64,000 nucleotides of DNA from Planctomycetota bacterium. Its GTDB lineage: Bacteria; Planctomycetota; UBA1135; UBA2386. How positions within the stretch are numbered: the first letter of the stretch is position 1; each line of letters begins with the position of its first letter. The stretch lies in assembly GCA_025459175.1 (NCBI GenBank), contig JALORC010000003.1, positions 1-64,000 of the forward strand, given 5' to 3'. A model generated the notes under the pieces. It worked only from the letters and a program-made list of their open reading frames with translations. It ran no database searches and was not told the DNA's origin. Shown here one piece after another: positions 1 to 64,000 of this stretch. The position numbers were made by a program, and so were the translations under genes.

Positions 1-960
1 ACCCCGGCGATCCAGACCAAGTGGGGCATGGTCGCCGACGCGCGCACGATGGCCGACGTCGTCACCGAGCTGAAGAGCCATCCGCTCGCCGAGTTCCGGC
101 TGGTCGGCGAACGCATGCAGCAGCAGGCCGAGATCGTGCTGCCGACGCTGCTGCGCCATGCGAAGGCCAACGCGTTCCTGCAGCACCAGTACGCCACGCT
201 GCCGACCGTGGCGGCCGAACTCGGCGTCGCCGCGGCTCCCGTGCACCGCGGCCCGGCCACCGGCCACACCGCGCTGCTCGGCTTCGACCGCGATCTCGAC
301 GACCGCCTGCTGGCCTCGCTGCTGTTCGAGCACAGCCAGCAGCCGTTCGCGGTGCTGCACGCGCACTGCAAGGCCCTCACCGACGGCCAGCGGCGCGAAC
401 TGCTGCAGCGCGTGATGGCGGCGCGCGGCCCGCACGACCCGTGGCCGATCGGGCTCGAGGGCGCGATGCCGTTCGAGTTCGAGACCGTGCTCGACTTCGG
501 CGCCTACCGCGACATCGGCCGCCATCGCAAGGGCTTCCAGCAGCAACAGCTGTTGACCACCGTGCACGGCTTCGCGGTGCCGCCGCTGCTGCACGAAGCC
601 GGCCTCGCCGGCGACTACACGGCGGTGATGGAACGCACCGCCGAGCGCCAGCAGCGCATCGCGCGCGACTTCCCGCACGCGGCCGGCTACGTGGCGCCGT
701 TCGGGTTCCTGCAGCGCGTTCGCATCGTGTTCGACCCGCGCCAGCTGGCCTACTTCATCGAGCTACGCAGCGGCCCCGAAGGCCACTTCTCGTATCGCCA
801 GGTCGCGCTCGACATGCTCGCGCACGTGCGGCGCAGCTCGCCGCTGTTCGCGCAGTTCATCCGCGCCAAGGAAGGCAGCGCGTTCCTCGGCCGGCTCGAC
901 AGCGAGATGACCGCCGACGAACGGCGGCAGCGCCGCATGCAGGCCGCCGGCGACGCCTGA
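1..960 (+). CDS. FAD-dependent thymidylate synthase (ThyX)-like protein, 5' end outside window
   Basis: Frame 1 open to the left edge; 'FEFETVLDFGAYRDIGRHRKGFQQQQ' and 'LAYFIELRSGPEGHFSYRQVALDM' resemble ThyX family motifs, though RHRxxS is not canonical. Confidence 0.65.
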   Translation, partial: TPAIQTKWGMVADARTMADVVTELKSHPLAEFRLVGERMQQQAEIVLPTLLRHAKANAFLQHQYATLPTVAAELGVAAAPVHRGPATGHTALLGFDRDLDDRLLASLLFEHSQQPFAVLHAHCKALTDGQRRELLQRVMAARGPHDPWPIGLEGAMPFEFETVLDFGAYRDIGRHRKGFQQQQLLTTVHGFAVPPLLHEAGLAGDYTAVMERTAERQQRIARDFPHAAGYVAPFGFLQRVRIVFDPRQLAYFIELRSGPEGHFSYRQVALDMLAHVRRSSPLFAQFIRAKEGSAFLGRLDSEMTADERRQRRMQAAGDA

Positions 961-985
961 GCGACCCCTGCCGGCGGCCCCCCGC

Positions 986-1561
986 TCAGCCGCGCATCTC
1001 GGCGTAGATCTCGGCTAGCGGCAGTTCGATGCCGAGTTCGGGCAACGCCACGACCGCACCGATGCGGTCGTGGATCTCGTCGACGAAGCCGTTCGCCGTG
1101 CGCCGCCAGACGCTGAGGCAGGGGGTATCGGTCTCGAGCAGCACGCAGACGGCGAGCGAGGGGATCGACTGATACGCGAGCAGCTTCTCGCCCTGATCGA
1201 TGCGTCGGGTCTGCGGCGACAACACCTCGGCGACCAGGATCGGCTCGTCCTGCCAGGTGTCCTCGGGCGGGTTGGGACGACAGGTCACCGAGACATCCGG
1301 GTAGTAGAAACGGGTCTCGGAGCCGAGCCGGACGCGGACCTTGGTGTCCGAGTGGAAGGGCCGGCACTGGCAACCGCGCAGCCGCACGCCGAGCGCGATC
1401 AGCAGGTTCGTGGCGATCTGGTTGTGTGCGTTGCTCGCCCCCGCCATGCCGTAGGCGTGTCCGCCCACGTATTCGCGACGGGCCGGCGAGCGGACCTCGT
1501 CGGCGAGGTAGCGCGAGACGCGCATGGCACCGAATCCTGCCCGGTATCCAGGTGGCTCCAT
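986..1561 (-). CDS. Uma2 family (DUF820) putative restriction-endonuclease-like protein
   Basis: 'NLLIALGVRLRG..', 'YYPDVSVTC...PILVAEVLSPQTRRIDQGEKLLAYQSIPSLAVCVLLE' is typical of Uma2; start may be the Met at 1525. Confidence 0.85.
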   Translation of the reverse strand: MEPPGYRAGFGAMRVSRYLADEVRSPARREYVGGHAYGMAGASNAHNQIATNLLIALGVRLRGCQCRPFHSDTKVRVRLGSETRFYYPDVSVTCRPNPPEDTWQDEPILVAEVLSPQTRRIDQGEKLLAYQSIPSLAVCVLLETDTPCLSVWRRTANGFVDEIHDRIGAVVALPELGIELPLAEIYAEMRG

Positions 1562-1645
1562 GGCGGCGACGGTAGCCGCGGCCAGCGCTGCTGCAACTCC
1601 CCCGGCGGCGCACGCGGCGCGCCGTGCGCAGCCCGCCGAGCGCGA

Positions 1646-3757
1646 TCAGCGCAACATCACGTCGCACGGATTGCTGGCCGCGCCAGTCGGCGCCCACGGC
1701 CCGTCCCAGACGAACGCGGCGAACGTGAACTGCAGCCCGTTCAGCACCTGCGGCAGCGGCGCGATCGAACTCAGGTCGAACGTGATCACCGCCTCGGCCT
1801 GCGCATCGAGGTGCCCGAGGAAGTTGCCGTAGATCGGCGCCTCGTTCGAACCCGCCGAGGCGATCACCAGCCAATCGGCCTCGACCGGCACGATGTCGTT
1901 CAGGTAGGTGATGCCAGGTTGCATGCCACTTAGGCCGACGGTGGCGAAGTAGGGAAAGGTCTCGCGCCCCGCCCCACCGCGCAACCGCAGTACGACCGGC
2001 GCTGGCGCCGCGAGCTCGAGCACCGCGTTCTCCGTCACCAGCCGCGGCGCCTGCGGCTGCAGCGGCAGATCGAGCCACGACCCGGTCGTGTCGCCGTGCA
2101 CGATGTCGACGCGGAAGTCGTGGAACATCGGCGCGGTGTCGAGCGACACCGGCATCGGCTCCGCGCGCAGCGACAGATTGCGCAGACGCAACCGCAGCAC
2201 TGCGCCGGCAGGCAACCGTGCCGCGATCGGCGGCAGCCGCAGATCGTGCGTCTCGGCTACGCCGGCCACGCTGTCGCTCCGCGCCAGCGACCTGCTCGAC
2301 AGCAGCACCTCGGCCGCACCCGGCTCCGCCGGCTGCACCGTCAACAGCGCCGTCAGCATCCAGCGGGCCTGCTGCGGCACCAACTGCAGATGCAGCCCCG
2401 GACTGGCACCGAGCTCGGCGTCCGTCGGCAGCACGTACGACCACACCCGCTCCTGCAGCGGGCACGCCGCCAGCACCGCGTTCACGTCGCGCGCAACGGC
2501 CTGATTCAGGTAGTCGGCGGCGTTGAAAGTGGTCGCCAGCGGATCGACGGTCTGCTGGATCATCGCGTCGAGCTGTGGCGCCACCGGTGCGAGGTCGCGC
2601 AGCGCGGCATCGTCGTGCAGCCACAGGCGATCGCTGCCGGCCGGGGTCGTCACCGCGCCGGTGAAGTCGTGGTTCCAACGATGCTGCGGGTCGTCGCGCA
2701 GCAACGCCGGCAGGGGCAGTTCGGCGAGCACCCACCGCGGCTCGATGTCGACGTCGTTGGGCACCGCCCACAGGAAGCGATTCAGCCAGCGCAGCATCTG
2801 GTTGTTGCGCAGCTGCCGTTCACCGGTGTTGTCGGCCGTGCCGTGCCCGAGGGTGCCGAGCACCGCCCGGTGCGGCGCGGTGGCGTTCTCCAGCGCCGTG
2901 ATCGACGCCAGCGGCGCACTGACCGTGTCGAACCACGCATGGTTGCACAGCACCGGCACCGTCGACTGCGCGAGCATCGGCGCCAGCTCCCGCCCTTCGC
3001 TGGTGAACAGCGTCGCCAACGCCGACGGATCCTGGTTCAGGAACGCGGTGCGGCACGCCTGCAGGAACGTGGGGTCGAACGCCACGGCCTGGTTCGAGAC
3101 GCTGATCGCCTCGACGAACCACGAGCTGAACAACTGACCGCCGCGCAACCAGTCCGCGATCGCGTCCGGCACCAGCTCGTTGGCGATCGCGCACCGGACC
3201 GGTGGGAACATGGTCACCGTGCGCCCCGGGACCTGCAGCGGCAACCCGGACCACGCCGCCGCGTTCCACGCGTGCCCACCGCCCTGGCTGTTGCCCATCA
3301 CGGCGACCCGCGCCGCATCGATCTCGCCGGTCCACGCGGTGTGGCCGGCGACGAACAGGATCTGTTCGGCGAGATCGGCTCGTTCGACCGGCCCCCACAG
3401 CGTGGTGCCGTTGCCGGGATGCTGACCGTTGGCGGCCAGCGCCTGCCCGTGACCGCGCACGTCGTAGCTCCACACCGCGTAACCCTGACCGGCCAGCAAC
3501 GACTGCAGGCCGAGGTCGAAGCCGCGCGACTGACCGAGCGGATGCACGTGCACCACCAGCGGCCAGCCGCACGCAGGAGCGGTGCCCTGCGGCCGGATCA
3601 TCGAACCGAACGTCTGGTAGCCGTCGGAGTAGACGACCGGCACCAGCAGCTCGATCTGCGTCGCGAAGCCACCGGCCGGTGGCTCGGGACGGGTACACGA
3701 CTGCGCCGCTGCGTGGACCACGACCATGCCGACGACGAGGAGCGAGGCGAGTTGCAT
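1646..3757 (-). CDS. Secreted alpha/beta hydrolase (CocE/X-Pro dipeptidyl-peptidase-like)
   Basis: Signal peptide 'MQLASLLVVGMVVVHAAAQS', 'SYDVRGHG', nucleophile elbow 'VMGNSQGGG'; C-terminal beta region; start chosen inside the longer ORF. Confidence 0.75.
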   Translation of the reverse strand: MQLASLLVVGMVVVHAAAQSCTRPEPPAGGFATQIELLVPVVYSDGYQTFGSMIRPQGTAPACGWPLVVHVHPLGQSRGFDLGLQSLLAGQGYAVWSYDVRGHGQALAANGQHPGNGTTLWGPVERADLAEQILFVAGHTAWTGEIDAARVAVMGNSQGGGHAWNAAAWSGLPLQVPGRTVTMFPPVRCAIANELVPDAIADWLRGGQLFSSWFVEAISVSNQAVAFDPTFLQACRTAFLNQDPSALATLFTSEGRELAPMLAQSTVPVLCNHAWFDTVSAPLASITALENATAPHRAVLGTLGHGTADNTGERQLRNNQMLRWLNRFLWAVPNDVDIEPRWVLAELPLPALLRDDPQHRWNHDFTGAVTTPAGSDRLWLHDDAALRDLAPVAPQLDAMIQQTVDPLATTFNAADYLNQAVARDVNAVLAACPLQERVWSYVLPTDAELGASPGLHLQLVPQQARWMLTALLTVQPAEPGAAEVLLSSRSLARSDSVAGVAETHDLRLPPIAARLPAGAVLRLRLRNLSLRAEPMPVSLDTAPMFHDFRVDIVHGDTTGSWLDLPLQPQAPRLVTENAVLELAAPAPVVLRLRGGAGRETFPYFATVGLSGMQPGITYLNDIVPVEADWLVIASAGSNEAPIYGNFLGHLDAQAEAVITFDLSSIAPLPQVLNGLQFTFAAFVWDGPWAPTGAASNPCDVMLR

Positions 3758-3917
3758 GCGGCGGCGCGGAGCATAGCCCTGCCCCGGTCGCGGTGCTGCA
3801 TGCTGCGGCGGCGTGGCACTGGCCATGCCGACCCGACTTCGGGTAGGCATTGCCGGTCTGCTGCCACCGTCGACGCCGAAGCCACGATGACGCGGCGGTT
3901 TCCCCGCCGATCGAACC

Positions 3918-5432
3918 ATGCCGACCCTCCACGCCCTGTCACCGCTCCCGCTGCTGCTGACCGCGGTCCTCGCCCAGGCCCCGACCCCGCTGACGGAGGC
4001 CCAGGTGGTCGCGATCGCGACCGCGGCGCACGAGCAGTTCGCCGCCACCGGCCTGTCGATCGCGGTGATCCAAGACGGCGAAGTGCTCGCCGAGGTCGCC
4101 CGCGGCGAGCGCATGACCGGTGCGGCGATGACCCCGACCAGCTTGTTCAACATCGCCTCGTGCAGCAAGGCGTTCACCGCCGCCGCGGTCGCGCTGCTGG
4201 TGCAGGACGGCAAGCTGCAGTGGGACGATCCGGTGGTCACCCACGTGCCGGAGTTCCGCCTCGCCGATCCTTGGATCACCGCGCACATGACGATCCGGGA
4301 CCTGCTGTGCCATCGCTGCGGGCTGGTGACGTTCGCCGGCGACCTGCTGTGGTACGGCAGCGACCGCGACGACGCCGAGGTGATGGCGCGGATGGCGAAG
4401 CTGCCGATCACGCAGCGCTTCCGCGAACAGTACGGCTACCAGAACCTGATGTACCTGGTCGCCGGCCAGGTCGTGCAGCGCTGCAGCGGCAGCAGCTGGG
4501 AGGAGTTCGTCGAACAGCGCCTGTTCACCCCGCTCGGCATGACCACGAGCCGCGCCGCGGCCCAGCGCCTGCCCGCAGGGGCCGAGAAGGCGCTGCCGCA
4601 CATCGACGGCGAAGCGATCCCCGACCACGAGTTCGCGGCGTGCAAACCGGCGGCCTCGATCTACAGCTCGGTGCACGAACTGACCGCGTGGATGCGCATG
4701 CTGCTGGCCGGCGGCGAATGGCAGGGCAACCGCATCCTCACCGAGGCCTCGCTGCGCGAACTGTGGCGGCCGCAGGTGCTGCTCGCCGCCGGCGCCGGCG
4801 CCGGCACCGCTGACTTCCGCAGCTACGGGCTCGGCTGGTTCCTGTCGCTCGAGCGCGGCCACAAGCTGGTCGAGCACGACGGCGGCATGCCGGGCTTCCT
4901 CAGCAAGGTGTCGCTGCTGCCCGCCGAGCGGTTCGGCTTCGTGGTGCTCAACAACGCCAACGACGGCGTGCTGAACGAGGCGTGCAAGCGCGCCCTGCTG
5001 CTGCAGCGGGCCGGCGGCGACGGTCTCGCCGAGCTGCAGCGCATCGCCGAATTGGTGCCGCGGCTGAAGGAACGCGAACGCAAGGCCATCGCCGATCGGG
5101 AGGCCGCGCGGCGCCCCGACACCGAGCCGAGCCTCGACGCCGCGGCCTACACCGGCCAGTACGAGGACGCCGTGCACGGCGCCGCCGAGATCACGCTGGT
5201 CGACGATCGGTTGCACGTCGCGCTGCTGCCGTCGAAGCGGCGGCTCAGCGGCTCGCTGCAGCACTGGCACCACGACACGTTCCGGGTCGACTGGCCCGAT
5301 CGCTTCCTGCCGTTCGGGCTGGTGCGATTCGAACTCGACCACCAGGGCGCGGTGGCGGGGTTTCGCATCGACTGCCCGATCGCCGACTTCGACTTCGCGG
5401 CGCTCGACTTCCGCCGCCGCTCAGCGCGCTGA
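3918..5432 (+). CDS. Secreted serine hydrolase, class C beta-lactamase/penicillin-binding-like
   Basis: Signal peptide; 'SLFNIASCSKAFTAAAVALLVQDGKLQWDDPV', 'YGYQNLMYLVAGQVVQRCSG', 'HDGGMPGF'. Confidence 0.9.
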   Translation: MPTLHALSPLPLLLTAVLAQAPTPLTEAQVVAIATAAHEQFAATGLSIAVIQDGEVLAEVARGERMTGAAMTPTSLFNIASCSKAFTAAAVALLVQDGKLQWDDPVVTHVPEFRLADPWITAHMTIRDLLCHRCGLVTFAGDLLWYGSDRDDAEVMARMAKLPITQRFREQYGYQNLMYLVAGQVVQRCSGSSWEEFVEQRLFTPLGMTTSRAAAQRLPAGAEKALPHIDGEAIPDHEFAACKPAASIYSSVHELTAWMRMLLAGGEWQGNRILTEASLRELWRPQVLLAAGAGAGTADFRSYGLGWFLSLERGHKLVEHDGGMPGFLSKVSLLPAERFGFVVLNNANDGVLNEACKRALLLQRAGGDGLAELQRIAELVPRLKERERKAIADREAARRPDTEPSLDAAAYTGQYEDAVHGAAEITLVDDRLHVALLPSKRRLSGSLQHWHHDTFRVDWPDRFLPFGLVRFELDHQGAVAGFRIDCPIADFDFAALDFRRRSAR

Positions 5433-6104
5433 CTCGACCCCGCGCACGGCCGCGGCGATCGCGGCCGGGTCGGCCACGACCAGACTGCGCTCCAGGAGGC
5501 CGAACGCGACCAGCGGTGCCACGTCCGCGGCGTCGGCCACGAACACCGCGCGTGCGACCAGCAGGCTGCCCGCCAGCAGATCCGAGCGGCTGCGGAAGTC
5601 CTCCGCGGGCGGCTGCCGCCAGCGGCCGCCGGCACAGCAGCGGCGGCAGCGCTGCGGATCGAGCCAGTCGTGGCACGGCGCGCCGCGGTCGTCGACCAGG
5701 TCGCCGCGGTGGCAGACCACTTCGGCCGCGCGGACCACCGCGAACGCGGCGCTGCCCATGCGGTCGGCGAGCCAGGCCAGGTTCGGCGAGCCGCGCGCCC
5801 CGGCGCCTACGTGCACGACGTGATCGGCCGGCTGCTCGCGCAGCGAGCGCTGCAGCGTCTGCTCGAGCCCGAGGTCGCTGCAGTCCACCGCGACGCGGTG
5901 CAGCGGCGGCACGGCCGGCGTCAGCGCCACGCGCGCCTCGCAACCCGACGGCGGCGACGGCGGCAACTGTCCCGGCCGCACGGCGGCGAACCACAGCACG
6001 TCGCAGCCGTCCGCGGCCAGCAGCGACGCGAGTTCGGCGGCGACCGCGTGGCTCCAGTGCAAACCGGGCCCGGCACCGGGCGAGCTGATCACGACGCTGC
6101 GCAC
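5421..6104 (-). CDS. Putative short glycosyltransferase-like protein with Cys-rich motif
   Basis: N-terminal Rossmann-like 'VVISSPGAGPGLHWSHAVAAELASLLAADG'; 'CHRGDLVDDRGAPCHDWLDPQRCRRCC'; convergent with the upstream gene (12 bp overlap). Confidence 0.45.
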   Translation of the reverse strand: MRSVVISSPGAGPGLHWSHAVAAELASLLAADGCDVLWFAAVRPGQLPPSPPSGCEARVALTPAVPPLHRVAVDCSDLGLEQTLQRSLREQPADHVVHVGAGARGSPNLAWLADRMGSAAFAVVRAAEVVCHRGDLVDDRGAPCHDWLDPQRCRRCCAGGRWRQPPAEDFRSRSDLLAGSLLVARAVFVADAADVAPLVAFGLLERSLVVADPAAIAAAVRGVESAR

Positions 6105-6108
6105 GCGG

Positions 6109-6990
6109 TCAGGCTACCCGACCGGAACCGGCATCGTGCAGCGCGTTCCACAGGCGCCAGCGGGCCTCACCCGACAGCTCGGCGTCGAGGCAACCGTGCC
6201 GCAACAGGAAGTCGATGACGACCAGCGCACAGTTCGGCTTCCACGGCTCGTCGGCGACCAGCGACTGCAGCACGCGCGACACCGGCCACCGTTCGAACGA
6301 CTCAACCTCGCCGTCGAGCGGGCGCGGCCGGAAGGAATCGGGCAGCTCGAGGTCGAACACCGTCAGCGTGTCGGGTTTCAGCGACGCACCGTCCTGTTGC
6401 ACGTAGTGCAGCGCGCCGATCTCGCGCGCCAGCACCGAGAGCTCGGGCGGCAGGCCTGCTTCCTCGACGCACTCCTTGCGCAGCGTCGCCGCGGCATCGA
6501 GGTCGCTGGACTGGCCGCCGGCGACCAGGTTGTCGAGGTGGCCCGGGAACGTGCGTTTGTCGCGGGCCCGCCGCGCCACCCACAGCACGAGGCCCTGCGG
6601 ACCGCGCCCGTAGCCGTTCAGGTGCACGCCCGCAGCGCGCACCCCCAACCAGGCGACCGCCGCCCGGTCGACCAGCAATTGCGCTGGCCCCAGCGACGGT
6701 CCGCTGGCCGCGTAGCGCTCGCCGGTCAGCGGCCGGATCGCGCCCAGCGCCACCAGCTGCTGGCACCACGCCGCGACCGCCGCCGTGCGCGCGTCCGGAT
6801 CGGCGCCCGGCAGTTCGAGGCCGCCCGCCCCGGCGCGGAACGGCGACGGCGGCGCCAGCAGCACAGCGACGCGGTCGCGGTGCACGCGGCCGACCACTTC
6901 GCCGCCGGCGCACCACGGCACGAACGCGTCGAGGTCGGCGCGATGGCAGACGGCGATGCGCTGCAGCAGACGGGTTTCGATCATGACCAA
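6109..6990 (-). CDS. Nudix hydrolase with N-terminal DUF4743-like domain
   Basis: 'GHLDNLVAGGQSSDLDAAATLRKECVEEAGL' Nudix box with preceding 'VLWVARRARDKRTFPG'. Confidence 0.85.
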   Translation of the reverse strand: MVMIETRLLQRIAVCHRADLDAFVPWCAGGEVVGRVHRDRVAVLLAPPSPFRAGAGGLELPGADPDARTAAVAAWCQQLVALGAIRPLTGERYAASGPSLGPAQLLVDRAAVAWLGVRAAGVHLNGYGRGPQGLVLWVARRARDKRTFPGHLDNLVAGGQSSDLDAAATLRKECVEEAGLPPELSVLAREIGALHYVQQDGASLKPDTLTVFDLELPDSFRPRPLDGEVESFERWPVSRVLQSLVADEPWKPNCALVVIDFLLRHGCLDAELSGEARWRLWNALHDAGSGRVA

Positions 6991-7079
6991 CGGCGGCTCA
7001 TCGCCAGCGGCTCGCGCTCGGATGCGGTGGCTCGATGCAGTATAGGAACAGGCGCGTAACGACCATCGCTGCTGCCGTC

Positions 7080-8243
7080 ATGCAGTTCCACAGTGCCATC
7101 GCCACCGGAGCCGACCTCGAAGCCGCCTGCCGCAGCACGGCCATCGCGGTGCGCAGCGGGCTCGGCCCGGGCCCGGTCGACTTCGCCATCGTGTTCGCAC
7201 AGCCGCGCTACGGCGCCGTCATCGAGCGCCTGCCGGTCCTGATGCACGACCTGCTGGGGGCGCGCACCCTGGTCGGCTGCAGCGGCGGCGCCATCACCGA
7301 TCGCCGGCGCACGGTCGACAACCGCCACGCGCTGGTGGTGCTCGCCGGTCGACTGCCCGGGGTCCGGATCGACGCGGTCGCGGTCAGCAATGCCGATCTG
7401 CCGAGCGCCGACGCACCCCCCTCGGCGTGGCGCGATCTGTTGCCGCCGACGGCCAGCCCGAGGGCCGGCTTCCTGGTCCTCGGCGAACCGTTCCACTTCG
7501 ACACCCAGGCGCTGCTCGCGGGCCTCGACTTCGGCTTTCCGGGCCTGCCGAAGGTCGGCGGTATCGCCAGCGGCAGCCGGCACCCCGACGGCCACGCGCT
7601 GTTCGTCGACCGCAGCACGTTCCACCATGGCGCGGTGATCGTGTCGCTGGCCGGCGACGTGCAGCTCGACACGATCGTGGCCCCGGGCGGCCGGCCGTTC
7701 GGGCGGGTCGGCCGGGTCACCAAGGCCGATCACAACCGGCTGCTGATGGTCGACAACGTTCCCGCGGGCCAGTTCGTCGCCGACCAGCTGGCGGCGCTCG
7801 GCGAGTCGGACCGCTCGATCGCCGAGCAGAGCCCGCTGTTCCTCGGCATCGCCTGCGATCCGTTCGCCGAACGCCCGGCGGCCGACGAGTTCCTGGTCCG
7901 CCACGTGGTCGGCGTCGACCAGGAAGGTCACCTCGTCATCGCCGATCCGGTCACGGTCGGGCGTTCGGTGCAACTGCACATGCGCGACAGCGGCACCAGC
8001 AGTCGCGAACTGCGGCGGCGCCTGCAGCGCGCCGATCTGGGTCGCTGCGCGGCGGCCCTGATGTTCCGGTGCCTGGGGCGGCAGAGTGCGGATCGCGAGA
8101 CGTTCGCCGCGATCGGTGGCCAGGTGCCGCTGGCCGGCTTCCACTGCAACGGCGAGATCGCGCCGCTCGGGGCGTCGACGTTCCTGCACGGCCATGCGGC
8201 GGTGCTGGCGCTGCTGCGACCCCGCACCGAGGCGCGACCGTGA
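7080..8243 (+). CDS. FIST N/C-domain signal transduction protein
   Basis: 'MQFHSAIATGADLEAACRSTA...LLGARTLVGCSGGAI', 'LFLGIACDPF', 'GFHCNGEIAPLG'; alternative start 7035. Confidence 0.85.
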   Translation: MQFHSAIATGADLEAACRSTAIAVRSGLGPGPVDFAIVFAQPRYGAVIERLPVLMHDLLGARTLVGCSGGAITDRRRTVDNRHALVVLAGRLPGVRIDAVAVSNADLPSADAPPSAWRDLLPPTASPRAGFLVLGEPFHFDTQALLAGLDFGFPGLPKVGGIASGSRHPDGHALFVDRSTFHHGAVIVSLAGDVQLDTIVAPGGRPFGRVGRVTKADHNRLLMVDNVPAGQFVADQLAALGESDRSIAEQSPLFLGIACDPFAERPAADEFLVRHVVGVDQEGHLVIADPVTVGRSVQLHMRDSGTSSRELRRRLQRADLGRCAAALMFRCLGRQSADRETFAAIGGQVPLAGFHCNGEIAPLGASTFLHGHAAVLALLRPRTEARP

Positions 8244-9925
8244 ACAAGGCCCGCATCCTGATCGAGAACTGGCTGCACCTGGATTTCTTCGGCGACGCGC
8301 GGCGACTGGGCAGCAACCAGAGCAGCAGCCTGACGACGACGATCTTCGCGCAGTCGTTCCTGGCCTTCCTGTTCGCGGCGATGCTGTATCCGGAAGTGCC
8401 GCCGGTGCCGTTCGCGGCCGCCAACCTGTGCCTGTCGTCGCTGTTGGTGGCGATCGGCTCGCTCGGCGACGAGAGCCGGCCCGGGCGCCGCGCCGCCGAC
8501 GAACTGCTGCTGGCGACCTCGCCGGTGCCGCGCCTCGCCGTGGCGATGGCTCGCGCCGGACACGCCGCGTTCTACGTGGTGCTGGTCACGATCGGCATGG
8601 CGCTGCCGCCGGGGATCCTGCTGGCGTGCTGGCTCGACGAACCGATGCAAGCGCTGGCCTACGTCGGCTGCGCCTGCGCCTGCAGCGGCCTCGCCACCGG
8701 CGCGCTCGGCGTCGTCGCGCGCGCCACCGAGCGCTGGCTCGGCACCGACCGCACCGCGCTGCTGCTCGGCACCTCGAAGGCGCTGCTGCTCGGCGGCGGC
8801 CTGGTGCTGTTCGCGTTGGGCCTGCAGCGGCTGCAGGCGACCGCCGACGCGCTGCCGATCGGTCGGTTCGGCGCCGAACTGCTGCCGCCGTACCAGGCGG
8901 CACTCTGGCTGCGCGCCCCGGCGACCGAGAGCTGGCGACTGGTGCCGTTCGCCTTGGGCGGCGCCGTGCTGCTGCTGCTGGCGATGCTGTTCGGCGGCCG
9001 CACCGCGGTGCGCGCGCGGCGCAACCGACACAGCGGCGCGCTCGGCTGGCTGCTGCGGCGGCTGTGCGGCAGCGGACCGCGGCTCGGCATCGCCGAGTTC
9101 ACGGCCACCAACATGTGGCGCAGCGCCGGCTTCCGCGCCCGGGTGTTGCCACTGCTCGGCGTGCCGGCCGGCATGGCGTTCCTGTCGCTGCGCGGCAGCG
9201 GCGATGGCGAGGGCTTCGTGCTGCTGTGCCTGCTGCTGCAGTTGCCGGCGATCTACCTGCCGTTCCTGATCGCGTTCCTGCCGCGCGCCGACCAACCGGG
9301 CACCAGCTGGGTGTTCGACCAGGCGCCCACGCTCGATCCGGCGCTGGTGCGCGACGCGACCTGGCGCGCGCTGGTGAGCCATGTGCTGCTGCCGGTGCAG
9401 GCGTTGACGCTGGTGCTGCTCTTGCTGTCGAGTCGCGTCCCGCTCGCGGCGACCAGCGCCGCGCTGTTCGCGGCCGGTCTCGCGGTCCTGGCGGCGCGAC
9501 TCATGGTGCGCGCGCTGCCGGGGGTGCCGTTCACGCGCAATCAAGAAGGCGACCAGGGCGCCGACCTCGGCTCGGCGTTCGCCGCCGCACTGATCCTCGG
9601 CGGGCTCGGCACCGGCTTCGGCATCGCGCTGCCGACGAATCTGCGGTGGCCGGTGGCGATCGCCGCGTGTGCGGCGGCCGCGCTGGCGCTGCGATCGCGG
9701 CCGCAGGCCAGCGCCGAACCGCTGCATGGCCGGCAGGAACGGACCCCGGAGCGAGCCCAGATCGAGGCGGCCGGGGCGCCGGAAGCGGCTGTAGCGGCAG
9801 AAGATCGACGCGCAACGCCGGCGGCAGCACCAACCTCGCTCGGCCGCGAACTGCGCGCCATCGGGGTGCTCTACGTCGCCGTGTGTGTGCTGCCGCTGCT
9901 GGTTGGCACGATGTTCGCGCGGTGA
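8240..9925 (+). CDS. Polytopic membrane protein, ABC-2-permease-like
   Basis: Many hydrophobic segments; GTG start overlaps the TGA stop of the FIST gene (GTGA). Confidence 0.6.
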   Translation: MNKARILIENWLHLDFFGDARRLGSNQSSSLTTTIFAQSFLAFLFAAMLYPEVPPVPFAAANLCLSSLLVAIGSLGDESRPGRRAADELLLATSPVPRLAVAMARAGHAAFYVVLVTIGMALPPGILLACWLDEPMQALAYVGCACACSGLATGALGVVARATERWLGTDRTALLLGTSKALLLGGGLVLFALGLQRLQATADALPIGRFGAELLPPYQAALWLRAPATESWRLVPFALGGAVLLLLAMLFGGRTAVRARRNRHSGALGWLLRRLCGSGPRLGIAEFTATNMWRSAGFRARVLPLLGVPAGMAFLSLRGSGDGEGFVLLCLLLQLPAIYLPFLIAFLPRADQPGTSWVFDQAPTLDPALVRDATWRALVSHVLLPVQALTLVLLLLSSRVPLAATSAALFAAGLAVLAARLMVRALPGVPFTRNQEGDQGADLGSAFAAALILGGLGTGFGIALPTNLRWPVAIAACAAAALALRSRPQASAEPLHGRQERTPERAQIEAAGAPEAAVAAEDRRATPAAAPTSLGRELRAIGVLYVAVCVLPLLVGTMFAR

Positions 9926-10000
9926 TCGGCGCCGGCCGGGTGGTTGTCAGCGTCGCGTCGACTCCATAACGTCTCGACGTTCAGAGCCCGAGGATTGCCC

Positions 10001-10213
10001 ATGGACACATCCGCCGAGTTGGCGCCTGAGGCCGGTCCCGATCCCATGCCACCGCACCGGCGCCAACGAGCGGTCCAAGGTGGTCCCGCTCCATCCTCCG
10101 CCGCTGCGCCCGCCGCGGGCCGACGGGTCGACCGGGATCCCCGGATCAGCCTCGATCCACTGCGGACGACCGACCGCTACCGCCTGGTGATGCCCTACGC
10201 CCAGCGGCTCTGA
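10001..10213 (+). CDS. Possible small hypothetical protein
   Basis: 70-aa ORF in an otherwise empty gap; no recognised motif. Confidence 0.2.
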   Translation: MDTSAELAPEAGPDPMPPHRRQRAVQGGPAPSSAAAPAAGRRVDRDPRISLDPLRTTDRYRLVMPYAQRL

Positions 10214-10277
10214 CGGCAGCCCGCGGCCGGCACCGGTCGGAATCAACTCGCGCGGGTAATCGTGCCGATCCAGGCAC

Positions 10278-10637
10278 ATGGAACATGACGACAACCGCCG
10301 CCGGGGTTCCCGCGTCCGGGTTGCTGCCATCGCCGCGCTGGTGACCGAAGGTGCCCTGAACCAAAACAATCAGGCGCTGTGCACGGTCAAGAACGTCTCG
10401 CGCACCGGCATCGGCCTCGAGACCGGACAACCACCGCTGGCCGGCCAGAGCGTCATCGTCCGCCTCGCTCTCGACGACGAGATGCACGAGATGCGCGCCC
10501 GCGCGATGCGAGTGCGGCGCCGTGGCACCACCAACTTCTACGACGTCGGCCTCGACTGGAGCAGCTCGTGCTCGCCGACGCAGCTGGTGTTCCTCGACAA
10601 GATCCTCGAGGTCATCGAGCAGCAGCCGCTCAGCTGA
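10278..10637 (+). CDS. PilZ domain protein
   Basis: 'RRRGSRVRV...NVSRTGIGLET...FYDVGLDW' PilZ pattern. Confidence 0.8.
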   Translation: MEHDDNRRRGSRVRVAAIAALVTEGALNQNNQALCTVKNVSRTGIGLETGQPPLAGQSVIVRLALDDEMHEMRARAMRVRRRGTTNFYDVGLDWSSSCSPTQLVFLDKILEVIEQQPLS

Positions 10638-10662
10638 GCAACTGCGCGCGACGCGCGCGCCG

Positions 10663-11685
10663 TCAATCGCCGTCCGGGGCGTCGAGCAACGCCTGCATGT
10701 CCGCCGGCAGCGGCGCGGTGAAGTTGATCTCGCGCGCCAGCATCGGGTGGAAGAACTGCAGCGTGTGCGAGTGCAGCGCGTGCCGATCGAGCACCAGTCG
10801 CTGCCGCTGGGCCTGGTCCAGCGTGCCGGCGATCTGGTGCAGGAACAGCCGCTCGTCGTGGCCGTAGAGCTTGTCGCCGACCAGCGGACAACCGATCGAC
10901 GCGAGGTGCACGCGGATCTGGTGGGTGCGACCGGTCTCCGGCCGCACGTCCAGCAGCGAGTAGCGATCGTTGCCGCGCACATACGCGTAGCGGGTCACCG
11001 CCGGCAGACCTTCGCCGGGCTCGCCGGTGGTCAACTTCAGCCGCACCGTCGACGACCGATCGGGCACCAGCGGCCGATCGATGACGCCGGCCGACTCGGC
11101 TGGCCGCCCGTGCACGACCGCGAGGTAGCTCTTCTTGACCAGCCGATCCTCGAACTGGCGCGACACGAACTGATGGAACTGCTCGTCGAGGCCGACCGCG
11201 ACCAGACCCGAGGTCTCGAGGTCGATCCGGTGCAGCAGCCGCGGCGCGATGTCGCTCTGCGGATCGTCCGGCTTGCGGTAGCGGCGATGCAGTTCCTGGA
11301 TCAGCGTGCCGGCGAGGTGGCGGCCCGACGGATGCACCGCCATGCCGGGCGGCTTGTCGACGGCGAGCATCCACTGGTCCTCGTAGAGGATCGGGAAGTC
11401 GAGCACGACGCCGGGGTCCGGCTGCGCCTGCAGCTGGGGCGGGATGTCGATGACGACGACGTCGCCGCACTTCACGCGGCGACCGGGCGCCATGTCGCGC
11501 CCGTTGACGCGGACCATGCCCTGTTCGAGCAAGCGTTGGATGCTCGAACGGGAGCGCCACGTCAGCACGGTCGCCAGCGCCACGTCGAGGCGCTGCCCAT
11601 CGAGCGCACCGTCGACCAGGATCTTCACCTGCTCGAGAGGCTTGCTGAGATCGCGCGGGCCTTCGCCGGGGAACTTTGGCAGCAC
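10663..11685 (-). CDS. RluA family 23S rRNA pseudouridine synthase with S4 domain
   Basis: 'PRLLHRIDLETSGLVAVG', 'PETGRTHQIRVHLASIGCPLVGDKLYG', N-terminal S4-like 'RSSIQRLLEQGMVRVNG'. Confidence 0.95.
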   Translation of the reverse strand: MLPKFPGEGPRDLSKPLEQVKILVDGALDGQRLDVALATVLTWRSRSSIQRLLEQGMVRVNGRDMAPGRRVKCGDVVVIDIPPQLQAQPDPGVVLDFPILYEDQWMLAVDKPPGMAVHPSGRHLAGTLIQELHRRYRKPDDPQSDIAPRLLHRIDLETSGLVAVGLDEQFHQFVSRQFEDRLVKKSYLAVVHGRPAESAGVIDRPLVPDRSSTVRLKLTTGEPGEGLPAVTRYAYVRGNDRYSLLDVRPETGRTHQIRVHLASIGCPLVGDKLYGHDERLFLHQIAGTLDQAQRQRLVLDRHALHSHTLQFFHPMLAREINFTAPLPADMQALLDAPDGD

Positions 11686-11719
11686 CGTGATCGAGCGGCG
11701 GCGCGCAGGCCGCCGCCGA

Positions 11720-12046
11720 CTATTCGCCGGACTTCTGGATCGTCGTGTCGGCGGTCAACGGATCGAAATCCGGCTGATCCGAGTTGCGGCGATCGTTGCC
11801 CTTGCCCGCCTTGGCGCGGCGCTTCTTGTTGGAACGCCCCACCGGCGCCCCACCACCGCGCTTGCGCTCGGCCATGACGATGTTGCGCAGACGCTCACGC
11901 TCTTCGCGGCGACGGCGATCGCTGGTCTTCTCGTGGTAGGCGTGCTTCTTGGCGAGACGGAAGATGCCCGCGTAGTTGCACTGGCGCTTGAAGCGACGCA
12001 GAGCAGCTTCCAGCGGCTCGTTCGGACGGACCTGGACTCGGATCAT
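11720..12046 (-). CDS. rpsU: 30S ribosomal protein bS21 with C-terminal extension
   Basis: 'MIRVQVRPNEPLEAALRRFKRQCNYAGIFRLAKKHAYHEKTSDRRRREERERLRN' then ~50 aa Lys/Arg-rich and Asp-containing tail. Confidence 0.9.
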   Translation of the reverse strand: MIRVQVRPNEPLEAALRRFKRQCNYAGIFRLAKKHAYHEKTSDRRRREERERLRNIVMAERKRGGGAPVGRSNKKRRAKAGKGNDRRNSDQPDFDPLTADTTIQKSGE

Positions 12047-12215
12047 GCGAAAAGGGAGGAACGCTCGGAGCGGATCGGACGGACTGCCGCGGCCAGGACC
12101 GGTTGGCACCGACGAGTGGCGTCGCTGACGTTGACGACACTCCCTGGACTGGCGAAAGGGCGAGGCAGGATACAGAATCGCGCCCGGAGGGCAATGCTGC
12201 CTTCCACCCGCCGCG

Positions 12216-14474
12216 ATGACGACTCCCAGCCCCGAACGCGCGGTGACCTTGCAGGGCACGATCGAGCGCTTCACGTTCCGCAACCCGGACACCGGCTGGG
12301 CCGTCGTGAAGCTGATCGACGAAGCCACCGGGCGGCCGCTGACCGCGGTCGGATCGATGGCAGAACTCAAGGAAGGACAGAGGCTTAAGATCACCGGCAC
12401 GGAATCCGCCCACGCCAAGTTCGGGCTCCAGGTCAAGGTCGACCAGTTCGAGGCGATCGCGCCGTGCAGCGTCGAAGGCATCGAAGCCTACCTCGCCTCG
12501 GGGCTGGTGAAGGGCATCGGCCCGGGCACCGCGAAGAAGATCACCGCCGCGTTCGGGCTCGACACGCTGCGGGTCGTCGAGGAGCAGCCCGAGCGGCTGC
12601 GCCAGGTGCGCGGCCTCGGCGACCGGCGCATCGAGGACCTGCAGCAAGCGGTGCGGGCGCAGAAGGACCTGCAGAACGTGCTGGTGTTCCTGCGCACCTA
12701 CGGGCTCGGCGCGGCGCTGGCGGCGCGCATCGTGCGCCGCCATGGTGCCAACGCGTCGGCGCTGGTGCAGGCCAACCCGTACCGGCTCGCCGACGAGGGC
12801 ATCGGCATCGGCTTCCGCACCGCGGACCGCCTGGCGGGCCAGCTCGGCATCGCGCCGGAGGCCCCCGAACGACTCGCCGCCGGACTGGAGTTCACGCTCG
12901 CGCAGGCGGCGAAGGAAGGGCACTGCTTCCTGCCGGAGCACGAACTGCTGGAACGCACGGCCGAACTGCTCGCCAGCACCACCGCGGCGCTGCAGCCGCA
13001 CGTGGTCGAGCTCGCGCACGCGGGCCGCATCGCGCGCCAGCTGCCGCCCGGGCCGGCGCTGCTGCACGAGGATCCGCGCCCGATCGTCTACCCGGTGACG
13101 CTGGCGACCGCCGAAGCGGGCGTCGCGCGCGCGCTCGACGGGTTGTTGCGCGGCGACCGCGAACGTCTGCCGGTGCGGCCGGACGCCGCCGTGGCGTGGT
13201 TCGAGCAGACCTCGGGCATGGCGCTGCCGGACGGGCAGCGCACGGCGCTGGTGCGAGCGCTGTCCGAACCGGTGTCGGTGATCACCGGCGGTCCGGGCGT
13301 CGGCAAGACCACGATCGTGCGCGCGCTGGTGCAGATCCTGGCCCAGAAGGACCGGCGCCTGCTGCTGGCGGCGCCGACCGGGCGCGCCGCCAAGCGCCTC
13401 GAGGAATCGACGGGTCATCCGGCGACGACGTTGCACCGGTTGCTCGAGTTCACGCCGGGGATCGGCCGCTTCGCCCGGTCGCAGAACAACCTGCTCGAAG
13501 GCGACCTGCTGGTCGTCGACGAGGCGTCGATGCTCGACATCCAGCTCGCCTATTCGCTGCTGGCGGCGGTGCCGAGGACGATGTCGCTGGTGCTGGTCGG
13601 CGACTGCAACCAGCTGCCGTCGGTGGGCCCGGGCAACGTGCTCGCCGACGTGCTGGCGAGCGGCCGCGTGCCGACCACGGCCCTGACGCAGATCTTCCGC
13701 CAGCAGCGCGGCTCCGACATCGTGCGCGTCGCGCACGGCATCCTGCAGGACGAGGTGCCGGCGAGCGGCGGCGAGGGCAGCGACTTCTACTTCGTCGAGG
13801 CGCGCAATGCCGCGCACGCGAGGCTGCTGATCCGCGAGCTGGTGATGCAGCGCATCCCGCGCCGGTTCGGGCTCGATCCGCAGCGCGACGTGCAGGTGCT
13901 GTGCCCGATGTACCGCGGCGAGGTCGGCGCCGACACGATCAATCGCGACCTGCAGGACCTGCTCAACCCCGGCCAGATCGAGATCGAGCGCGGCGGCAAG
14001 ATCTATCGCACCGGCGACAAGGTGATGCAGATCCGCAACGACTACGACCGCGAGGTCTGGAACGGCGACGTCGGCCGCATCACGCACATCGACACCGGCG
14101 CCGCGAAGGCGTTCGTGCGCTTCCCGGAGCGCGAACAGGAGTACCGCTTCGAGGATCTCGGCGACCTGGTGCCGGCCTACGCGATCTCGGTGCACCGCTC
14201 GCAGGGCAGCGAGTACCCGGCGGTCGTGCTGCCGATCACGACCGATCACTTCCTGATGCTGCGGCGCAGTCTGCTCTACACGGCGATCACGCGCGGCAAG
14301 CAGCTGGTGGTCGTGGTCGGCTCGCGCAAGGCGCTCGAACAGGCCGTGCACAACGCCGACGACGGGCACCGCTACTCGGGCCTGCGCGAACGCCTGCGCG
14401 ACCTCGTGCGCGCCGACGGCATCCACCCGGAGCGCGCGGCTGGCGGTGCGCCGCCGCGGCAGCACGAAGCCTGA
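12216..14474 (+). CDS. RecD2-like ATP-dependent DNA helicase (SF1B)
   Basis: N-terminal HhH region, Walker A 'ITGGPGVGKTTIV', 'VVDEASMLDI', 'QIFRQQRGSDIV', 'AYAISVHRSQGSEYPAVVLP'. Confidence 0.95.
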   Translation: MTTPSPERAVTLQGTIERFTFRNPDTGWAVVKLIDEATGRPLTAVGSMAELKEGQRLKITGTESAHAKFGLQVKVDQFEAIAPCSVEGIEAYLASGLVKGIGPGTAKKITAAFGLDTLRVVEEQPERLRQVRGLGDRRIEDLQQAVRAQKDLQNVLVFLRTYGLGAALAARIVRRHGANASALVQANPYRLADEGIGIGFRTADRLAGQLGIAPEAPERLAAGLEFTLAQAAKEGHCFLPEHELLERTAELLASTTAALQPHVVELAHAGRIARQLPPGPALLHEDPRPIVYPVTLATAEAGVARALDGLLRGDRERLPVRPDAAVAWFEQTSGMALPDGQRTALVRALSEPVSVITGGPGVGKTTIVRALVQILAQKDRRLLLAAPTGRAAKRLEESTGHPATTLHRLLEFTPGIGRFARSQNNLLEGDLLVVDEASMLDIQLAYSLLAAVPRTMSLVLVGDCNQLPSVGPGNVLADVLASGRVPTTALTQIFRQQRGSDIVRVAHGILQDEVPASGGEGSDFYFVEARNAAHARLLIRELVMQRIPRRFGLDPQRDVQVLCPMYRGEVGADTINRDLQDLLNPGQIEIERGGKIYRTGDKVMQIRNDYDREVWNGDVGRITHIDTGAAKAFVRFPEREQEYRFEDLGDLVPAYAISVHRSQGSEYPAVVLPITTDHFLMLRRSLLYTAITRGKQLVVVVGSRKALEQAVHNADDGHRYSGLRERLRDLVRADGIHPERAAGGAPPRQHEA

Positions 14475-14502
14475 GCGGCTGGCGCAGGGCGGGACCTCGC
14501 CG

Positions 14503-17500
14503 TCAGCTGCCGATCTGGATCTGCAGCCCACCGCTCAACGCCAGGCCGAGGAAGGGCCCAGCCGGGTCGAGCACCGCCCACTGGAAGAACAGGTTGCTGC
14601 CGACCAGCGTCGGCACCGCCGGGATCGGCACCGGCGCGCTGCCGGAGCCCGCGCCGTCGAGGAACACCGTCGCGCCGGAGCCGATCGGGAAGTCGAGCAG
14701 CGCGCGGCACAGCCCGAGCGCGATGTTCGACGAGCCACCGGACCAGAACTGCACCGCGGCGGAGTTCGGCAGGCCCTGCGCGATCGTGTTCGCGAACGCC
14801 GCGTTGCCGACCGTCGGCAGCCCCGCGGCACCGTTGCCCGGCACGCCGTTCGACCCGGCGCAACCGAGCCCGTACGGCAACACGAACGCGATGCCGGCCC
14901 CGCTCGGGTCGTAGACCCACGGCTCGATGCCGTTGATGCCGTCGTCGCAGGCGAAGTAGGTCTTGCTGCCGAGGCTGAAGAACTGGCTCAGCGACACCGC
15001 GCCGACCCCACCACCACCGAAGTTCGAGACCTGGCGCGTGTTCGCCGCGGTGCCGTCGGACAGCCACAGCTGCAGACCGCTCGCCAGATCGACGGCACCG
15101 AACAGCACCTGCGTGCCACCGAGTGCAGCGGTCACGGTGCCGGCGAGCGGACCGTTCGCGAGCCCCGGCGCGACGTCGGCGACGAGGCGCGTGCCGATCG
15201 TCGTGCCGTCGGTGAGCCACAGCTCGGTGCCGGCCCCGGTCAGGTCGTCGTGCAGGAAGAACAGCCCCGCCTGCGTCGCCACCAGATCGGTGTACGGAGT
15301 GAGTCGGCCGAACGCGGTCGTGGTGACCGGCACCGTGCCGAGCGCGGTGCCGTCGCTGACCCAGAGCTCGCGCTGCCCCGCCACCACCGCCGTGAAGAAC
15401 AGCCGATTGCCGGCAGCCACCAGTCGGTCCGGCGTCGAACTCACGAGGCCCGGTGCCAGATCGCGCACCAGCATCGTGCCGCCCGGCGTGCCGTCCGATC
15501 GCCAGAGTTCGCGCCCTGAGCCGGCGATCTGTGCGGTGAAGTAGCAGATCGAGCCCACGGCGCAGAGTTCGTCCGGCTGCGAGTTCGCGCTGCCGGGGTT
15601 GAGGTCGAGGCCGAACGTGCCCGCCGCCGTCCCGTCGGTGATCCACAACTCCGCACCGGCCAGGCCGTCGTTGGCGGTGAAGAACGCGCGGCTGCCGGCG
15701 GCGGTGAAGTTCTCGGCCAACAGCGAGAAGCTGTCGGCGCTGCCCGGCCGGATGTCGCGCAGCTCGAACGTGCCGACCGCGGTGCCGTCGCTGACCCAGA
15801 GCTCGCGACCGTTCGCCGAGATGCCCGAGAACAGCACCAGCGAGCCCAGCGTCGCGAGGCCGCGCGGCGCCACCGCCGGCACCTGGAACGTCAGCCTGGT
15901 CGTGACCCCGGTCAGCGAATCGCTGCGGAACAGCTGCTGCCCCTGCTGGAACAGATTGCCGACGCAGAACACGTCGCTGCCGCGCGTCGTCGGATACTCC
16001 GGGTTGGAGCCGAACGAACCCGGCTGCAGGTCGATCAGCATCGACGTCCCGGCCAGCGTGCCGTCGCTGACGTACGGCTCGGTGCCGTTGTTGTTGCTGC
16101 CGGCGGCGAACCAGACCCGACCGCCGTAGTCGCGGAAGTCGCGCGGCGAGCTGCTGGTGTAGGGCCGATTCACGTCCGCGAGCAGCAGCGTGCCGGCCAC
16201 GGTGCCGTCGGTGCGGCACGGCTCGTCACCGGCACCGCCGAACGCGGACGTCATCAGCACCGACGCGCCGAACGCGGTGATCGCATCCGGTACCGTCGAC
16301 AGGTTGCCCGTCGACAGATCGGCGACCAGCGCGGTGCCGGCGATGGTGCCATCGGTGCGGTGCAGTTCGACGCCTACCGACGGCGCCTGCGCCGCGAACC
16401 ACAGCTCGGTGCCGATCGGTGCGAACGCGCCGGGGTTCGACGAACCCGAGCCCGGGATCAGATCCGCGAGCCGGAACGTGCCCGGACCGGTGCCGTCGCT
16501 GCGCCACGGCTCGCGCCCCGCTGCGTCGACCGCGCTGAACACGACCACGCTGCCGATCGTGGTCAGCTCGACAGGATCACCGCCGACCGGCCCCGGCTGC
16601 AGGTCGGCGACCAGCTGCGTGCCCACCGCGGTGCCGTCGGTGCGGTAGAGCTCGCGGCCGACGCCGGCGCCATCGGCGGAGAACCATGCAGTGCTGCCGG
16701 TGGTGACGAACTCGCGCGGCAGCGACCCGGTGGCGCCCGGCTGCAGTTCGGCGAGCTGGAACGTGCCGGCCGGGGTGCCATCGCTGACGAACGGTTCCTG
16801 GCCACCGCCGACCTCGGCTGCGAACAACAGCCGCGCGCCGAAGGCCGCCAACTGCGTGTAGGTCGTGTTCCCTGTGCCTGGGTTCAGATCGGCCACCAGC
16901 GTGGTGCCGAGCGCGGTGCCGTCCGTGCGATGCAGTTCGAAACCGGTGGCGGTCGTCTGGGCGACGAAAAACAACGTCGAGCCGACCACGGTCAACTGCG
17001 CCGGGCTCGAGGACGGTCCGCCGACGACCAGATCGGCGACCAGCGTGGTGCCCGCCGCCGTGCCGTCGCTGCGCCACAGCTCGGTGCCGGTGCTGCCATC
17101 GCTGGCGCTGAAGTAGACGAAGCCCCCCATGCGCACGAGATGGTCGGGGTTGCTGGCGGCGGTCCCGGCGCGCAGGTCGCGCACCAGCACGGTGCCGGCG
17201 GTGGTGCCGTCGGTCTTCCACAGCTCGCGGCCGAAGCCCGGCACCTCGGCGGCGAACAGGACCTCGCTGCCGAGCACCACGAAGTCGTCGGGGAAGCTGT
17301 TGCCCGCCGGCATCAGGTCCAGCAGCAGATGCGTGCCCGCCTGGCTGCCGTCGGTGACCCATGGCTCGATGCCATGGCCGCTGGTGGCGCGGAACACGGC
17401 GCGATTGCCGATCACGTGGAAGGCCGGGATCGCGCTGCCGACCTGGCCGCTGGTCGTGGTGACGAGGTTGCCGACCAGCGACTGCGCGGCAGCGGCAGCC

Positions 17501-17550
17501 GACAGCGTCGCGACAGCGAGAACGGACCGGGACAGTGAGGTACGGCGCAT
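14503..17550 (-). CDS. Secreted ELWxxDGT-repeat protein with shared C-terminal domain
   Basis: Signal peptide 'MRRTSLSRSVLAVATLSAAAAAQS'; about 17 ELWxxDGT repeats; C-terminus 'PIPAVPTLVGSNLFFQWAVLDPAGPFLGLALSGGLQIQIGS'. Confidence 0.9.
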   Translation of the reverse strand: MRRTSLSRSVLAVATLSAAAAAQSLVGNLVTTTSGQVGSAIPAFHVIGNRAVFRATSGHGIEPWVTDGSQAGTHLLLDLMPAGNSFPDDFVVLGSEVLFAAEVPGFGRELWKTDGTTAGTVLVRDLRAGTAASNPDHLVRMGGFVYFSASDGSTGTELWRSDGTAAGTTLVADLVVGGPSSSPAQLTVVGSTLFFVAQTTATGFELHRTDGTALGTTLVADLNPGTGNTTYTQLAAFGARLLFAAEVGGGQEPFVSDGTPAGTFQLAELQPGATGSLPREFVTTGSTAWFSADGAGVGRELYRTDGTAVGTQLVADLQPGPVGGDPVELTTIGSVVVFSAVDAAGREPWRSDGTGPGTFRLADLIPGSGSSNPGAFAPIGTELWFAAQAPSVGVELHRTDGTIAGTALVADLSTGNLSTVPDAITAFGASVLMTSAFGGAGDEPCRTDGTVAGTLLLADVNRPYTSSSPRDFRDYGGRVWFAAGSNNNGTEPYVSDGTLAGTSMLIDLQPGSFGSNPEYPTTRGSDVFCVGNLFQQGQQLFRSDSLTGVTTRLTFQVPAVAPRGLATLGSLVLFSGISANGRELWVSDGTAVGTFELRDIRPGSADSFSLLAENFTAAGSRAFFTANDGLAGAELWITDGTAAGTFGLDLNPGSANSQPDELCAVGSICYFTAQIAGSGRELWRSDGTPGGTMLVRDLAPGLVSSTPDRLVAAGNRLFFTAVVAGQRELWVSDGTALGTVPVTTTAFGRLTPYTDLVATQAGLFFLHDDLTGAGTELWLTDGTTIGTRLVADVAPGLANGPLAGTVTAALGGTQVLFGAVDLASGLQLWLSDGTAANTRQVSNFGGGGVGAVSLSQFFSLGSKTYFACDDGINGIEPWVYDPSGAGIAFVLPYGLGCAGSNGVPGNGAAGLPTVGNAAFANTIAQGLPNSAAVQFWSGGSSNIALGLCRALLDFPIGSGATVFLDGAGSGSAPVPIPAVPTLVGSNLFFQWAVLDPAGPFLGLALSGGLQIQIGS

Positions 17551-17689
17551 GGGATCGGGATGGAGAGGCCCATGGGGTCCACGCGGAATGCCGCCCCTCG
17601 AGCCTTCAACATTATCCCACGGCCGCCGTGCGATCGCCCCGAGCACCGTTCCGGTCAGCGCGTCCCCCCACACGCCGATGGCACCGGTC

Positions 17690-18166
17690 TCAGCCGCCGA
17701 GCGTCGCGTGCAGGAACCACGCGTGCTTCTCGAACTGCGCGATCATGCCGGTCAGCAGGTCGAACGAGTCCTCGTCCGCGTGCTCCTTCGCGACCTCGCG
17801 CGCCGCGCGCATGCCGTCGAGAAGCGTGCCGATGCGCTCGGCGAGCAGCGCCACGTGCTCGAGGTCCTTGGTCACGTCCTGCGGGTAGTCCGGCAGCCGC
17901 GACTTCTTCGCGACGTGCTTCGCGGTGCCGACGGCGAGGTGACCGAGCGTCAGGATGCGCTCGGCGACCTCGTCGTTGTTGGCGGCCTGGTCGGTCGCGA
18001 ACGTGTCGAACAACGGGTGCAGCGCGGCGAACTGCGGGCCCTTGATGTTCCAGTGCGCGACCTTGATCTGCGTGTAGAGGTCGAGACCGTCGGTCAGCAC
18101 CGCGCGCAGCGCTTCGCAGACCTTCTTGCGAGCGTCGGCGGACAAGTGGCTCGGGGTGTTCTTCAT
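17690..18166 (-). CDS. dps: Dps/ferritin-like DNA starvation protection protein
   Basis: 'YTQIKVAHWNIKGPQFAALHPLFD', 'IGTLLDGMRAA...LTGMIAQFEKHAWFL'. Confidence 0.9.
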   Translation of the reverse strand: MKNTPSHLSADARKKVCEALRAVLTDGLDLYTQIKVAHWNIKGPQFAALHPLFDTFATDQAANNDEVAERILTLGHLAVGTAKHVAKKSRLPDYPQDVTKDLEHVALLAERIGTLLDGMRAAREVAKEHADEDSFDLLTGMIAQFEKHAWFLHATLGG

Positions 18167-18723
18167 GGCGAGTTCGGGGACGGTTGGTTCGGGATCACCT
18201 GCTCCGACCACGATAGGGCGACCGCGGCGGCGTTGACCACCGCGGCGATGCGGATCGCGTCGTGCACCTGCGCGGTCGTCAGGCCGCCGTCGGTGACGAC
18301 CTTCTCGTGCGCCTGCACACAGGTGCCGCAGCCGTTCACCGCGCTGACCGCGAGCGCGAACAACTCGAAGTCGAGCTTGTCGCCGGCCGGCGCCGCCAGT
18401 CGCTGCATGCGCAGCCGCGGCGGCAGCTGTTCGTAGTCCGGTTTGCCGACCATGTGCCGGAACCGGTAGTAGACGTTGTTCATCGCCATCAGCGCGGCGG
18501 CCGCCTGCGCGTCGGCCTCGGTGGCCGCCGGCAGCTCGGCGCCGGCGGCAGCCTGCACCGCGGCGGCGAGCCGGGTCGAACGCGCGGCCAACGCAACCGC
18601 GAGTGCCACGCCGAACCGCTGCGGCCCGGTCAGCGCGCCGCCCTGCAGCACGCTGCCGAGGTTGAGGCGGATGTCCTTGGCGGCGTCCGGCAGCACCGCC
18701 ACGAGTTCCTGGAGCGCTTGCAT
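18163..18723 (-). CDS. ahpD: AhpD-like alkylhydroperoxidase (carboxymuconolactone decarboxylase fold)
   Basis: 'AVSAVNGCGTCVQAHEKVV' CxxC; ATGA overlap with dps downstream. Confidence 0.9.
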   Translation of the reverse strand: MQALQELVAVLPDAAKDIRLNLGSVLQGGALTGPQRFGVALAVALAARSTRLAAAVQAAAGAELPAATEADAQAAAALMAMNNVYYRFRHMVGKPDYEQLPPRLRMQRLAAPAGDKLDFELFALAVSAVNGCGTCVQAHEKVVTDGGLTTAQVHDAIRIAAVVNAAAVALSWSEQVIPNQPSPNSP

Positions 18724-19262
18724 CACTTCACCTCGAGGGTCTTGTCGCCCTTCTTCCAGTTGCACGGGCACAGCTCGCCGGTCTGCAGCGCGTCCAGCGT
18801 GCGCAGCACCTCGTCGACGTTGCGACCGACGTCGAGGTCGTGCACCGACACGAAGCGGATCACGCCCTGCGGGTCGACGATCCACGTCGCGCGCAGGGGG
18901 ATGCCTTCCTGCGGGTGCAAGATGCCGAGCGCCTGGCACAGCTCGCGCTTCTTGTCGGCGAGCATCGGGAACGGCAGCGCCTTCAGGTCCGGGTGGTGCT
19001 GGCGCCAGGCCAGGTGCACGAACTCGCTGTCGCACGACAGGCCGAGCAGCTGTGCGTCGCGATCGGCGAAGTCGCCGTTGCGCTTGCCGAACTCGGCGAT
19101 CTCGGTCGGGCACACGAACGTGAAGTCGAGCGGCCACGAGAACACCACCATCCACTTGCCGGGGAAGGTGTCGTTCTGGATGTCCTGGAACTGCTTGCCG
19201 GCCTCGAGCGAGACGGCGGCGGGGAGGCGGAAGTGCGGGAAGTGGTTGCCTACGGTCAGCAT
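18723..19262 (-). CDS. ahpC: Peroxiredoxin AhpC
   Basis: 'DFTFVCPTEIAEFG' peroxidatic Cys, 'GELCPCNWKKGD' resolving Cys; ATGA overlap with ahpD. Confidence 0.95.
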   Translation of the reverse strand: MLTVGNHFPHFRLPAAVSLEAGKQFQDIQNDTFPGKWMVVFSWPLDFTFVCPTEIAEFGKRNGDFADRDAQLLGLSCDSEFVHLAWRQHHPDLKALPFPMLADKKRELCQALGILHPQEGIPLRATWIVDPQGVIRFVSVHDLDVGRNVDEVLRTLDALQTGELCPCNWKKGDKTLEVK

Positions 19263-19294
19263 GTCTGCGTCCTCTTGTTGGATACGATGTTGTT

Positions 19295-19309
19295 TTGGAC
19301 TTTGTCTAA
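19295..19309. promoter_or_regulatory. Candidate Fur/PerR operator upstream of ahpC
   Basis: TTGGAC-TTT-GTCTAA, near-perfect palindrome matching the site upstream of the fur-family gene. Confidence 0.6.
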
Positions 19310-19347
19310 TCTCAGGTTGCGAGCGAAGCTGGCAATCTCCACTCGCT

Positions 19348-19770
19348 TCAGCGGCGGCGTCCCGGCTTGCGGCGCCCGCGCACGACGACCATGTATTCGC
19401 GGACGTCGACGCCCTCGAGCTCGTCTACCTTGCCGACCCGCAGCGCCTGCCACGGGATGTCCTCGATGATCCCGGTCTCGTCGTCGACGAAGTGGTGGTG
19501 CGGCTCGACGTTGGGGTCGAACACGACACTGCCCTCGGCCAGCACCAGCTGCTGCACGAGCCCGTGCTCGCGGAACGTCTGCAGCGTGTTGTAGACGGTG
19601 GCGCGGGACACCATCGGGAACTCGGCCTTGACCCGGCTCCACACCTGATCGGCGGTCGGGTGGTCCTTCGTGTCGAGCACGTAGGCAGCGATCGCGACGC
19701 GCTGCGCCGAGGGCCGGATGCCGGCGCGCTCGAGGCGGTCGATCAGGGGTTGCTGGGGAGTGCTGCTCAC
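19348..19770 (-). CDS. perR: Fur family transcriptional regulator, PerR-like
   Basis: 'RPSAQRVAIAAYVLDTKDHPTADQVWSRVKAEFPMVSRATVYNTLQTFREHGLV', 'PHHHFVDDETG'; adjacent to ahpCD-dps; GTG start. Confidence 0.85.
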   Translation of the reverse strand: MSSTPQQPLIDRLERAGIRPSAQRVAIAAYVLDTKDHPTADQVWSRVKAEFPMVSRATVYNTLQTFREHGLVQQLVLAEGSVVFDPNVEPHHHFVDDETGIIEDIPWQALRVGKVDELEGVDVREYMVVVRGRRKPGRRR

Positions 19771-19777
19771 GACGTTC

Positions 19778-19792
19778 TTAGACTACGTCCAA
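19778..19792. promoter_or_regulatory. Candidate Fur/PerR operator upstream of perR
   Basis: TTAGAC-TAC-GTCCAA immediately 5' of the GTG start, same consensus as 19295-19309. Confidence 0.6.
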
Positions 19793-19831
19793 TCTTCGGC
19801 TCGGTCAAGCTGAAACTGTAGGGTGCGAAGC

Positions 19832-20098
19832 TCAGGATCGGCGCCAGGCCGCGTCCAGTCGCGCTGCCACCGACGGATCGACGTCGTGCTCGCGCCCGTC
19901 GGATCCCGCCCGCAACCGCTCACGCAGTCCGGCCAACACCACTGCAAAGGCACCGCCGAACCGTTCGCAGTCGCGGCAGCCCGCCACGTGTTCGCGGACG
20001 CGAGCCGCGAACGGCGCCGGCAGCGCCCCGTCGAGGAACTCCGACAGGTTCGCCAACACCTCGGCACAGCCGAGCCCACCGAGCGGAACCGCATTCAT
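19832..20098 (-). CDS. Zinc-finger (zf-HC2) anti-sigma factor
   Basis: 'REHVAGCRDCERFG' HxxxCxxC; overlaps the ECF sigma gene by 4 bp. Confidence 0.8.
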   Translation of the reverse strand: MNAVPLGGLGCAEVLANLSEFLDGALPAPFAARVREHVAGCRDCERFGGAFAVVLAGLRERLRAGSDGREHDVDPSVAARLDAAWRRS

Positions 20099-20676
20099 GC
20101 TTCCTCTCCAGTCGGCAGACGCCGACGCAACTCCGCGACCAGACGCAAGCGCGCCCGGTGCAACCGGCTCTTCATCGCCTCGAGCGACAGGCCGAGCACC
20201 TCGGCCACCTCGTCCCCACTGCGCTGTTCGAGCTCGCGCAACACCAGCACCTCACGATCGGCCGGCGGCAGCGCCGCCAGCGCCTCGTGCACGATCGCAC
20301 GCGACTCCAACAACTGGGCGAAGGCGACGGGGTTGGCCGCCGGGTCGGCGAAGCCGGCTTCGCTGCCGAGCGTCGTCAATGACACCGTCGGCGCCGCTGC
20401 GACCTGGCGCCAGCGCCGCGCCGCCGCGTTGCGCGCGATGGTCAGCAACCAGGCGCTGGCCCCGAGCTCGACCCGCGCCGAGCTCGCGTGCCGCCACGCC
20501 TGCACGAACGTGTCCTGCAGGATCTCCTCGGCAAGCTGACGATCGTGCAGCAGCAGCCCGACGAAGCGATACACCGCCGCGCGGTGCCGGACGACGAACT
20601 CGGCGAACGCAGAGTCATCCCCTTCGGCACTGCGAGCCAGCAGCTCCGCGTCGGTTCGTGAGCCCGATTCCGGCAT
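20095..20676 (-). CDS. ECF RNA polymerase sigma factor
   Basis: 'FVRHRAAVYRFVGLLLHDRQLAEEILQDTFVQAW' region 2, 'LPPADREVLVLRELEQRSGDEVAEVLGLSLEAMKSRLHRARLRL' region 4. Confidence 0.95.
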   Translation of the reverse strand: MPESGSRTDAELLARSAEGDDSAFAEFVVRHRAAVYRFVGLLLHDRQLAEEILQDTFVQAWRHASSARVELGASAWLLTIARNAAARRWRQVAAAPTVSLTTLGSEAGFADPAANPVAFAQLLESRAIVHEALAALPPADREVLVLRELEQRSGDEVAEVLGLSLEAMKSRLHRARLRLVAELRRRLPTGEEA

Positions 20677-20688
20677 GCGGTCCTCGCG

Positions 20689-20901
20689 TCAGGACGCCTT
20701 GCAGACCCCGCCCGAGCAGGTGCTCAGCCCGAGCGCGGTATAGAGCGGGCAGCTACCGATCAGGCCGGTCAGCAACGGCACGAGACCGAGCCAACCCCAC
20801 GGGGTGACCGGGCCGACGAAGGTGATGCTGAGCAGGCCGATGCCGAGCAGCACGCGGAAGACGCGGTCGATCGGGTGTTCGTTCTTGGGCAGGATGTTCA
20901 T
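20689..20901 (-). CDS. DUF2892 (YgaP-like) small membrane protein
   Basis: 'HPIDRVFRVLLGIGLLSITFVGP..WGWLGLVPLLTGLIGSCPLYTALGLSTC'. Confidence 0.9.
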   Translation of the reverse strand: MNILPKNEHPIDRVFRVLLGIGLLSITFVGPVTPWGWLGLVPLLTGLIGSCPLYTALGLSTCSGGVCKAS

Positions 20902-21024
20902 GATCGGGTCCTCGTTCGCGGCCCGCGACGGCGGGCACAACCAAGGGAGTCCCGCAGCGGCAGCGAGGATTCACCCCGGCACCGAACGACGAGTGCGCAG
21001 AGCCCGGCGGCCTTCGTGCGTAGT

Positions 21025-21597
21025 TCAGCCACCGAGCTTGCCGGCCACCTGCAGCAGTCGCTGCACGACCTTCTGCGCCGCGGTGGCCTGCTTGCCGTCG
21101 GCCAGCGCGCCGTCGGACGCGAACGCCGTGCTTGCCCCACCGAGCGCGAACTGCTCGGTGATCACCAGCACCCCGAGGTTCATCAACACCTGCCGCAGGT
21201 GCACCAGCGCGCGCATGCCGCCGAGCGCCCCCGGCGAAGCCGCCATCACCGCCGCCACCGCCCCACCGAACGCGGACACGTTCGGCTCCTTGTCGTACGG
21301 CCGCGACAGCCAGTCGAGCGCGTTCTTCAACACCGCCGGCAGCGACGCGTTGTACTCGGGCGTCACCACCAGCAACGCCTGGTGCTGCCGCACGAGCGCC
21401 CGCAACCGCACCGCACCTTCGGGCAGTCCCTGCGCCGCCTCGAGGTCGCCGTCGTAGAGCGGCATCGGAAAGTCGCGCAGATCGACGAACGTCGCCACCG
21501 CGCCACAGGCCTCGGCGAGGCGGACCACGGCGCGCGCCAACTGCTTGCTGAACGATCCGGAACGGGTCGACCCGGCGAGGACGAGGAGCTTGCTCAT
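21025..21597 (-). CDS. NADPH-dependent FMN reductase family protein
   Basis: 'LVLAGSTRSGSFSKQLAR', 'LLVVTPEYNASLPAVLKNALDWLSR'. Confidence 0.95.
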   Translation of the reverse strand: MSKLLVLAGSTRSGSFSKQLARAVVRLAEACGAVATFVDLRDFPMPLYDGDLEAAQGLPEGAVRLRALVRQHQALLVVTPEYNASLPAVLKNALDWLSRPYDKEPNVSAFGGAVAAVMAASPGALGGMRALVHLRQVLMNLGVLVITEQFALGGASTAFASDGALADGKQATAAQKVVQRLLQVAGKLGG

Positions 21598-21618
21598 TCG
21601 GCGCGGATGGTACGGCGA

Positions 21619-21921
21619 TCAGACGGCGAACGACAGCGCGGCGGTGACGGCATTGGCGAGCGCGGCCATGAGCCATGCCCTTCCGATCGGCAACCGCGTG
21701 CAGCCGACGTAGACCAAGGCTTCGGCAACCACCACACCGCCTTCGACGAGCCACCACGACGCGCCGAGTTCGCGCACCGCGTACCAGGCCAGCGGATGGG
21801 TGAGCAGGTTGGCGGCGGCGCCGTCGAGCAGCGTTCGCCGCCGCCGTTCGGCCGGCGCCAGCAGCGCCAGCAACGGCAGCTCGACGGCGAGCGTAAACAG
21901 GAACGCCGACAGCCAGGTCAT
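21619..21921 (-). CDS. Small polytopic membrane protein
   Basis: Hydrophobic helices; start overlaps the stop of the upstream gene (21918..). Confidence 0.6.
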   Translation of the reverse strand: MTWLSAFLFTLAVELPLLALLAPAERRRRTLLDGAAANLLTHPLAWYAVRELGASWWLVEGGVVVAEALVYVGCTRLPIGRAWLMAALANAVTAALSFAV

Positions 21922-22877
21922 GTACCGTTCCCCACCGCACCACGCGCAGCCATCCCGCAAGCCAGCAACAGCACCGGGATCTCCAGCCACGCGTGCAGTG
22001 CCGCGGCGATCGCGTAGCCGCTGCGCGCCGAGGCGAACGCGCCGGCGAACGCGATCGTCATCAGCGCGCCGAGCCCGACCACCACGAGCCGCCCGTGCCG
22101 CGGCCAACGCCAGCGGGCGCCGGCGACCTCGCTGCCGCCGCCGAGCCGCGGCAGCACGTGCAACACGACCGCGTAGTGCAGGCACTGCAGGTAGGCCGCC
22201 ATCGCGAACAGGTCGGGAGCGCGCTCGCTGCCGAGCAGCGAAGGCAGCACCAGCGCCGGCAGCTCGGCGGTCAATGGACCGAGCCCGAACGGCCCCGAGT
22301 CCGTACGCGGCCAGACCGCGTGCAGCAGTTCGGCGGCGGTGCCGCTCGCGATCAGCACCGGCACGATCCCGAACGCGACCGCACAACCGAGCATCGCCAG
22401 CATCCGCGTCCGGCCGCGCAGCCGTTCGCCGAGGAACGCCACCGGGGTCACGTTGTGCAGCACCGCGAACGCGGCGAGCGTGTCGAGCGGCGACCACAGC
22501 ACACCGACCGCCAGCACCATCGCCACAGCCCACGCGAGGCCGTTGCCGCGCCGCATGCCGAGCCCGGCTGCCGCCAGCACCGCGAGGCCGAACCCGGCCA
22601 GCAGCTCACCGCGGATGCGCAACTCGCTGCTGCCGACCCCCGCCGCCGCGCCAACGCGGATCGCCACCACCACAGCCAGCAAGCCACCACCGAGCCACAC
22701 CGCGGTGCGCCCGATGCGCGCGCCGAACCGCTCGTCGACATACCGCAGCTCGACCAGCACGTGGGGCAGCCCGAAGGCAGCCAGCGACAGCGCATAGGTC
22801 CACAGCGGCGCCGCGGTGGCGACCGCCGCGGTCACGGCCACGCCGACCGCGAGCGCGAGCGCCGTTGCGAACGTCAC
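21918..22877 (-). CDS. Polytopic membrane protein, weakly Brp/Blh-like
   Basis: Eight or more hydrophobic segments, 'FGLPHVLVELRYVDERFG'; GTG start overlaps the upstream TGA. Confidence 0.55.
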   Translation of the reverse strand: MTFATALALAVGVAVTAAVATAAPLWTYALSLAAFGLPHVLVELRYVDERFGARIGRTAVWLGGGLLAVVVAIRVGAAAGVGSSELRIRGELLAGFGLAVLAAAGLGMRRGNGLAWAVAMVLAVGVLWSPLDTLAAFAVLHNVTPVAFLGERLRGRTRMLAMLGCAVAFGIVPVLIASGTAAELLHAVWPRTDSGPFGLGPLTAELPALVLPSLLGSERAPDLFAMAAYLQCLHYAVVLHVLPRLGGGSEVAGARWRWPRHGRLVVVGLGALMTIAFAGAFASARSGYAIAAALHAWLEIPVLLLACGMAARGAVGNGT

Positions 22878-23680
22878 GCCGGCGCGAGCTCCGGCCGCCG
22901 CGCGCGCCACAGCAGCGCCCCACCACCGGCTGCGGCCAGCAGCAGCAACAGCAGTGCGTCCTCGCGCTGCTTGGCCGGGACCTCGACCGACACTTCCTTG
23001 CCGTTCTTGTCGAAGCCAGTGCTCTTGCACCCGATCGCGAACGAGCCGTCACCCTTCGCCTCGACGACATGGCGATCGACCCGGCGCACCATCGGGTGCT
23101 CGGTCGGCACACTGTGGTCGGCGTTCTTCGCGACCAGCTGGGTGACCAACCGGGCATCGATCTGCTTCTGCACGCCTTCCGGCAGCTTCCAACCCGGGCC
23201 GCGGCGGCGCCATTCGGCCTCGAAGGACGCCTGCTCGGCGGCTGGCACCAGATAGATGCGGAACATGCCGCCCTGCCGGCCGACGGCCAGCTGCGCCCCG
23301 ACCACCAATGGTCGCACCGTGCGCTGGTGACCGTCTTCGGCGTCGGAGTAGACGAACATCCGCGTCGCCGGCTCGGCCGCCGCGACCTTCGGATCGGCCG
23401 GCGGCAACCAGAGCAGCTGCCCGATCTGCAGCCGCGTCGGGTCGAGTCCGGGGTTCAGCTGTTCGATCTGCTGCCAGCGACCGGCGTCACCCAGCCGGAG
23501 CTGGGCGATCGCCATCAGGGTCTCGTCCTTGCCGACGACGTGGGCGAGGCAGTGCGTGCGCGCCAGCACCGACGCGTCGAGGTGGGACTCGATGGCGACG
23601 CTGCGCACTCCTGCGACCACGAGGTCCGGCGGCGGCAGCAGCGACAGGGCGGCGAGCAGAGGCAAGGCGACAGGGTGCAT
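22874..23680 (-). CDS. LysM-domain protein with C-terminal TM helix
   Basis: Signal peptide; 'AHVVGKDETLMAIAQLRLGDAGRWQQIEQLNPGLDPTRLQIGQLLWLP'; C-terminal 'LLLLLLAAAGGGALLWRARR'. Confidence 0.8.
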   Translation of the reverse strand: MHPVALPLLAALSLLPPPDLVVAGVRSVAIESHLDASVLARTHCLAHVVGKDETLMAIAQLRLGDAGRWQQIEQLNPGLDPTRLQIGQLLWLPPADPKVAAAEPATRMFVYSDAEDGHQRTVRPLVVGAQLAVGRQGGMFRIYLVPAAEQASFEAEWRRRGPGWKLPEGVQKQIDARLVTQLVAKNADHSVPTEHPMVRRVDRHVVEAKGDGSFAIGCKSTGFDKNGKEVSVEVPAKQREDALLLLLLAAAGGGALLWRARRPELAPA

Positions 23681-23780
23681 GGATCGATCTCCGTTTCGGC
23701 AAGGAAAGCGCGCGGCAACGCCACCGATCGCGGTCGGTTCCGCACGCCAGTCTATTGCCAGCCACGGCCAGCTGCACGGA

Positions 23781-25559
23781 TCAGCGTTCGACGACGACCC
23801 GTGCGGCCAGTCCCTCGCGACGAATCACCCGGATCCGCGTCGAACGCGGCGGCTGCGCCAGCAGGTCGCGCCGCACGTGGCACAGGTCCGACTGCAGCAG
23901 CGGCTGCGCCACGAACTCGACCGGCACGTAGTCGCGCTCGAAGCGGGGGTCGGCCCAGAACCGCGAGGCGCCGGCGGCGAAGCGGTCCTTGACGCCGAAC
24001 ACGAACTCGGGCCGCTGCTCGTCGAGGATGTAGCGACGCAGGAACTCCGGGTCGCGGATGTTCTTGGCGATGGTGCGGCTGCCGAGGCCGCCGAGGTCGA
24101 GCAGGCGGATGCCGGCGTCGTGGCTGGTGCCGCCGGCGTCGTGGTGCGCCAGCAGCGGATCGGCGCTGCCGAGGTCGCTGCACAGGCGCTTGATCTCGCC
24201 GCCGATCGTCGCGACGACCGCGAGCGGTGTGGTCGGCGCGGCGAGGAAGGCGAAGTACTGGCTGGTGGTGCCGAGCACGAGCACGAACGCCGCGACCGCC
24301 GGGAGCCCCAGCGAGGCACGTTCCGCTCGTTCCGGCAGCGAATCGCCCTCGCTGTCCACGGCGTTCACGCCGTCGCGCGCGCCACTCGCCCAACCGACCA
24401 GCAGCGCGAGGCACGGCAGGGCCGGCGCCACGAACCGCCAGCAGCCCATCCAGTCCGAGGCATAGAGCACGAACACGGCCTGGGCCGCGAGCAGCGCCAG
24501 CGCCAGTGCGATCGGCAGCGGCAGCGGTCGCCGCCGCAGCGCCGCGAGCAGCGACGGCAGCAGCACCAGCACGCCACTGCCGAAGGCCCACGAGGTCAGA
24601 TAGTGCCAGTGCCCCCCGAACGGGTTCAGCAGCGACAGGAAGGTCGCCTCGCCGGCCTTGGCGTAGAACGGGTTCGGCAGCGGATCACCGAAGTACCACA
24701 GCCGGAACGCCAGCAACGCCGTCCAGGCGACGAACGGCAACAGCGCCACCGGCAGCGCGGCGCGCAGGCGAACCCGCCAGTCGCGGCCGACCGACGGATG
24801 CGCGACCAGCACCAGGAAGCACGCGACCACCGCCAGCGGCGCCTCGGGTCGCACCAGCACCGGCACGCACAGCACGATGCCGATCCAGACCGCGGCGTGC
24901 CGCGACGACAGCCACGGCAGGCTCGCGGCCAGCAACATCGCCAGCCCCTGCAGACCGTGCTCGAGCCCGGACACCGACCAGACCAACTGCGGCGCGCCGA
25001 GCAACACCAGACTGGCCAGCAGCCACGCCGCGGCGCTGCGACCCTGATCGAGCGCGCGATGCAGCACCAGCACGGTCGCGAAGCCGATCGCCAGCGACGA
25101 CCACTTCGCCGCCACCGCCATCGGCACACCGCACCAGCGCAGCAGCGCCAGCCACAACAGCCACAGCGTGTTCGAATACGCCTCTTCGGGCGGCAGTCCC
25201 GGATGCAGCACGAGGCCGTGGCCGCGCACGAGGTTCTCGCTGTATGCGAAGGTGATGCCGGCGTCGTCGACCATCCAGTCGTGCAGGCAGTGCGTCAGCA
25301 GCAGGAACGCCACCGCGGTCGCCAGCAGCCGCACCCGCCCGGGCCACGGCCGCGGCAGGCCGCCCGACACTCCGGCCAGCCCCATCGCGACGAACGCGCC
25401 GGCGAGTGCTTCGGCGAGCCGCAGGCTGGCGGCGGCGGCCGCCGTCGAACTGCCGGCGCCGAACAGTCGCGCCGCCAGCAGCTGCGGCTTGACCAGCAGC
25501 ACGGCGCCGATGACCACCAGGGCAGTGCAGACGATGGTCGTGGTTCGAGGCACGTTCAT
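23781..25559 (-). CDS. Multi-TM glycosyltransferase-like membrane protein
   Basis: 'DDAGITFAYSENLVRGHGLVLHPGLPPEEAYSNTLWLLWLALL' GT-C-type loop, about 10 TM helices. Confidence 0.7.
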   Translation of the reverse strand: MNVPRTTTIVCTALVVIGAVLLVKPQLLAARLFGAGSSTAAAAASLRLAEALAGAFVAMGLAGVSGGLPRPWPGRVRLLATAVAFLLLTHCLHDWMVDDAGITFAYSENLVRGHGLVLHPGLPPEEAYSNTLWLLWLALLRWCGVPMAVAAKWSSLAIGFATVLVLHRALDQGRSAAAWLLASLVLLGAPQLVWSVSGLEHGLQGLAMLLAASLPWLSSRHAAVWIGIVLCVPVLVRPEAPLAVVACFLVLVAHPSVGRDWRVRLRAALPVALLPFVAWTALLAFRLWYFGDPLPNPFYAKAGEATFLSLLNPFGGHWHYLTSWAFGSGVLVLLPSLLAALRRRPLPLPIALALALLAAQAVFVLYASDWMGCWRFVAPALPCLALLVGWASGARDGVNAVDSEGDSLPERAERASLGLPAVAAFVLVLGTTSQYFAFLAAPTTPLAVVATIGGEIKRLCSDLGSADPLLAHHDAGGTSHDAGIRLLDLGGLGSRTIAKNIRDPEFLRRYILDEQRPEFVFGVKDRFAAGASRFWADPRFERDYVPVEFVAQPLLQSDLCHVRRDLLAQPPRSTRIRVIRREGLAARVVVER

Positions 25560-25603
25560 GGCAGGCCGCGCACCTTACCGGTCGCGGCTCGCAGCCGCGC
25601 CCA

Positions 25604-26074
25604 TCACTGCTCGAACAGCGCGCGCAGATCCTTGTGCTTCTCGATCGCGGCGACATCCGCCTTCAGGTTGTCCGGCACGTTGCCCGACTTGACCGCACTC
25701 ATCACGGTCCCGAGGCGGGCCACCAGGCCGGTCAGCTCGCTGACCTTGAGGCCGTTCTTCTCGGCGATGACCTTGATGTCCTTTGCCTTGGCGACCAGCG
25801 TCTTCATGTCCTTGGCCTGTGCCGCGCCGTCTTTGCCGAGTTCGGCCTGCAGGTCCTTGGCGACCGCGGCGAGCCGCGTCAGCGACTTGTCGTCGAGCGG
25901 CGTGGTGGCAGCCTCCTTCATGTTGGCGGCCGCTTCCTTGACCTTGTCGGTCATGCTCTTCTGCGGCACCGGGTTGTCGGCGGCCGGGGTCTTGCCCGCA
26001 CCCTGGGTGCCGGCATCGGGCTTCGAGCAGGCGAACAGCAACACGAGCGGCAGCAGCAGCGTGAGTGGTTTCAT
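25604..26074 (-). CDS. Small lipoprotein
   Basis: 'MKPLTLLLPLVLLFACSKPDAG' lipobox; charged helical remainder. Confidence 0.7.
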   Translation of the reverse strand: MKPLTLLLPLVLLFACSKPDAGTQGAGKTPAADNPVPQKSMTDKVKEAAANMKEAATTPLDDKSLTRLAAVAKDLQAELGKDGAAQAKDMKTLVAKAKDIKVIAEKNGLKVSELTGLVARLGTVMSAVKSGNVPDNLKADVAAIEKHKDLRALFEQ

Positions 26075-26168
26075 GACGAGCGGGGAACATACCCGGACCA
26101 TCCGCACCGCCGCCGCCGGCCCATCGCCAACACCATGATTCGCTCCGGTCGCCGCGCCGGCGCGGCCG

Positions 26169-27269
26169 ATGCCATCGGCGATGGAGACCAATTGCCCGTA
26201 TCGCGGCCTGCCCGACCGCGCCGTGTGGCGGCAGTGCGTCGGTCGGCGCACGATCGAGACGATCCTGCCGCTCGACGACGACTCGGCGCCGATCGCCCGC
26301 GGCACCAAGATCGCCTCCGCCGGCAGCTGCTTCGCGCAACGCATCGCCGAACACGTGGCAGGACTCGGACTCGAACACCTCGTCACCGAGCCGGGGCCGT
26401 CCTTCCTCGCGCCACCCGAACGCAAGCAGCTCGGCTACGGCATCTACTCGGCGCGCTACGGCAACGTCTACACCGCCGAACAGCTGGCGCAGCTGCTCGA
26501 ACGCGCCTACGGCCACTTCGCTCCGAGCGAGCCGCCGTGGCGGAAGGGCGAACGCCACGTCGATCCGTTCCGGCCCGGCATCAACCACACCGGGTTCGTG
26601 TCGGTCGACGAGTGCCTCGAGGACCGCCGCCAGCACCTCGCCGCGGTGCGCATGCTGATCGAGCGCGCCGAGGTGTTCGTGGTCACGCTCGGCCTCACCG
26701 AGGCGTGGCGCAGCCGCGCTGACGGCGCCGTGTTCCCGGCCTGTCCGGGCTGCGGTCACGGTGGCGACTTCGATCCGGAACGGCACGAGTTCGTCGACTT
26801 CCGCCTGGAGCAAGTGGTCGCCGCACTCGATCGCTTCGTGACGCTCGCGCGTCACCACAATCCCGACCTGCGGTTCGTGCTGACGGTGTCGCCGGTGCCG
26901 CTGCTGGCGACGTTCACCCGGCGCCACGTGCTGACCGCGACCACCGCGGCGAAGGCCGTGCTGCGGGTCGCCTGCGACGAACTGCGGCGCCGCCACCGCG
27001 GCATCGACTACTTCCCGGCCTTCGAGCTGGTGCAGGCCGGTGGCCCCGGGTGGGCGTTCGCCGACGATCGGCGCACGGTGCAGCCGCGCGCGGTCGCGCA
27101 CATCATGGCGTGCTTCGCGGCCCAGTTCGGGCTCGATGTGGCACCGGCCTTCGGCCAGCTACCGAGCGCCGCGCCGGCGACCGAACCGGTGACGAGGATC
27201 CCGCCGCGGCCCGTGGTATGTGACGAGGACACGATCCTCGCCGCGATGCTGCAGGAACGCGGCCGATGA
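26169..27269 (+). CDS. GSCFA domain protein
   Basis: 'KIASAGSCFAQRIAEHV', 'VVTLGLTEAW', 'LRFVLTVSPVPLLATF'. Confidence 0.9.
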   Translation: MPSAMETNCPYRGLPDRAVWRQCVGRRTIETILPLDDDSAPIARGTKIASAGSCFAQRIAEHVAGLGLEHLVTEPGPSFLAPPERKQLGYGIYSARYGNVYTAEQLAQLLERAYGHFAPSEPPWRKGERHVDPFRPGINHTGFVSVDECLEDRRQHLAAVRMLIERAEVFVVTLGLTEAWRSRADGAVFPACPGCGHGGDFDPERHEFVDFRLEQVVAALDRFVTLARHHNPDLRFVLTVSPVPLLATFTRRHVLTATTAAKAVLRVACDELRRRHRGIDYFPAFELVQAGGPGWAFADDRRTVQPRAVAHIMACFAAQFGLDVAPAFGQLPSAAPATEPVTRIPPRPVVCDEDTILAAMLQERGR

Positions 27270-28726
27270 CGCCGGTCGAACGGATCGAACCGCTGCACTG
27301 CCTCGGCGAGAGTCATTGCCTGCGCTTCCGCGATCGACTGTGGCGCGGCGAACGACCGGCGCGGCTGCTGCACGCGCGCAGCCATTTCCTGCCGGGTGTC
27401 GAGGCGAACAACTTCACCGCCGACGACGGCCTGCACGCGGACCTGGCGGCGGCACTGCTCGCGGCCGGCTTGTGCAGCGAGCACCGGCACGAGGACGGCA
27501 GCGTCACGGTCGAAGCGAGCCATCGTCCGACCACGTTCGCGACCCGGGTGCTGGCGGCGCGCCACGCGGCCCTCGCCGACGAACCGCTGCAGGCGCCGGC
27601 GCTGCTGCTGTTCGCCGGCGACAAGGAACTGCACTCGCTGGCGATGGCGATCGGGCCCGCGGTCGACTTCGAACTGCCGGGCGATCCGGGCTACGGCGCC
27701 GTGACGGGTGCCACCAGGGTGCCGTACGACACCGTCGAGGCCGCGTTCGCGGCGCGGCTCGAACCGTTCGGAGTGGGACTGCGCATGCTGCGGGACGCCG
27801 GCTTCGACCGCACGCTGGTGCACGGTCTGCTGCCGCGGGTCCGCGACGACGCGCGCAACGCGCAGTGGTGCCACGGCACGCAGCTGCCGGCCATCCTGCG
27901 CAGCAAGCTGGCGATCGTCGGCAATCGGCTGCTGGCCGCGGCGTGCCAGCGCGCCGGCATCGGTTTCGTCGACGTCTGGCCCGAGCTGGCCACTTCGGGC
28001 TATCTCGATCCGCGCTTCGACCTCGACGGCCTGCACGCCAATCACCTCGCCACCGAAGTGTCGCTGCCGACGATCGCGGCGGCGCTCGCGCGGCTGGAGT
28101 CCGCATGCATCAACGACGCCCAGTACGAGCTGCTGCACGAACTGGCGGTCGAGCGCGAGCCGGCGGCGGAGCCGCGCAGCGCGACGTTCGCCGCGGCCGG
28201 CTACTCGCTGTGGCCGGCACCGATGGAGCCGTTGCGCGCCGGGGCTGGCGACGAACGGGTCGCGGCCGCGCTCACGCAGCCGGCGCTGCGCGACCTGCTG
28301 GAGGCCGGCTGGTCCCGCGAGTGCGGCCTGATCGGCATCACCGACGGAACCGGATCCGATCACCATGCAACGCCAACCAAGGCGGACACGGCCCGCGCGG
28401 CGATCTACGCCGCGGACCAGCCGCTTCAGGTTCGTTGCCTGCCGAGGGACGAATCGACCACTGCATCCAATCTGTCGCTGGCGGCCGGCGCCCTGCTGGT
28501 GTTCGACCCGGCGCGGGTGTCCGTTCAGTGTGAGTCACCGGGCCACGGGGCGCTGCAGCTGTACGTATTGCCGAGGCTGCCGGCCGAGGCGTTGCAAGTC
28601 GTGCGCCTGCCGACCGCCGCCTGGCCGGTCGATCCGTTCCGCGTCGCCGATGCGAACCCGGGCGCACCGGGCATCGTACGCCGCTGGCGTGAGGTCGCGG
28701 GCCGCACCGTGCTCACGACGCCCTGA
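27266..28726 (+). CDS. SGNH-like hypothetical protein coupled to the GSCFA gene
   Basis: ATGA overlap; 'LHCLGESHCLRFRDRLW' and 'FDLDGLHANHLATEV' resemble SGNH blocks I and V. Confidence 0.6.
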   Translation: MTPVERIEPLHCLGESHCLRFRDRLWRGERPARLLHARSHFLPGVEANNFTADDGLHADLAAALLAAGLCSEHRHEDGSVTVEASHRPTTFATRVLAARHAALADEPLQAPALLLFAGDKELHSLAMAIGPAVDFELPGDPGYGAVTGATRVPYDTVEAAFAARLEPFGVGLRMLRDAGFDRTLVHGLLPRVRDDARNAQWCHGTQLPAILRSKLAIVGNRLLAAACQRAGIGFVDVWPELATSGYLDPRFDLDGLHANHLATEVSLPTIAAALARLESACINDAQYELLHELAVEREPAAEPRSATFAAAGYSLWPAPMEPLRAGAGDERVAAALTQPALRDLLEAGWSRECGLIGITDGTGSDHHATPTKADTARAAIYAADQPLQVRCLPRDESTTASNLSLAAGALLVFDPARVSVQCESPGHGALQLYVLPRLPAEALQVVRLPTAAWPVDPFRVADANPGAPGIVRRWREVAGRTVLTTP

Positions 28727-28958
28727 ACGAGCCGCTGTCGCACCGCGCGATGCCATGGCGGTTCGGGCGACGGATCGGGCTGCACTCCCACGACGCGAGA
28801 ACGACGACGCGACCGACGCGAATCCCCTGCCATCTACCGCGGGATCGAGCTGACGTCCGGTGGTATGGTGCGCCGGACACGGCGAGTCGGCCGGACGGTC
28901 GCGGTTTGTTCGGCCCCACTGGCCAGGCCTCTTGCCACTGCCGAAGACGAACGTGCAC

Positions 28959-29996
28959 ATGCTCCGATCCCTCCTGCACGTCCTCCTGTTCCTCGCCGGG
29001 CTGCTCGGCACTGCGGCCACCGTCCTCCACTGCGATGCGCTGCCGTTCTGGAGCTGGGCGCGCCAGAAGCTGGGCTACGCGCAACAGACGCTCGATCAGT
29101 GGGACACCCTGTTCGTCGGCAGCAGTCGTGTGCACCGCGGCATCGACCCGGCGGAGTTCGACCGGCGAGCCGCCGAGCTCGGCGTCGCCACCAGTTCGTA
29201 CAACCTGGGCCTCGCCGGCGTGCGACCGATCGATTTCGTCCAGGTGATCGCATGGCTGTGCCAACAGCCGAAGCTGCGGGCGAAGCGCTGCATCATCGAG
29301 ATCCACGGCCACGACCAGGTGCGCGCGCAGGCGAACCGGATGTCCGACACGATCATCGAAGTGCACCCGCCGAGCCTGCTCCCGCTCCGGGTCGAGGCGG
29401 CCTTCTGCTATCCGTACACGAACCGGAAGCGGCTCGAACTGCTCGGCAACATCGGTGCGCACACGCTGGTCAACGGACTGCGCGTCGGACAAGGCACGCG
29501 CCTGCTCGACGATCTGCTGCGGACCGATCCGTTCGGGCCTCCATCCCCCGGCTACCAGGGGTTCGACGACGTGAAGTCCGAGCTGCAACAGCCCGAACGC
29601 AGGCGCAACAACGAGGAGTGGCTCGGGAACCCGGCAAAAGCCCAGGGCTATCTCGACTGGAAGGTCAAGGTGCCGCTACCGCCGCCGCTGGTCGGCGGAC
29701 TCTCGACGGCCGTGATACGCGAGCAAGCTCGCCTGCTGCGCGAGGTGGGCATCCGGCCGATCTTCGTGGTCATGCCGGTCTGGTCGCAGAGCCTGCAGGG
29801 GCGCGATGCGCTGCCCGAGCTCGCCAAGGAACTGGACATCGTCGTGCTGGACCGCCCGGACGAGTTCCCCGACCTGTTCCGGCACGAGGACTACTTCGAC
29901 TCCGACCACCTGACAGCAGCCGGTGCCCAGCGGTTCTCGAAGTTCTTCGCCGAGACCCTGATCGAGCGCAAGCTGCTGACGGCGGACTCGCGCTGA
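28959..29996 (+). CDS. Membrane-anchored SGNH-hydrolase-like protein
   Basis: N-terminal TM, 'DTLFVGSSRVHRGIDP', 'FDSDHLTAAGAQRFSKFF'. Confidence 0.65.
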   Translation: MLRSLLHVLLFLAGLLGTAATVLHCDALPFWSWARQKLGYAQQTLDQWDTLFVGSSRVHRGIDPAEFDRRAAELGVATSSYNLGLAGVRPIDFVQVIAWLCQQPKLRAKRCIIEIHGHDQVRAQANRMSDTIIEVHPPSLLPLRVEAAFCYPYTNRKRLELLGNIGAHTLVNGLRVGQGTRLLDDLLRTDPFGPPSPGYQGFDDVKSELQQPERRRNNEEWLGNPAKAQGYLDWKVKVPLPPPLVGGLSTAVIREQARLLREVGIRPIFVVMPVWSQSLQGRDALPELAKELDIVVLDRPDEFPDLFRHEDYFDSDHLTAAGAQRFSKFFAETLIERKLLTADSR

Positions 29997-30024
29997 TCGC
30001 CGCGCCGAACGGCTGGTGTGCCCC

Positions 30025-32232
30025 TCAGCCGCCGATCGTGCTGCGCGCCGCGCCGGAGACGACGAAGCCGAACGAGTTGACGCTCGGATCGAACACCAGC
30101 CACTGGTGGTAGAGCCGACCGCCGATCAGCGCCGCCTGGTCCGGGATCGGCAACGGCAGCGCAGCGCTGCCGCCCGCGTCGGTCGCGACGACCGCGGACA
30201 GGTCACCGGACGCGAACAGCTGGCACGGCCCCGCACCCGGGATCGTCCACGGCAGCGGGATGCCGGCGTAGCTGGTGTCCGAGAAGCCGGTCGCCAGCAC
30301 CCCGAGGCTCAGGCCCTTGGCCCGCGCCAACGTGATCGAGAAGGTGCTGGCGACGATCGGCAACCCGGCGTTGCCGAGGGTCGGCACCGCGTTGTTGACG
30401 CCGCCGCCGCAACCGAGGCGCACCGCCGGCTGCTGGATCAACGTGGACTGCTGCCAGGTGCCGGTGCCCGGCGTGCGGTAGCAACCGACGCCCGCACTGC
30501 CCGCGGTCAACTCGCTGACCGTGGTGGTCTGCGCCGAGTGGTCGATCGACACCCAGAAGGTGCCGTTCACCGCCACCGGGGTCGGCAGCGTCGCCGTGTA
30601 GAAGGCACCCACCGGCCCGACCGTGATGCTGGTCGACGCGAGCGGCGTGCCCGACGGCAGCGTGCCGTTCGTCGCGTAGACGTAGGCGCCGACCGTGACG
30701 TTGCCGCCGGTCGTGCTGCGCAGGAACACGTCGAACGACGACAGCGTCTCCGGCTGCGCGCTGCTGACGCGATAGGCGTACTCCCAGCTGCGCGTGAGGC
30801 CCTCGAGCACACCGCCGCCGGTGTTGACGCCGACGCAGGTCGGTGGCACCACGCCAGTGCCGGCGCAACCCTGCCCGTACGGCTCGAACAGCGCCGGATT
30901 GGCGAGTGCGGGCTCGGCGAGCTCGGCCAGGCCGGCGAGCACCGACTGCGTGATCATGCGCGACCGCACGAAGTCGTTGGTCGACTGCACGAAGTCGTCG
31001 TTGCTGGTGTGGATGAAGGGCGTCCAGTTGCCGAGATCCTCGAACGGGAACGCCGCGGCGAAGCCGTTCTCGAAGAACGCGCGGTGGTCGCTGGTGCCGG
31101 CACTCAGCGGACCGACGTTGGTCTGCAGCGCCGGCACGTAGGTCTGCGTCCAGCCGACCAGCGCGGTGATCAGGCTCGGGGTCGAGTCGTTGGTGACGTA
31201 GTCGACCGAGTAGGTGTCCCCGGGCGCCCGGTAGGCATTCATGTCGGTGTTGATGTAGGCGACGATCTGCTGGTTCTGCGCCGCCGCGTTCTGCGCGTAT
31301 GCGCGCGATCCGACCAGTCCGAACTCCTCGGCGTTCCACCACGCGAAGCGCACCGTGCGACGGAACTGCCGGGTCGAGAAGATGCGCGCGATCTCGAGCA
31401 CCGCGGCGGAGCCGGAGGCGTTGTCGTCGGCACCGGGCGAACGATTGGCGGCGGTGCCCGCGATCGAGTCCAGGTGCGCCCCGACCATCACGATCTCGTT
31501 CGCGAGTTCGGTGCCGGGAATCTCGACGACGATGTTGGGGCCGTACTGGGTGCTGAAGGTCTGCGTCGTGAACGGCAGGCCGAGCTGCGTCAGCCGGTTG
31601 GTCACGTAGGTGACGGCCTGCGCGTTCTCCGCCCGATTGGCGCGGCGGGTGAAGATCGCCGCCAGCGCCTGCACGTGGCTCGACAGGTTGGCCTGATTGA
31701 CCTCCGCGACCATGGTCGCGATCCGCGGATCAGGGCCGGTGCCCAGCAAGCTCGCGGTCGCGGCGACCGGCGCCGTGCCCGTTCCGCGCGGCGCCGCATA
31801 CGGCTGCGCCAGCGAGAACACCTGCACGCCGCCGTGGAAGCCGGAGCTGTGGCAGTCGCTCGGCAACGTGGCCGGCACCGCAGCCGTGACGAACCAGCTG
31901 CGGCGCGCGCGCAGCAGGCGACCGTGGATCGCGCCCGCACCGCTGCGGGTGCGCGCCGAGACCACCAGCACTTCGCCGGGCTGGACCGGACCGAGCAGCT
32001 CGGTGGTGACGCCGGCCACCGCGGCCTGCGCGGCGGCGGAGCCGAGCCGGGCGAGGCCGGTCCGACCGAGGTCGCCGTAGAACGCGCCGGCCTGGATCAG
32101 CGCCGTGCGCACGGTCAGGTCGGTGCCGAAGTCGACGAGGTGCAGGTCGCTGATCGGTTGGCCCGCGCTCTGCGCGGCGGGCGCGGCGGTCAGGAACGGC
32201 AGGACGAGGAGGGCGGAAAGCAGTCGGCGCAT
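30025..32232 (-). CDS. Secreted M28 family zinc peptidase with shared C-terminal domain
   Basis: 'MVGAHLDSIAGT...GADDNASGSAAVLEIAR', 'WWNAEEFGLVGSRAYA'; C-term 'LPIPDQAALIGGRLYHQWLVFDPSVNSFGFVVSGAARSTIGG'. Confidence 0.9.
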   Translation of the reverse strand: MRRLLSALLVLPFLTAAPAAQSAGQPISDLHLVDFGTDLTVRTALIQAGAFYGDLGRTGLARLGSAAAQAAVAGVTTELLGPVQPGEVLVVSARTRSGAGAIHGRLLRARRSWFVTAAVPATLPSDCHSSGFHGGVQVFSLAQPYAAPRGTGTAPVAATASLLGTGPDPRIATMVAEVNQANLSSHVQALAAIFTRRANRAENAQAVTYVTNRLTQLGLPFTTQTFSTQYGPNIVVEIPGTELANEIVMVGAHLDSIAGTAANRSPGADDNASGSAAVLEIARIFSTRQFRRTVRFAWWNAEEFGLVGSRAYAQNAAAQNQQIVAYINTDMNAYRAPGDTYSVDYVTNDSTPSLITALVGWTQTYVPALQTNVGPLSAGTSDHRAFFENGFAAAFPFEDLGNWTPFIHTSNDDFVQSTNDFVRSRMITQSVLAGLAELAEPALANPALFEPYGQGCAGTGVVPPTCVGVNTGGGVLEGLTRSWEYAYRVSSAQPETLSSFDVFLRSTTGGNVTVGAYVYATNGTLPSGTPLASTSITVGPVGAFYTATLPTPVAVNGTFWVSIDHSAQTTTVSELTAGSAGVGCYRTPGTGTWQQSTLIQQPAVRLGCGGGVNNAVPTLGNAGLPIVASTFSITLARAKGLSLGVLATGFSDTSYAGIPLPWTIPGAGPCQLFASGDLSAVVATDAGGSAALPLPIPDQAALIGGRLYHQWLVFDPSVNSFGFVVSGAARSTIGG

Positions 32233-32398
32233 GATCGAACGGTCCGGGGGCGAGCGGGCAGGCAGCGGCGAGACGATACGAGGCCCGCGCGCCCCCGCCA
32301 ACCCACCCGGCGGCGCGGCCGCGGCCGCATCGCGCGACGCCCCGACCGCGGCCGGCCCGTGGCATGGCGGGGTCGTCGAGTGCCCCGGGGCCCCGCGA

Positions 32399-33124
32399 TC
32401 AGCCGAGCCGCCGCAGCACGACCACCATCTCACGTTCGTTGGCGACGAACTCGGCGAGCTCGAAGCGCGGATACCCGGACCGCGTCTGCAGCGTCGTCAG
32501 CAGCTGCAGGAACCCGGTCTGCGACCAGCAGTGGAAGTGGATCCGGAAGTCCTTCGTCTCCAGGTCCGCGACCGCGGTCGCGATCGCGGCCTCGCCCTCG
32601 ACCTTCATCGCGTCACGCACGACCTCGACATAGTGCTCGTGCCGCGAACCGGCCGGTCCCTGTTCGTGATCGCGCAGCACGTGTTCGACGCTGGTCGGCG
32701 TGCGCTCGCGATCGAACGTGTGCCGCATGTCGGGCACCGACAGGTAGACGACGCCACCCGGCCGCACCACGCGCAGCAGATTGCGCAGCGTGCCGACCGG
32801 GTCCTCGCAGTGTTCGAAGAAGTGATTGGCGGCGACGAAGTCCTGGCTGCCGTCGGCGATCGTCCCGAGCTTCTCGCCGTCGTCGACGACATCGACCGGC
32901 ACCAGGTGCCGGCGCGCCTTGCGCGGATACATGCGCCGCAGCGCCTCGGTCGGCGCGATGTCGACGTAACGCACCTTGACGCCCTTGGGCATCGGCATCG
33001 GGTCCTGCAGCGCGCCGATCTCGAGCCCGCTGCCACGCAGATGGCGATCGATGACAGTGAGCCGGCCGAGGTACTGGCGGAAGGGTGTCACCAGCTTCTT
33101 GGCCAGGCGCCGCAGGTCGAGCAT
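32399..33124 (-). CDS. SAM-dependent methyltransferase
   Basis: 'GSGLEIGALQDP', 'DFVAANHFFEHCEDPVGTLRNLLRVVRPGGVVYLSVPD'. Confidence 0.85.
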   Translation of the reverse strand: MLDLRRLAKKLVTPFRQYLGRLTVIDRHLRGSGLEIGALQDPMPMPKGVKVRYVDIAPTEALRRMYPRKARRHLVPVDVVDDGEKLGTIADGSQDFVAANHFFEHCEDPVGTLRNLLRVVRPGGVVYLSVPDMRHTFDRERTPTSVEHVLRDHEQGPAGSRHEHYVEVVRDAMKVEGEAAIATAVADLETKDFRIHFHCWSQTGFLQLLTTLQTRSGYPRFELAEFVANEREMVVVLRRLG

Positions 33125-33270
33125 GCCGCGGTGCTATCGGGCGTTCGGCGGCGGGGCTTGAGCGGGGGCGTCGCGGCATGACGCCGCCGACGGCCGCGGA
33201 TCCTGTTGCGTTCGCGCCGTGACGGCACTCACCAGGACGGCTGCCGCGACGGTAGCCTCTGCGCGGAACG

Positions 33271-36200
33271 ATGGCCGAACCAGACGACGAGGATCCGATC
33301 GAGCGGATCATGGCATCCCTGCTCGCGGTCTCGCCGCTGCCCTCGGATGCCGAGGTCGAGGCGGCGGTGTCGTCGCATCCGGAGCATGCGGCGACCTTGC
33401 GCCAGCGGGTCCGGTTTCTGCGGGCGGTGACGCCGCCCCCACCATCGGCCTTCGCGACGCGGCTCGGCGGCTACGAACTCGGCGACCGGATCGGCGGCGG
33501 TGGCATGGGGATCGTGCATCGCGCCCGGGAGCTGGCGACCGGGCGTTGCGTCGCGCTGAAGCAGATCCGCCCGGAGCAACAGTGGCTGCCGGCAGCCCGG
33601 GCACGTTTCCGGCGCGAGATCGCCGCCGTGGTCGCCCTGTCGCACCCGGGCATCGCCACGGTCTACGGCGCCGGCGAGACGGACGACGTGCCGTGGCTGG
33701 CGATGGAGCTGGTCGAAGGCACTTCGCTGCAGGCCCGTCTCGAGACACTGCGCCCTGCCGACCCGGCGACGCTGTCGGCCGCCGCGTTGGCCGGCGACCC
33801 AGTGGGGAACTACGCGGATGCCGTCGTGCGCCTGGTGTCGCAGGTCGCCGAGGCGCTGGTGCACGCGCACGGCCGCGGGGTCGTGCACCGCGACATCAAG
33901 CCCAGCAACATCATGGTCGAGGCAGGCGGACGCACCCGCCTGATCGACTTCGGCCTGGCCTGGTTCGAAGGTGCCGACAGCTTGACGGGGACCGGCACGC
34001 AGCCGGGCTCGTTGGCGTGGATGTCGCCCGAACAGGTGCGCGGCGAACCGGTCGACGCTCGCACCGATGTGTGGTCGCTCGGCACGGTGCTGTACGAAGC
34101 ACTGACGCTGCACTCGCCGTTCTTGATGCCGACGGAGGCGGCGACGCGGGCGAGCATCCTGTCGGCCCGTCCTGCCCCGCTGCGCGACCACAATGCGCGG
34201 GTCACGGCCGACCTGCTGGCGGTGGTCGCGACCGCTCTGGCCCCCGAACGCCACCGCCGCTATGCGACGATGGCCGCGTTCGCCGGCGACCTGCGGGCGC
34301 TGCTGGCTCACCAACCCGTGGCGGCGCGGCAGCCGAGTTCGTTCGTGCGCCTGTCGCGGCTGTGCCGGCGCCACCCGGTGCGCACCCTGCTGGCGCTGAC
34401 CGGAATGTCGCTGTTGCTGCTGCCCACGGCACTGCTGTGGCAAGAGCGCCAGGCCGGCTTCCGAATCCAACGCGAAGCGGATCGCGCCGCCGCGGCCGAA
34501 CGGAAGAGTCGCGCCGATGCGTCGGCGGCCTGGCAGGTGGTCGGGTTCCTCGAGAACGTGTTCGAGGAGGCGGCGCCGGAGTACGGCGACGGCAGCAACG
34601 CGACCCTGCGCGATGCCCTCGAACGGGGCATCCGCGAGATCCGTTCCGGTGTGCACGCCGATCCCGCGCTGCGCGCTCGCTTGCTCGAAGCGATGTCGCG
34701 CGCGTGCCTGAAGACCGGCTGGGCCGAGGAAGCGGTGGCGCTGATGGGTGAAGCCGATGCGCTGCTCGACCAGCTGCCGGCGCCCGAGGCACGCGAACGC
34801 GAGCAGCGGGCGTGGCATCGAGCGCAGTTGCTGCGCCTCCAAGGGCGGTGGCACGACTACGGCGAGGCGGTGCAGAACCTGCTGGACCAACCGGGAGTGC
34901 AGCCGGCGTTCGCGGCCACGCTGCAGCTCCAGCTCGCCGAACTGGCGCGGCGCGACGGCCGGTTCGACGAGGCCCGAGCACGGTTCGAAGCTGGCCTGTC
35001 GGCGATGCGAGCGACGGCGGGAACCGAGGATCGCGCGCTGGTCAGACCACTGCTCGGTTACGCCGAACTGCTGCTGCACACCGAAGGCGCCGGGGCCACG
35101 GTGCCACACGTCGAAGCTGCCGCCGCGATCAGTGCACGGATCCCGATCCACCTGCCCGAGCGCGGTTGGGCGCTGGCCAGGATCGCGTGGTTCTACGAAG
35201 CCTGGGCGCGCTACGAAGAGGCGCGCAAGCTGGCCGAGGTCGCACTCGCCGAAGCCGACACCGGCGGCATCGCGCCACGGCACCCGCTGCGTGGGATCCT
35301 GCATTGCCTGATCGCGACGCAGACCTCGCTGCTGAACGACCGGCGGGCGGCCATGGTGCACGGCGAGCGAGCGATCGATCTGTTGCGCGGCGCGTCCACC
35401 GCCACCGGCGTGCATCTCGCCCGCGCCCTCAACGTGACCGCCGATGCAGCGCTGTTCCTCGGCGATGCCGCCCGCGGTCGGCAATGGGCGGACGAAGCGC
35501 TGCAGGTCGCGAGCAAGCTGGCGGAACCAGACGAACGGCTGCTCGCGCAGATCCACTTCACCCGCGCCACCTCGCCGGCGTTCCCGCTGACACGCGAACA
35601 ACGCATCGCGGAGTACGAGCTGATGCTGCAGCACGCGGCGAACGCCCCCACCATGCAGCCCGACCTGATCAGCCGAGCCATGGCGGAACTGGCGCAGGCG
35701 CTGGTGCGAGCCGGCCGTTCCCCGGAGGCATCGACGGTCATGGAACGACTGCGCACCCGGATGGCTGGCGCTGCGACCGAACCGTCGGTGCTGCGGGCAC
35801 AGGTGCTCGCGCTGAGCTGCTGGACGACCGCCAAGTTGGGCGACCTGCCGGCGGCGGCAACGTTGGCCGAACAGGCCTGGGCGATGCTCGAAGCGTGCCG
35901 AGCGACCGACAGTCCCACCGGCGCCCTGACCGCCAGGTATCTGGGCTGGATCCGCATGCAGTCCCGACAGTTCGAACCGGCAGCGGCATCGCTGGAGCAG
36001 GCGCTGGGCCTGATCCGCAAGCACCACGGACCAGCGCAGTGCGGCGAAGTGGTCGACATGCTGGTGACCACCAACTTCCGCCTGGGCCGCTTCGCCGCCA
36101 ACGAGCCGCTGTTGCGGGAATCGCTGACGATCGAGAACCCGCCGCCGGGAACCTCCCCGCGGCCACTGCGCCACTCGATGCTGGGCCGCGTTCTCCACGA

Positions 36201-36444
36201 GCTCGGCCGCCACGACGAAGCCACCGAGCAGATCGACCTGGCGTTGACGGCATTCGAGAAATGGGAACGGGTCCACCTCGAACTGTCGGCCCAGACCATC
36301 GAGACCGCGCTGTTGATCGCGCAGGGGCAGGCCGACGCCGGCAGCCGACGCACGCGACTCGAGCGGGTGCGGGCATTCGCCTTGCGCGTGTTGCCGGCCG
36401 AACACCGGCTCCACGGCAAGATCGCCGAGGCACTGGCGCAGTGA
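33271..36444 (+). CDS. Transmembrane Ser/Thr protein kinase with C-terminal TPR-like region
   Basis: 'YELGDRIGGGGMGIVHRARE', 'VHRDIKPSNIMVE', 'LIDFGLAWF', 'LAWMSPEQVRGEPVDARTDVWSLG'; TM 'LLALTGMSLLLLPTALLW'. Confidence 0.95.
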   Translation: MAEPDDEDPIERIMASLLAVSPLPSDAEVEAAVSSHPEHAATLRQRVRFLRAVTPPPPSAFATRLGGYELGDRIGGGGMGIVHRARELATGRCVALKQIRPEQQWLPAARARFRREIAAVVALSHPGIATVYGAGETDDVPWLAMELVEGTSLQARLETLRPADPATLSAAALAGDPVGNYADAVVRLVSQVAEALVHAHGRGVVHRDIKPSNIMVEAGGRTRLIDFGLAWFEGADSLTGTGTQPGSLAWMSPEQVRGEPVDARTDVWSLGTVLYEALTLHSPFLMPTEAATRASILSARPAPLRDHNARVTADLLAVVATALAPERHRRYATMAAFAGDLRALLAHQPVAARQPSSFVRLSRLCRRHPVRTLLALTGMSLLLLPTALLWQERQAGFRIQREADRAAAAERKSRADASAAWQVVGFLENVFEEAAPEYGDGSNATLRDALERGIREIRSGVHADPALRARLLEAMSRACLKTGWAEEAVALMGEADALLDQLPAPEAREREQRAWHRAQLLRLQGRWHDYGEAVQNLLDQPGVQPAFAATLQLQLAELARRDGRFDEARARFEAGLSAMRATAGTEDRALVRPLLGYAELLLHTEGAGATVPHVEAAAAISARIPIHLPERGWALARIAWFYEAWARYEEARKLAEVALAEADTGGIAPRHPLRGILHCLIATQTSLLNDRRAAMVHGERAIDLLRGASTATGVHLARALNVTADAALFLGDAARGRQWADEALQVASKLAEPDERLLAQIHFTRATSPAFPLTREQRIAEYELMLQHAANAPTMQPDLISRAMAELAQALVRAGRSPEASTVMERLRTRMAGAATEPSVLRAQVLALSCWTTAKLGDLPAAATLAEQAWAMLEACRATDSPTGALTARYLGWIRMQSRQFEPAAASLEQALGLIRKHHGPAQCGEVVDMLVTTNFRLGRFAANEPLLRESLTIENPPPGTSPRPLRHSMLGRVLHELGRHDEATEQIDLALTAFEKWERVHLELSAQTIETALLIAQGQADAGSRRTRLERVRAFALRVLPAEHRLHGKIAEALAQ

Positions 36445-36471
36445 CCTCGGGGCGCCGCGGCACCGACGACC

Positions 36472-37818
36472 TCAGGAGCCGACGACGACCGCCAACGCGT
36501 TGCTGGTTGCCAGCGGCAGCGCCGCCGGCAGCAGCGGATCCAGCGCCGCCCCCTGCACCCGCAAACTGAATCCGTAGAGCGCCGGGTCGCAGGGCAGCGG
36601 GAGCGTCGAACTCGCCGCGCCACTGTGAACCACCGCGACGTTGACGTCGGGCTGCACGTACGCGAGGCAGCCCGCCGGCAGGCCACCGACCGCCAGACCC
36701 GGCAGCGGCGTGACCCCGTAGAGGAACAGCGCGATCCCGTTCGGCAACCCCGTCATGCGGGTCGTGAACGAGGTGCCGATCATCGGCGAGGTCGTCGCCT
36801 GCAGCACCACCGGACCGAGGCTCGAGTTGCAGCCGGCTCCGACCGAGTTCAACGAGAAGGTCTGCGGGTTGCCGGCGTCGAGCAACCAGGTCTGGTTGGA
36901 GGTCGTGGCGCCGTCATCGCCACCGAAGACCACCACGCGCTGGTTCGCGGCGTGGTAGGCAGCCTGGAACACGCGGCGCGACGACGGCACATTGATGCCA
37001 CACTCGCGGTGCCAGACGGCACCGTCCCAGGTCCACTGGCAGAGCTGGCCACCTTCGCCCATGCACAACATCGCGCGCTGCCGCCCGGGGTGCCAGATCA
37101 GACCGGCGTTGCTGTCGCCCAGCGGCCCGGCATTGCTGAGGAACGTCCAGTTGGTGCCGTTGTAGGCCCACAGGTCGCGGAAGTCGACGCCGGCCGCGTT
37201 GCCGCCGAACGCGAGCAAACGCTGGGTGACCGGGTTGTAGCAGACCGTCATGTCGCTGCGCGCCGAGGGCTGCTGGGCCGGGAAACGTCGTGTCCAGTTG
37301 CTGCCGTTCCACTCCCAGGTCTGGTTGTCCTCGACCGAAGGCGACAAGTAGCCACCGAACAGCACGGTGACCTGCCGCACCGGGTCGTAGGCGAGCGTTG
37401 ACCCGCTGCGCGGTGATGGCGAATTGGCCGGCTGGCGCTGCAGCCAGTTGCTGCCGTCGTACTCCCAGGTGTCGCCGAACGTGGAGCCCGCGATGTAGCC
37501 GCCGAACAGCACGATGCGGTTGCGCACGCTGTCGAATGCCAGCATGCAGTGGGAACGAGCCGACGGCGCGCTGGCGGTCTGGATCTGGCTCCACGCCGTG
37601 CCGCCCCATTCCCACGTCTGCGAGTTGAACAGACCGTTCGGATAGTTCCAGCCGCCGAACATGACGGTGCGTTGACGCGCGGAGTCGTAGGCCATGCCTT
37701 GCAGCGACCGCAGCCCGGGTTGGGTTCCGGTGAGCGACTGCGTCCAGGACGGCGGGGTCTGCGCGATGGCCATCGCCGCGGTCGCGGCGAGCGAGAGGAA
37801 TTGAGGCAGGATGTGCAT
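36472..37818 (-). CDS. Secreted kelch-like protein with shared C-terminal domain
   Basis: Signal peptide; five 'TWEWNGSNW' blades; C-term 'LPLPCDPALYGFSLRVQGAALDPLLPAALPLATSNALAVVVGS'. Confidence 0.85.
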   Translation of the reverse strand: MHILPQFLSLAATAAMAIAQTPPSWTQSLTGTQPGLRSLQGMAYDSARQRTVMFGGWNYPNGLFNSQTWEWGGTAWSQIQTASAPSARSHCMLAFDSVRNRIVLFGGYIAGSTFGDTWEYDGSNWLQRQPANSPSPRSGSTLAYDPVRQVTVLFGGYLSPSVEDNQTWEWNGSNWTRRFPAQQPSARSDMTVCYNPVTQRLLAFGGNAAGVDFRDLWAYNGTNWTFLSNAGPLGDSNAGLIWHPGRQRAMLCMGEGGQLCQWTWDGAVWHRECGINVPSSRRVFQAAYHAANQRVVVFGGDDGATTSNQTWLLDAGNPQTFSLNSVGAGCNSSLGPVVLQATTSPMIGTSFTTRMTGLPNGIALFLYGVTPLPGLAVGGLPAGCLAYVQPDVNVAVVHSGAASSTLPLPCDPALYGFSLRVQGAALDPLLPAALPLATSNALAVVVGS

Positions 37819-37950
37819 GGTTTGTACGGCCCACGAAGGGGCTGCGGTCAGGAGTGCCGAGGCAGCTGGCCGCGCAACAGGAATCCAGGTCTGGCGGCGG
37901 CGCGGACACCGATGCGCTCGACGTTTGCTCCGAGTGGGTAGACTGCGGCC

Positions 37951-38541
37951 GTGGACCAAGGCTCGGTTGACCCGTTCGGCCCGCTGGTGGAGGCCGCGCT
38001 CGCCGGCGAACAGCAGGCACTGGCGCAGTTGTTCCGGCTCTGCCTGCCGGTGATCCAGGGGTGCGTCGACCGCGAGATGGGCCAGCACCTGCGCCAGCAG
38101 GAGTCCCGCGCCGACGTCGTGCAGTCCGTCTGCCGCGAAGTGCTCGAGGACTTCCGCCGCCAGATCTTCGAGTTCCGCGGCGAGGCGGAGTTCCGCGAGT
38201 GGTTGAAGCAGGCGACGTTGCACAAGGTGCAGGGGCGGGCGCGCTGGTTCTCGGCCCAGAAGCGAGACGCCGATCGGGCCGTTCCACTCGACTCCGGCAT
38301 CACCGCGCAATTGGCGGACTCGCGAACGCCCAGCCGCGCCGCCGCCGACCACGAGGAAATCGTGCGCTTCCGACAGGCGATGCAGCGCCTCGACGGCACG
38401 TCGCGCCAGGTGGTCGAGCTGGCGTGGTTCCAGCAGCTGTCCCACCGGGAGGTGGGCGAACGCCTGGGCATCACCGAGGCCCATTCGCGGGTGCTGCTGT
38501 CGCGCGCGTTGGCGCGCATCGCGAAGCTGGCGACCGAGTGA
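37951..38541 (+). CDS. ECF-type sigma factor, no adjacent anti-sigma
   Basis: 'QESRADVVQSVCREVLEDFRRQIFEFRGEAEFREWL', 'VVELAWFQQLSHREVGERLGITEAHSRVLLSRALARI'; GTG start. Confidence 0.85.
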   Translation: MDQGSVDPFGPLVEAALAGEQQALAQLFRLCLPVIQGCVDREMGQHLRQQESRADVVQSVCREVLEDFRRQIFEFRGEAEFREWLKQATLHKVQGRARWFSAQKRDADRAVPLDSGITAQLADSRTPSRAAADHEEIVRFRQAMQRLDGTSRQVVELAWFQQLSHREVGERLGITEAHSRVLLSRALARIAKLATE

Positions 38542-38648
38542 CGAGGCCGGGGCAGTTCGCCCGCGTCACTCGCCGCACGCATCCGCGCGAACCCCGACAG
38601 CGAAGGCTGCGCGGTGCGTCGCCCCGACGCCCGAACCAACCGCCCACC

Positions 38649-40403
38649 ATGCCGCTCCCTCTGCACCTCACCACGATCCTCCTGGCCACCACGGCCGTCC
38701 TCACGCCCACGGCCCTGGCGCAGTCCCTGCGCCTCGACTTCCAGGACGGGATCGGTGCGTGGAGCACCGTGCTCGACGGGGTCATGGGTGGCCTCTCGAC
38801 CGGCAAGGTCAGCCAGCCGCAGCCGGGCCTGCTGCGCTTCACCGGCGAACTGTCGCTCGAGAACAACGGCGGCTTCTCGCAGATGCGCACCGCGGTGCGC
38901 GAGGGCAGCTGCACCGGCGCGCGCGGCTTCCTGATCGAGGTCAAGGGCGACGGCCGCAGCTACACGTTCGACGTGCGCGTCAGCAACGTGCGCATGATGG
39001 CCGGCTCGTTCCAACAGAAGTTCGACACCGTGGCCGGCGAGTGGACCAAGGTCGAACTGCCGCTCGACGGCTTCCGCCTCTACAGCTTCGGTCGCGAGAT
39101 GCGCGATGCCCCTGCCCTCGACGCCGCCAAGATCGAGTCGATCGGCGTCACGCTCGCCGACAAGAAGGCCGGCGCGTTCGCGCTCGAAGTGCGCTCGATC
39201 GCGACCTTCGGCGCGACCGACGCGGCGACCGGCGACGAGCGTGGACTGGCGGCGGTGGCCGGCCGCGCCGGGCTGAAGAAGCTGCTCGCCTGCGTCGCGG
39301 CGAGTGGCCTCGAGCTGCCCGAGGGACCGGTGACGATCCTCGCCCCGACCGACGCCGCATTCGACGCGCTGCCGGCCGGCACCGTCGAGTCACTGCTGCG
39401 GCCGCAGAACAAGGCGAAGCTGCGCACGATCCTGCTGCAGCATGTCGTCGAGGGGCGTCTCGGTTCCGCCGAAGTGCTCAACCAGCGCGCGCTGTCGACG
39501 CTGGCGGGCCAGCAGCTCGCGGTCGACTTCGCGCTGCAGCGCGTCGGCGGGGCGAGCTTCGTCGCCACCGACGTGCCGTTCGAAGGTGGCATCGTGCACG
39601 TGATCGACAAGGTGCTGCTGCCGGAGAGCCGTTCGATCGCCGAGCTGGCGGTCGCCAGCGACCAGCTGAAGACCCTGGTCACCGCGGTGAAGGCGGCGGG
39701 CCTGGTCGACCAGCTCGGGCCCGACAACGGTCCGTGGACGGTGTTCGCGCCGGTCGACAGCGCGTTCGCGAAGCTGCCGAAGGCCACGCTCGAGGGACTG
39801 CTGCAGCCGGCGAACCGCGCGGCGCTGACCCAGATCCTCGGCCTGCACGTCGTGCCCGGACGCATCGCCGCGCGCGAGCTGCTGCAGAAGCAGAAGCTGA
39901 CGACGCTGATGGGCGCACCGATCGAAGCGCGCCTGGTCGGCGGCAAGCTGACGATCGGCGGTGCGGGCTTCGTCGCCACCGATCTGCAGGCCGGCAACGG
40001 CGTCATCCACCTGATCGACACGGTGATCACGGAGCCGGCCGGCGGCGGCTCGGCCGGGGCGACCGGTCGCGAACGCGCGGTCGCGAGCGCCGCGGACGTC
40101 TCGGTGCTGCCCGGGCTGCGCGCGATCTACGAGCTGGCGATCGACCGCGGCATTCCGCTGTTCAATCGCGGCGAGGTCGAGGGCTGTGCAGCGGTCTACG
40201 AGGTGGCAGTGCAGAGCGCGCTGCAGCTGACCCGCGGGCGCGTGGCGCCGGAGCTGCTCGCCGAACTCGAGGGCGCCGCGAAGAAGGCCGCGGCGATCGA
40301 GGATGCGCGCGCTCGGGCCTGGGCGTATCGCCGCGCGATGGATCAGGCCTACCAGGCGGCCGAGCAGCTGGTCGCGGCCAGGGTTCGCGGCGGCAAGCAG
40401 TAG
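38649..40403 (+). CDS. Secreted CIA30-like + two fasciclin (FAS1) domain protein
   Basis: 'FQDGIGAWSTVLDGVMGGLSTGKV' CIA30; two FAS1 units 'VTILAPTDAAFDALPAGTVESLL' and 'WTVFAPVDSAFAKLPKATLEGLL' each with a 'GIVHVIDKVLLP/GVIHLIDTVI' end. Confidence 0.85.
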   Translation: MPLPLHLTTILLATTAVLTPTALAQSLRLDFQDGIGAWSTVLDGVMGGLSTGKVSQPQPGLLRFTGELSLENNGGFSQMRTAVREGSCTGARGFLIEVKGDGRSYTFDVRVSNVRMMAGSFQQKFDTVAGEWTKVELPLDGFRLYSFGREMRDAPALDAAKIESIGVTLADKKAGAFALEVRSIATFGATDAATGDERGLAAVAGRAGLKKLLACVAASGLELPEGPVTILAPTDAAFDALPAGTVESLLRPQNKAKLRTILLQHVVEGRLGSAEVLNQRALSTLAGQQLAVDFALQRVGGASFVATDVPFEGGIVHVIDKVLLPESRSIAELAVASDQLKTLVTAVKAAGLVDQLGPDNGPWTVFAPVDSAFAKLPKATLEGLLQPANRAALTQILGLHVVPGRIAARELLQKQKLTTLMGAPIEARLVGGKLTIGGAGFVATDLQAGNGVIHLIDTVITEPAGGGSAGATGRERAVASAADVSVLPGLRAIYELAIDRGIPLFNRGEVEGCAAVYEVAVQSALQLTRGRVAPELLAELEGAAKKAAAIEDARARAWAYRRAMDQAYQAAEQLVAARVRGGKQ

Positions 40404-40426
40404 CTGCGGATTGGCGCGAGGGCCGA

Positions 40427-40600
40427 TGGTGCCACCGAAGGAACTCGAACTGGCGCCAGCGGAGTTCGACCTGCTGTCGAGCGCGTGCAGGCGGGTGAAG
40501 AGGTCGCGTCCTGTCGCGAACTCGGCGAGGGCGCGGGGCTCGGCGAACTGGTCTACGCAGTTGTCCTGACCCACTGCGCGGTCACGGCGACTGCGCGCGG
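40427..40600 (+). pseudogene. Possible frameshifted winged-helix-like remnant
   Basis: 'MVPPKELELAPAEFDLLSSAC' in one frame continues as 'QAGEEVASCRELGEGAGLGELVYAVVL' in another. Confidence 0.3.
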
Positions 40601-40643
40601 CCGTCGCTTGCCCATCGGCAACTCACGATCAGCGCTTCCCGCG

Positions 40644-43181
40644 TCACTTGCCGGACTTCTCGCCCTTGTTGGCTTCATCGAATGCGTAGACACACAGATC
40701 GACGAACGAGACCTTGTTCTCCTGGGCGATCGCGAACAGCCGGCGAAAACTCTCCTCGACCTCGACGGGGAACTTGCCACCGCGGTACTCCTCGACCCAA
40801 CGGATCTGGTCCTGGATCAGGCGCAAGGCGCGTTTGCCGTCTTGAACGTAGATGAAGAAGGGATGCTTCTTGCCGGAGAAGTCGACCGGCACCGTCCACC
40901 TCCTCATGGGCCGCTTCTCGAAAGCCCCCCGGTCGCCCTCTTCGACGTCGGGAGGAGCGACACCGCGGGGGGACAGGACTTTGTACTTCGCGAGAAGTTC
41001 CTCTTTGCCGTCGATCCACAGGATCTCGCGCCAGCCTCGCCGCAGGAGTTCTTGCTGTCGGGTCCCAGCGCCGACTGCACGACAGGCCTCGGCGACGTCG
41101 AAGAACGTCGCCTGCAGGTTGCTGCGCACATACCACTCCCAGGGGCGCAACTCGAGGACCGATTCGGCCGCTGCCACGATGTCGTCGAGCAGACGGAACG
41201 CCTCCGCTTGTCGATCGAGGCGCACCATGGCCATGACGCCGAAGTTCGCGTGGGAGACGAGCGATTCGATTTCGCCATCGATACAGCTCCTCACATCGAT
41301 GCCCCCGAACGCATCCCGCCACAAACCTGCCACGCGCCGGTAGTCGCCATCGGCGATCCACGCCTTGACCACATCGACGGTCAAGTTCGTGAAGGTCGCC
41401 AGGTGATCCCTCCGGGCGAGCAGCCCCTCGCGTCGATACGTCGCGATCAGGCGATCGAGCATGCGAACGTACAGGGACTTTGCTTGGCGGGCTTGGTCGG
41501 TGTTCAGCTGGTCGGATGCCAGACGGACCTGTTCGTGATCGAGCAGGGTCAGCACCCCGACCATCGGCATGCCCTCGATCTCCTGAGCCGTCTCGGCGAG
41601 GACCGCGAGCGCCGCAGGGCGCTCGGCATCCGGGCCGACGGCAGCCGTCAACTGGCTCGCCAGGGTTGGCGCCATCCGCTGTGCCTTGGCTCGCCAATCG
41701 CCGGCATCGGCGGCACGGCGCAGCCACTGCTCGGCGAGCGCAGCGTCCGGTTTGGCTCCCGTACCGGTGTCGGCATGGAACGACGCCAGCCGCCGCATCG
41801 CGCGCGTGCTGCCGAGCGCCGCCGCACGCTCATAGAGTCCCATGGCACGGGGCCGGTCGACCGCGAAGCCGTTCTGCCCCCAACGGTAGCTGTCGGCAAG
41901 GTTCGTCATCGCCAATGGCGCGCCGGCATCCGCAGCTTGCTGCACCAAGCGGGTGTAGCGCGCCATGTCGACGGGAGTGCCGGTGCCCGACAGGTAGTTG
42001 ATGGCCAGCGTATTGAGCGCGTGCGGGTCGTTGCTCGCGGCAGACTTGGCGATCCAGCGGTGACCTGCAACGGGGTCCTTCTCGACACCAAGGCCCTCCA
42101 TCAAGCAGCGCCCCACGAATCCCTGTGCGCGAAGGTTGCCGAGCTGCGCGAACCGCATCCAGGCCTCGTAGCGGCCCGGAGCCCGGGAATCGTAGAACGG
42201 CGTCGTATCGCCGAGAGTCACGTGGCGCAGCCATTCGCGGATGTCGTCTTCGAGGGACTCGTCAGTGGGCTGAGCCGGCTGCCCAGGTTCGGTGGCAGTG
42301 AGTTGGCGCAACGGCAGGTCCGTGCTCGAGCCATTCCAGAACAGGTGTGGTTGCTGCCGAACGTGCCCGTACTTGATGCTCAGTTCGGCGAGACCGTCGG
42401 TCGTGTAGTCGGCGACCTCGCGAAACGTGACGATTCGGTCCGTGCGTGCTCGGCGCCCCGTGTCAGCCTCGCCGCGCAACCCGCGCAGCAGGTAGTGGGT
42501 GAACAGCCCGTTCTCGATCGTGTTGCCCGACTCGTCCTGCATTCCCGAATCCGGTTCGTACGACAGGGTGCCTGCCCAGGTCGAGAACAGCATGATCGAT
42601 CCGCGCGCCTCCGCGTAGCGAGCGAGTGACGGACCGGTGTCGTCCGCCGACTTGTCGTTCCGCTTGCGGCACATGTCGATGATGAGCACCGACTGCTTGC
42701 AACCGGTGTCCTGGAAGCGATCGCGGACGGCATCGAGGTCCAGCGCAGTGCTAGGCAGCTGCTTGCGGTCGGCGCCGAACGGGCACAGGAACACACGCCC
42801 GTCGGCGAGCTCGAAGCCGTGGCCGGAGAAGAAGAAGAACAGCACCGTGTCCGGGTCGGCGAGGCGGCACAGGTTCTCCACCTGGTTGAGAATCGCCCCG
42901 CTGCTCAGCGGCTTGGTTTCGCCGACCGCGCCACCGACGCGCATGCGCACCACGGAGAATCCGATCTGCTCCAGTTCGCGGCCTACGTCATCGGCGTCAC
43001 GTTCGGCGCAACGCAGCGGGGACAGGGTCTCGTAGTCGTTGCAGCCGACCACCAGCGCGAGCCGGCGCTCGGTGCGCTCCCCCGGGCCGGATGGTCGCAC
43101 GGCGACGTCGCGCCCGACCTGGGCGAACAGTGAGGCCGTGAGCAGGAGCAGGGACGAGAACAGTCGGAATGGGACGAGCAT
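40644..43181 (-). CDS. Secreted caspase-like (peptidase C14) protein with Sel1-like repeats
   Basis: 'RLALVVGCNDYETLSPLRCAERDADDV', 'LFFFFSGHGFE', 'VLIIDMCRKRND'; Sel1-type repeats; signal peptide. Confidence 0.85.
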   Translation of the reverse strand: MLVPFRLFSSLLLLTASLFAQVGRDVAVRPSGPGERTERRLALVVGCNDYETLSPLRCAERDADDVGRELEQIGFSVVRMRVGGAVGETKPLSSGAILNQVENLCRLADPDTVLFFFFSGHGFELADGRVFLCPFGADRKQLPSTALDLDAVRDRFQDTGCKQSVLIIDMCRKRNDKSADDTGPSLARYAEARGSIMLFSTWAGTLSYEPDSGMQDESGNTIENGLFTHYLLRGLRGEADTGRRARTDRIVTFREVADYTTDGLAELSIKYGHVRQQPHLFWNGSSTDLPLRQLTATEPGQPAQPTDESLEDDIREWLRHVTLGDTTPFYDSRAPGRYEAWMRFAQLGNLRAQGFVGRCLMEGLGVEKDPVAGHRWIAKSAASNDPHALNTLAINYLSGTGTPVDMARYTRLVQQAADAGAPLAMTNLADSYRWGQNGFAVDRPRAMGLYERAAALGSTRAMRRLASFHADTGTGAKPDAALAEQWLRRAADAGDWRAKAQRMAPTLASQLTAAVGPDAERPAALAVLAETAQEIEGMPMVGVLTLLDHEQVRLASDQLNTDQARQAKSLYVRMLDRLIATYRREGLLARRDHLATFTNLTVDVVKAWIADGDYRRVAGLWRDAFGGIDVRSCIDGEIESLVSHANFGVMAMVRLDRQAEAFRLLDDIVAAAESVLELRPWEWYVRSNLQATFFDVAEACRAVGAGTRQQELLRRGWREILWIDGKEELLAKYKVLSPRGVAPPDVEEGDRGAFEKRPMRRWTVPVDFSGKKHPFFIYVQDGKRALRLIQDQIRWVEEYRGGKFPVEVEESFRRLFAIAQENKVSFVDLCVYAFDEANKGEKSGK

Positions 43182-43472
43182 GGGCCGATTGCGGGCGGGA
43201 CCACATCACACGCAGCAAGGCAGTCGCCCGTCGTGTGAAGGGGACAGGGCGATCACCACCACCCTGCGGACCGGCTCGTACCCAGCGGGCGGAGCGGATC
43301 CGTTTTCATCCCCACCAAGGCGTCGGCTTCTGCTCGTGCGCCCGCCCCCACCCACACCAGCTGGTTCACGATCGCTTTCGCGGCCTGCTCGCGGTCGACC
43401 GGCACCTGAGTCCAGGGGCGCCAACTTCGCAAAATCCTGCAACGCGGCCGCCCGCACGATCCAGTATCGGCG

Positions 43473-46400
43473 ATGTTCGATCGGCCGACCCGACTGTTCC
43501 TGCGCTGGCGTGATCGCGGCGATGCCGCGGCGCTGGCCGAACTGTTCGATCGCACCGCCCCGGAGCTGCTGCGCCTGGCCGTGCACCTGTGCCGGCACGC
43601 GGTCGACGCGGAGGACGTGCTGCAGGCGACGTTCCTGGCGGCGATCGAGAGTGCGCAGCGCTTCGAACGCGGCCAGCGCGTGATGCCGTGGCTGACCGGG
43701 ATCCTGACGCACCGAGCGCTGGCGGAGCATCGGCGGCGGCAGCGGCTGCCGGTGGCGGCGGCCGACGGGGAGCGTGCGGGCGGCGGCGCGGAGCCGTTCC
43801 AGCATGCGCAATCGAGCGAACTGCACGCGAGCACGCGCGCGGCGATCGATCGCCTGCGCGAGCCGTATCGCCAGCCCACCATGCTGCGCCTCGTGCACGG
43901 CATGGAACCGGCCGAGATCGCGTTGCTGCTGCAGCGCAGCCCCGGCACCGTGCGGGCGCAACTGCATCGCGGGCTCGAACAGCTGCGGCGTCTGCTGCCG
44001 GCCGGCATCGCGACGTCGCTGGCGGTCGGCGCGTTCGCGGGCCGTGGAATGGCGGCCGTGAAGCAGGCCGTGCTCGCCGCGTCGCACACGCACGTGGTCG
44101 CAGCGAGTGTGGTCACCACCTCCGGATTCATCGCGGGAATGCTCATGGGGAAGAAGATCGTCGTCGGTGCAGGTGTGTTGCTCGCGTGGCTCGGCTGGTT
44201 CGCATGGGCCGCCGCGTGGCCTGACGAAACCGATGCGGAACCCGTGGCATTGGTCACGGCGAGCACGCCGGAGGTCACGCAGAGCGAGGTGGCGACCGCG
44301 GCGCCGACGTCCACCGTGACGCTGCCCGCGCCCGAACGCACGGACTCGACCCCGTCGCACGCGGGCACGCCGTGGCCGCTGCGCGGGCAGGTCGTCGATG
44401 GCGCGACCGGCGCGCCGATCGCGGGCGCAATCGTGTCGTTGACGGGGCCGCGGCGGCTGACGCTGCTCGACGTGCAGCGCGAACTCGGCGCCGCTGCCCC
44501 ACCGCAGGCCGACGGTGTGCCGGTGGGTTGCGGCGCGCCATGGCGGACACTTCGTCCACCTCCTGCCGTGCTCAGTGGCGATGTGCCGCACGACTTCCTG
44601 CTGCCGCCGACCGCGTCGATGCCGCGGCTCGCCACGACCACGACCGATGCCGCCGGGAGGTTCGATCTCGCCGTGCCCCCGACCGGTGGCATGGTGCGCG
44701 TCGAGCAGGCTGGCTACGGGGTCCGCTACGAGTCGATCGCCGAGGCACCCCAGCACCCGGTGCGGATCGAACTGTGCAAGCTGCGCACGGTGCGCGGACA
44801 CGTGCGCACCGACGACGGCACGCCGCTGCCGCACCCCGTGCAACTGGTGCTGCGCGCGATCGAGGGCGTGTGGTTCGCCACCACCGATCCCACGGGCCGC
44901 TTCACGGTCGACGTCGCGGCGCCGCAGCTGAGCACCGAGAGCCACACTCACGGTCTGGTCGTGGTCGGTGGCGAGCTGCTGCGCAGCTTCGACGGCGAGG
45001 AGGAGCTCGTGCTGACGCGCTTCGGCGGCCCGCGCCTGCACGTCGTCGATGCAGCCACCCAGCGCCCGATCGAAATCGTCCGGCTGGTGTCGTGGGACAC
45101 CGCAGGGTACCCCCAGCGGGCGGCCGCGTTGTTCGCGCCGAACGGCTATGTGTGGCTGCATTCGCCAGAGGGCCTGTCGGCAGGGTTGCACCCGCGGCCG
45201 AACGAGCGGCGCGACCCACTCGTGCCGCGGCTCGTCGTCTGGAGCGATGGCTATGGCAGCGAGGAACTGCGCGACCTGCCGATGCCGGGCAAGGACCCTG
45301 CGACCATCGAGGTGCGACTGCATCGAGGCGCGGTGGCCGCGCTGCGCGGAACGATCTCGCGCGCGGGCACCCCGCTGTCGGGTGTGACCACGCTGCTGCG
45401 CCCGGCGGCGCGCCTGCAATGGGGCGACCACGAATGGAAGACGATCGCGGCAGCCACGACGGACGAGCACGGCCGATTCGAACTGACGGCACCCGCTGGC
45501 GACCACCTGTTCGAAGCCCGCGATGCGAGCGGTCTGCGCATCCAGCAGCAAGTCACGGTCCCATCAGCGGCGTTGGTGCTCGACATCGAAGACGGCGCGT
45601 TCCTCGAGGTGCAGTTGACCGACGCGGCGGGTTCACCAGCCGTCGGCCACCTGGTCGCCGCCCAAGGCGCCACGGGACAGCAGCACAGCGCGAAGACGGA
45701 TGCCGTCGGCAACGCCAGGATCGGGCCCTATCAGCCCGGCCCGGTGACGATGTTCGCGGAACGGGTGGCGGGTCGTTGGGAGGACCGCCTCACCGAAGAT
45801 CTCACGCTCGGCAGAGGGGAGCGTCGGACGGTTCCACTTCGCATCACACCACCACCCCGCCTTCGCGTGCGCATCGCCTTCGACGGCGACGCGCCGCCGG
45901 AAGGCCTCGCAGGCTTCCGCGCCACTTGGTACGGGCAGTATGAGCCGTCACCGGTCGCGCCGGACGGCACCGTCGAGGCACAAGCACCACCCGACACGGA
46001 AGTCGCCATCCTCGGCCCTGGGTCGAGGACGTGGACGCGAACGATCCCGGCCGATGCTGTCGGCGAACACACGCTGCGGCTGCAGTGGCGCGGGCTCGCG
46101 TACTTCGGCACTCTGCAGGACCTGGATGGGAACGCGTTGCCGGGAGTCTCCGTGCGCGCTTACCCGATCGGGCTCAGCGGGGGGACGCAAGTCGTCACGC
46201 AGCGGGACGGTTCGTTCCGGCTCGACGGTCTGCTGCCGGTGCGCCACCGCATCAGCTTCGGGGATCAACCGCCGCATGAGGGCAAGAGCTTCCTGACTGC
46301 CGAGCCCCCGACTGCTTCGGGCGTCGAACTGGCACTACGCATCCCACTCGGCAACGAACCGTCGCAAGGTTCGCGGCTGCTGACCGGCACCGTGGCGGAT

Positions 46401-46652
46401 GCGAACGGGCCGATCGCTGGCGTGCAGTACATCATCGAATCGCTCTACCCGCAGTCCGCCGGCGTGCTCGCCGTGCTTGCCGCAGAAGGGGTCCAGCGTA
46501 CGGGGCACGACGGCGCCCTCCGGGGCAACGTCGCCGCGGCGCCGCGCCATCGTCTGCGGGTGTGGCCCGGGGCCGGCAAGCCCGCACTCGAGGAGGAGTT
46601 CACGTTGCCGGCGGGCACCGACGCGGTAGTGCGCGACTTCGTGCTGCGCTGA
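43473..46652 (+). CDS. ECF sigma factor fused via one TM to a large carboxypeptidase-regulatory-like extracytoplasmic region
   Basis: N-term sigma2/sigma4 'AVDAEDVLQATFLAAIESAQRF', 'EIALLLQRSPGTVRAQLHRGLEQLRRLLPAGI'; TM 'IVVGAGVLLAWLGWFAWAAAW'; repeats such as 'LRGQVVDGATGAPIAGAIVSL'. Confidence 0.85.
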   Translation: MFDRPTRLFLRWRDRGDAAALAELFDRTAPELLRLAVHLCRHAVDAEDVLQATFLAAIESAQRFERGQRVMPWLTGILTHRALAEHRRRQRLPVAAADGERAGGGAEPFQHAQSSELHASTRAAIDRLREPYRQPTMLRLVHGMEPAEIALLLQRSPGTVRAQLHRGLEQLRRLLPAGIATSLAVGAFAGRGMAAVKQAVLAASHTHVVAASVVTTSGFIAGMLMGKKIVVGAGVLLAWLGWFAWAAAWPDETDAEPVALVTASTPEVTQSEVATAAPTSTVTLPAPERTDSTPSHAGTPWPLRGQVVDGATGAPIAGAIVSLTGPRRLTLLDVQRELGAAAPPQADGVPVGCGAPWRTLRPPPAVLSGDVPHDFLLPPTASMPRLATTTTDAAGRFDLAVPPTGGMVRVEQAGYGVRYESIAEAPQHPVRIELCKLRTVRGHVRTDDGTPLPHPVQLVLRAIEGVWFATTDPTGRFTVDVAAPQLSTESHTHGLVVVGGELLRSFDGEEELVLTRFGGPRLHVVDAATQRPIEIVRLVSWDTAGYPQRAAALFAPNGYVWLHSPEGLSAGLHPRPNERRDPLVPRLVVWSDGYGSEELRDLPMPGKDPATIEVRLHRGAVAALRGTISRAGTPLSGVTTLLRPAARLQWGDHEWKTIAAATTDEHGRFELTAPAGDHLFEARDASGLRIQQQVTVPSAALVLDIEDGAFLEVQLTDAAGSPAVGHLVAAQGATGQQHSAKTDAVGNARIGPYQPGPVTMFAERVAGRWEDRLTEDLTLGRGERRTVPLRITPPPRLRVRIAFDGDAPPEGLAGFRATWYGQYEPSPVAPDGTVEAQAPPDTEVAILGPGSRTWTRTIPADAVGEHTLRLQWRGLAYFGTLQDLDGNALPGVSVRAYPIGLSGGTQVVTQRDGSFRLDGLLPVRHRISFGDQPPHEGKSFLTAEPPTASGVELALRIPLGNEPSQGSRLLTGTVADANGPIAGVQYIIESLYPQSAGVLAVLAAEGVQRTGHDGALRGNVAAAPRHRLRVWPGAGKPALEEEFTLPAGTDAVVRDFVLR

Positions 46653-46669
46653 CCGAACACGTCGCGCTC

Positions 46670-47093
46670 GGACGCCCGACAGCCGCGGTTGGGCAGGCGG
46701 TCGAACACGTAGGAGTTTTCGATGCTCTCCAGGCTGGTGGCGACGACTTCGGAGCGCGCCGCGGTCGGTGCGCACGATGCCGTCGGTCTGGACCGGCTCG
46801 CCGGCGGGCAGCGCGAGCGGAACGCCGCCGACGGCTGCCCCGGCGAGTTCGAAGCGCAGCGGGAAGTTGCGCGGCGCCTGCGAGCCGAAGAACGGGATCA
46901 CCGTGAAGCCGGTGTTGTCGAAGCTGGCCTTCCACGCGGTGCCGATCGCCCACAGCGGGTCGTCGGCGCGCGGGCGGTCGAACAGCACGCGCTGCTGGGG
47001 TCGCTGGCCGGCGCGCTGGGCCAGTTGATCGGCCTGTGCAGGGGTCACTGCCCGCGTGACGGCGGCGACCGCTTCCTCAGCGTGGGGCGGCAG
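46670..47093 (-). pseudogene. Frameshifted gene remnant
   Basis: 'LPPHAEEAVAAVTRAVTPAQADQLAQRAG...GIVRTDRGALR' then 1-nt shift to 'EVVATSLESIENSYVFDRLPNRG'. Confidence 0.45.
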
Positions 47094-47207
47094 GGAGGCG
47101 GTCGGACCCGGCGACTGCGACCTTCGGCGGCTCGCACGCCACCGGATTGTCGATCGGCAACTGACGTGGCGGTGCAGGCGGGCGCGGCTGCGTCGAGCGC
47201 CCTGCTT

Positions 47208-49622
47208 TCAGAGCGCGCCGATCGTCAGGGTCAGGGCGTTGCTGCTGGTGTTCTCGAGAAACAGCAGGTTCGGGTCGACCTCGAGCAGGACGAGTTGCTG
47301 GTACAGCTGGAGGCCAGCGAGAGCCACGATGTCGGGGATGGCGAGCTGCGTGTCGATGGTGCCGGCGGTGGCGACGGCCAACTCGTAGAGGTCCGGCGTG
47401 ACCAGCAGGTTGCACGTCGGTGGACTCAGCGGCAGCAGGCTGGACAGCGGGACGCTGATCTGCGTCAAGCCGGTGGCGACGACGACCAATGCGAGCGACG
47501 GAATGGTCGTGCTGCGGGCCCGGAACATCGTGCCGATCCAGGGCAGGTTGGTAGCGCTGTAGGTGTTGGGGCCGCCGGAGCCGGGGCAGGCGATGCCGGT
47601 GGTGACCGTCGTGGCGGGGCAGGTTGGTGCGTAGCGTGCGAAATGGGTGGAGACGAACCCACCGGCGGTACTGAAGTCGCCGCCCGCCACGACGTCGCCA
47701 TTCGGCAGCACGGCCAGGGCATGGACAGAGTCGTTCATGCCGCTGCCGAGCGCCGACCAGGTGCCGCCCTTCCAGCGCGCGATGCGGTTCGCGGCCACGC
47801 CGCCCGCGGTCGTGAAGGAGCCGCCCGCCACGAGGGAGCCGTTCGGCAGCACGGTCAGGACATTGACGGTAGGGAAGATGCCGGTCATGCCGCTGCCGAG
47901 CGCCGACCACGCGCTGCCATCCCAGCGCGCGATGTTGTTCGCGGGGGTGCCGCCGGCAGTCGTGAAGGAGCCGCCCGCCACGAGGTCGCCGTTCGGCAGC
48001 ACGGTCAGAGCATAGACAATGCCGCCCATGCCGCTGCCGAGCGCCGACCATGTGCTGCCATTCCAGCGCGCGATGTAGCTCGCGGCGGTGCCACCGGCGG
48101 ACGTGAAGAAGCCGCCCGCCACGAGGTCGCCGTTCGGCAGCACGGTCAGGACATTGACCGAGCCGAAGGGGCTCACGCCGCTGCCGAGTGCCGACCACGT
48201 GCTGCCATTCCAGCGCGCGATGCAGTTCGCGGACACGCCGCCGGCATTCGTGAAGTTGCCGCCCGCCACCAGGTCGCCGTTCGGCAGCACGGTCAGGGCG
48301 TGGACATCGTTTCTCATGCCGCTGCCGAGCGCCGACCACGTGCTGCCATTCCAGCGCGCGATGCGGTTCACGACGGCGCCGCCAGCGGTCGTGAACGAGC
48401 CACCCGCCACCAGGTCGCCGTTCGGCAGCACGGTCAGGGCAAGGACATCGTGGCTGATGCCGATGCCGATGGCGAGCGCCGACCACGAGCTGCCATTCCA
48501 ACGCGCGATGTTGTTCGCGGCCGTGCCGTCGGCAGTGCCGAACACGCCGCCTGCCGAGAGGTCGCCGTTCGCCAGCACGGTCAGGGCATTGACAGAGCTG
48601 TCCATGCCGCTGCCCAGCGCCGACCACGTGCTGCCATTCCAGCTCGCAATGCGACTCGCGCTGAGGCCGCCTGCGAGCGAGAAGGCGCCGCCCACCACGA
48701 GGTCGCCGTTCACCAGCACGGTCAGGGCATTGACCGTGCTGGTCAAGCCACTGCCGAGCGCCGACCACGTACTGCCACTCCAGCGCGCGATGAAGTTCGC
48801 GGAACCACCGCCAGCGGTCGTGAAGAAGCCGCCCGCCACGAGGTCGCCGTTGGGCAGCACGGTCAGGGCAGAGACAGTGTTGTCCATGCCGCTGCCCAGC
48901 GCCGACCACGTGCTGCCATTCCAGCGCGCGATGCGGTTCGCGGCGGTGCCGCCGGCGGTCGTGAAGCTGCCGCCCGCCACGAGGTCCCCGTTCGGCAGCA
49001 AAGTCAGGGCGTTGACTGTGTTGTCCATGCCACTGCCCAGCGCCGACCACGTGCTGCCATTCCAGCTCGCGATGCGGCTCACGGCGGTGCCGCCGGCGGT
49101 CGTGAAGCTGCCGCCCGCCACGAGGTCGCCGTTCGCCAGCACGGTCAGGGCGCGGACCGTGCCGCTCATGCCGCTGCCGAGCGCCGACCACGTGCTGCCA
49201 TTCCAGCGCGCGATGCGGTTCGCGGCGGTGCCGCCGGCGGTCGTGAAATCACCGCCCGCCACGAGGTCGCCGTTCGGCAGCACGGTCAGGGCATGGACTT
49301 GGAAGTTCATGCCGCTGCCGAGCGCCGACCACGTGCCGAGCAGCGGGTCGTAGGTGGCGATTTGGCTCGCCAGTACATTGCCGGCCAGCGCGAAGAATCC
49401 AGCGACGACGAGCAAGGGGGCCGCTGGGCCCGCGCCATCTGGATCCCAGCTCACAGTTGCGCTCACCGTGCCAGCGACTCCAGGCACCCCATCCCCTGGC
49501 AGCCATTGTGGTTGGCACTGAGCCATCGCCGACGAAGCGCCCCAAGAAAGCGCGCCTGCAATCAGGAGGCTGCGCAGGCGCGAACAGTGCAGGGAGAGGA
49601 AGCCAGATGCCGGGGAGTTCAT
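47208..49622 (-). CDS. Secreted tandem-repeat (beta-propeller-like) protein with shared C-terminal domain
   Basis: Twelve ~47-aa units 'ALTVLPNGDLVAGGSFTTAGGTAANRIARWNGSTWSALGSGM'; C-term 'LAIPDIVALAGLQLYQQLVLLEVDPNLLFLENTSSNALTLTIGAL'. Confidence 0.9.
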   Translation of the reverse strand: MNSPASGFLSLHCSRLRSLLIAGALSWGASSAMAQCQPQWLPGDGVPGVAGTVSATVSWDPDGAGPAAPLLVVAGFFALAGNVLASQIATYDPLLGTWSALGSGMNFQVHALTVLPNGDLVAGGDFTTAGGTAANRIARWNGSTWSALGSGMSGTVRALTVLANGDLVAGGSFTTAGGTAVSRIASWNGSTWSALGSGMDNTVNALTLLPNGDLVAGGSFTTAGGTAANRIARWNGSTWSALGSGMDNTVSALTVLPNGDLVAGGFFTTAGGGSANFIARWSGSTWSALGSGLTSTVNALTVLVNGDLVVGGAFSLAGGLSASRIASWNGSTWSALGSGMDSSVNALTVLANGDLSAGGVFGTADGTAANNIARWNGSSWSALAIGIGISHDVLALTVLPNGDLVAGGSFTTAGGAVVNRIARWNGSTWSALGSGMRNDVHALTVLPNGDLVAGGNFTNAGGVSANCIARWNGSTWSALGSGVSPFGSVNVLTVLPNGDLVAGGFFTSAGGTAASYIARWNGSTWSALGSGMGGIVYALTVLPNGDLVAGGSFTTAGGTPANNIARWDGSAWSALGSGMTGIFPTVNVLTVLPNGSLVAGGSFTTAGGVAANRIARWKGGTWSALGSGMNDSVHALAVLPNGDVVAGGDFSTAGGFVSTHFARYAPTCPATTVTTGIACPGSGGPNTYSATNLPWIGTMFRARSTTIPSLALVVVATGLTQISVPLSSLLPLSPPTCNLLVTPDLYELAVATAGTIDTQLAIPDIVALAGLQLYQQLVLLEVDPNLLFLENTSSNALTLTIGAL
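47640..49350 (-). repeat. Twelve in-frame tandem repeats of about 141 bp inside the propeller-like CDS
   Basis: Recurring DNA string 'ctgccgagcgccgaccacgtgctgccattccagcgcgcgatg' with small in-frame indels. Confidence 0.9.
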
Positions 49623-49734
49623 GAGGCGTGCCGAGCGAAAAGGGAACCGAATGCACCGATCGTGGTGAAACAAACTGCGGTCCCGGGCCCTCTCGAACCA
49701 AGGGCCATCCTCCCACACCCGCACGACCGCGTCC

Positions 49735-49800
49735 GGCCGTTCACTCCCGCCCGGTCCCGCCGTTTCGCACCCCGCCGGAGCCGCCTTCGCGTCCACGGGC
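49735..49800. repeat. Intergenic repeat copy A
   Basis: 'cggccgttcactcccgcccggtcccgccgtttcgcaccccgccggagccgccttcgcg' similar to copy B at about 50130-50193. Confidence 0.4.
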
Positions 49801-50129
49801 ACAGCGCTCCTCGCCGTGACCTGCGCGACGCGCTCGAGGCCAGGGTTGAAGCCTGGTAGGTCCCGCTCGAACGGAAGAACTGGAAGGTAGCAGAAAACAA
49901 GGCACTCATGCTGTTGCTCGGGCTCGAGCTGGCGCCAGCCGGGATCGAGTCCGCGGTGGGCCCGGCGCCGCAGGTCATCGTGTTCAAAGCAGTCAGGCCG
50001 CGGCCCCGGATCATCCGGAACCCGCAGCCAGCATCCCCTCTCACGTCAGCACGCGACGCCGCCCTTCAGCTTTTCGGCAGGTCTTGGAGCGCGCTCGCCG
50101 CACAGGCAGAAGCCGCGCGGCCAGCCGCT

Positions 50130-50193
50130 CACTCGCCCGATCGCCCGATCCCGGCGTTTCGCGCCACTCCGCAGCCGGCTTCGCGCCAACCTA
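50130..50193. repeat. Intergenic repeat copy B
   Basis: 'cggccagccgctcactcgcccgatcgcccgatcccggcgtttcgcgccactccgcagccggcttcgcg' similar to copy A. Confidence 0.4.
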
Positions 50194-50220
50194 GCAGCCG
50201 AGCTCGGCCGGCGCGGGCCA

Positions 50221-50320
50221 GTGGTCCTGCGCTGCAGGCCGGCCGGGGCCACGCAGAGAGTTCGAAACCGATTGTCTCTCACTCTCTGCGGCAAGCCGGA
50301 GCTCACTGCAGGAGGACCAC
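50221..50320. repeat. Long imperfect inverted repeat (hairpin) 3' of the secreted-protein gene
   Basis: GTGGTCCT...CTGCAG...GCAGAGAG versus CTCTCTGC...CTGCAG...AGGACCAC, arms of about 39-40 nt. Confidence 0.6.
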
Positions 50321-50360
50321 CTGCAGGCAGATCACGCCGGCAACATCACGCAGACCGATA

Positions 50361-52283
50361 TCACTGCAGACCGATCGTGTGCTTGATCGCGTTGCTGGAG
50401 CGCGTGATCAGGTTGCCGCCGGTCGGCAACACACCATCGAGCACGACGAACTGCGCGTAGATGTCGACGCCCAGCAGGCCGCTCGGGACCAGCAACGGCA
50501 CCGTGCCGGTCACCGAGGCTGGCGGCAGGATGAACGTCTCCCACAGGAGCGCGCCCGTCGTCGTACTGAGCACGCACCCAGGCGCAGTGATGCCCGGGAC
50601 CTGGAAGCCCGGCCGGGTCGCGCCGACGTCGAGCAGCTGCGCGCCGATCACACCCGCCACGTTGTTGGCGTTCCAACGCAGAGTCTGGCCGGCGAACATG
50701 CGACCCGAGTACTGCGCGCCACCGGCCACGGGCGTCGCCACGGCGGTCTGGCCCATGTTGTTGGCACCGGCCAACTCGACGCTGGTCGTGAACGGCACTT
50801 CGATCGAGAGGTCGCGGGACTGCGGATCGGCCGAACTCACGGTGCCGATGCGGCCGCGCGTGAACCCGACCAGGGCCGCCGACGTGCTGGCGCTGGCGTT
50901 GGCCATCGCCGGCAAGGTGCCGTAGCGGAACTCGACGATGCCGGTCGCCTCGAAGAACACGCACTGCAGCTGGTTGACCGAGTGACCGCCGACGCCCACG
51001 GCCGACACGACGTTGAAGGGCGCCACATCGAACCACGTCACATAGCAGATCTGGCTGCCGACGGGGCCCTCCGTCAACACGTGCAAGCCGGAGTTCGGGT
51101 TGGTGGCGACGTTCTCGGCCATGTCGAAGTCGAACCACAACGGCATCATGCGAGCCGTCAGACCCGCCGCCGACCCGAGCATCTCGGCCACGGTCGGCGT
51201 GAAGTCCGCGATGGTCGGCGCGCTGTCCAACCACACATAGCCGTTGGTGCACGGCTTGATCGTCGCCGTCGAGCCACCCGGGAAGTTGAAGGTCCAGCCG
51301 AGCGCGTGGCTGACCAGGCCGTCGTCGAGAGAGCCGCTGAACAGCGTGTTGGGGGCCGCATTGACCTTGCTGGCGTCGAACGGCGGCGCGCCGCCCACGA
51401 CGGTGTAGGTCGTCGGGGCCGAGACACTGTCCGGAATCAGCGTGAGCCCGGTCAGATCCGCCACCTGGCCATTCAGGAACGACTGGTAGAACGTCGACGG
51501 CGAACCGCCACAGGCAGCGCCGTAGAACTCATTGCGGGCCGGAATCAGCGCGGCGTAGCCGCCAGCGCCGGCGAACTCGAGGCCAACCACCGGTGGGGCC
51601 GCGGAGGTCGTGCCGGTCACCGCGCCAGGCGTCGCCGCGGTGACACCTTCGCCGCGGACCAGCGCCGCGCCGCCGCTGGTGTCCTGGATGGGCATCATGG
51701 CGCCAGCGAACGGCGGCAGCGTGCCCGCCGTCGGCATCGTGATGTCGATGAGGAGGTTGCGCTGCACGCTCGTCGGATCGAAGACGATCGAGGCGCCGAT
51801 CGCCGCGAGGTCGATTTCGATGCTGAAGTTGTTCGGCGTCGAGCCGGTGGACGGCAGCTCGGTCACCGTGGTCGTGCCGAGCGCCCCCATGGTCGTGGTC
51901 GCGGCCAGGCGGTTCGTCGCGAACGTGGTGCTCATGTTCGTGTTGTCCAGCGACGTCGAGCCGAGTTCGACGGTGACCCCGGTCCAGCTGTGACCGCCGG
52001 AGTTCTGCTCGCCATCCTCACCGCGGAACTTGAGCTTGGTGATCACGATGGGCCCGGTGATGCCGGCATTGCCCGTGAAGTGGCTGGCCTCGTAGATGAT
52101 CTGGAACCGGCCGCCAGCGCCACCCGTGGCGGGTGCGCGCCACCAGGTGGTCGCCCCGGCGCTGCCGAGCTGGGTCGCGGATTCCGTGAGGTGGTGGTTG
52201 TCCGGCAGCAGGAGCTGCCGCTGGGCCGGCAGCGCCAGAGCCGCGCTGAACAGAACGCCGAAGGAAACAGACGTGCGGATCAT
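50361..52283 (-). CDS. Secreted protein of unknown function with shared C-terminal domain
   Basis: Signal peptide; C-term 'LVPSGLLGVDIYAQFVVLDGVLPTGGNLITRSSNAIKHTIGLQ'. Confidence 0.8.
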   Translation of the reverse strand: MIRTSVSFGVLFSAALALPAQRQLLLPDNHHLTESATQLGSAGATTWWRAPATGGAGGRFQIIYEASHFTGNAGITGPIVITKLKFRGEDGEQNSGGHSWTGVTVELGSTSLDNTNMSTTFATNRLAATTTMGALGTTTVTELPSTGSTPNNFSIEIDLAAIGASIVFDPTSVQRNLLIDITMPTAGTLPPFAGAMMPIQDTSGGAALVRGEGVTAATPGAVTGTTSAAPPVVGLEFAGAGGYAALIPARNEFYGAACGGSPSTFYQSFLNGQVADLTGLTLIPDSVSAPTTYTVVGGAPPFDASKVNAAPNTLFSGSLDDGLVSHALGWTFNFPGGSTATIKPCTNGYVWLDSAPTIADFTPTVAEMLGSAAGLTARMMPLWFDFDMAENVATNPNSGLHVLTEGPVGSQICYVTWFDVAPFNVVSAVGVGGHSVNQLQCVFFEATGIVEFRYGTLPAMANASASTSAALVGFTRGRIGTVSSADPQSRDLSIEVPFTTSVELAGANNMGQTAVATPVAGGAQYSGRMFAGQTLRWNANNVAGVIGAQLLDVGATRPGFQVPGITAPGCVLSTTTGALLWETFILPPASVTGTVPLLVPSGLLGVDIYAQFVVLDGVLPTGGNLITRSSNAIKHTIGLQ

Positions 52284-53138
52284 GATGTGACGAGTTGTTG
52301 AGGGAATGGACCCGATGACCCGGCAACCGGCCGGACCAAAGGCATGTGCCGATTGCGTATCTCGGCTGCGCGAGCGAGCAAGCTACCTCTGGGTCGTCAT
52401 CGGACCACCCCCTCGAAGCGAATGCCGCGGGCCAGCTGGCGAATCAGGGCGAGCCGCCACACCGGTGATCTTCCCACCCCGGGAAAGGTGCCTCGTAAGT
52501 CGGCGTCCATGACGCACCACAGTACGCCGCGGAGCCTTGACGGCGCCCGCGGAAGATGCGCAAGGACGAGGCCCTGTGCGCACGAGCCAGAAATCCCACA
52601 GACTCAGGCGCGTCGACCTCTGGAAGTTCAGCGACAGACGACGGATGGGGCTCGCGGAACCACGATCCATCGCCTTGGATGGCTGTCGAGGATGCCGAGC
52701 CATCTGCATGCTGATGCTCTACACCGACTCGCCGTCATTTCCCTTCGGGGCCCCTCTTGCTCGCCTCGAACGAAGACTGCGAATGCCTGCTTGGAATCTC
52801 CTTCCCCTCGTTTCCCATCCAATCGCAACCGCAAGTAAACTGACACGCGAAAGAGCAACTCTTCGGTCGCGTCCGCATTCGGCGTAACCCAGCGCTGCTT
52901 CGGGCCGGATGGGCCGGCAGGACGATGTTCGAGCTCGACGCCGGCACCATGGCGCTGCATATGCTGCCCGAACGCCTGCAGTCGACAACGGCGCCCAATG
53001 AGGTGCTGCCCGCAGGCGGCTGGGCACACTATGCTCCTTGTGGATCCCCCTCGGCACCGCCGAGGCTTGCGTCGGGGCAACCACGACCGTGGAGCTCCGC
53101 CTCCCGACCGACTGGGACCGCTGAACCGGGAATAGCTC

Positions 53139-54638
53139 ATGAATACGACCAACCTCGCCTGTGCCCTCGTGCTCTGGTGCTCTCCCCTGCTCGCCCAAGT
53201 CGCCAACGATGAATGCGTCGGCGCCATCCCGGTCGGGAACGGCGTGTTCGGCCCCTTCGACAACTTCGGCGCCACCACCTCGGCACCAGCCTGGCCCATC
53301 CCGGCGAGCCAGGACGTGTGGTTCTCCTACTCGGCCGGCACGACCGGCCTGCTGACCGTCGACACCTGCGGCTCGGGGCTCGACACCGTCATCCAAGTGT
53401 TCGACGGCTACTGCGGTGCCTTGACGTCGCTGGGATTCAACGACGACGGCTGCCCCTCCGGAGCGGGCAGCCGCGTCACGGTCTCGGTGGCACCCGGTCC
53501 CTGTTGGATCCGCGTCGGCGGCTTCGGCACCGGCCCCGCCAGTTCTGGCTCGTTCAACCTCGCTGTCAGCGGGCCACTCGGTTTCGGCGCCATGGCGACC
53601 AACACGATGCTGGGGCGCGGCTGTGGCGACGTCGATGCGTCGGTCTACGAACCCTACCTCGCCGCTGGCTTCGACCTGAACAACACGACGCTGCGCTGGC
53701 AACCCGGTGCTGGCAACTACCGGTTCGAGGTCATCGCCGGTGCCAACATCGTGCCGCCGACCGCAGCCGCGACGACGGTGGCGGGTTCGCCGACCAATCA
53801 ACAGCAGTTCGTGCTGCCCACGCCGCTGCCGACGCCGTTCGGCCCGGTGACCACGCTCAACGTGACCACGTTCGGTCAACTCGAACTCGGCACCGCGGCG
53901 CTGCCCGCGGCCTCCGACCAGCCGTCGCCGGCCGCGCTGCTCGCGTGGCCGCGTGCCGTGTTCGCCTGCTGGCACGACTGGAACCCCGCCCTGCCGGGCA
54001 GCGGCCCGGTCACCTTCGAGGTCCTCGGCGGCGTTGCCTACGCGACCTGGAACGGCGTCATGCCACTGCAGCCCTTGGCCTGGGCGCCCAGCACCTTCCA
54101 GTTCCAGCTGGACCTCGCGACCGGCGAGGTGCGACTGGTGCTCGCGTCGCTGGCGTTGAGCACCCATCCCGGGATGGTGCCGCTGGTCGTCGGCTTCTCT
54201 CCCGCCGGACCCGACGCCGACCCCGGGGCAACCGATCTGTCGGCCTGGACCGGATCGCTGCAGCTCGGGCCGGATCGGCCAGGCCTCGTGCTGGTCGCGG
54301 CCAATCGCCCCGTGGTGGGCACGACGTGGAGCCTGCAGGCGAATCAGCTGCCGGCCAGCGGCGTCCTCGGTGTCCAGGTGTTCGGACTCGGCGACCCTGG
54401 CTTCGACGATCTCACGGCCCTTGGTTTGCCGCGCTGCGGCCTGCGCGCCACGCTCGACGCGGTGGTGTCGTGGCCGGCGAGCGGCCCGACCCAAGCCGCT
54501 TCGCTGCCGATCCCCAACACGCTGACGATCCTCGGCCTCGATGTGTTCACGACGGCGGCCCTGTGGACGGTGCCGGCGGAGAACCCGTTCGGCGCGTTCA
54601 CGACCAATGGGCTGCGCGGGCGCGTGGGCAGTTTCTGA
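53139..54638 (+). CDS. Secreted protein with shared C-terminal domain
   Basis: Signal peptide 'MNTTNLACALVLWCSPLLAQ'; 'DVWFSYSAGTTGLLTVDTCGSGLDTVIQVFDGYC'; C-term 'LPIPNTLTILGLDVFTTAALWTVPAENPFGAFTTNGLRGRVGSF'. Confidence 0.85.
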   Translation: MNTTNLACALVLWCSPLLAQVANDECVGAIPVGNGVFGPFDNFGATTSAPAWPIPASQDVWFSYSAGTTGLLTVDTCGSGLDTVIQVFDGYCGALTSLGFNDDGCPSGAGSRVTVSVAPGPCWIRVGGFGTGPASSGSFNLAVSGPLGFGAMATNTMLGRGCGDVDASVYEPYLAAGFDLNNTTLRWQPGAGNYRFEVIAGANIVPPTAAATTVAGSPTNQQQFVLPTPLPTPFGPVTTLNVTTFGQLELGTAALPAASDQPSPAALLAWPRAVFACWHDWNPALPGSGPVTFEVLGGVAYATWNGVMPLQPLAWAPSTFQFQLDLATGEVRLVLASLALSTHPGMVPLVVGFSPAGPDADPGATDLSAWTGSLQLGPDRPGLVLVAANRPVVGTTWSLQANQLPASGVLGVQVFGLGDPGFDDLTALGLPRCGLRATLDAVVSWPASGPTQAASLPIPNTLTILGLDVFTTAALWTVPAENPFGAFTTNGLRGRVGSF

Positions 54639-54854
54639 GCCACCCACGTCGAGTTCGGGTGATCTCGCGACGGACATCGGGCGCTGGCTGCCGGCCGTTT
54701 CCGCCAGACGCCATCGAGCATGCCAATGCGACCGGCCGCTGCACCGCCGCTTCGCTTTCACAGTGGTTTGTCCGAGCACGAGACCACTAAGCGTCTTCCA
54801 CGCGGCAGCGTCAAACCGCCAGCCCGTCGCGCTCCCTCGTGAACAGGTGCCGTT

Positions 54855-55754
54855 CTATGGATTCGGCGGCGCCGTGGTCCGAGCGGAGCGAATGCGGCGG
54901 CAGTGCGACGACCAGTGAGACGCTGGATCCGTGCCCCGCCAGTGGCGGTGCAGGAACCACACAGAACCTACCGCGGCGAGCGTGCACACGGTGAGGATCG
55001 CCACCATGGGGGCTACCCCCCCGTAGGACTCGACCAGCGGAGGCTGCTCCCGAACCGCCTCCGCCGTGTCCCAGCACAGACGCAGCATGAACCCGGTGCC
55101 GTTCGCCGCCATGTGGATCAGGACACAGGCGAGCAGGCTCCGGGAGCGGTAGTAGACCCAGCCGGCGAATGCACCGAGGATCGTGCCCGTCACGAACTGG
55201 ATCGAGTTCATGTGGATGATGCCGAAAAGGAGACTCGAGACGAGGATCGCCGTGCGCGCCGAGTAACCGCGCAGCAGCCCGTCGAGGATCACGCCGCGGA
55301 AGTGCACCTCCTCCAGCACCGGGGCCGCGACCACGAACACCAGCAGGCTCGCGACCCCCGTTTGCCCGGCCAGCTCGGCGAGCTGTTCTGCGGACTCCTC
55401 GGACATCGGTAGCAACGAAGCGACCGGGGCGACGACGCCGAGCAAGAGGCCGACGCTGCCCAACGCGAGTGGTAGCCAGGTCGACACGGGCGGAACTCGC
55501 AGGTCGAAGGACGAGCACTCGAGCGGAAGCCGGCGGATCTTGCAGGCGATCACCACTGCGAGGCCCATGCCGAGCGAGTAATAGATGAGCAGAGTGGCTT
55601 CCCGCCCGAGCATGGGCTTCAAGAGCAAGGCGAGGGCGCTGACGATCATGGCCGCGACTGCGCCCAGAACCGCGACGATGCTCTGCGCAATCGTCATCGG
55701 CGGCAGGGGGAGCTCTACAGATGGGTCGCTGGCCGTGGGCTCCATCGTGGGCAT
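54855..55754 (-). CDS. CPBP family intramembrane (Abi-type) metalloprotease
   Basis: 'PVLEEVHFRGVILDGLL', 'SSLLFGIIHMNSIQFVTG', 'CVLIHMAANG'. Confidence 0.9.
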   Translation of the reverse strand: MPTMEPTASDPSVELPLPPMTIAQSIVAVLGAVAAMIVSALALLLKPMLGREATLLIYYSLGMGLAVVIACKIRRLPLECSSFDLRVPPVSTWLPLALGSVGLLLGVVAPVASLLPMSEESAEQLAELAGQTGVASLLVFVVAAPVLEEVHFRGVILDGLLRGYSARTAILVSSLLFGIIHMNSIQFVTGTILGAFAGWVYYRSRSLLACVLIHMAANGTGFMLRLCWDTAEAVREQPPLVESYGGVAPMVAILTVCTLAAVGSVWFLHRHWRGTDPASHWSSHCRRIRSARTTAPPNP

Positions 55755-55966
55755 CGGAGTCGGGTAGTTCGTCCGGCTGGGTAGTGTAGTGTTCCGCCAG
55801 ACCTGGGCCACGGTGCGTCCCGACGAACGACCGCGACCGAAGTGCGAAGGAAGAAGCCGGTGGTGATCGCCAGCGGTTGTCCGTTGCCAGCACCTTGTCA
55901 CGACGGCATTCGCCTGTCCCCGTCCGCTGCTCCGACCAAGACCTGTCCGTCCCTGCGCCTGTCACC

Positions 55967-57328
55967 ATGCAAGCACGTTCCCTGGCTGCGGTTGTCGTCG
56001 TCACCACCCTGCTGTCGTCCGCGGTCGCTCAGGTCCGCTGGACCCCGCGCTTCGAGGAGGCCATGCAGTTGGCCAGGGCCGAATCCAAGGTGGTCCTGCT
56101 CGCCTTCAACCTCGCCGGGGAGCGAGCCAACGACGAGTTGGTCGCGGATCACTACAAGGACCCGGTCCTGGGCAAGCTGTCGCAGTTCACCGTCAACGTG
56201 TTCTGCTCGATCGCGACCGAGCCACGGGTGCCCGGGGTCACGGCCCAACAGCAGCAGTCCGCCGAGCAGCAGGCGCGGCTGCAGGTGCTGAAGATCGGCC
56301 CGGGCGAGGACGTCATCGCGCCACAGCATGTGTTCGTCGGTCCGGACGGCGCGGTGTTGAGTGCGGTTTCGTACCGCATCACCAAGGGGGAGCTGGAGTG
56401 GGCCTGGGTGGACGCGATCAGGAAGGTCGATCCCGGGTTCCAGTGGGAACTGAGCAACAGCGCCCGCGCCCCGGGTCGACTCAGTTTCGGTGCCGTCGAA
56501 CGTGGTCAGAACGGCAAGCCGCCGACCAAGGAAGAGGTGGTAGAGGCGCTCAAGGAGGTCCGGAAGTCCCGCATGGCAGCGATGCGCAACCTGGCCGAGA
56601 TCGAGTTGCTGATGAAGAGCGATCAACCCGAGGCGATCGGCTTCGTCGACTCCACGCTGAACGGCCTGCAGGCGAACTGGGTCGCCGGCGCTCTCGACAC
56701 GATGGGCATGATATCGCCGAAGGCCTACCACACCGTGATCGGCGGCCATCTGTCGCACCGCGACGAGTCCGTTCGTCTCGCCGCTGCCGGCGCACTCGAG
56801 CGCCTGGCCGAACCGAAGGCCTGGGCGGCGCTGGCCAAACAGTACAAGCTGGAGAAGGCCGACAAGGTGCGCGGTCGTCTGCTGCGGGCGATGGCGAGTT
56901 GTGGTCCGACGCAGAAGGAGACTCTCACCCAGATCGACAAGGTGATGGCGAAGGAACCCGATGCGGGAATGCGCTCGCAGGCGTTGCTGGCGCTGGCCCA
57001 GGTCGACGACAAGCCGAAAGTCCACGAGGGGCTGCGTGCCGCGCTGCGCGATCCGTCGGCCAAGGTGCGGTCGACAGCGGCGTTCGTGCTCGCCTCGCGG
57101 CGTGACGCGGAGTTCGCGCTGACGCTCGAAGAGGCCGCTGCGCGCGAAGAGGAGCTGGAGACCAAGGCATGGCTCGAAGCTGCGGCCAAGGTGGTGCGCG
57201 GCGGCGATGGTGCGGCGTTCAAGAACTTCCTGCAACAGGTGCTCGGCGAGGTGGTGCCGCGTGCGGGTCTCGGGGGACTCGGCGGGCGGGGGGCTGGCGC
57301 CGGCGGTGGTCGAGGTGGCGGCGGCTGA
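55967..57328 (+). CDS. Secreted thioredoxin-like/HEAT-repeat protein
   Basis: Signal peptide; N-term 'EEAMQLARAESKVVLLAFNL'; HEAT-like alpha repeats; Gly-rich end. Confidence 0.65.
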   Translation: MQARSLAAVVVVTTLLSSAVAQVRWTPRFEEAMQLARAESKVVLLAFNLAGERANDELVADHYKDPVLGKLSQFTVNVFCSIATEPRVPGVTAQQQQSAEQQARLQVLKIGPGEDVIAPQHVFVGPDGAVLSAVSYRITKGELEWAWVDAIRKVDPGFQWELSNSARAPGRLSFGAVERGQNGKPPTKEEVVEALKEVRKSRMAAMRNLAEIELLMKSDQPEAIGFVDSTLNGLQANWVAGALDTMGMISPKAYHTVIGGHLSHRDESVRLAAAGALERLAEPKAWAALAKQYKLEKADKVRGRLLRAMASCGPTQKETLTQIDKVMAKEPDAGMRSQALLALAQVDDKPKVHEGLRAALRDPSAKVRSTAAFVLASRRDAEFALTLEEAAAREEELETKAWLEAAAKVVRGGDGAAFKNFLQQVLGEVVPRAGLGGLGGRGAGAGGGRGGGG

Positions 57329-57481
57329 GTCGCTGCGAGCGAATCCTGATGCAGCCGCGCTGCGTGCTCCGATGGCCGTACCGTCGCGCCAGCGCGTCTT
57401 CAGGGCATACCCGATCCGTCGATCAGCCGATCAGCCAGGGGGTCTGATGCTGGTGCGGCCGGGCCGCTACCATGGGCGACC

Positions 57482-59674
57482 ATGCCTCGACTCACACTCG
57501 TGCTGGTGCTGTGCGCCTTCGGGCCACTGCGCTCGCAACAGCTCAACTGGACTCCAGGCACGGCCGTCGAACCGTTCGGCACGCCCAATCTCGCGTTCGA
57601 CGAACGTCGCAATCGCGCGGTGCTGGTGATGGACGACCAGACCTGGGAGTTCGATGGTGCGGCGTGGATACGGGCCGCTGCGACCCACGCCCCCGGCAAC
57701 CGCACGTTACCAGGGCTGACCTACGACCGCACAGGCGGCGTCACGTGGCTGTTCGGCGGCCTGCTCTCCGGTGCCGCGCAGAACGATCTGTGGACATGGG
57801 ACGGCGCGGCCTGGACCGCAGTCGCGGCGCCAGCGGCGCCGCGCCCCGCACCTCGTTACGACACGGCGATCGCGCACGACACGGCCCGCAACCGGCTCGT
57901 GGTGTACGGCGGTCGCACCCCGACGGGCTTGTCGAGCGAAACCTGGGAGTTCGATGGCGCGGCGTGGTCGCTGGCAACGCCCACGATCTCGCCGACGGCG
58001 CGACTCGGCCACGAACTCGTCTACGACCAACTCCGGGGGGTCACCGTGCTGTTCGGCGGCCTCGACTCCTCGCTGGCAACCCCGCTGGCGGAGACGTGGG
58101 AGTGGAACGGCACCAACTGGTCGCTGCGCAACTTGCCGCAGAACCCGTCTCCGCGCTACGCCGCCGGTCTCGCCTACGACCGCGCCCAGGCGCGCGTGTT
58201 GCTGCACGGCGGTCGCATCAGCACGAGCGTCACGGGCTACGTGACCGACACCTGGGCCTATGACGGCGCGACGTGGACGGCGCTGCCGACCGGCGGCACG
58301 GTTCCACCCATCGAGGTGCCGGTGCGACTCTGCTTCGATCCCGCGCGCGGCGAAGCGGTCACCGTCCGCAGCAGAGCCGGCAGCTTGCAGACGTGGGCGT
58401 ACGACGGTTCCACCTGGCGTTCCGTGCTGTCGAACCCGCAGCCGGGAGCACGCGACTTCAACACCTGCACCTACGATCCGGCGCGTGGCGTCGGCGTGAT
58501 GTTCGGAGGTGGCGCCGGCACAGGCATCTCCTTCAACGACACCTACGACTACCGCGGCGGTGTCTGGCGCCGCATCCCCACCGCTGCGTGGCCTCCCGGG
58601 CAGGAGCCACTGGCCTACGACCCGGTGAACGCGTCAGTGCTCATGTGGTTGGGCAACGCGGTGTGGCTGTTCGACGGCAACGCATGGACCTCACGGCAGC
58701 CGGCGGTGGTGCCGCCGTGGCGGGGTGGCTATGCGATGGCCACCGACCTCGCGCGTTCCCGCATCGTGCTGTTCGGCGGCGCCAACTTCTTCGGGACGAT
58801 CAGCGGCGAAACCTGGGAGTGGGACGGCACCGTGTGGAGCCTGCGGCAGCCAGCGACAGCCCCGGCACCGCGCATATGGGCCGGCATGACCTACGATTCG
58901 CTGCGTCAGCGCATCGTGCTCTACGGTGGCAGTACTTCGACCCCGACGGAGACCGCTGCCAGTGACCACTGGGAATGGGACGGCACCACGTGGTTGCAGC
59001 GGAGTCCGGCAGCAGCACCGGGCGATCGCATAGCGCCCGGCCTGGTCTTCGACGCGCAGCGCGGCGTCGTGCTGATGCATGGTGGCTCCTACTTGGTGTT
59101 CGGCTTCCGGATGCCTCGCAACGACACCTGGCAATGGAACGGTGTGGCTTGGACGATGCTTCCGGTTGCGTCGCCGCCGCCGACGCGCCGACACATCCCA
59201 CTGTTCTACGACGCGGGCCTCGGACGCACGGTGCTGTTCAGCGGCGACCTGCGCAACGACGAATGGCTGCTGGGGCCGGTCTCGGCAGTGGCGGTGGCGA
59301 GCTACGGCACCGGCTGCCCGGGCACGTTCGGGGTGCCACACCTGCGCGGGCGTGGGCTGCCAGTTCCGGGCAACCGGTGGTTCGGCCTGCAGGTGTCGGC
59401 GATGGCACCCAACGCATTCACGGTAGTCGGCCTCGCCAGCAGCCCGCGGAACGCACCCATCGGCGGCGGTTGCACTCTGCTGATCGACGCACCGACGCTG
59501 CTGTGGGGCCTCGCCGATGCCCGCGGTCAGCTCGAGTTCAACCTACCGCTCCCGAACGTGCCGGCGCTGCTGGGCGGCACCTTGTTCGCGCAGATCGCCG
59601 GGCTCGACCCCGCCGGTGCGTTCGGCGGCGTGCTGGCCGTCAGCCCCGGGCTGCGCATCGACATCGACCGCTGA
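57482..59674 (+). CDS. Secreted kelch-like protein with shared C-terminal domain
   Basis: About 11 'TWEFDGAAW/HWEWDGTTW' motifs; 'SYGTGCPGTFGVPHLRGRGLPVPGNRWFGLQV...LPLPNVPALLGGTLFAQIAGLDPAGAFGGVLAVSPGLRIDIDR'. Confidence 0.9.
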   Translation: MPRLTLVLVLCAFGPLRSQQLNWTPGTAVEPFGTPNLAFDERRNRAVLVMDDQTWEFDGAAWIRAAATHAPGNRTLPGLTYDRTGGVTWLFGGLLSGAAQNDLWTWDGAAWTAVAAPAAPRPAPRYDTAIAHDTARNRLVVYGGRTPTGLSSETWEFDGAAWSLATPTISPTARLGHELVYDQLRGVTVLFGGLDSSLATPLAETWEWNGTNWSLRNLPQNPSPRYAAGLAYDRAQARVLLHGGRISTSVTGYVTDTWAYDGATWTALPTGGTVPPIEVPVRLCFDPARGEAVTVRSRAGSLQTWAYDGSTWRSVLSNPQPGARDFNTCTYDPARGVGVMFGGGAGTGISFNDTYDYRGGVWRRIPTAAWPPGQEPLAYDPVNASVLMWLGNAVWLFDGNAWTSRQPAVVPPWRGGYAMATDLARSRIVLFGGANFFGTISGETWEWDGTVWSLRQPATAPAPRIWAGMTYDSLRQRIVLYGGSTSTPTETAASDHWEWDGTTWLQRSPAAAPGDRIAPGLVFDAQRGVVLMHGGSYLVFGFRMPRNDTWQWNGVAWTMLPVASPPPTRRHIPLFYDAGLGRTVLFSGDLRNDEWLLGPVSAVAVASYGTGCPGTFGVPHLRGRGLPVPGNRWFGLQVSAMAPNAFTVVGLASSPRNAPIGGGCTLLIDAPTLLWGLADARGQLEFNLPLPNVPALLGGTLFAQIAGLDPAGAFGGVLAVSPGLRIDIDR

Positions 59675-59753
59675 AGGTCGCGGTCGCGGTCGCGCGCGCA
59701 CACGCGACCACGCCCATCGACTGGCACGCATCGCCATCCAGGCAGGCCGTCAC

Positions 59754-60065
59754 TCAGACGTTCCCCAGACGCCATTCCAGGCCATTGCTGAGGATGACGC
59801 CGATGGGGTTCGCGCCGGGCGCTACCGCCCACGCCTGCAGGTACAGGCTTTAGCCGAGTGCCACCGTCAAGTTGGGCAGCGCCAGTTCATATTGCAGCCC
59901 GCCAGCGCCGACCGGAGTGGTGCCGAAGCCAGCGCCGAGATCTGCTGAATGCAGCAGATCGCAGCCGGGCATCCCGATCGGGGCGAGCGACACCGGGATC
60001 GGGGCGCCATTGAAGTTCGCGCGGCTCCAGCCCAGCGCCACGAAGAGGCAACGGACTGTGGGCAT
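59754..60065 (-). pseudogene. Decayed C-terminal-domain cassette with internal stop
   Basis: 'NGAPIPVSLAPIGMPGCDLLHSADLGAGFGTTPVGAGGLQYELALPNLTVALG*SLYLQAWAVAPGANPIGVILSNGLEWRLGNV*'; in-frame TAA at 59850-59852; no passenger domain. Confidence 0.75.
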
Positions 60066-60197
60066 GATCGGGTTTCCGAATTTCGTCCGCGCAGGCCCAC
60101 AATAGCAGGAGTTGGCCGATGGAGGCTCCGGGAATGGTGCGCGAGGGTGCCGGGCGGGGCGCCGCGCCGCAGGTCGATCGCAGCTGGTTGCCGCCAG

Positions 60198-61925
60198 TCA
60201 GTTGCCGATGGTACAGAGCAGGCCGTTGGAGGTCTGCAGTCCCATTGCAGTGTGCGGCGAGAACGCCACCGACTGCCCGCCGAACGAACTGCCGAGCAGG
60301 CTGGCACTGCCTGGCACGGTCAACGGGAACGTCGCGCTCCCGTTGTTGATCGGCAGGACCGCCGAGCCCAGAAACCCGCTGAGGTGGATCCAGCAGGACG
60401 GCGCACCGGTCGCGCCGAGGTCCACACCCGGGACAGTGTCGGACGCAAGAATCAGCAGCCCGAACGGGGCGAACACCGGCACGTTGGTGGTCGTGAACAG
60501 CATCGTGGTGCCCAGTGCGGGCGGGCTGCCGGCAAGGGTCAGCGGCAGCACGTTCGCGGTTCCGAGCGTGAACTGCACCGAGGGCTGCGAGATGTCGATC
60601 GGCAGCGGCAGGCGGTGCGTCGAATTCGGTTGGGGGCCGGGCGACCAGCCGACCAGGATCGTGCCGGTCGCCGTCGGCGGCATCTGCGCCACGCGATAGC
60701 GGTACTCGAAGTCGCCGTTGCTGCGCAGCGCGATCTGGAACGTGATCAGCGACTGTTGTGGCAATGGTGCGCTGGCGCCGTCGAGGGCGCACTCGCGCCA
60801 GGTCACGAAGGCGGTCTGGTTGTCCGGCGCGACGTCGAAGTAGACGCCGGCCGCGCCGCCGTTCACGTCGGGCCGCAGCGGGGCCCACAGCGGCGCCATC
60901 TTCGGCAGGCCGTTGACGAGGGTGTTGCCGTCCGCCTGCAAGTCGTCGGACGTGGCACTGTTGGGGCCCAGCAGCAGCAGCCCGTTCACCGATGCGTGCA
61001 CGACCGACGTACTGCCGCCGCCGATCGGGAACGCGAACGGCAGGACCAGCGGTCGGGTGATGGAGTCCTGGCCGAGCGGCAGACCGCTGCCATTGGTGGT
61101 CAGCGGCGCGCCGCCGGGTTGGAACCAGCCGCCGACACCACTGCTGACGCTGTAGCCGCCCGCGCTCCGCGTGTGGATGAGTCGCCGCTCCTGCCCCGGG
61201 GCGCTGCCGAGATCGAAGGTTCCGGGCGACAAGAAGATCTTGTAGTAACCTGTATTGCTGTCCAGGCAGCCGTTGCCGACCGTGTTGACGGTGGCGCAGG
61301 TGGTGGACGGCGCGAAGGTGAGCCGCACCTGCATGGCACTGTGCGCACTTCCCGTGATCGGCACCTGACTCGACGGGGTAGCCGTCTCGGTGGAGATCCA
61401 TGAATGGCCGGATGTGCGCAGCCAAAGGGTGCCGGACGGATTGGCGGCGATCGAAATGCGGATGCCGATGTCTCGCACGCCGTCCCACACGAAGCCGGCC
61501 GACTGCACACCGGGCAACGAGACCCATTGGTTGGCCACCCAGGGGAGCGAGAACAGCCCTTGGGCCGGGGCGAACACGGTCACCGGTTGGTCGAGGTTGG
61601 TGTTCCAGTTGCCCGGGATCGGTGGCGACACCGTCAGGTGGCCGATCTGGACCAACGCCGAACTGCACTGGAACACGCCGCTCGGGCCATTGGCATTGAC
61701 CCCGGAAGCGGCGATCGCGAAATCGAGCAGCTGGGAGTTTGCACAGACCCCCGAGACCTTCAGGCGCGAGGCCGGGTAGAAGTGAATCGATGTGCGGCCG
61801 TTGGGGGCTGGATTGAGAAAGGGGCCGAGTGGGAAGCCGGTCGTGAAAGTGCTGTCGATGCCGACCACCTGCGCAGACAGCGGGGTGAGCAGCAACAGCC
61901 CGAACGAGACCAAATGACAACGCAT
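60198..61925 (-). CDS. Secreted protein with shared C-terminal domain
   Basis: Signal peptide 'MRCHLVSFGLLLLTPLSAQ'; C-term 'TVPGSASLLGSSFGGQSVAFSPHTAMGLQTSNGLLCTIGN'. Confidence 0.85.
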   Translation of the reverse strand: MRCHLVSFGLLLLTPLSAQVVGIDSTFTTGFPLGPFLNPAPNGRTSIHFYPASRLKVSGVCANSQLLDFAIAASGVNANGPSGVFQCSSALVQIGHLTVSPPIPGNWNTNLDQPVTVFAPAQGLFSLPWVANQWVSLPGVQSAGFVWDGVRDIGIRISIAANPSGTLWLRTSGHSWISTETATPSSQVPITGSAHSAMQVRLTFAPSTTCATVNTVGNGCLDSNTGYYKIFLSPGTFDLGSAPGQERRLIHTRSAGGYSVSSGVGGWFQPGGAPLTTNGSGLPLGQDSITRPLVLPFAFPIGGGSTSVVHASVNGLLLLGPNSATSDDLQADGNTLVNGLPKMAPLWAPLRPDVNGGAAGVYFDVAPDNQTAFVTWRECALDGASAPLPQQSLITFQIALRSNGDFEYRYRVAQMPPTATGTILVGWSPGPQPNSTHRLPLPIDISQPSVQFTLGTANVLPLTLAGSPPALGTTMLFTTTNVPVFAPFGLLILASDTVPGVDLGATGAPSCWIHLSGFLGSAVLPINNGSATFPLTVPGSASLLGSSFGGQSVAFSPHTAMGLQTSNGLLCTIGN

Positions 61926-61974
61926 TGTGTGGCTCCAGGTGGGTGGACAGTTTCGCCGTGACGATCGCCAGGGA

Positions 61975-62080
61975 CTATAGACCGACCTGCGCTCGCAGGT
62001 CGGTCGGGGTGTGCAATCCCATCGCGTTGGGCAGGGGCAGGAAGTTCAAGCAGCAGTCCCGAACCACCCGGAACCCACCC
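61975..62080 (-). pseudogene. Possible fragment of the shared C-terminal domain
   Basis: 'FRVVRDCCLNFLPLPNAMGLHTPTDLRAQVGL*' resembles 'SVAFSPHTAMGLQTSNGLLCTIGN'. Confidence 0.35.
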
Positions 62081-62397
62081 GCCGCAGCTTGCCGCCCGAA
62101 CCCCGCCCCGTCCAACGTCGCGTTCGACACCGCGACTGCGGCACGACGAGTCCAGCGCGGCATCGCCGCCCTCGACGTGCGCTTGTAGGGCGGCCTCGAC
62201 CAGCGCGGTGATCGGGTCGTCGCTGCCGCCATGCGCCTCGTCCGCACGCGTTTCCGTCATCGGAGCGGGCATGCTGGCGTTGGCCGGCCTTGTGGTCAAA
62301 GCCCCGCGGTTTCGCGGTTCGGCGCCGGCTGACGACGTCGTTCGAAGTCTCTGTCGTGGAGAGGTGCGGTGACCTCGCGACCGACCTTCGGCCGCAC

Positions 62398-62949
62398 CTA
62401 ATCGTCGTCGATGCAGTCCTGCAGCGCTTCGATCGACAGATCCAGGAACTCGGCGAAACTCGGTGCGACGTGCACGATCTCGTCAGGGTCGTGCACGAAG
62501 GCGAGGATCTGCCCGCTCTTGCCGTTCGCCGACGGCGAGCCATCGGAGAGGAACAACAGCGTGGCACCGCCGAAGGCCGCGAACGGCAACCAACCCGGCT
62601 CGAACCAGCCGGCCCTGATGCGCGCGTCACGCGGTTCCGCCGCCTCGTAGTCGCGATACTGCGGGGCGCGCCTGGCCATCGCCTCGCGCGCGTCGAGCGC
62701 GTCCTCGATGGTCAGAAAGTCCAACCCGGTCAGGAAGCCTGGCCGCGCAAACACGGGCGCATAGCTGCCCCCGCCATCGGCCACCGTCCACGCTTCGCGA
62801 AGTGCCGGATCGAGGCAGCCTCGCATCGTCGCGTCGAGCTTCTCGAGCGCGCGCGTGTTGGCCGGTGCACGCAGACCCGGGTCTTGATCCGGATCGTCCA
62901 TCGCTCCGTAGATCGCGAGCAGCCGATTCTTGTAGGCAGAGAAGTCCAT
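62398..62949 (-). CDS. SMI1/KNR4 (SUKH superfamily)-like protein
   Basis: 'LDPALREAWTVADGG', 'GWFEPGWLPFAAFGGATLLFLSDGSPSANGKSGQILAFVHDPDEIVHVAPSFAEFLDLSIEAL'. Confidence 0.8.
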   Translation of the reverse strand: MDFSAYKNRLLAIYGAMDDPDQDPGLRAPANTRALEKLDATMRGCLDPALREAWTVADGGGSYAPVFARPGFLTGLDFLTIEDALDAREAMARRAPQYRDYEAAEPRDARIRAGWFEPGWLPFAAFGGATLLFLSDGSPSANGKSGQILAFVHDPDEIVHVAPSFAEFLDLSIEALQDCIDDD

Positions 62950-63434
62950 CGCAACTTCGGGTCGGACCACGACGACTCTACCGCAGACGTTCCGCCAGAG
63001 TGCCTTCGCGTTGCCGGAACGCGCGATCCGCCGCGACCAGCGTACGCACGGGACGTCACGCCGCTTGTTGCTGGCCAACCCGAGATCCGAGCCGCGACGC
63101 CGGCTTGGGCCAAGAGCTCAGCGTAGAGCGGAGGATACGATGGATGACATGACACAGGAGCCGAGAGCGCCAACTCGCCATCTCCCAGCGACTCGAACGT
63201 CAACCAGCGCTTCTCGTAGGGTGCCCTTGCCCAGGATGCACGTTGCAGGACGTCTCCGCTTCTTGCGGACACTGGAGTCAATCAACATCGTGCTGGTTCC
63301 CGGCGCGCTCGTCGGGTTCTGGTGGCGCCGACTTCGTGAATCGGCGCTGGCAACCGACCTGCGCCGGGTTCGTGAACGTGCGGCGCTTTCACGGAACGCA
63401 AGCAATGGACGCCAGGATGCCTGACCAGGGGTAG

Positions 63435-63587
63435 CACTCGACACACGGCATCCGCCAGCACCCCGGCTGCCCGCTGCACCAGAGCACCGAGGCGAGCTTC
63501 GTGTTCGCCAGCAACGCGGCCGGTCCGGTGACCACGGCGGCCACCGTGCCGGACAACCAGACCCTGGTCGGGCTGACGCTGCCGTAG
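63435..63587 (+). pseudogene. Fragment of the shared C-terminal domain
   Basis: 'HPGCPLHQSTEASFVFASNAAGPVTTAATVPDNQTLVGLTLP*' matches the middle of the family domain; no passenger, no start. Confidence 0.6.
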
Positions 63588-63592
63588 TCCGA

Positions 63593-64000
63593 TCACGACG
63601 GCGCGACGAGGTCACGCAACATGGTCAAGGGCACACACTCGATGCCTTCGTCCAGCGCATACCGACGCGTCCCTGGATAGATCACGAACAGCCGATCGAG
63701 ACGAAGGTCCGCCTGCGTCACCCGCATCGACTTGGTGACCCGCGGCGCGTCCTCGCGCTTCATCTCGACGCCGATGCGTTGACCGCGGTGCAGGAAGAAC
63801 AGATCGAGTTCGGCACCCGCGTGCACCGAGTAGAACCACGCCTGATCCGGGCGGAACACTCGTAGCACTTCCTCGACGACGAATCCCTCCCAGGAGGCGC
63901 CGTGCTTCGGGTGCATCAACAGCTGGGTGGAGTCCTGGATGCCCTGCAGCGCGTGGAACACACCGCTGTCGCGCAGATAGATCTTCGGACTCTTCACGGT
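63593..64000 (-). CDS. DUF4143-type C-terminal region of a putative ATP-binding protein, 5' end outside window
   Basis: 'SPKIYLRDSGVFHALQGI', 'GASWEGFVVEEVLR', 'AGAELDLFFLHRGQRIGVEMKRED'. Confidence 0.85.
   Translation of the reverse strand, partial: TVKSPKIYLRDSGVFHALQGIQDSTQLLMHPKHGASWEGFVVEEVLRVFRPDQAWFYSVHAGAELDLFFLHRGQRIGVEMKREDAPRVTKSMRVTQADLRLDRLFVIYPGTRRYALDEGIECVPLTMLRDLVAPS

Follow-up and report, generated by a model that had tools for sequence, protein, structure and literature searches.

A few ECF systems are known in which the sigma factor is part of a longer, membrane-anchored chain. In IutY of Pseudomonas putida (group ECF243), the sigma and anti-sigma functions are present in one polypeptide, and Prc and RseP cut this polypeptide to free the sigma part (PMC5411451). 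In the groups ECF48, ECF52 and ECF53 of Actinobacteria (e.g. SCO4117), a C-terminal extension contains a TM helix and an extracytoplasmic part, and proteolysis has been proposed (PMC8999054). A tethered ECF sigma factor that is released by proteolysis is thus a known kind of regulator, proven for IutY and proposed for ECF48/52/53. Within Planctomycetes, some members of ECF57 carry WD40-rich C-terminal extensions (PMC8999054), and the recovery of ECFs of Tuwongella immobilis in Triton/SDS fractions (PMC8567305) provides indirect support for membrane association of planctomycete ECFs. In-frame internal translation starts are likewise known from other proteins, viz. Cas8b/Cas11b (PMC11899642), the CTP1L endolysin (PMC4777826) and VirF30/VirF21 (PMC5101355).

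The gene described here lies within a stretch of 64,000 nucleotides (the window) from a Planctomycetota MAG of 7.55 Mb (completeness 93.75, contamination 5.78). An initial annotation of this stretch had proposed that a single open reading frame joins a complete sigma2/sigma4 ECF region, through a TM helix, to an extracytoplasmic region of ~750 aa, and that such a protein would do without a separate anti-sigma. The reading that we favour, and regard as fairly probable, retains this proposal and extends it: the gene would encode an autoregulated membrane-tethered sigma factor and, alongside it, a TM-ectodomain copy that lacks the sigma part.

The frame of the full-length tethered sigma factor is uninterrupted from its ATG to its stop codon (43473-46652, + strand; 1059 aa, with Pfam domains along its length), and GC3 across the junction of the sigma and ectodomain parts stays at 0.75-0.95. 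An independently assembled ortholog, which is 90% identical over aa 1-249, keeps the frame continuous and open to the end of its contig, and the same continuous frame is seen in a 1125-aa homolog with 59% identity to the window protein and in dozens more. When the window gene is compared with a close ortholog, dN/dS is 0.26 for the sigma part, 0.46 for the linker and 0.34 for the ectodomain; due to the low values for sigma and ectodomain, both halves of the gene are seen to be maintained, and both are under purifying selection. A missed stop or a frameshift between the sigma and extracytoplasmic parts, which the initial annotation had named as the observation that would speak against the fusion, was looked for and is not the case; a frame error of this kind is ruled out by the orthologs, the paralogs, dN/dS and GC3. 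No natural split, i.e. a sigma gene that stops before the internal ATG described below, was found among the short open frames examined, as these frames, considered as candidates for split versions, were either cut off by the end of a contig or, for L131, belonged to a truncated copy.

The sigma part consists of region 2 (aa 24-91; 43542-43745, +; Pfam Sigma70_r2, 48 bits) and region 4 (aa 122-171; 43836-43985, +; Pfam Sigma70_r4_2, 40 bits), so that the ECF region is complete, as had been proposed. The presence of sigma2 and sigma4 only, without sigma3 or sigma1.1, places it in group 4 (ECF), and the protein matches the NCBIfam sigma70-ECF superfamily with 67 bits against a cut-off of 42.9. 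Sigma factors of this group transcribe from AAC/GTC-type promoters with core RNAP; for the window protein, a motif of ECF-like type lies ahead of its own start (see below). In region 2 the residues D48, Q51 and W73 are near-invariant among 99 homologs, R166 and R172 are conserved in the homolog alignment of region 4, and the N-terminal part of the predicted model matches the structures of SigH, SigL, AlgU and SigW in Foldseek searches.

Between sigma4 and the TM segment, the homolog alignment reveals a conserved juxtamembrane helix, RGMAAVKQAVLAAS (aa 191-204; 44043-44084, +; predicted helix 193-223), for which the family consensus is RGLAAVRxAVLxA and position 197 is basic in 94/98 sequences. 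Neither an anti-sigma nor a zinc-binding domain was detected by Pfam between sigma4 and the TM (aa 172-300), the linker lacks Cys (the Cys residues of the protein are at positions 40, 353 and 435 only), and no RAPP-type arrest motifs were found in it. The TM helix itself (aa 229-247; 44157-44213, +), preceded by GKK and followed by Pro and acidic residues, is the strongest hydrophobic segment of the protein (KD 1.92). In the AlphaFold model, too, residues 229-247 form a helix, and what lies C-terminal to them is all beta; the TM call thus combines hydropathy with a model of modest confidence (mean pLDDT 69, pTM 0.44), and due to this pLDDT no arrangement of the domains is claimed. A two-TM hairpin involving the hydrophobic aa 207-226 was also considered and is unlikely, as this segment is separated from the TM by GKK only. 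Of 52 long and complete members in which a TM is present, 50 have K/R as the first charged residue before the TM; a total of 84 K/R vs 7 D/E is found in the 10 residues that precede it, and D/E are enriched after it. This pattern supports a predicted N-in/C-out topology, in which the helix would serve as a membrane tether. After the TM, a flexible linker (aa 250-300; 44220-44372, +) is modelled with low confidence and leads into the extracytoplasmic region (aa 301-1059; 44373-46649, +), a chain of CarboxypepD_reg and Ig-, CnaB- and macroglobulin-like beta modules. Six stretches of the protein match CarboxypepD_reg in Pfam (102 bits), and the beta part of the model matches pilin, SdrD, CnaB and macroglobulin modules in Foldseek searches; the repeated regulatory/transthyretin-like modules of the initial annotation are thereby borne out, and its TM helix and the topology, for which it had suggested a check, are supported by the predictions above. 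In the comparison with the close ortholog, the segment at 44148-44372, which covers the TM (dN/dS 1.7, 25 codons only) and the post-TM linker (1.1, 50 codons only), shows values of ~1-1.7 over few codons, and the domains flanking it are constrained.

The search for the same architecture, which had also been suggested, shows that the gene belongs to an expanded family of tethered sigma factors. The source genome contains about twenty close paralogs with frames of ~850-1100 aa; 19 members within it share the sigma-TM layout, and CarboxypepD_reg is present in 9/9 of the own-genome paralogs scanned. This genome has 114 Sigma70_r2 matches, of which 32 are in stop-to-stop frames of >=800 aa, the latter number being a count of sigma2-bearing open frames of which only part are confirmed as fusions. 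Strong family matches are found in 35/61 genomes (relatives plus the source genome), one of which has 35 copies, and in relatives the number of members reaches at least 35-40; the named close relatives of the window protein are Planctomycetota MAGs, and the median identity among family members is 36%. In a sample of the phylum, matches were obtained in 226/294 genomes, many of the weaker ones being ordinary sigma factors. The paralogs, like the promoter and the internal start described below, escaped the initial annotation because they are invisible from one gene. In each of two relatives (L130, G147:C105:1-8007; L136, G194:C90), a single contig holds three tethered sigma genes within a short distance of each other, and in a degenerate paralog (L037:6318-7646, -) sigma4 and the TM are missing and sigma2 is directly followed by an ectodomain module. 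The source genome also contains 110 protein-kinase matches at E <= 1e-10, many in frames near 1000 aa.

No conserved partner gene or anti-sigma-like neighbour recurs across 20 own-genome loci, except for a common family of secreted beta-propellers; together with the lack of such a domain in the linker, this agrees with the earlier suggestion that no separate anti-sigma is involved. In the window, a secreted beta-propeller protein of DUF5122/Rax2 type is encoded downstream of the sigma gene (47208-49802, -); homologs of it are also present close to five further paralog loci of the source genome, for which the abundance of the family is the probable reason. Divergent from the sigma gene, and sharing with it a 291-bp intergenic region, is a gene for a caspase-domain (Peptidase_C14) protein with Sel1 repeats and a C-terminal DUF2610 (40644-43181, -). 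Further upstream, a soluble ECF-like sigma with a clear sigma4 and a weak sigma2 (37951-38541, +) directly precedes a gene for a secreted CIA30-fasciclin protein.

An ECF-type promoter is predicted before the window sigma gene. It consists of the -35 element ATCCTGCAACGC, 9 nt, and the -10 box CACGATCCA (43434-43463, +), and was recognized by a two-box motif learned by EM from 80 upstream regions of the family; a search based on trinucleotide pairs gave noise only, and the two-box EM did better. Within the 64 kb, both strands included, this site matches the motif best, and of the neighbouring genes 1/120 is above the motif threshold. The family motif (TTCCTGxAACGC, 9-10 nt, xCGGTCxA-type) is found just upstream of sigma starts. 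When half of the data were used for training, held-out recovery was 13-22/41 vs 1% expected, with a learned consensus that was unstable between splits; in the 29 most divergent members the motif was seen in 1/29 only. The promoter of the window gene is conserved in its orthologs L041 and L042. Genome-wide, the exact pattern has 12 matches, among which only the window gene's own also fits well in -35 context and start spacing, and for this reason no regulon is claimed. The presence of a promoter of this type before a gene for an ECF sigma suggests that the tethered sigma may be autoregulated. The promoter ends 9 nt before the sigma ATG, which indicates that the full-length mRNA probably has no leader or hardly any; an SD sequence precedes the sigma start in 12/95 members only.

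The picture at a second, internal site is of a different kind. In most members Met-Lys-Lys or a similar sequence stands just before the TM, the internal Met codon is ATG in 62/95 (GTG is used where it is Val), and GGA-rich glycine codons precede it. In 54/95 diverse members an SD tetramer is present upstream of the site, compared with 8.3 expected from synonymous-codon resampling of each gene (z 17.5), and after thinning to representatives of <55% identity the count is 44/77 vs 7.0 expected (z 15.4). Of the 121 codon offsets scanned, anti-SD pairing exceeds the synonymous null at -1 to +2 codons of the site only; the logo shows GGAGG at -12 to -8, and the spacing is mostly 6-8 nt. GGA, the rarest Gly codon, accounts for 70/105 Gly codons at the site vs 772/7352 elsewhere, and where Val replaces Met behind GGA-GGx or GGA-GCx, its codon is GTG in 12/12 cases. 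The pattern is replicated in distant families with other ectodomains, e.g. PQQ propellers (SD 34/56 vs 8.6 expected; GGA 46/64 vs 398/3321), and kinase-TM control proteins of the same genomes show no SD enrichment (2/37 vs 4.5 expected). The CCTCC anti-SD is intact at the 16S 3' end of relatives from the family and order, from which it was read because the 16S is absent from this MAG. The scan of the whole family chose start codons close to the TM lysine and gave preference to ATG, and the start-codon counts are therefore partly by construction; the synonymous-codon SD test is unaffected by this rule. It is clear from these results that an internal SD and start codon are under selection at the family level. 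We infer from them that initiation may actually occur at the internal site and that two products would be formed in some ratio, so that one gene probably yields a tethered sigma and a sigma-less copy of the sensor. Dual products should not be taken as universal, as a strict SD plus ATG is present in only 7/19 own-genome members with a TM, and several are without any plausible start and SD.

In the window gene, the corresponding site consists of the tandem start codons ATG CTC ATG (aa 223 and 225; 44139-44147, +) and a weak Shine-Dalgarno-like CGGGA (44134-44138, +), 6 nt before the second ATG, where the family consensus is GGAGG. The proposed start of a short product here draws on the family-level evidence and is weak for this gene by itself: there is no strict SD, the pairing energy is -4.0, and 17% of synonymous versions reach the same value, so that the site is not significant alone. 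The putative short TM-ectodomain product, of about 835 aa, would extend over 44145-46652. It could be argued from the weak SD that the window gene has no functional internal start, and that only the full-length protein matters, as a plain tether released by regulated intramembrane proteolysis. The tether-and-release of IutY works without a reported short form (PMC5411451), and paralogs without an internal SD keep the same architecture. However, most of the family, and distant families as well, show strong and specific selection for an SD and start codon, and the window gene retains tandem ATGs at this position, with the best SD-like pairing among its ten ATGs examined. We consider this alternative unlikely, although it deserves more weight than those that follow.

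The internal GGAGG could also act as a pause site, which slows ribosomes for membrane insertion and has no role in initiation. Pausing at SD-like sequences has been proposed in general, and GGAGG does lie directly before the TM segment. However, the kinase-TM proteins show no such enrichment, the spacing is canonical for initiation, and pausing does not require ATG or GTG, yet the Val replacements use GTG without exception; this explanation is thus very improbable. To the same low degree we credit the possibility that the site dates from an event in which a sigma gene became fused to a downstream membrane-protein gene, whose old ribosome-binding site has persisted. Separate genes for sigma and a membrane-anchored regulator have been described as the ancestral ECF arrangement (PMC8103513), and MKK-TM resembles an N-terminal signal anchor, but at the median identity of this family an SD in rare codons would not have survived without a use; a fusion origin is, however, compatible with a present function of the internal start. 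Least credible of all is that the sigma domain is now a membrane-held decoy that binds DNA or RNAP, for although permanent tethering would hinder normal initiation and no regulon is known, the core-binding and promoter-contact positions are near-invariant across the 99 homologs, the sigma part has the low dN/dS given above, the model resembles the sigma structures of SigH/SigL holoenzymes, and ECF-type promoters stand before the genes.

Returning to the tethered sigma factor with a sigma-less copy, its working may be pictured as follows. The ECF-type promoter would drive a (nearly) leaderless mRNA, on which initiation at the 5' ATG would give the full-length tethered sigma, and initiation at the internal SD/ATG would give the TM-ectodomain copy with the same periplasmic part. 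Membrane location, possibly with the conserved juxtamembrane helix, would keep the full-length sigma off core RNA polymerase, and the periplasmic beta modules would be the sensing or partner-binding part. As both copies would share one periplasmic task or ligand, the short form could be the bulk component and the long form a reporter in the same population. Upon a periplasmic perturbation, proteolysis of the long form within the TM or close to it, comparable to that of IutY by Prc and RseP, would release the sigma, which would then transcribe its own gene and perhaps others. By analogy, proteolytic release is the most likely route and a plausible one, and M50 site-2 proteases are present in the source genome; both this proteolysis and a ligand of the periplasmic part are what we infer. 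More tentatively, and with less confidence than in the reading for this gene, we suggest a phylum-wide planctomycete class in which one frame would give a leaderless-translated tethered sigma and an SD-translated sigma-less sensor copy, the sigma output reporting on, and being titrated by, an identical extracytoplasmic pool. If true, a single gene would here take the place of the sigma/anti-sigma operon. Should the internal start work, translation would set the ratio of signalling to non-signalling receptor for each gene, and any transcriptomic or knockout reading would affect two proteins.

Neither this class of ectodomain nor the internal start was found in the literature searched; the principal papers on ECF classification and on planctomycete ECFs lay outside this search, and therefore the architecture may already be catalogued. 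The remark in the initial annotation that this sensor could not be named was a fair one, as the ECF reviews covered do not name an ectodomain of its type. Like the window protein, IutY combines a cytosolic ECF sigma, a single TM and a periplasmic domain in one chain, and proteolytic release would be the obvious mechanism common to the two. However, IutY has 374 aa, its periplasmic domain is a cell-surface-signalling anti-sigma domain, and its partner is a TonB-dependent receptor, whereas the window protein has CarboxypepD_reg modules over ~750 aa, tens of paralogs, no neighbour of that kind and, in its family, an internal start; no FecR-like/CSS anti-sigma domain was detected in it by Pfam. 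The ECF48/52/53 proteins share with it a C-terminal extension with a TM and an extracytoplasmic part, but have a zinc-finger anti-sigma domain before the TM, which the window protein lacks. ECF57 resembles the window family in that C-terminal extensions are very large and paralogs are numerous and young, and some ECFs are found in detergent fractions; in domain content, on which this comparison is based, the window protein differs in having beta-sandwich modules and no WD40 (Pfam). Tethered ECF sigmas are usually held to be rare oddities (IutY, a few actinobacterial groups), whereas here they would form a major signalling class. Cas8b/Cas11b, CTP1L and VirF30/VirF21 each provide two in-frame products, of which the short one has the C-terminal part in common with the long one and works with or against it, but none of them is a sigma factor and none splits a transcription factor from a membrane sensor. 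In comparison with the known tethered ECFs, the new element is the probable sigma-less second product.
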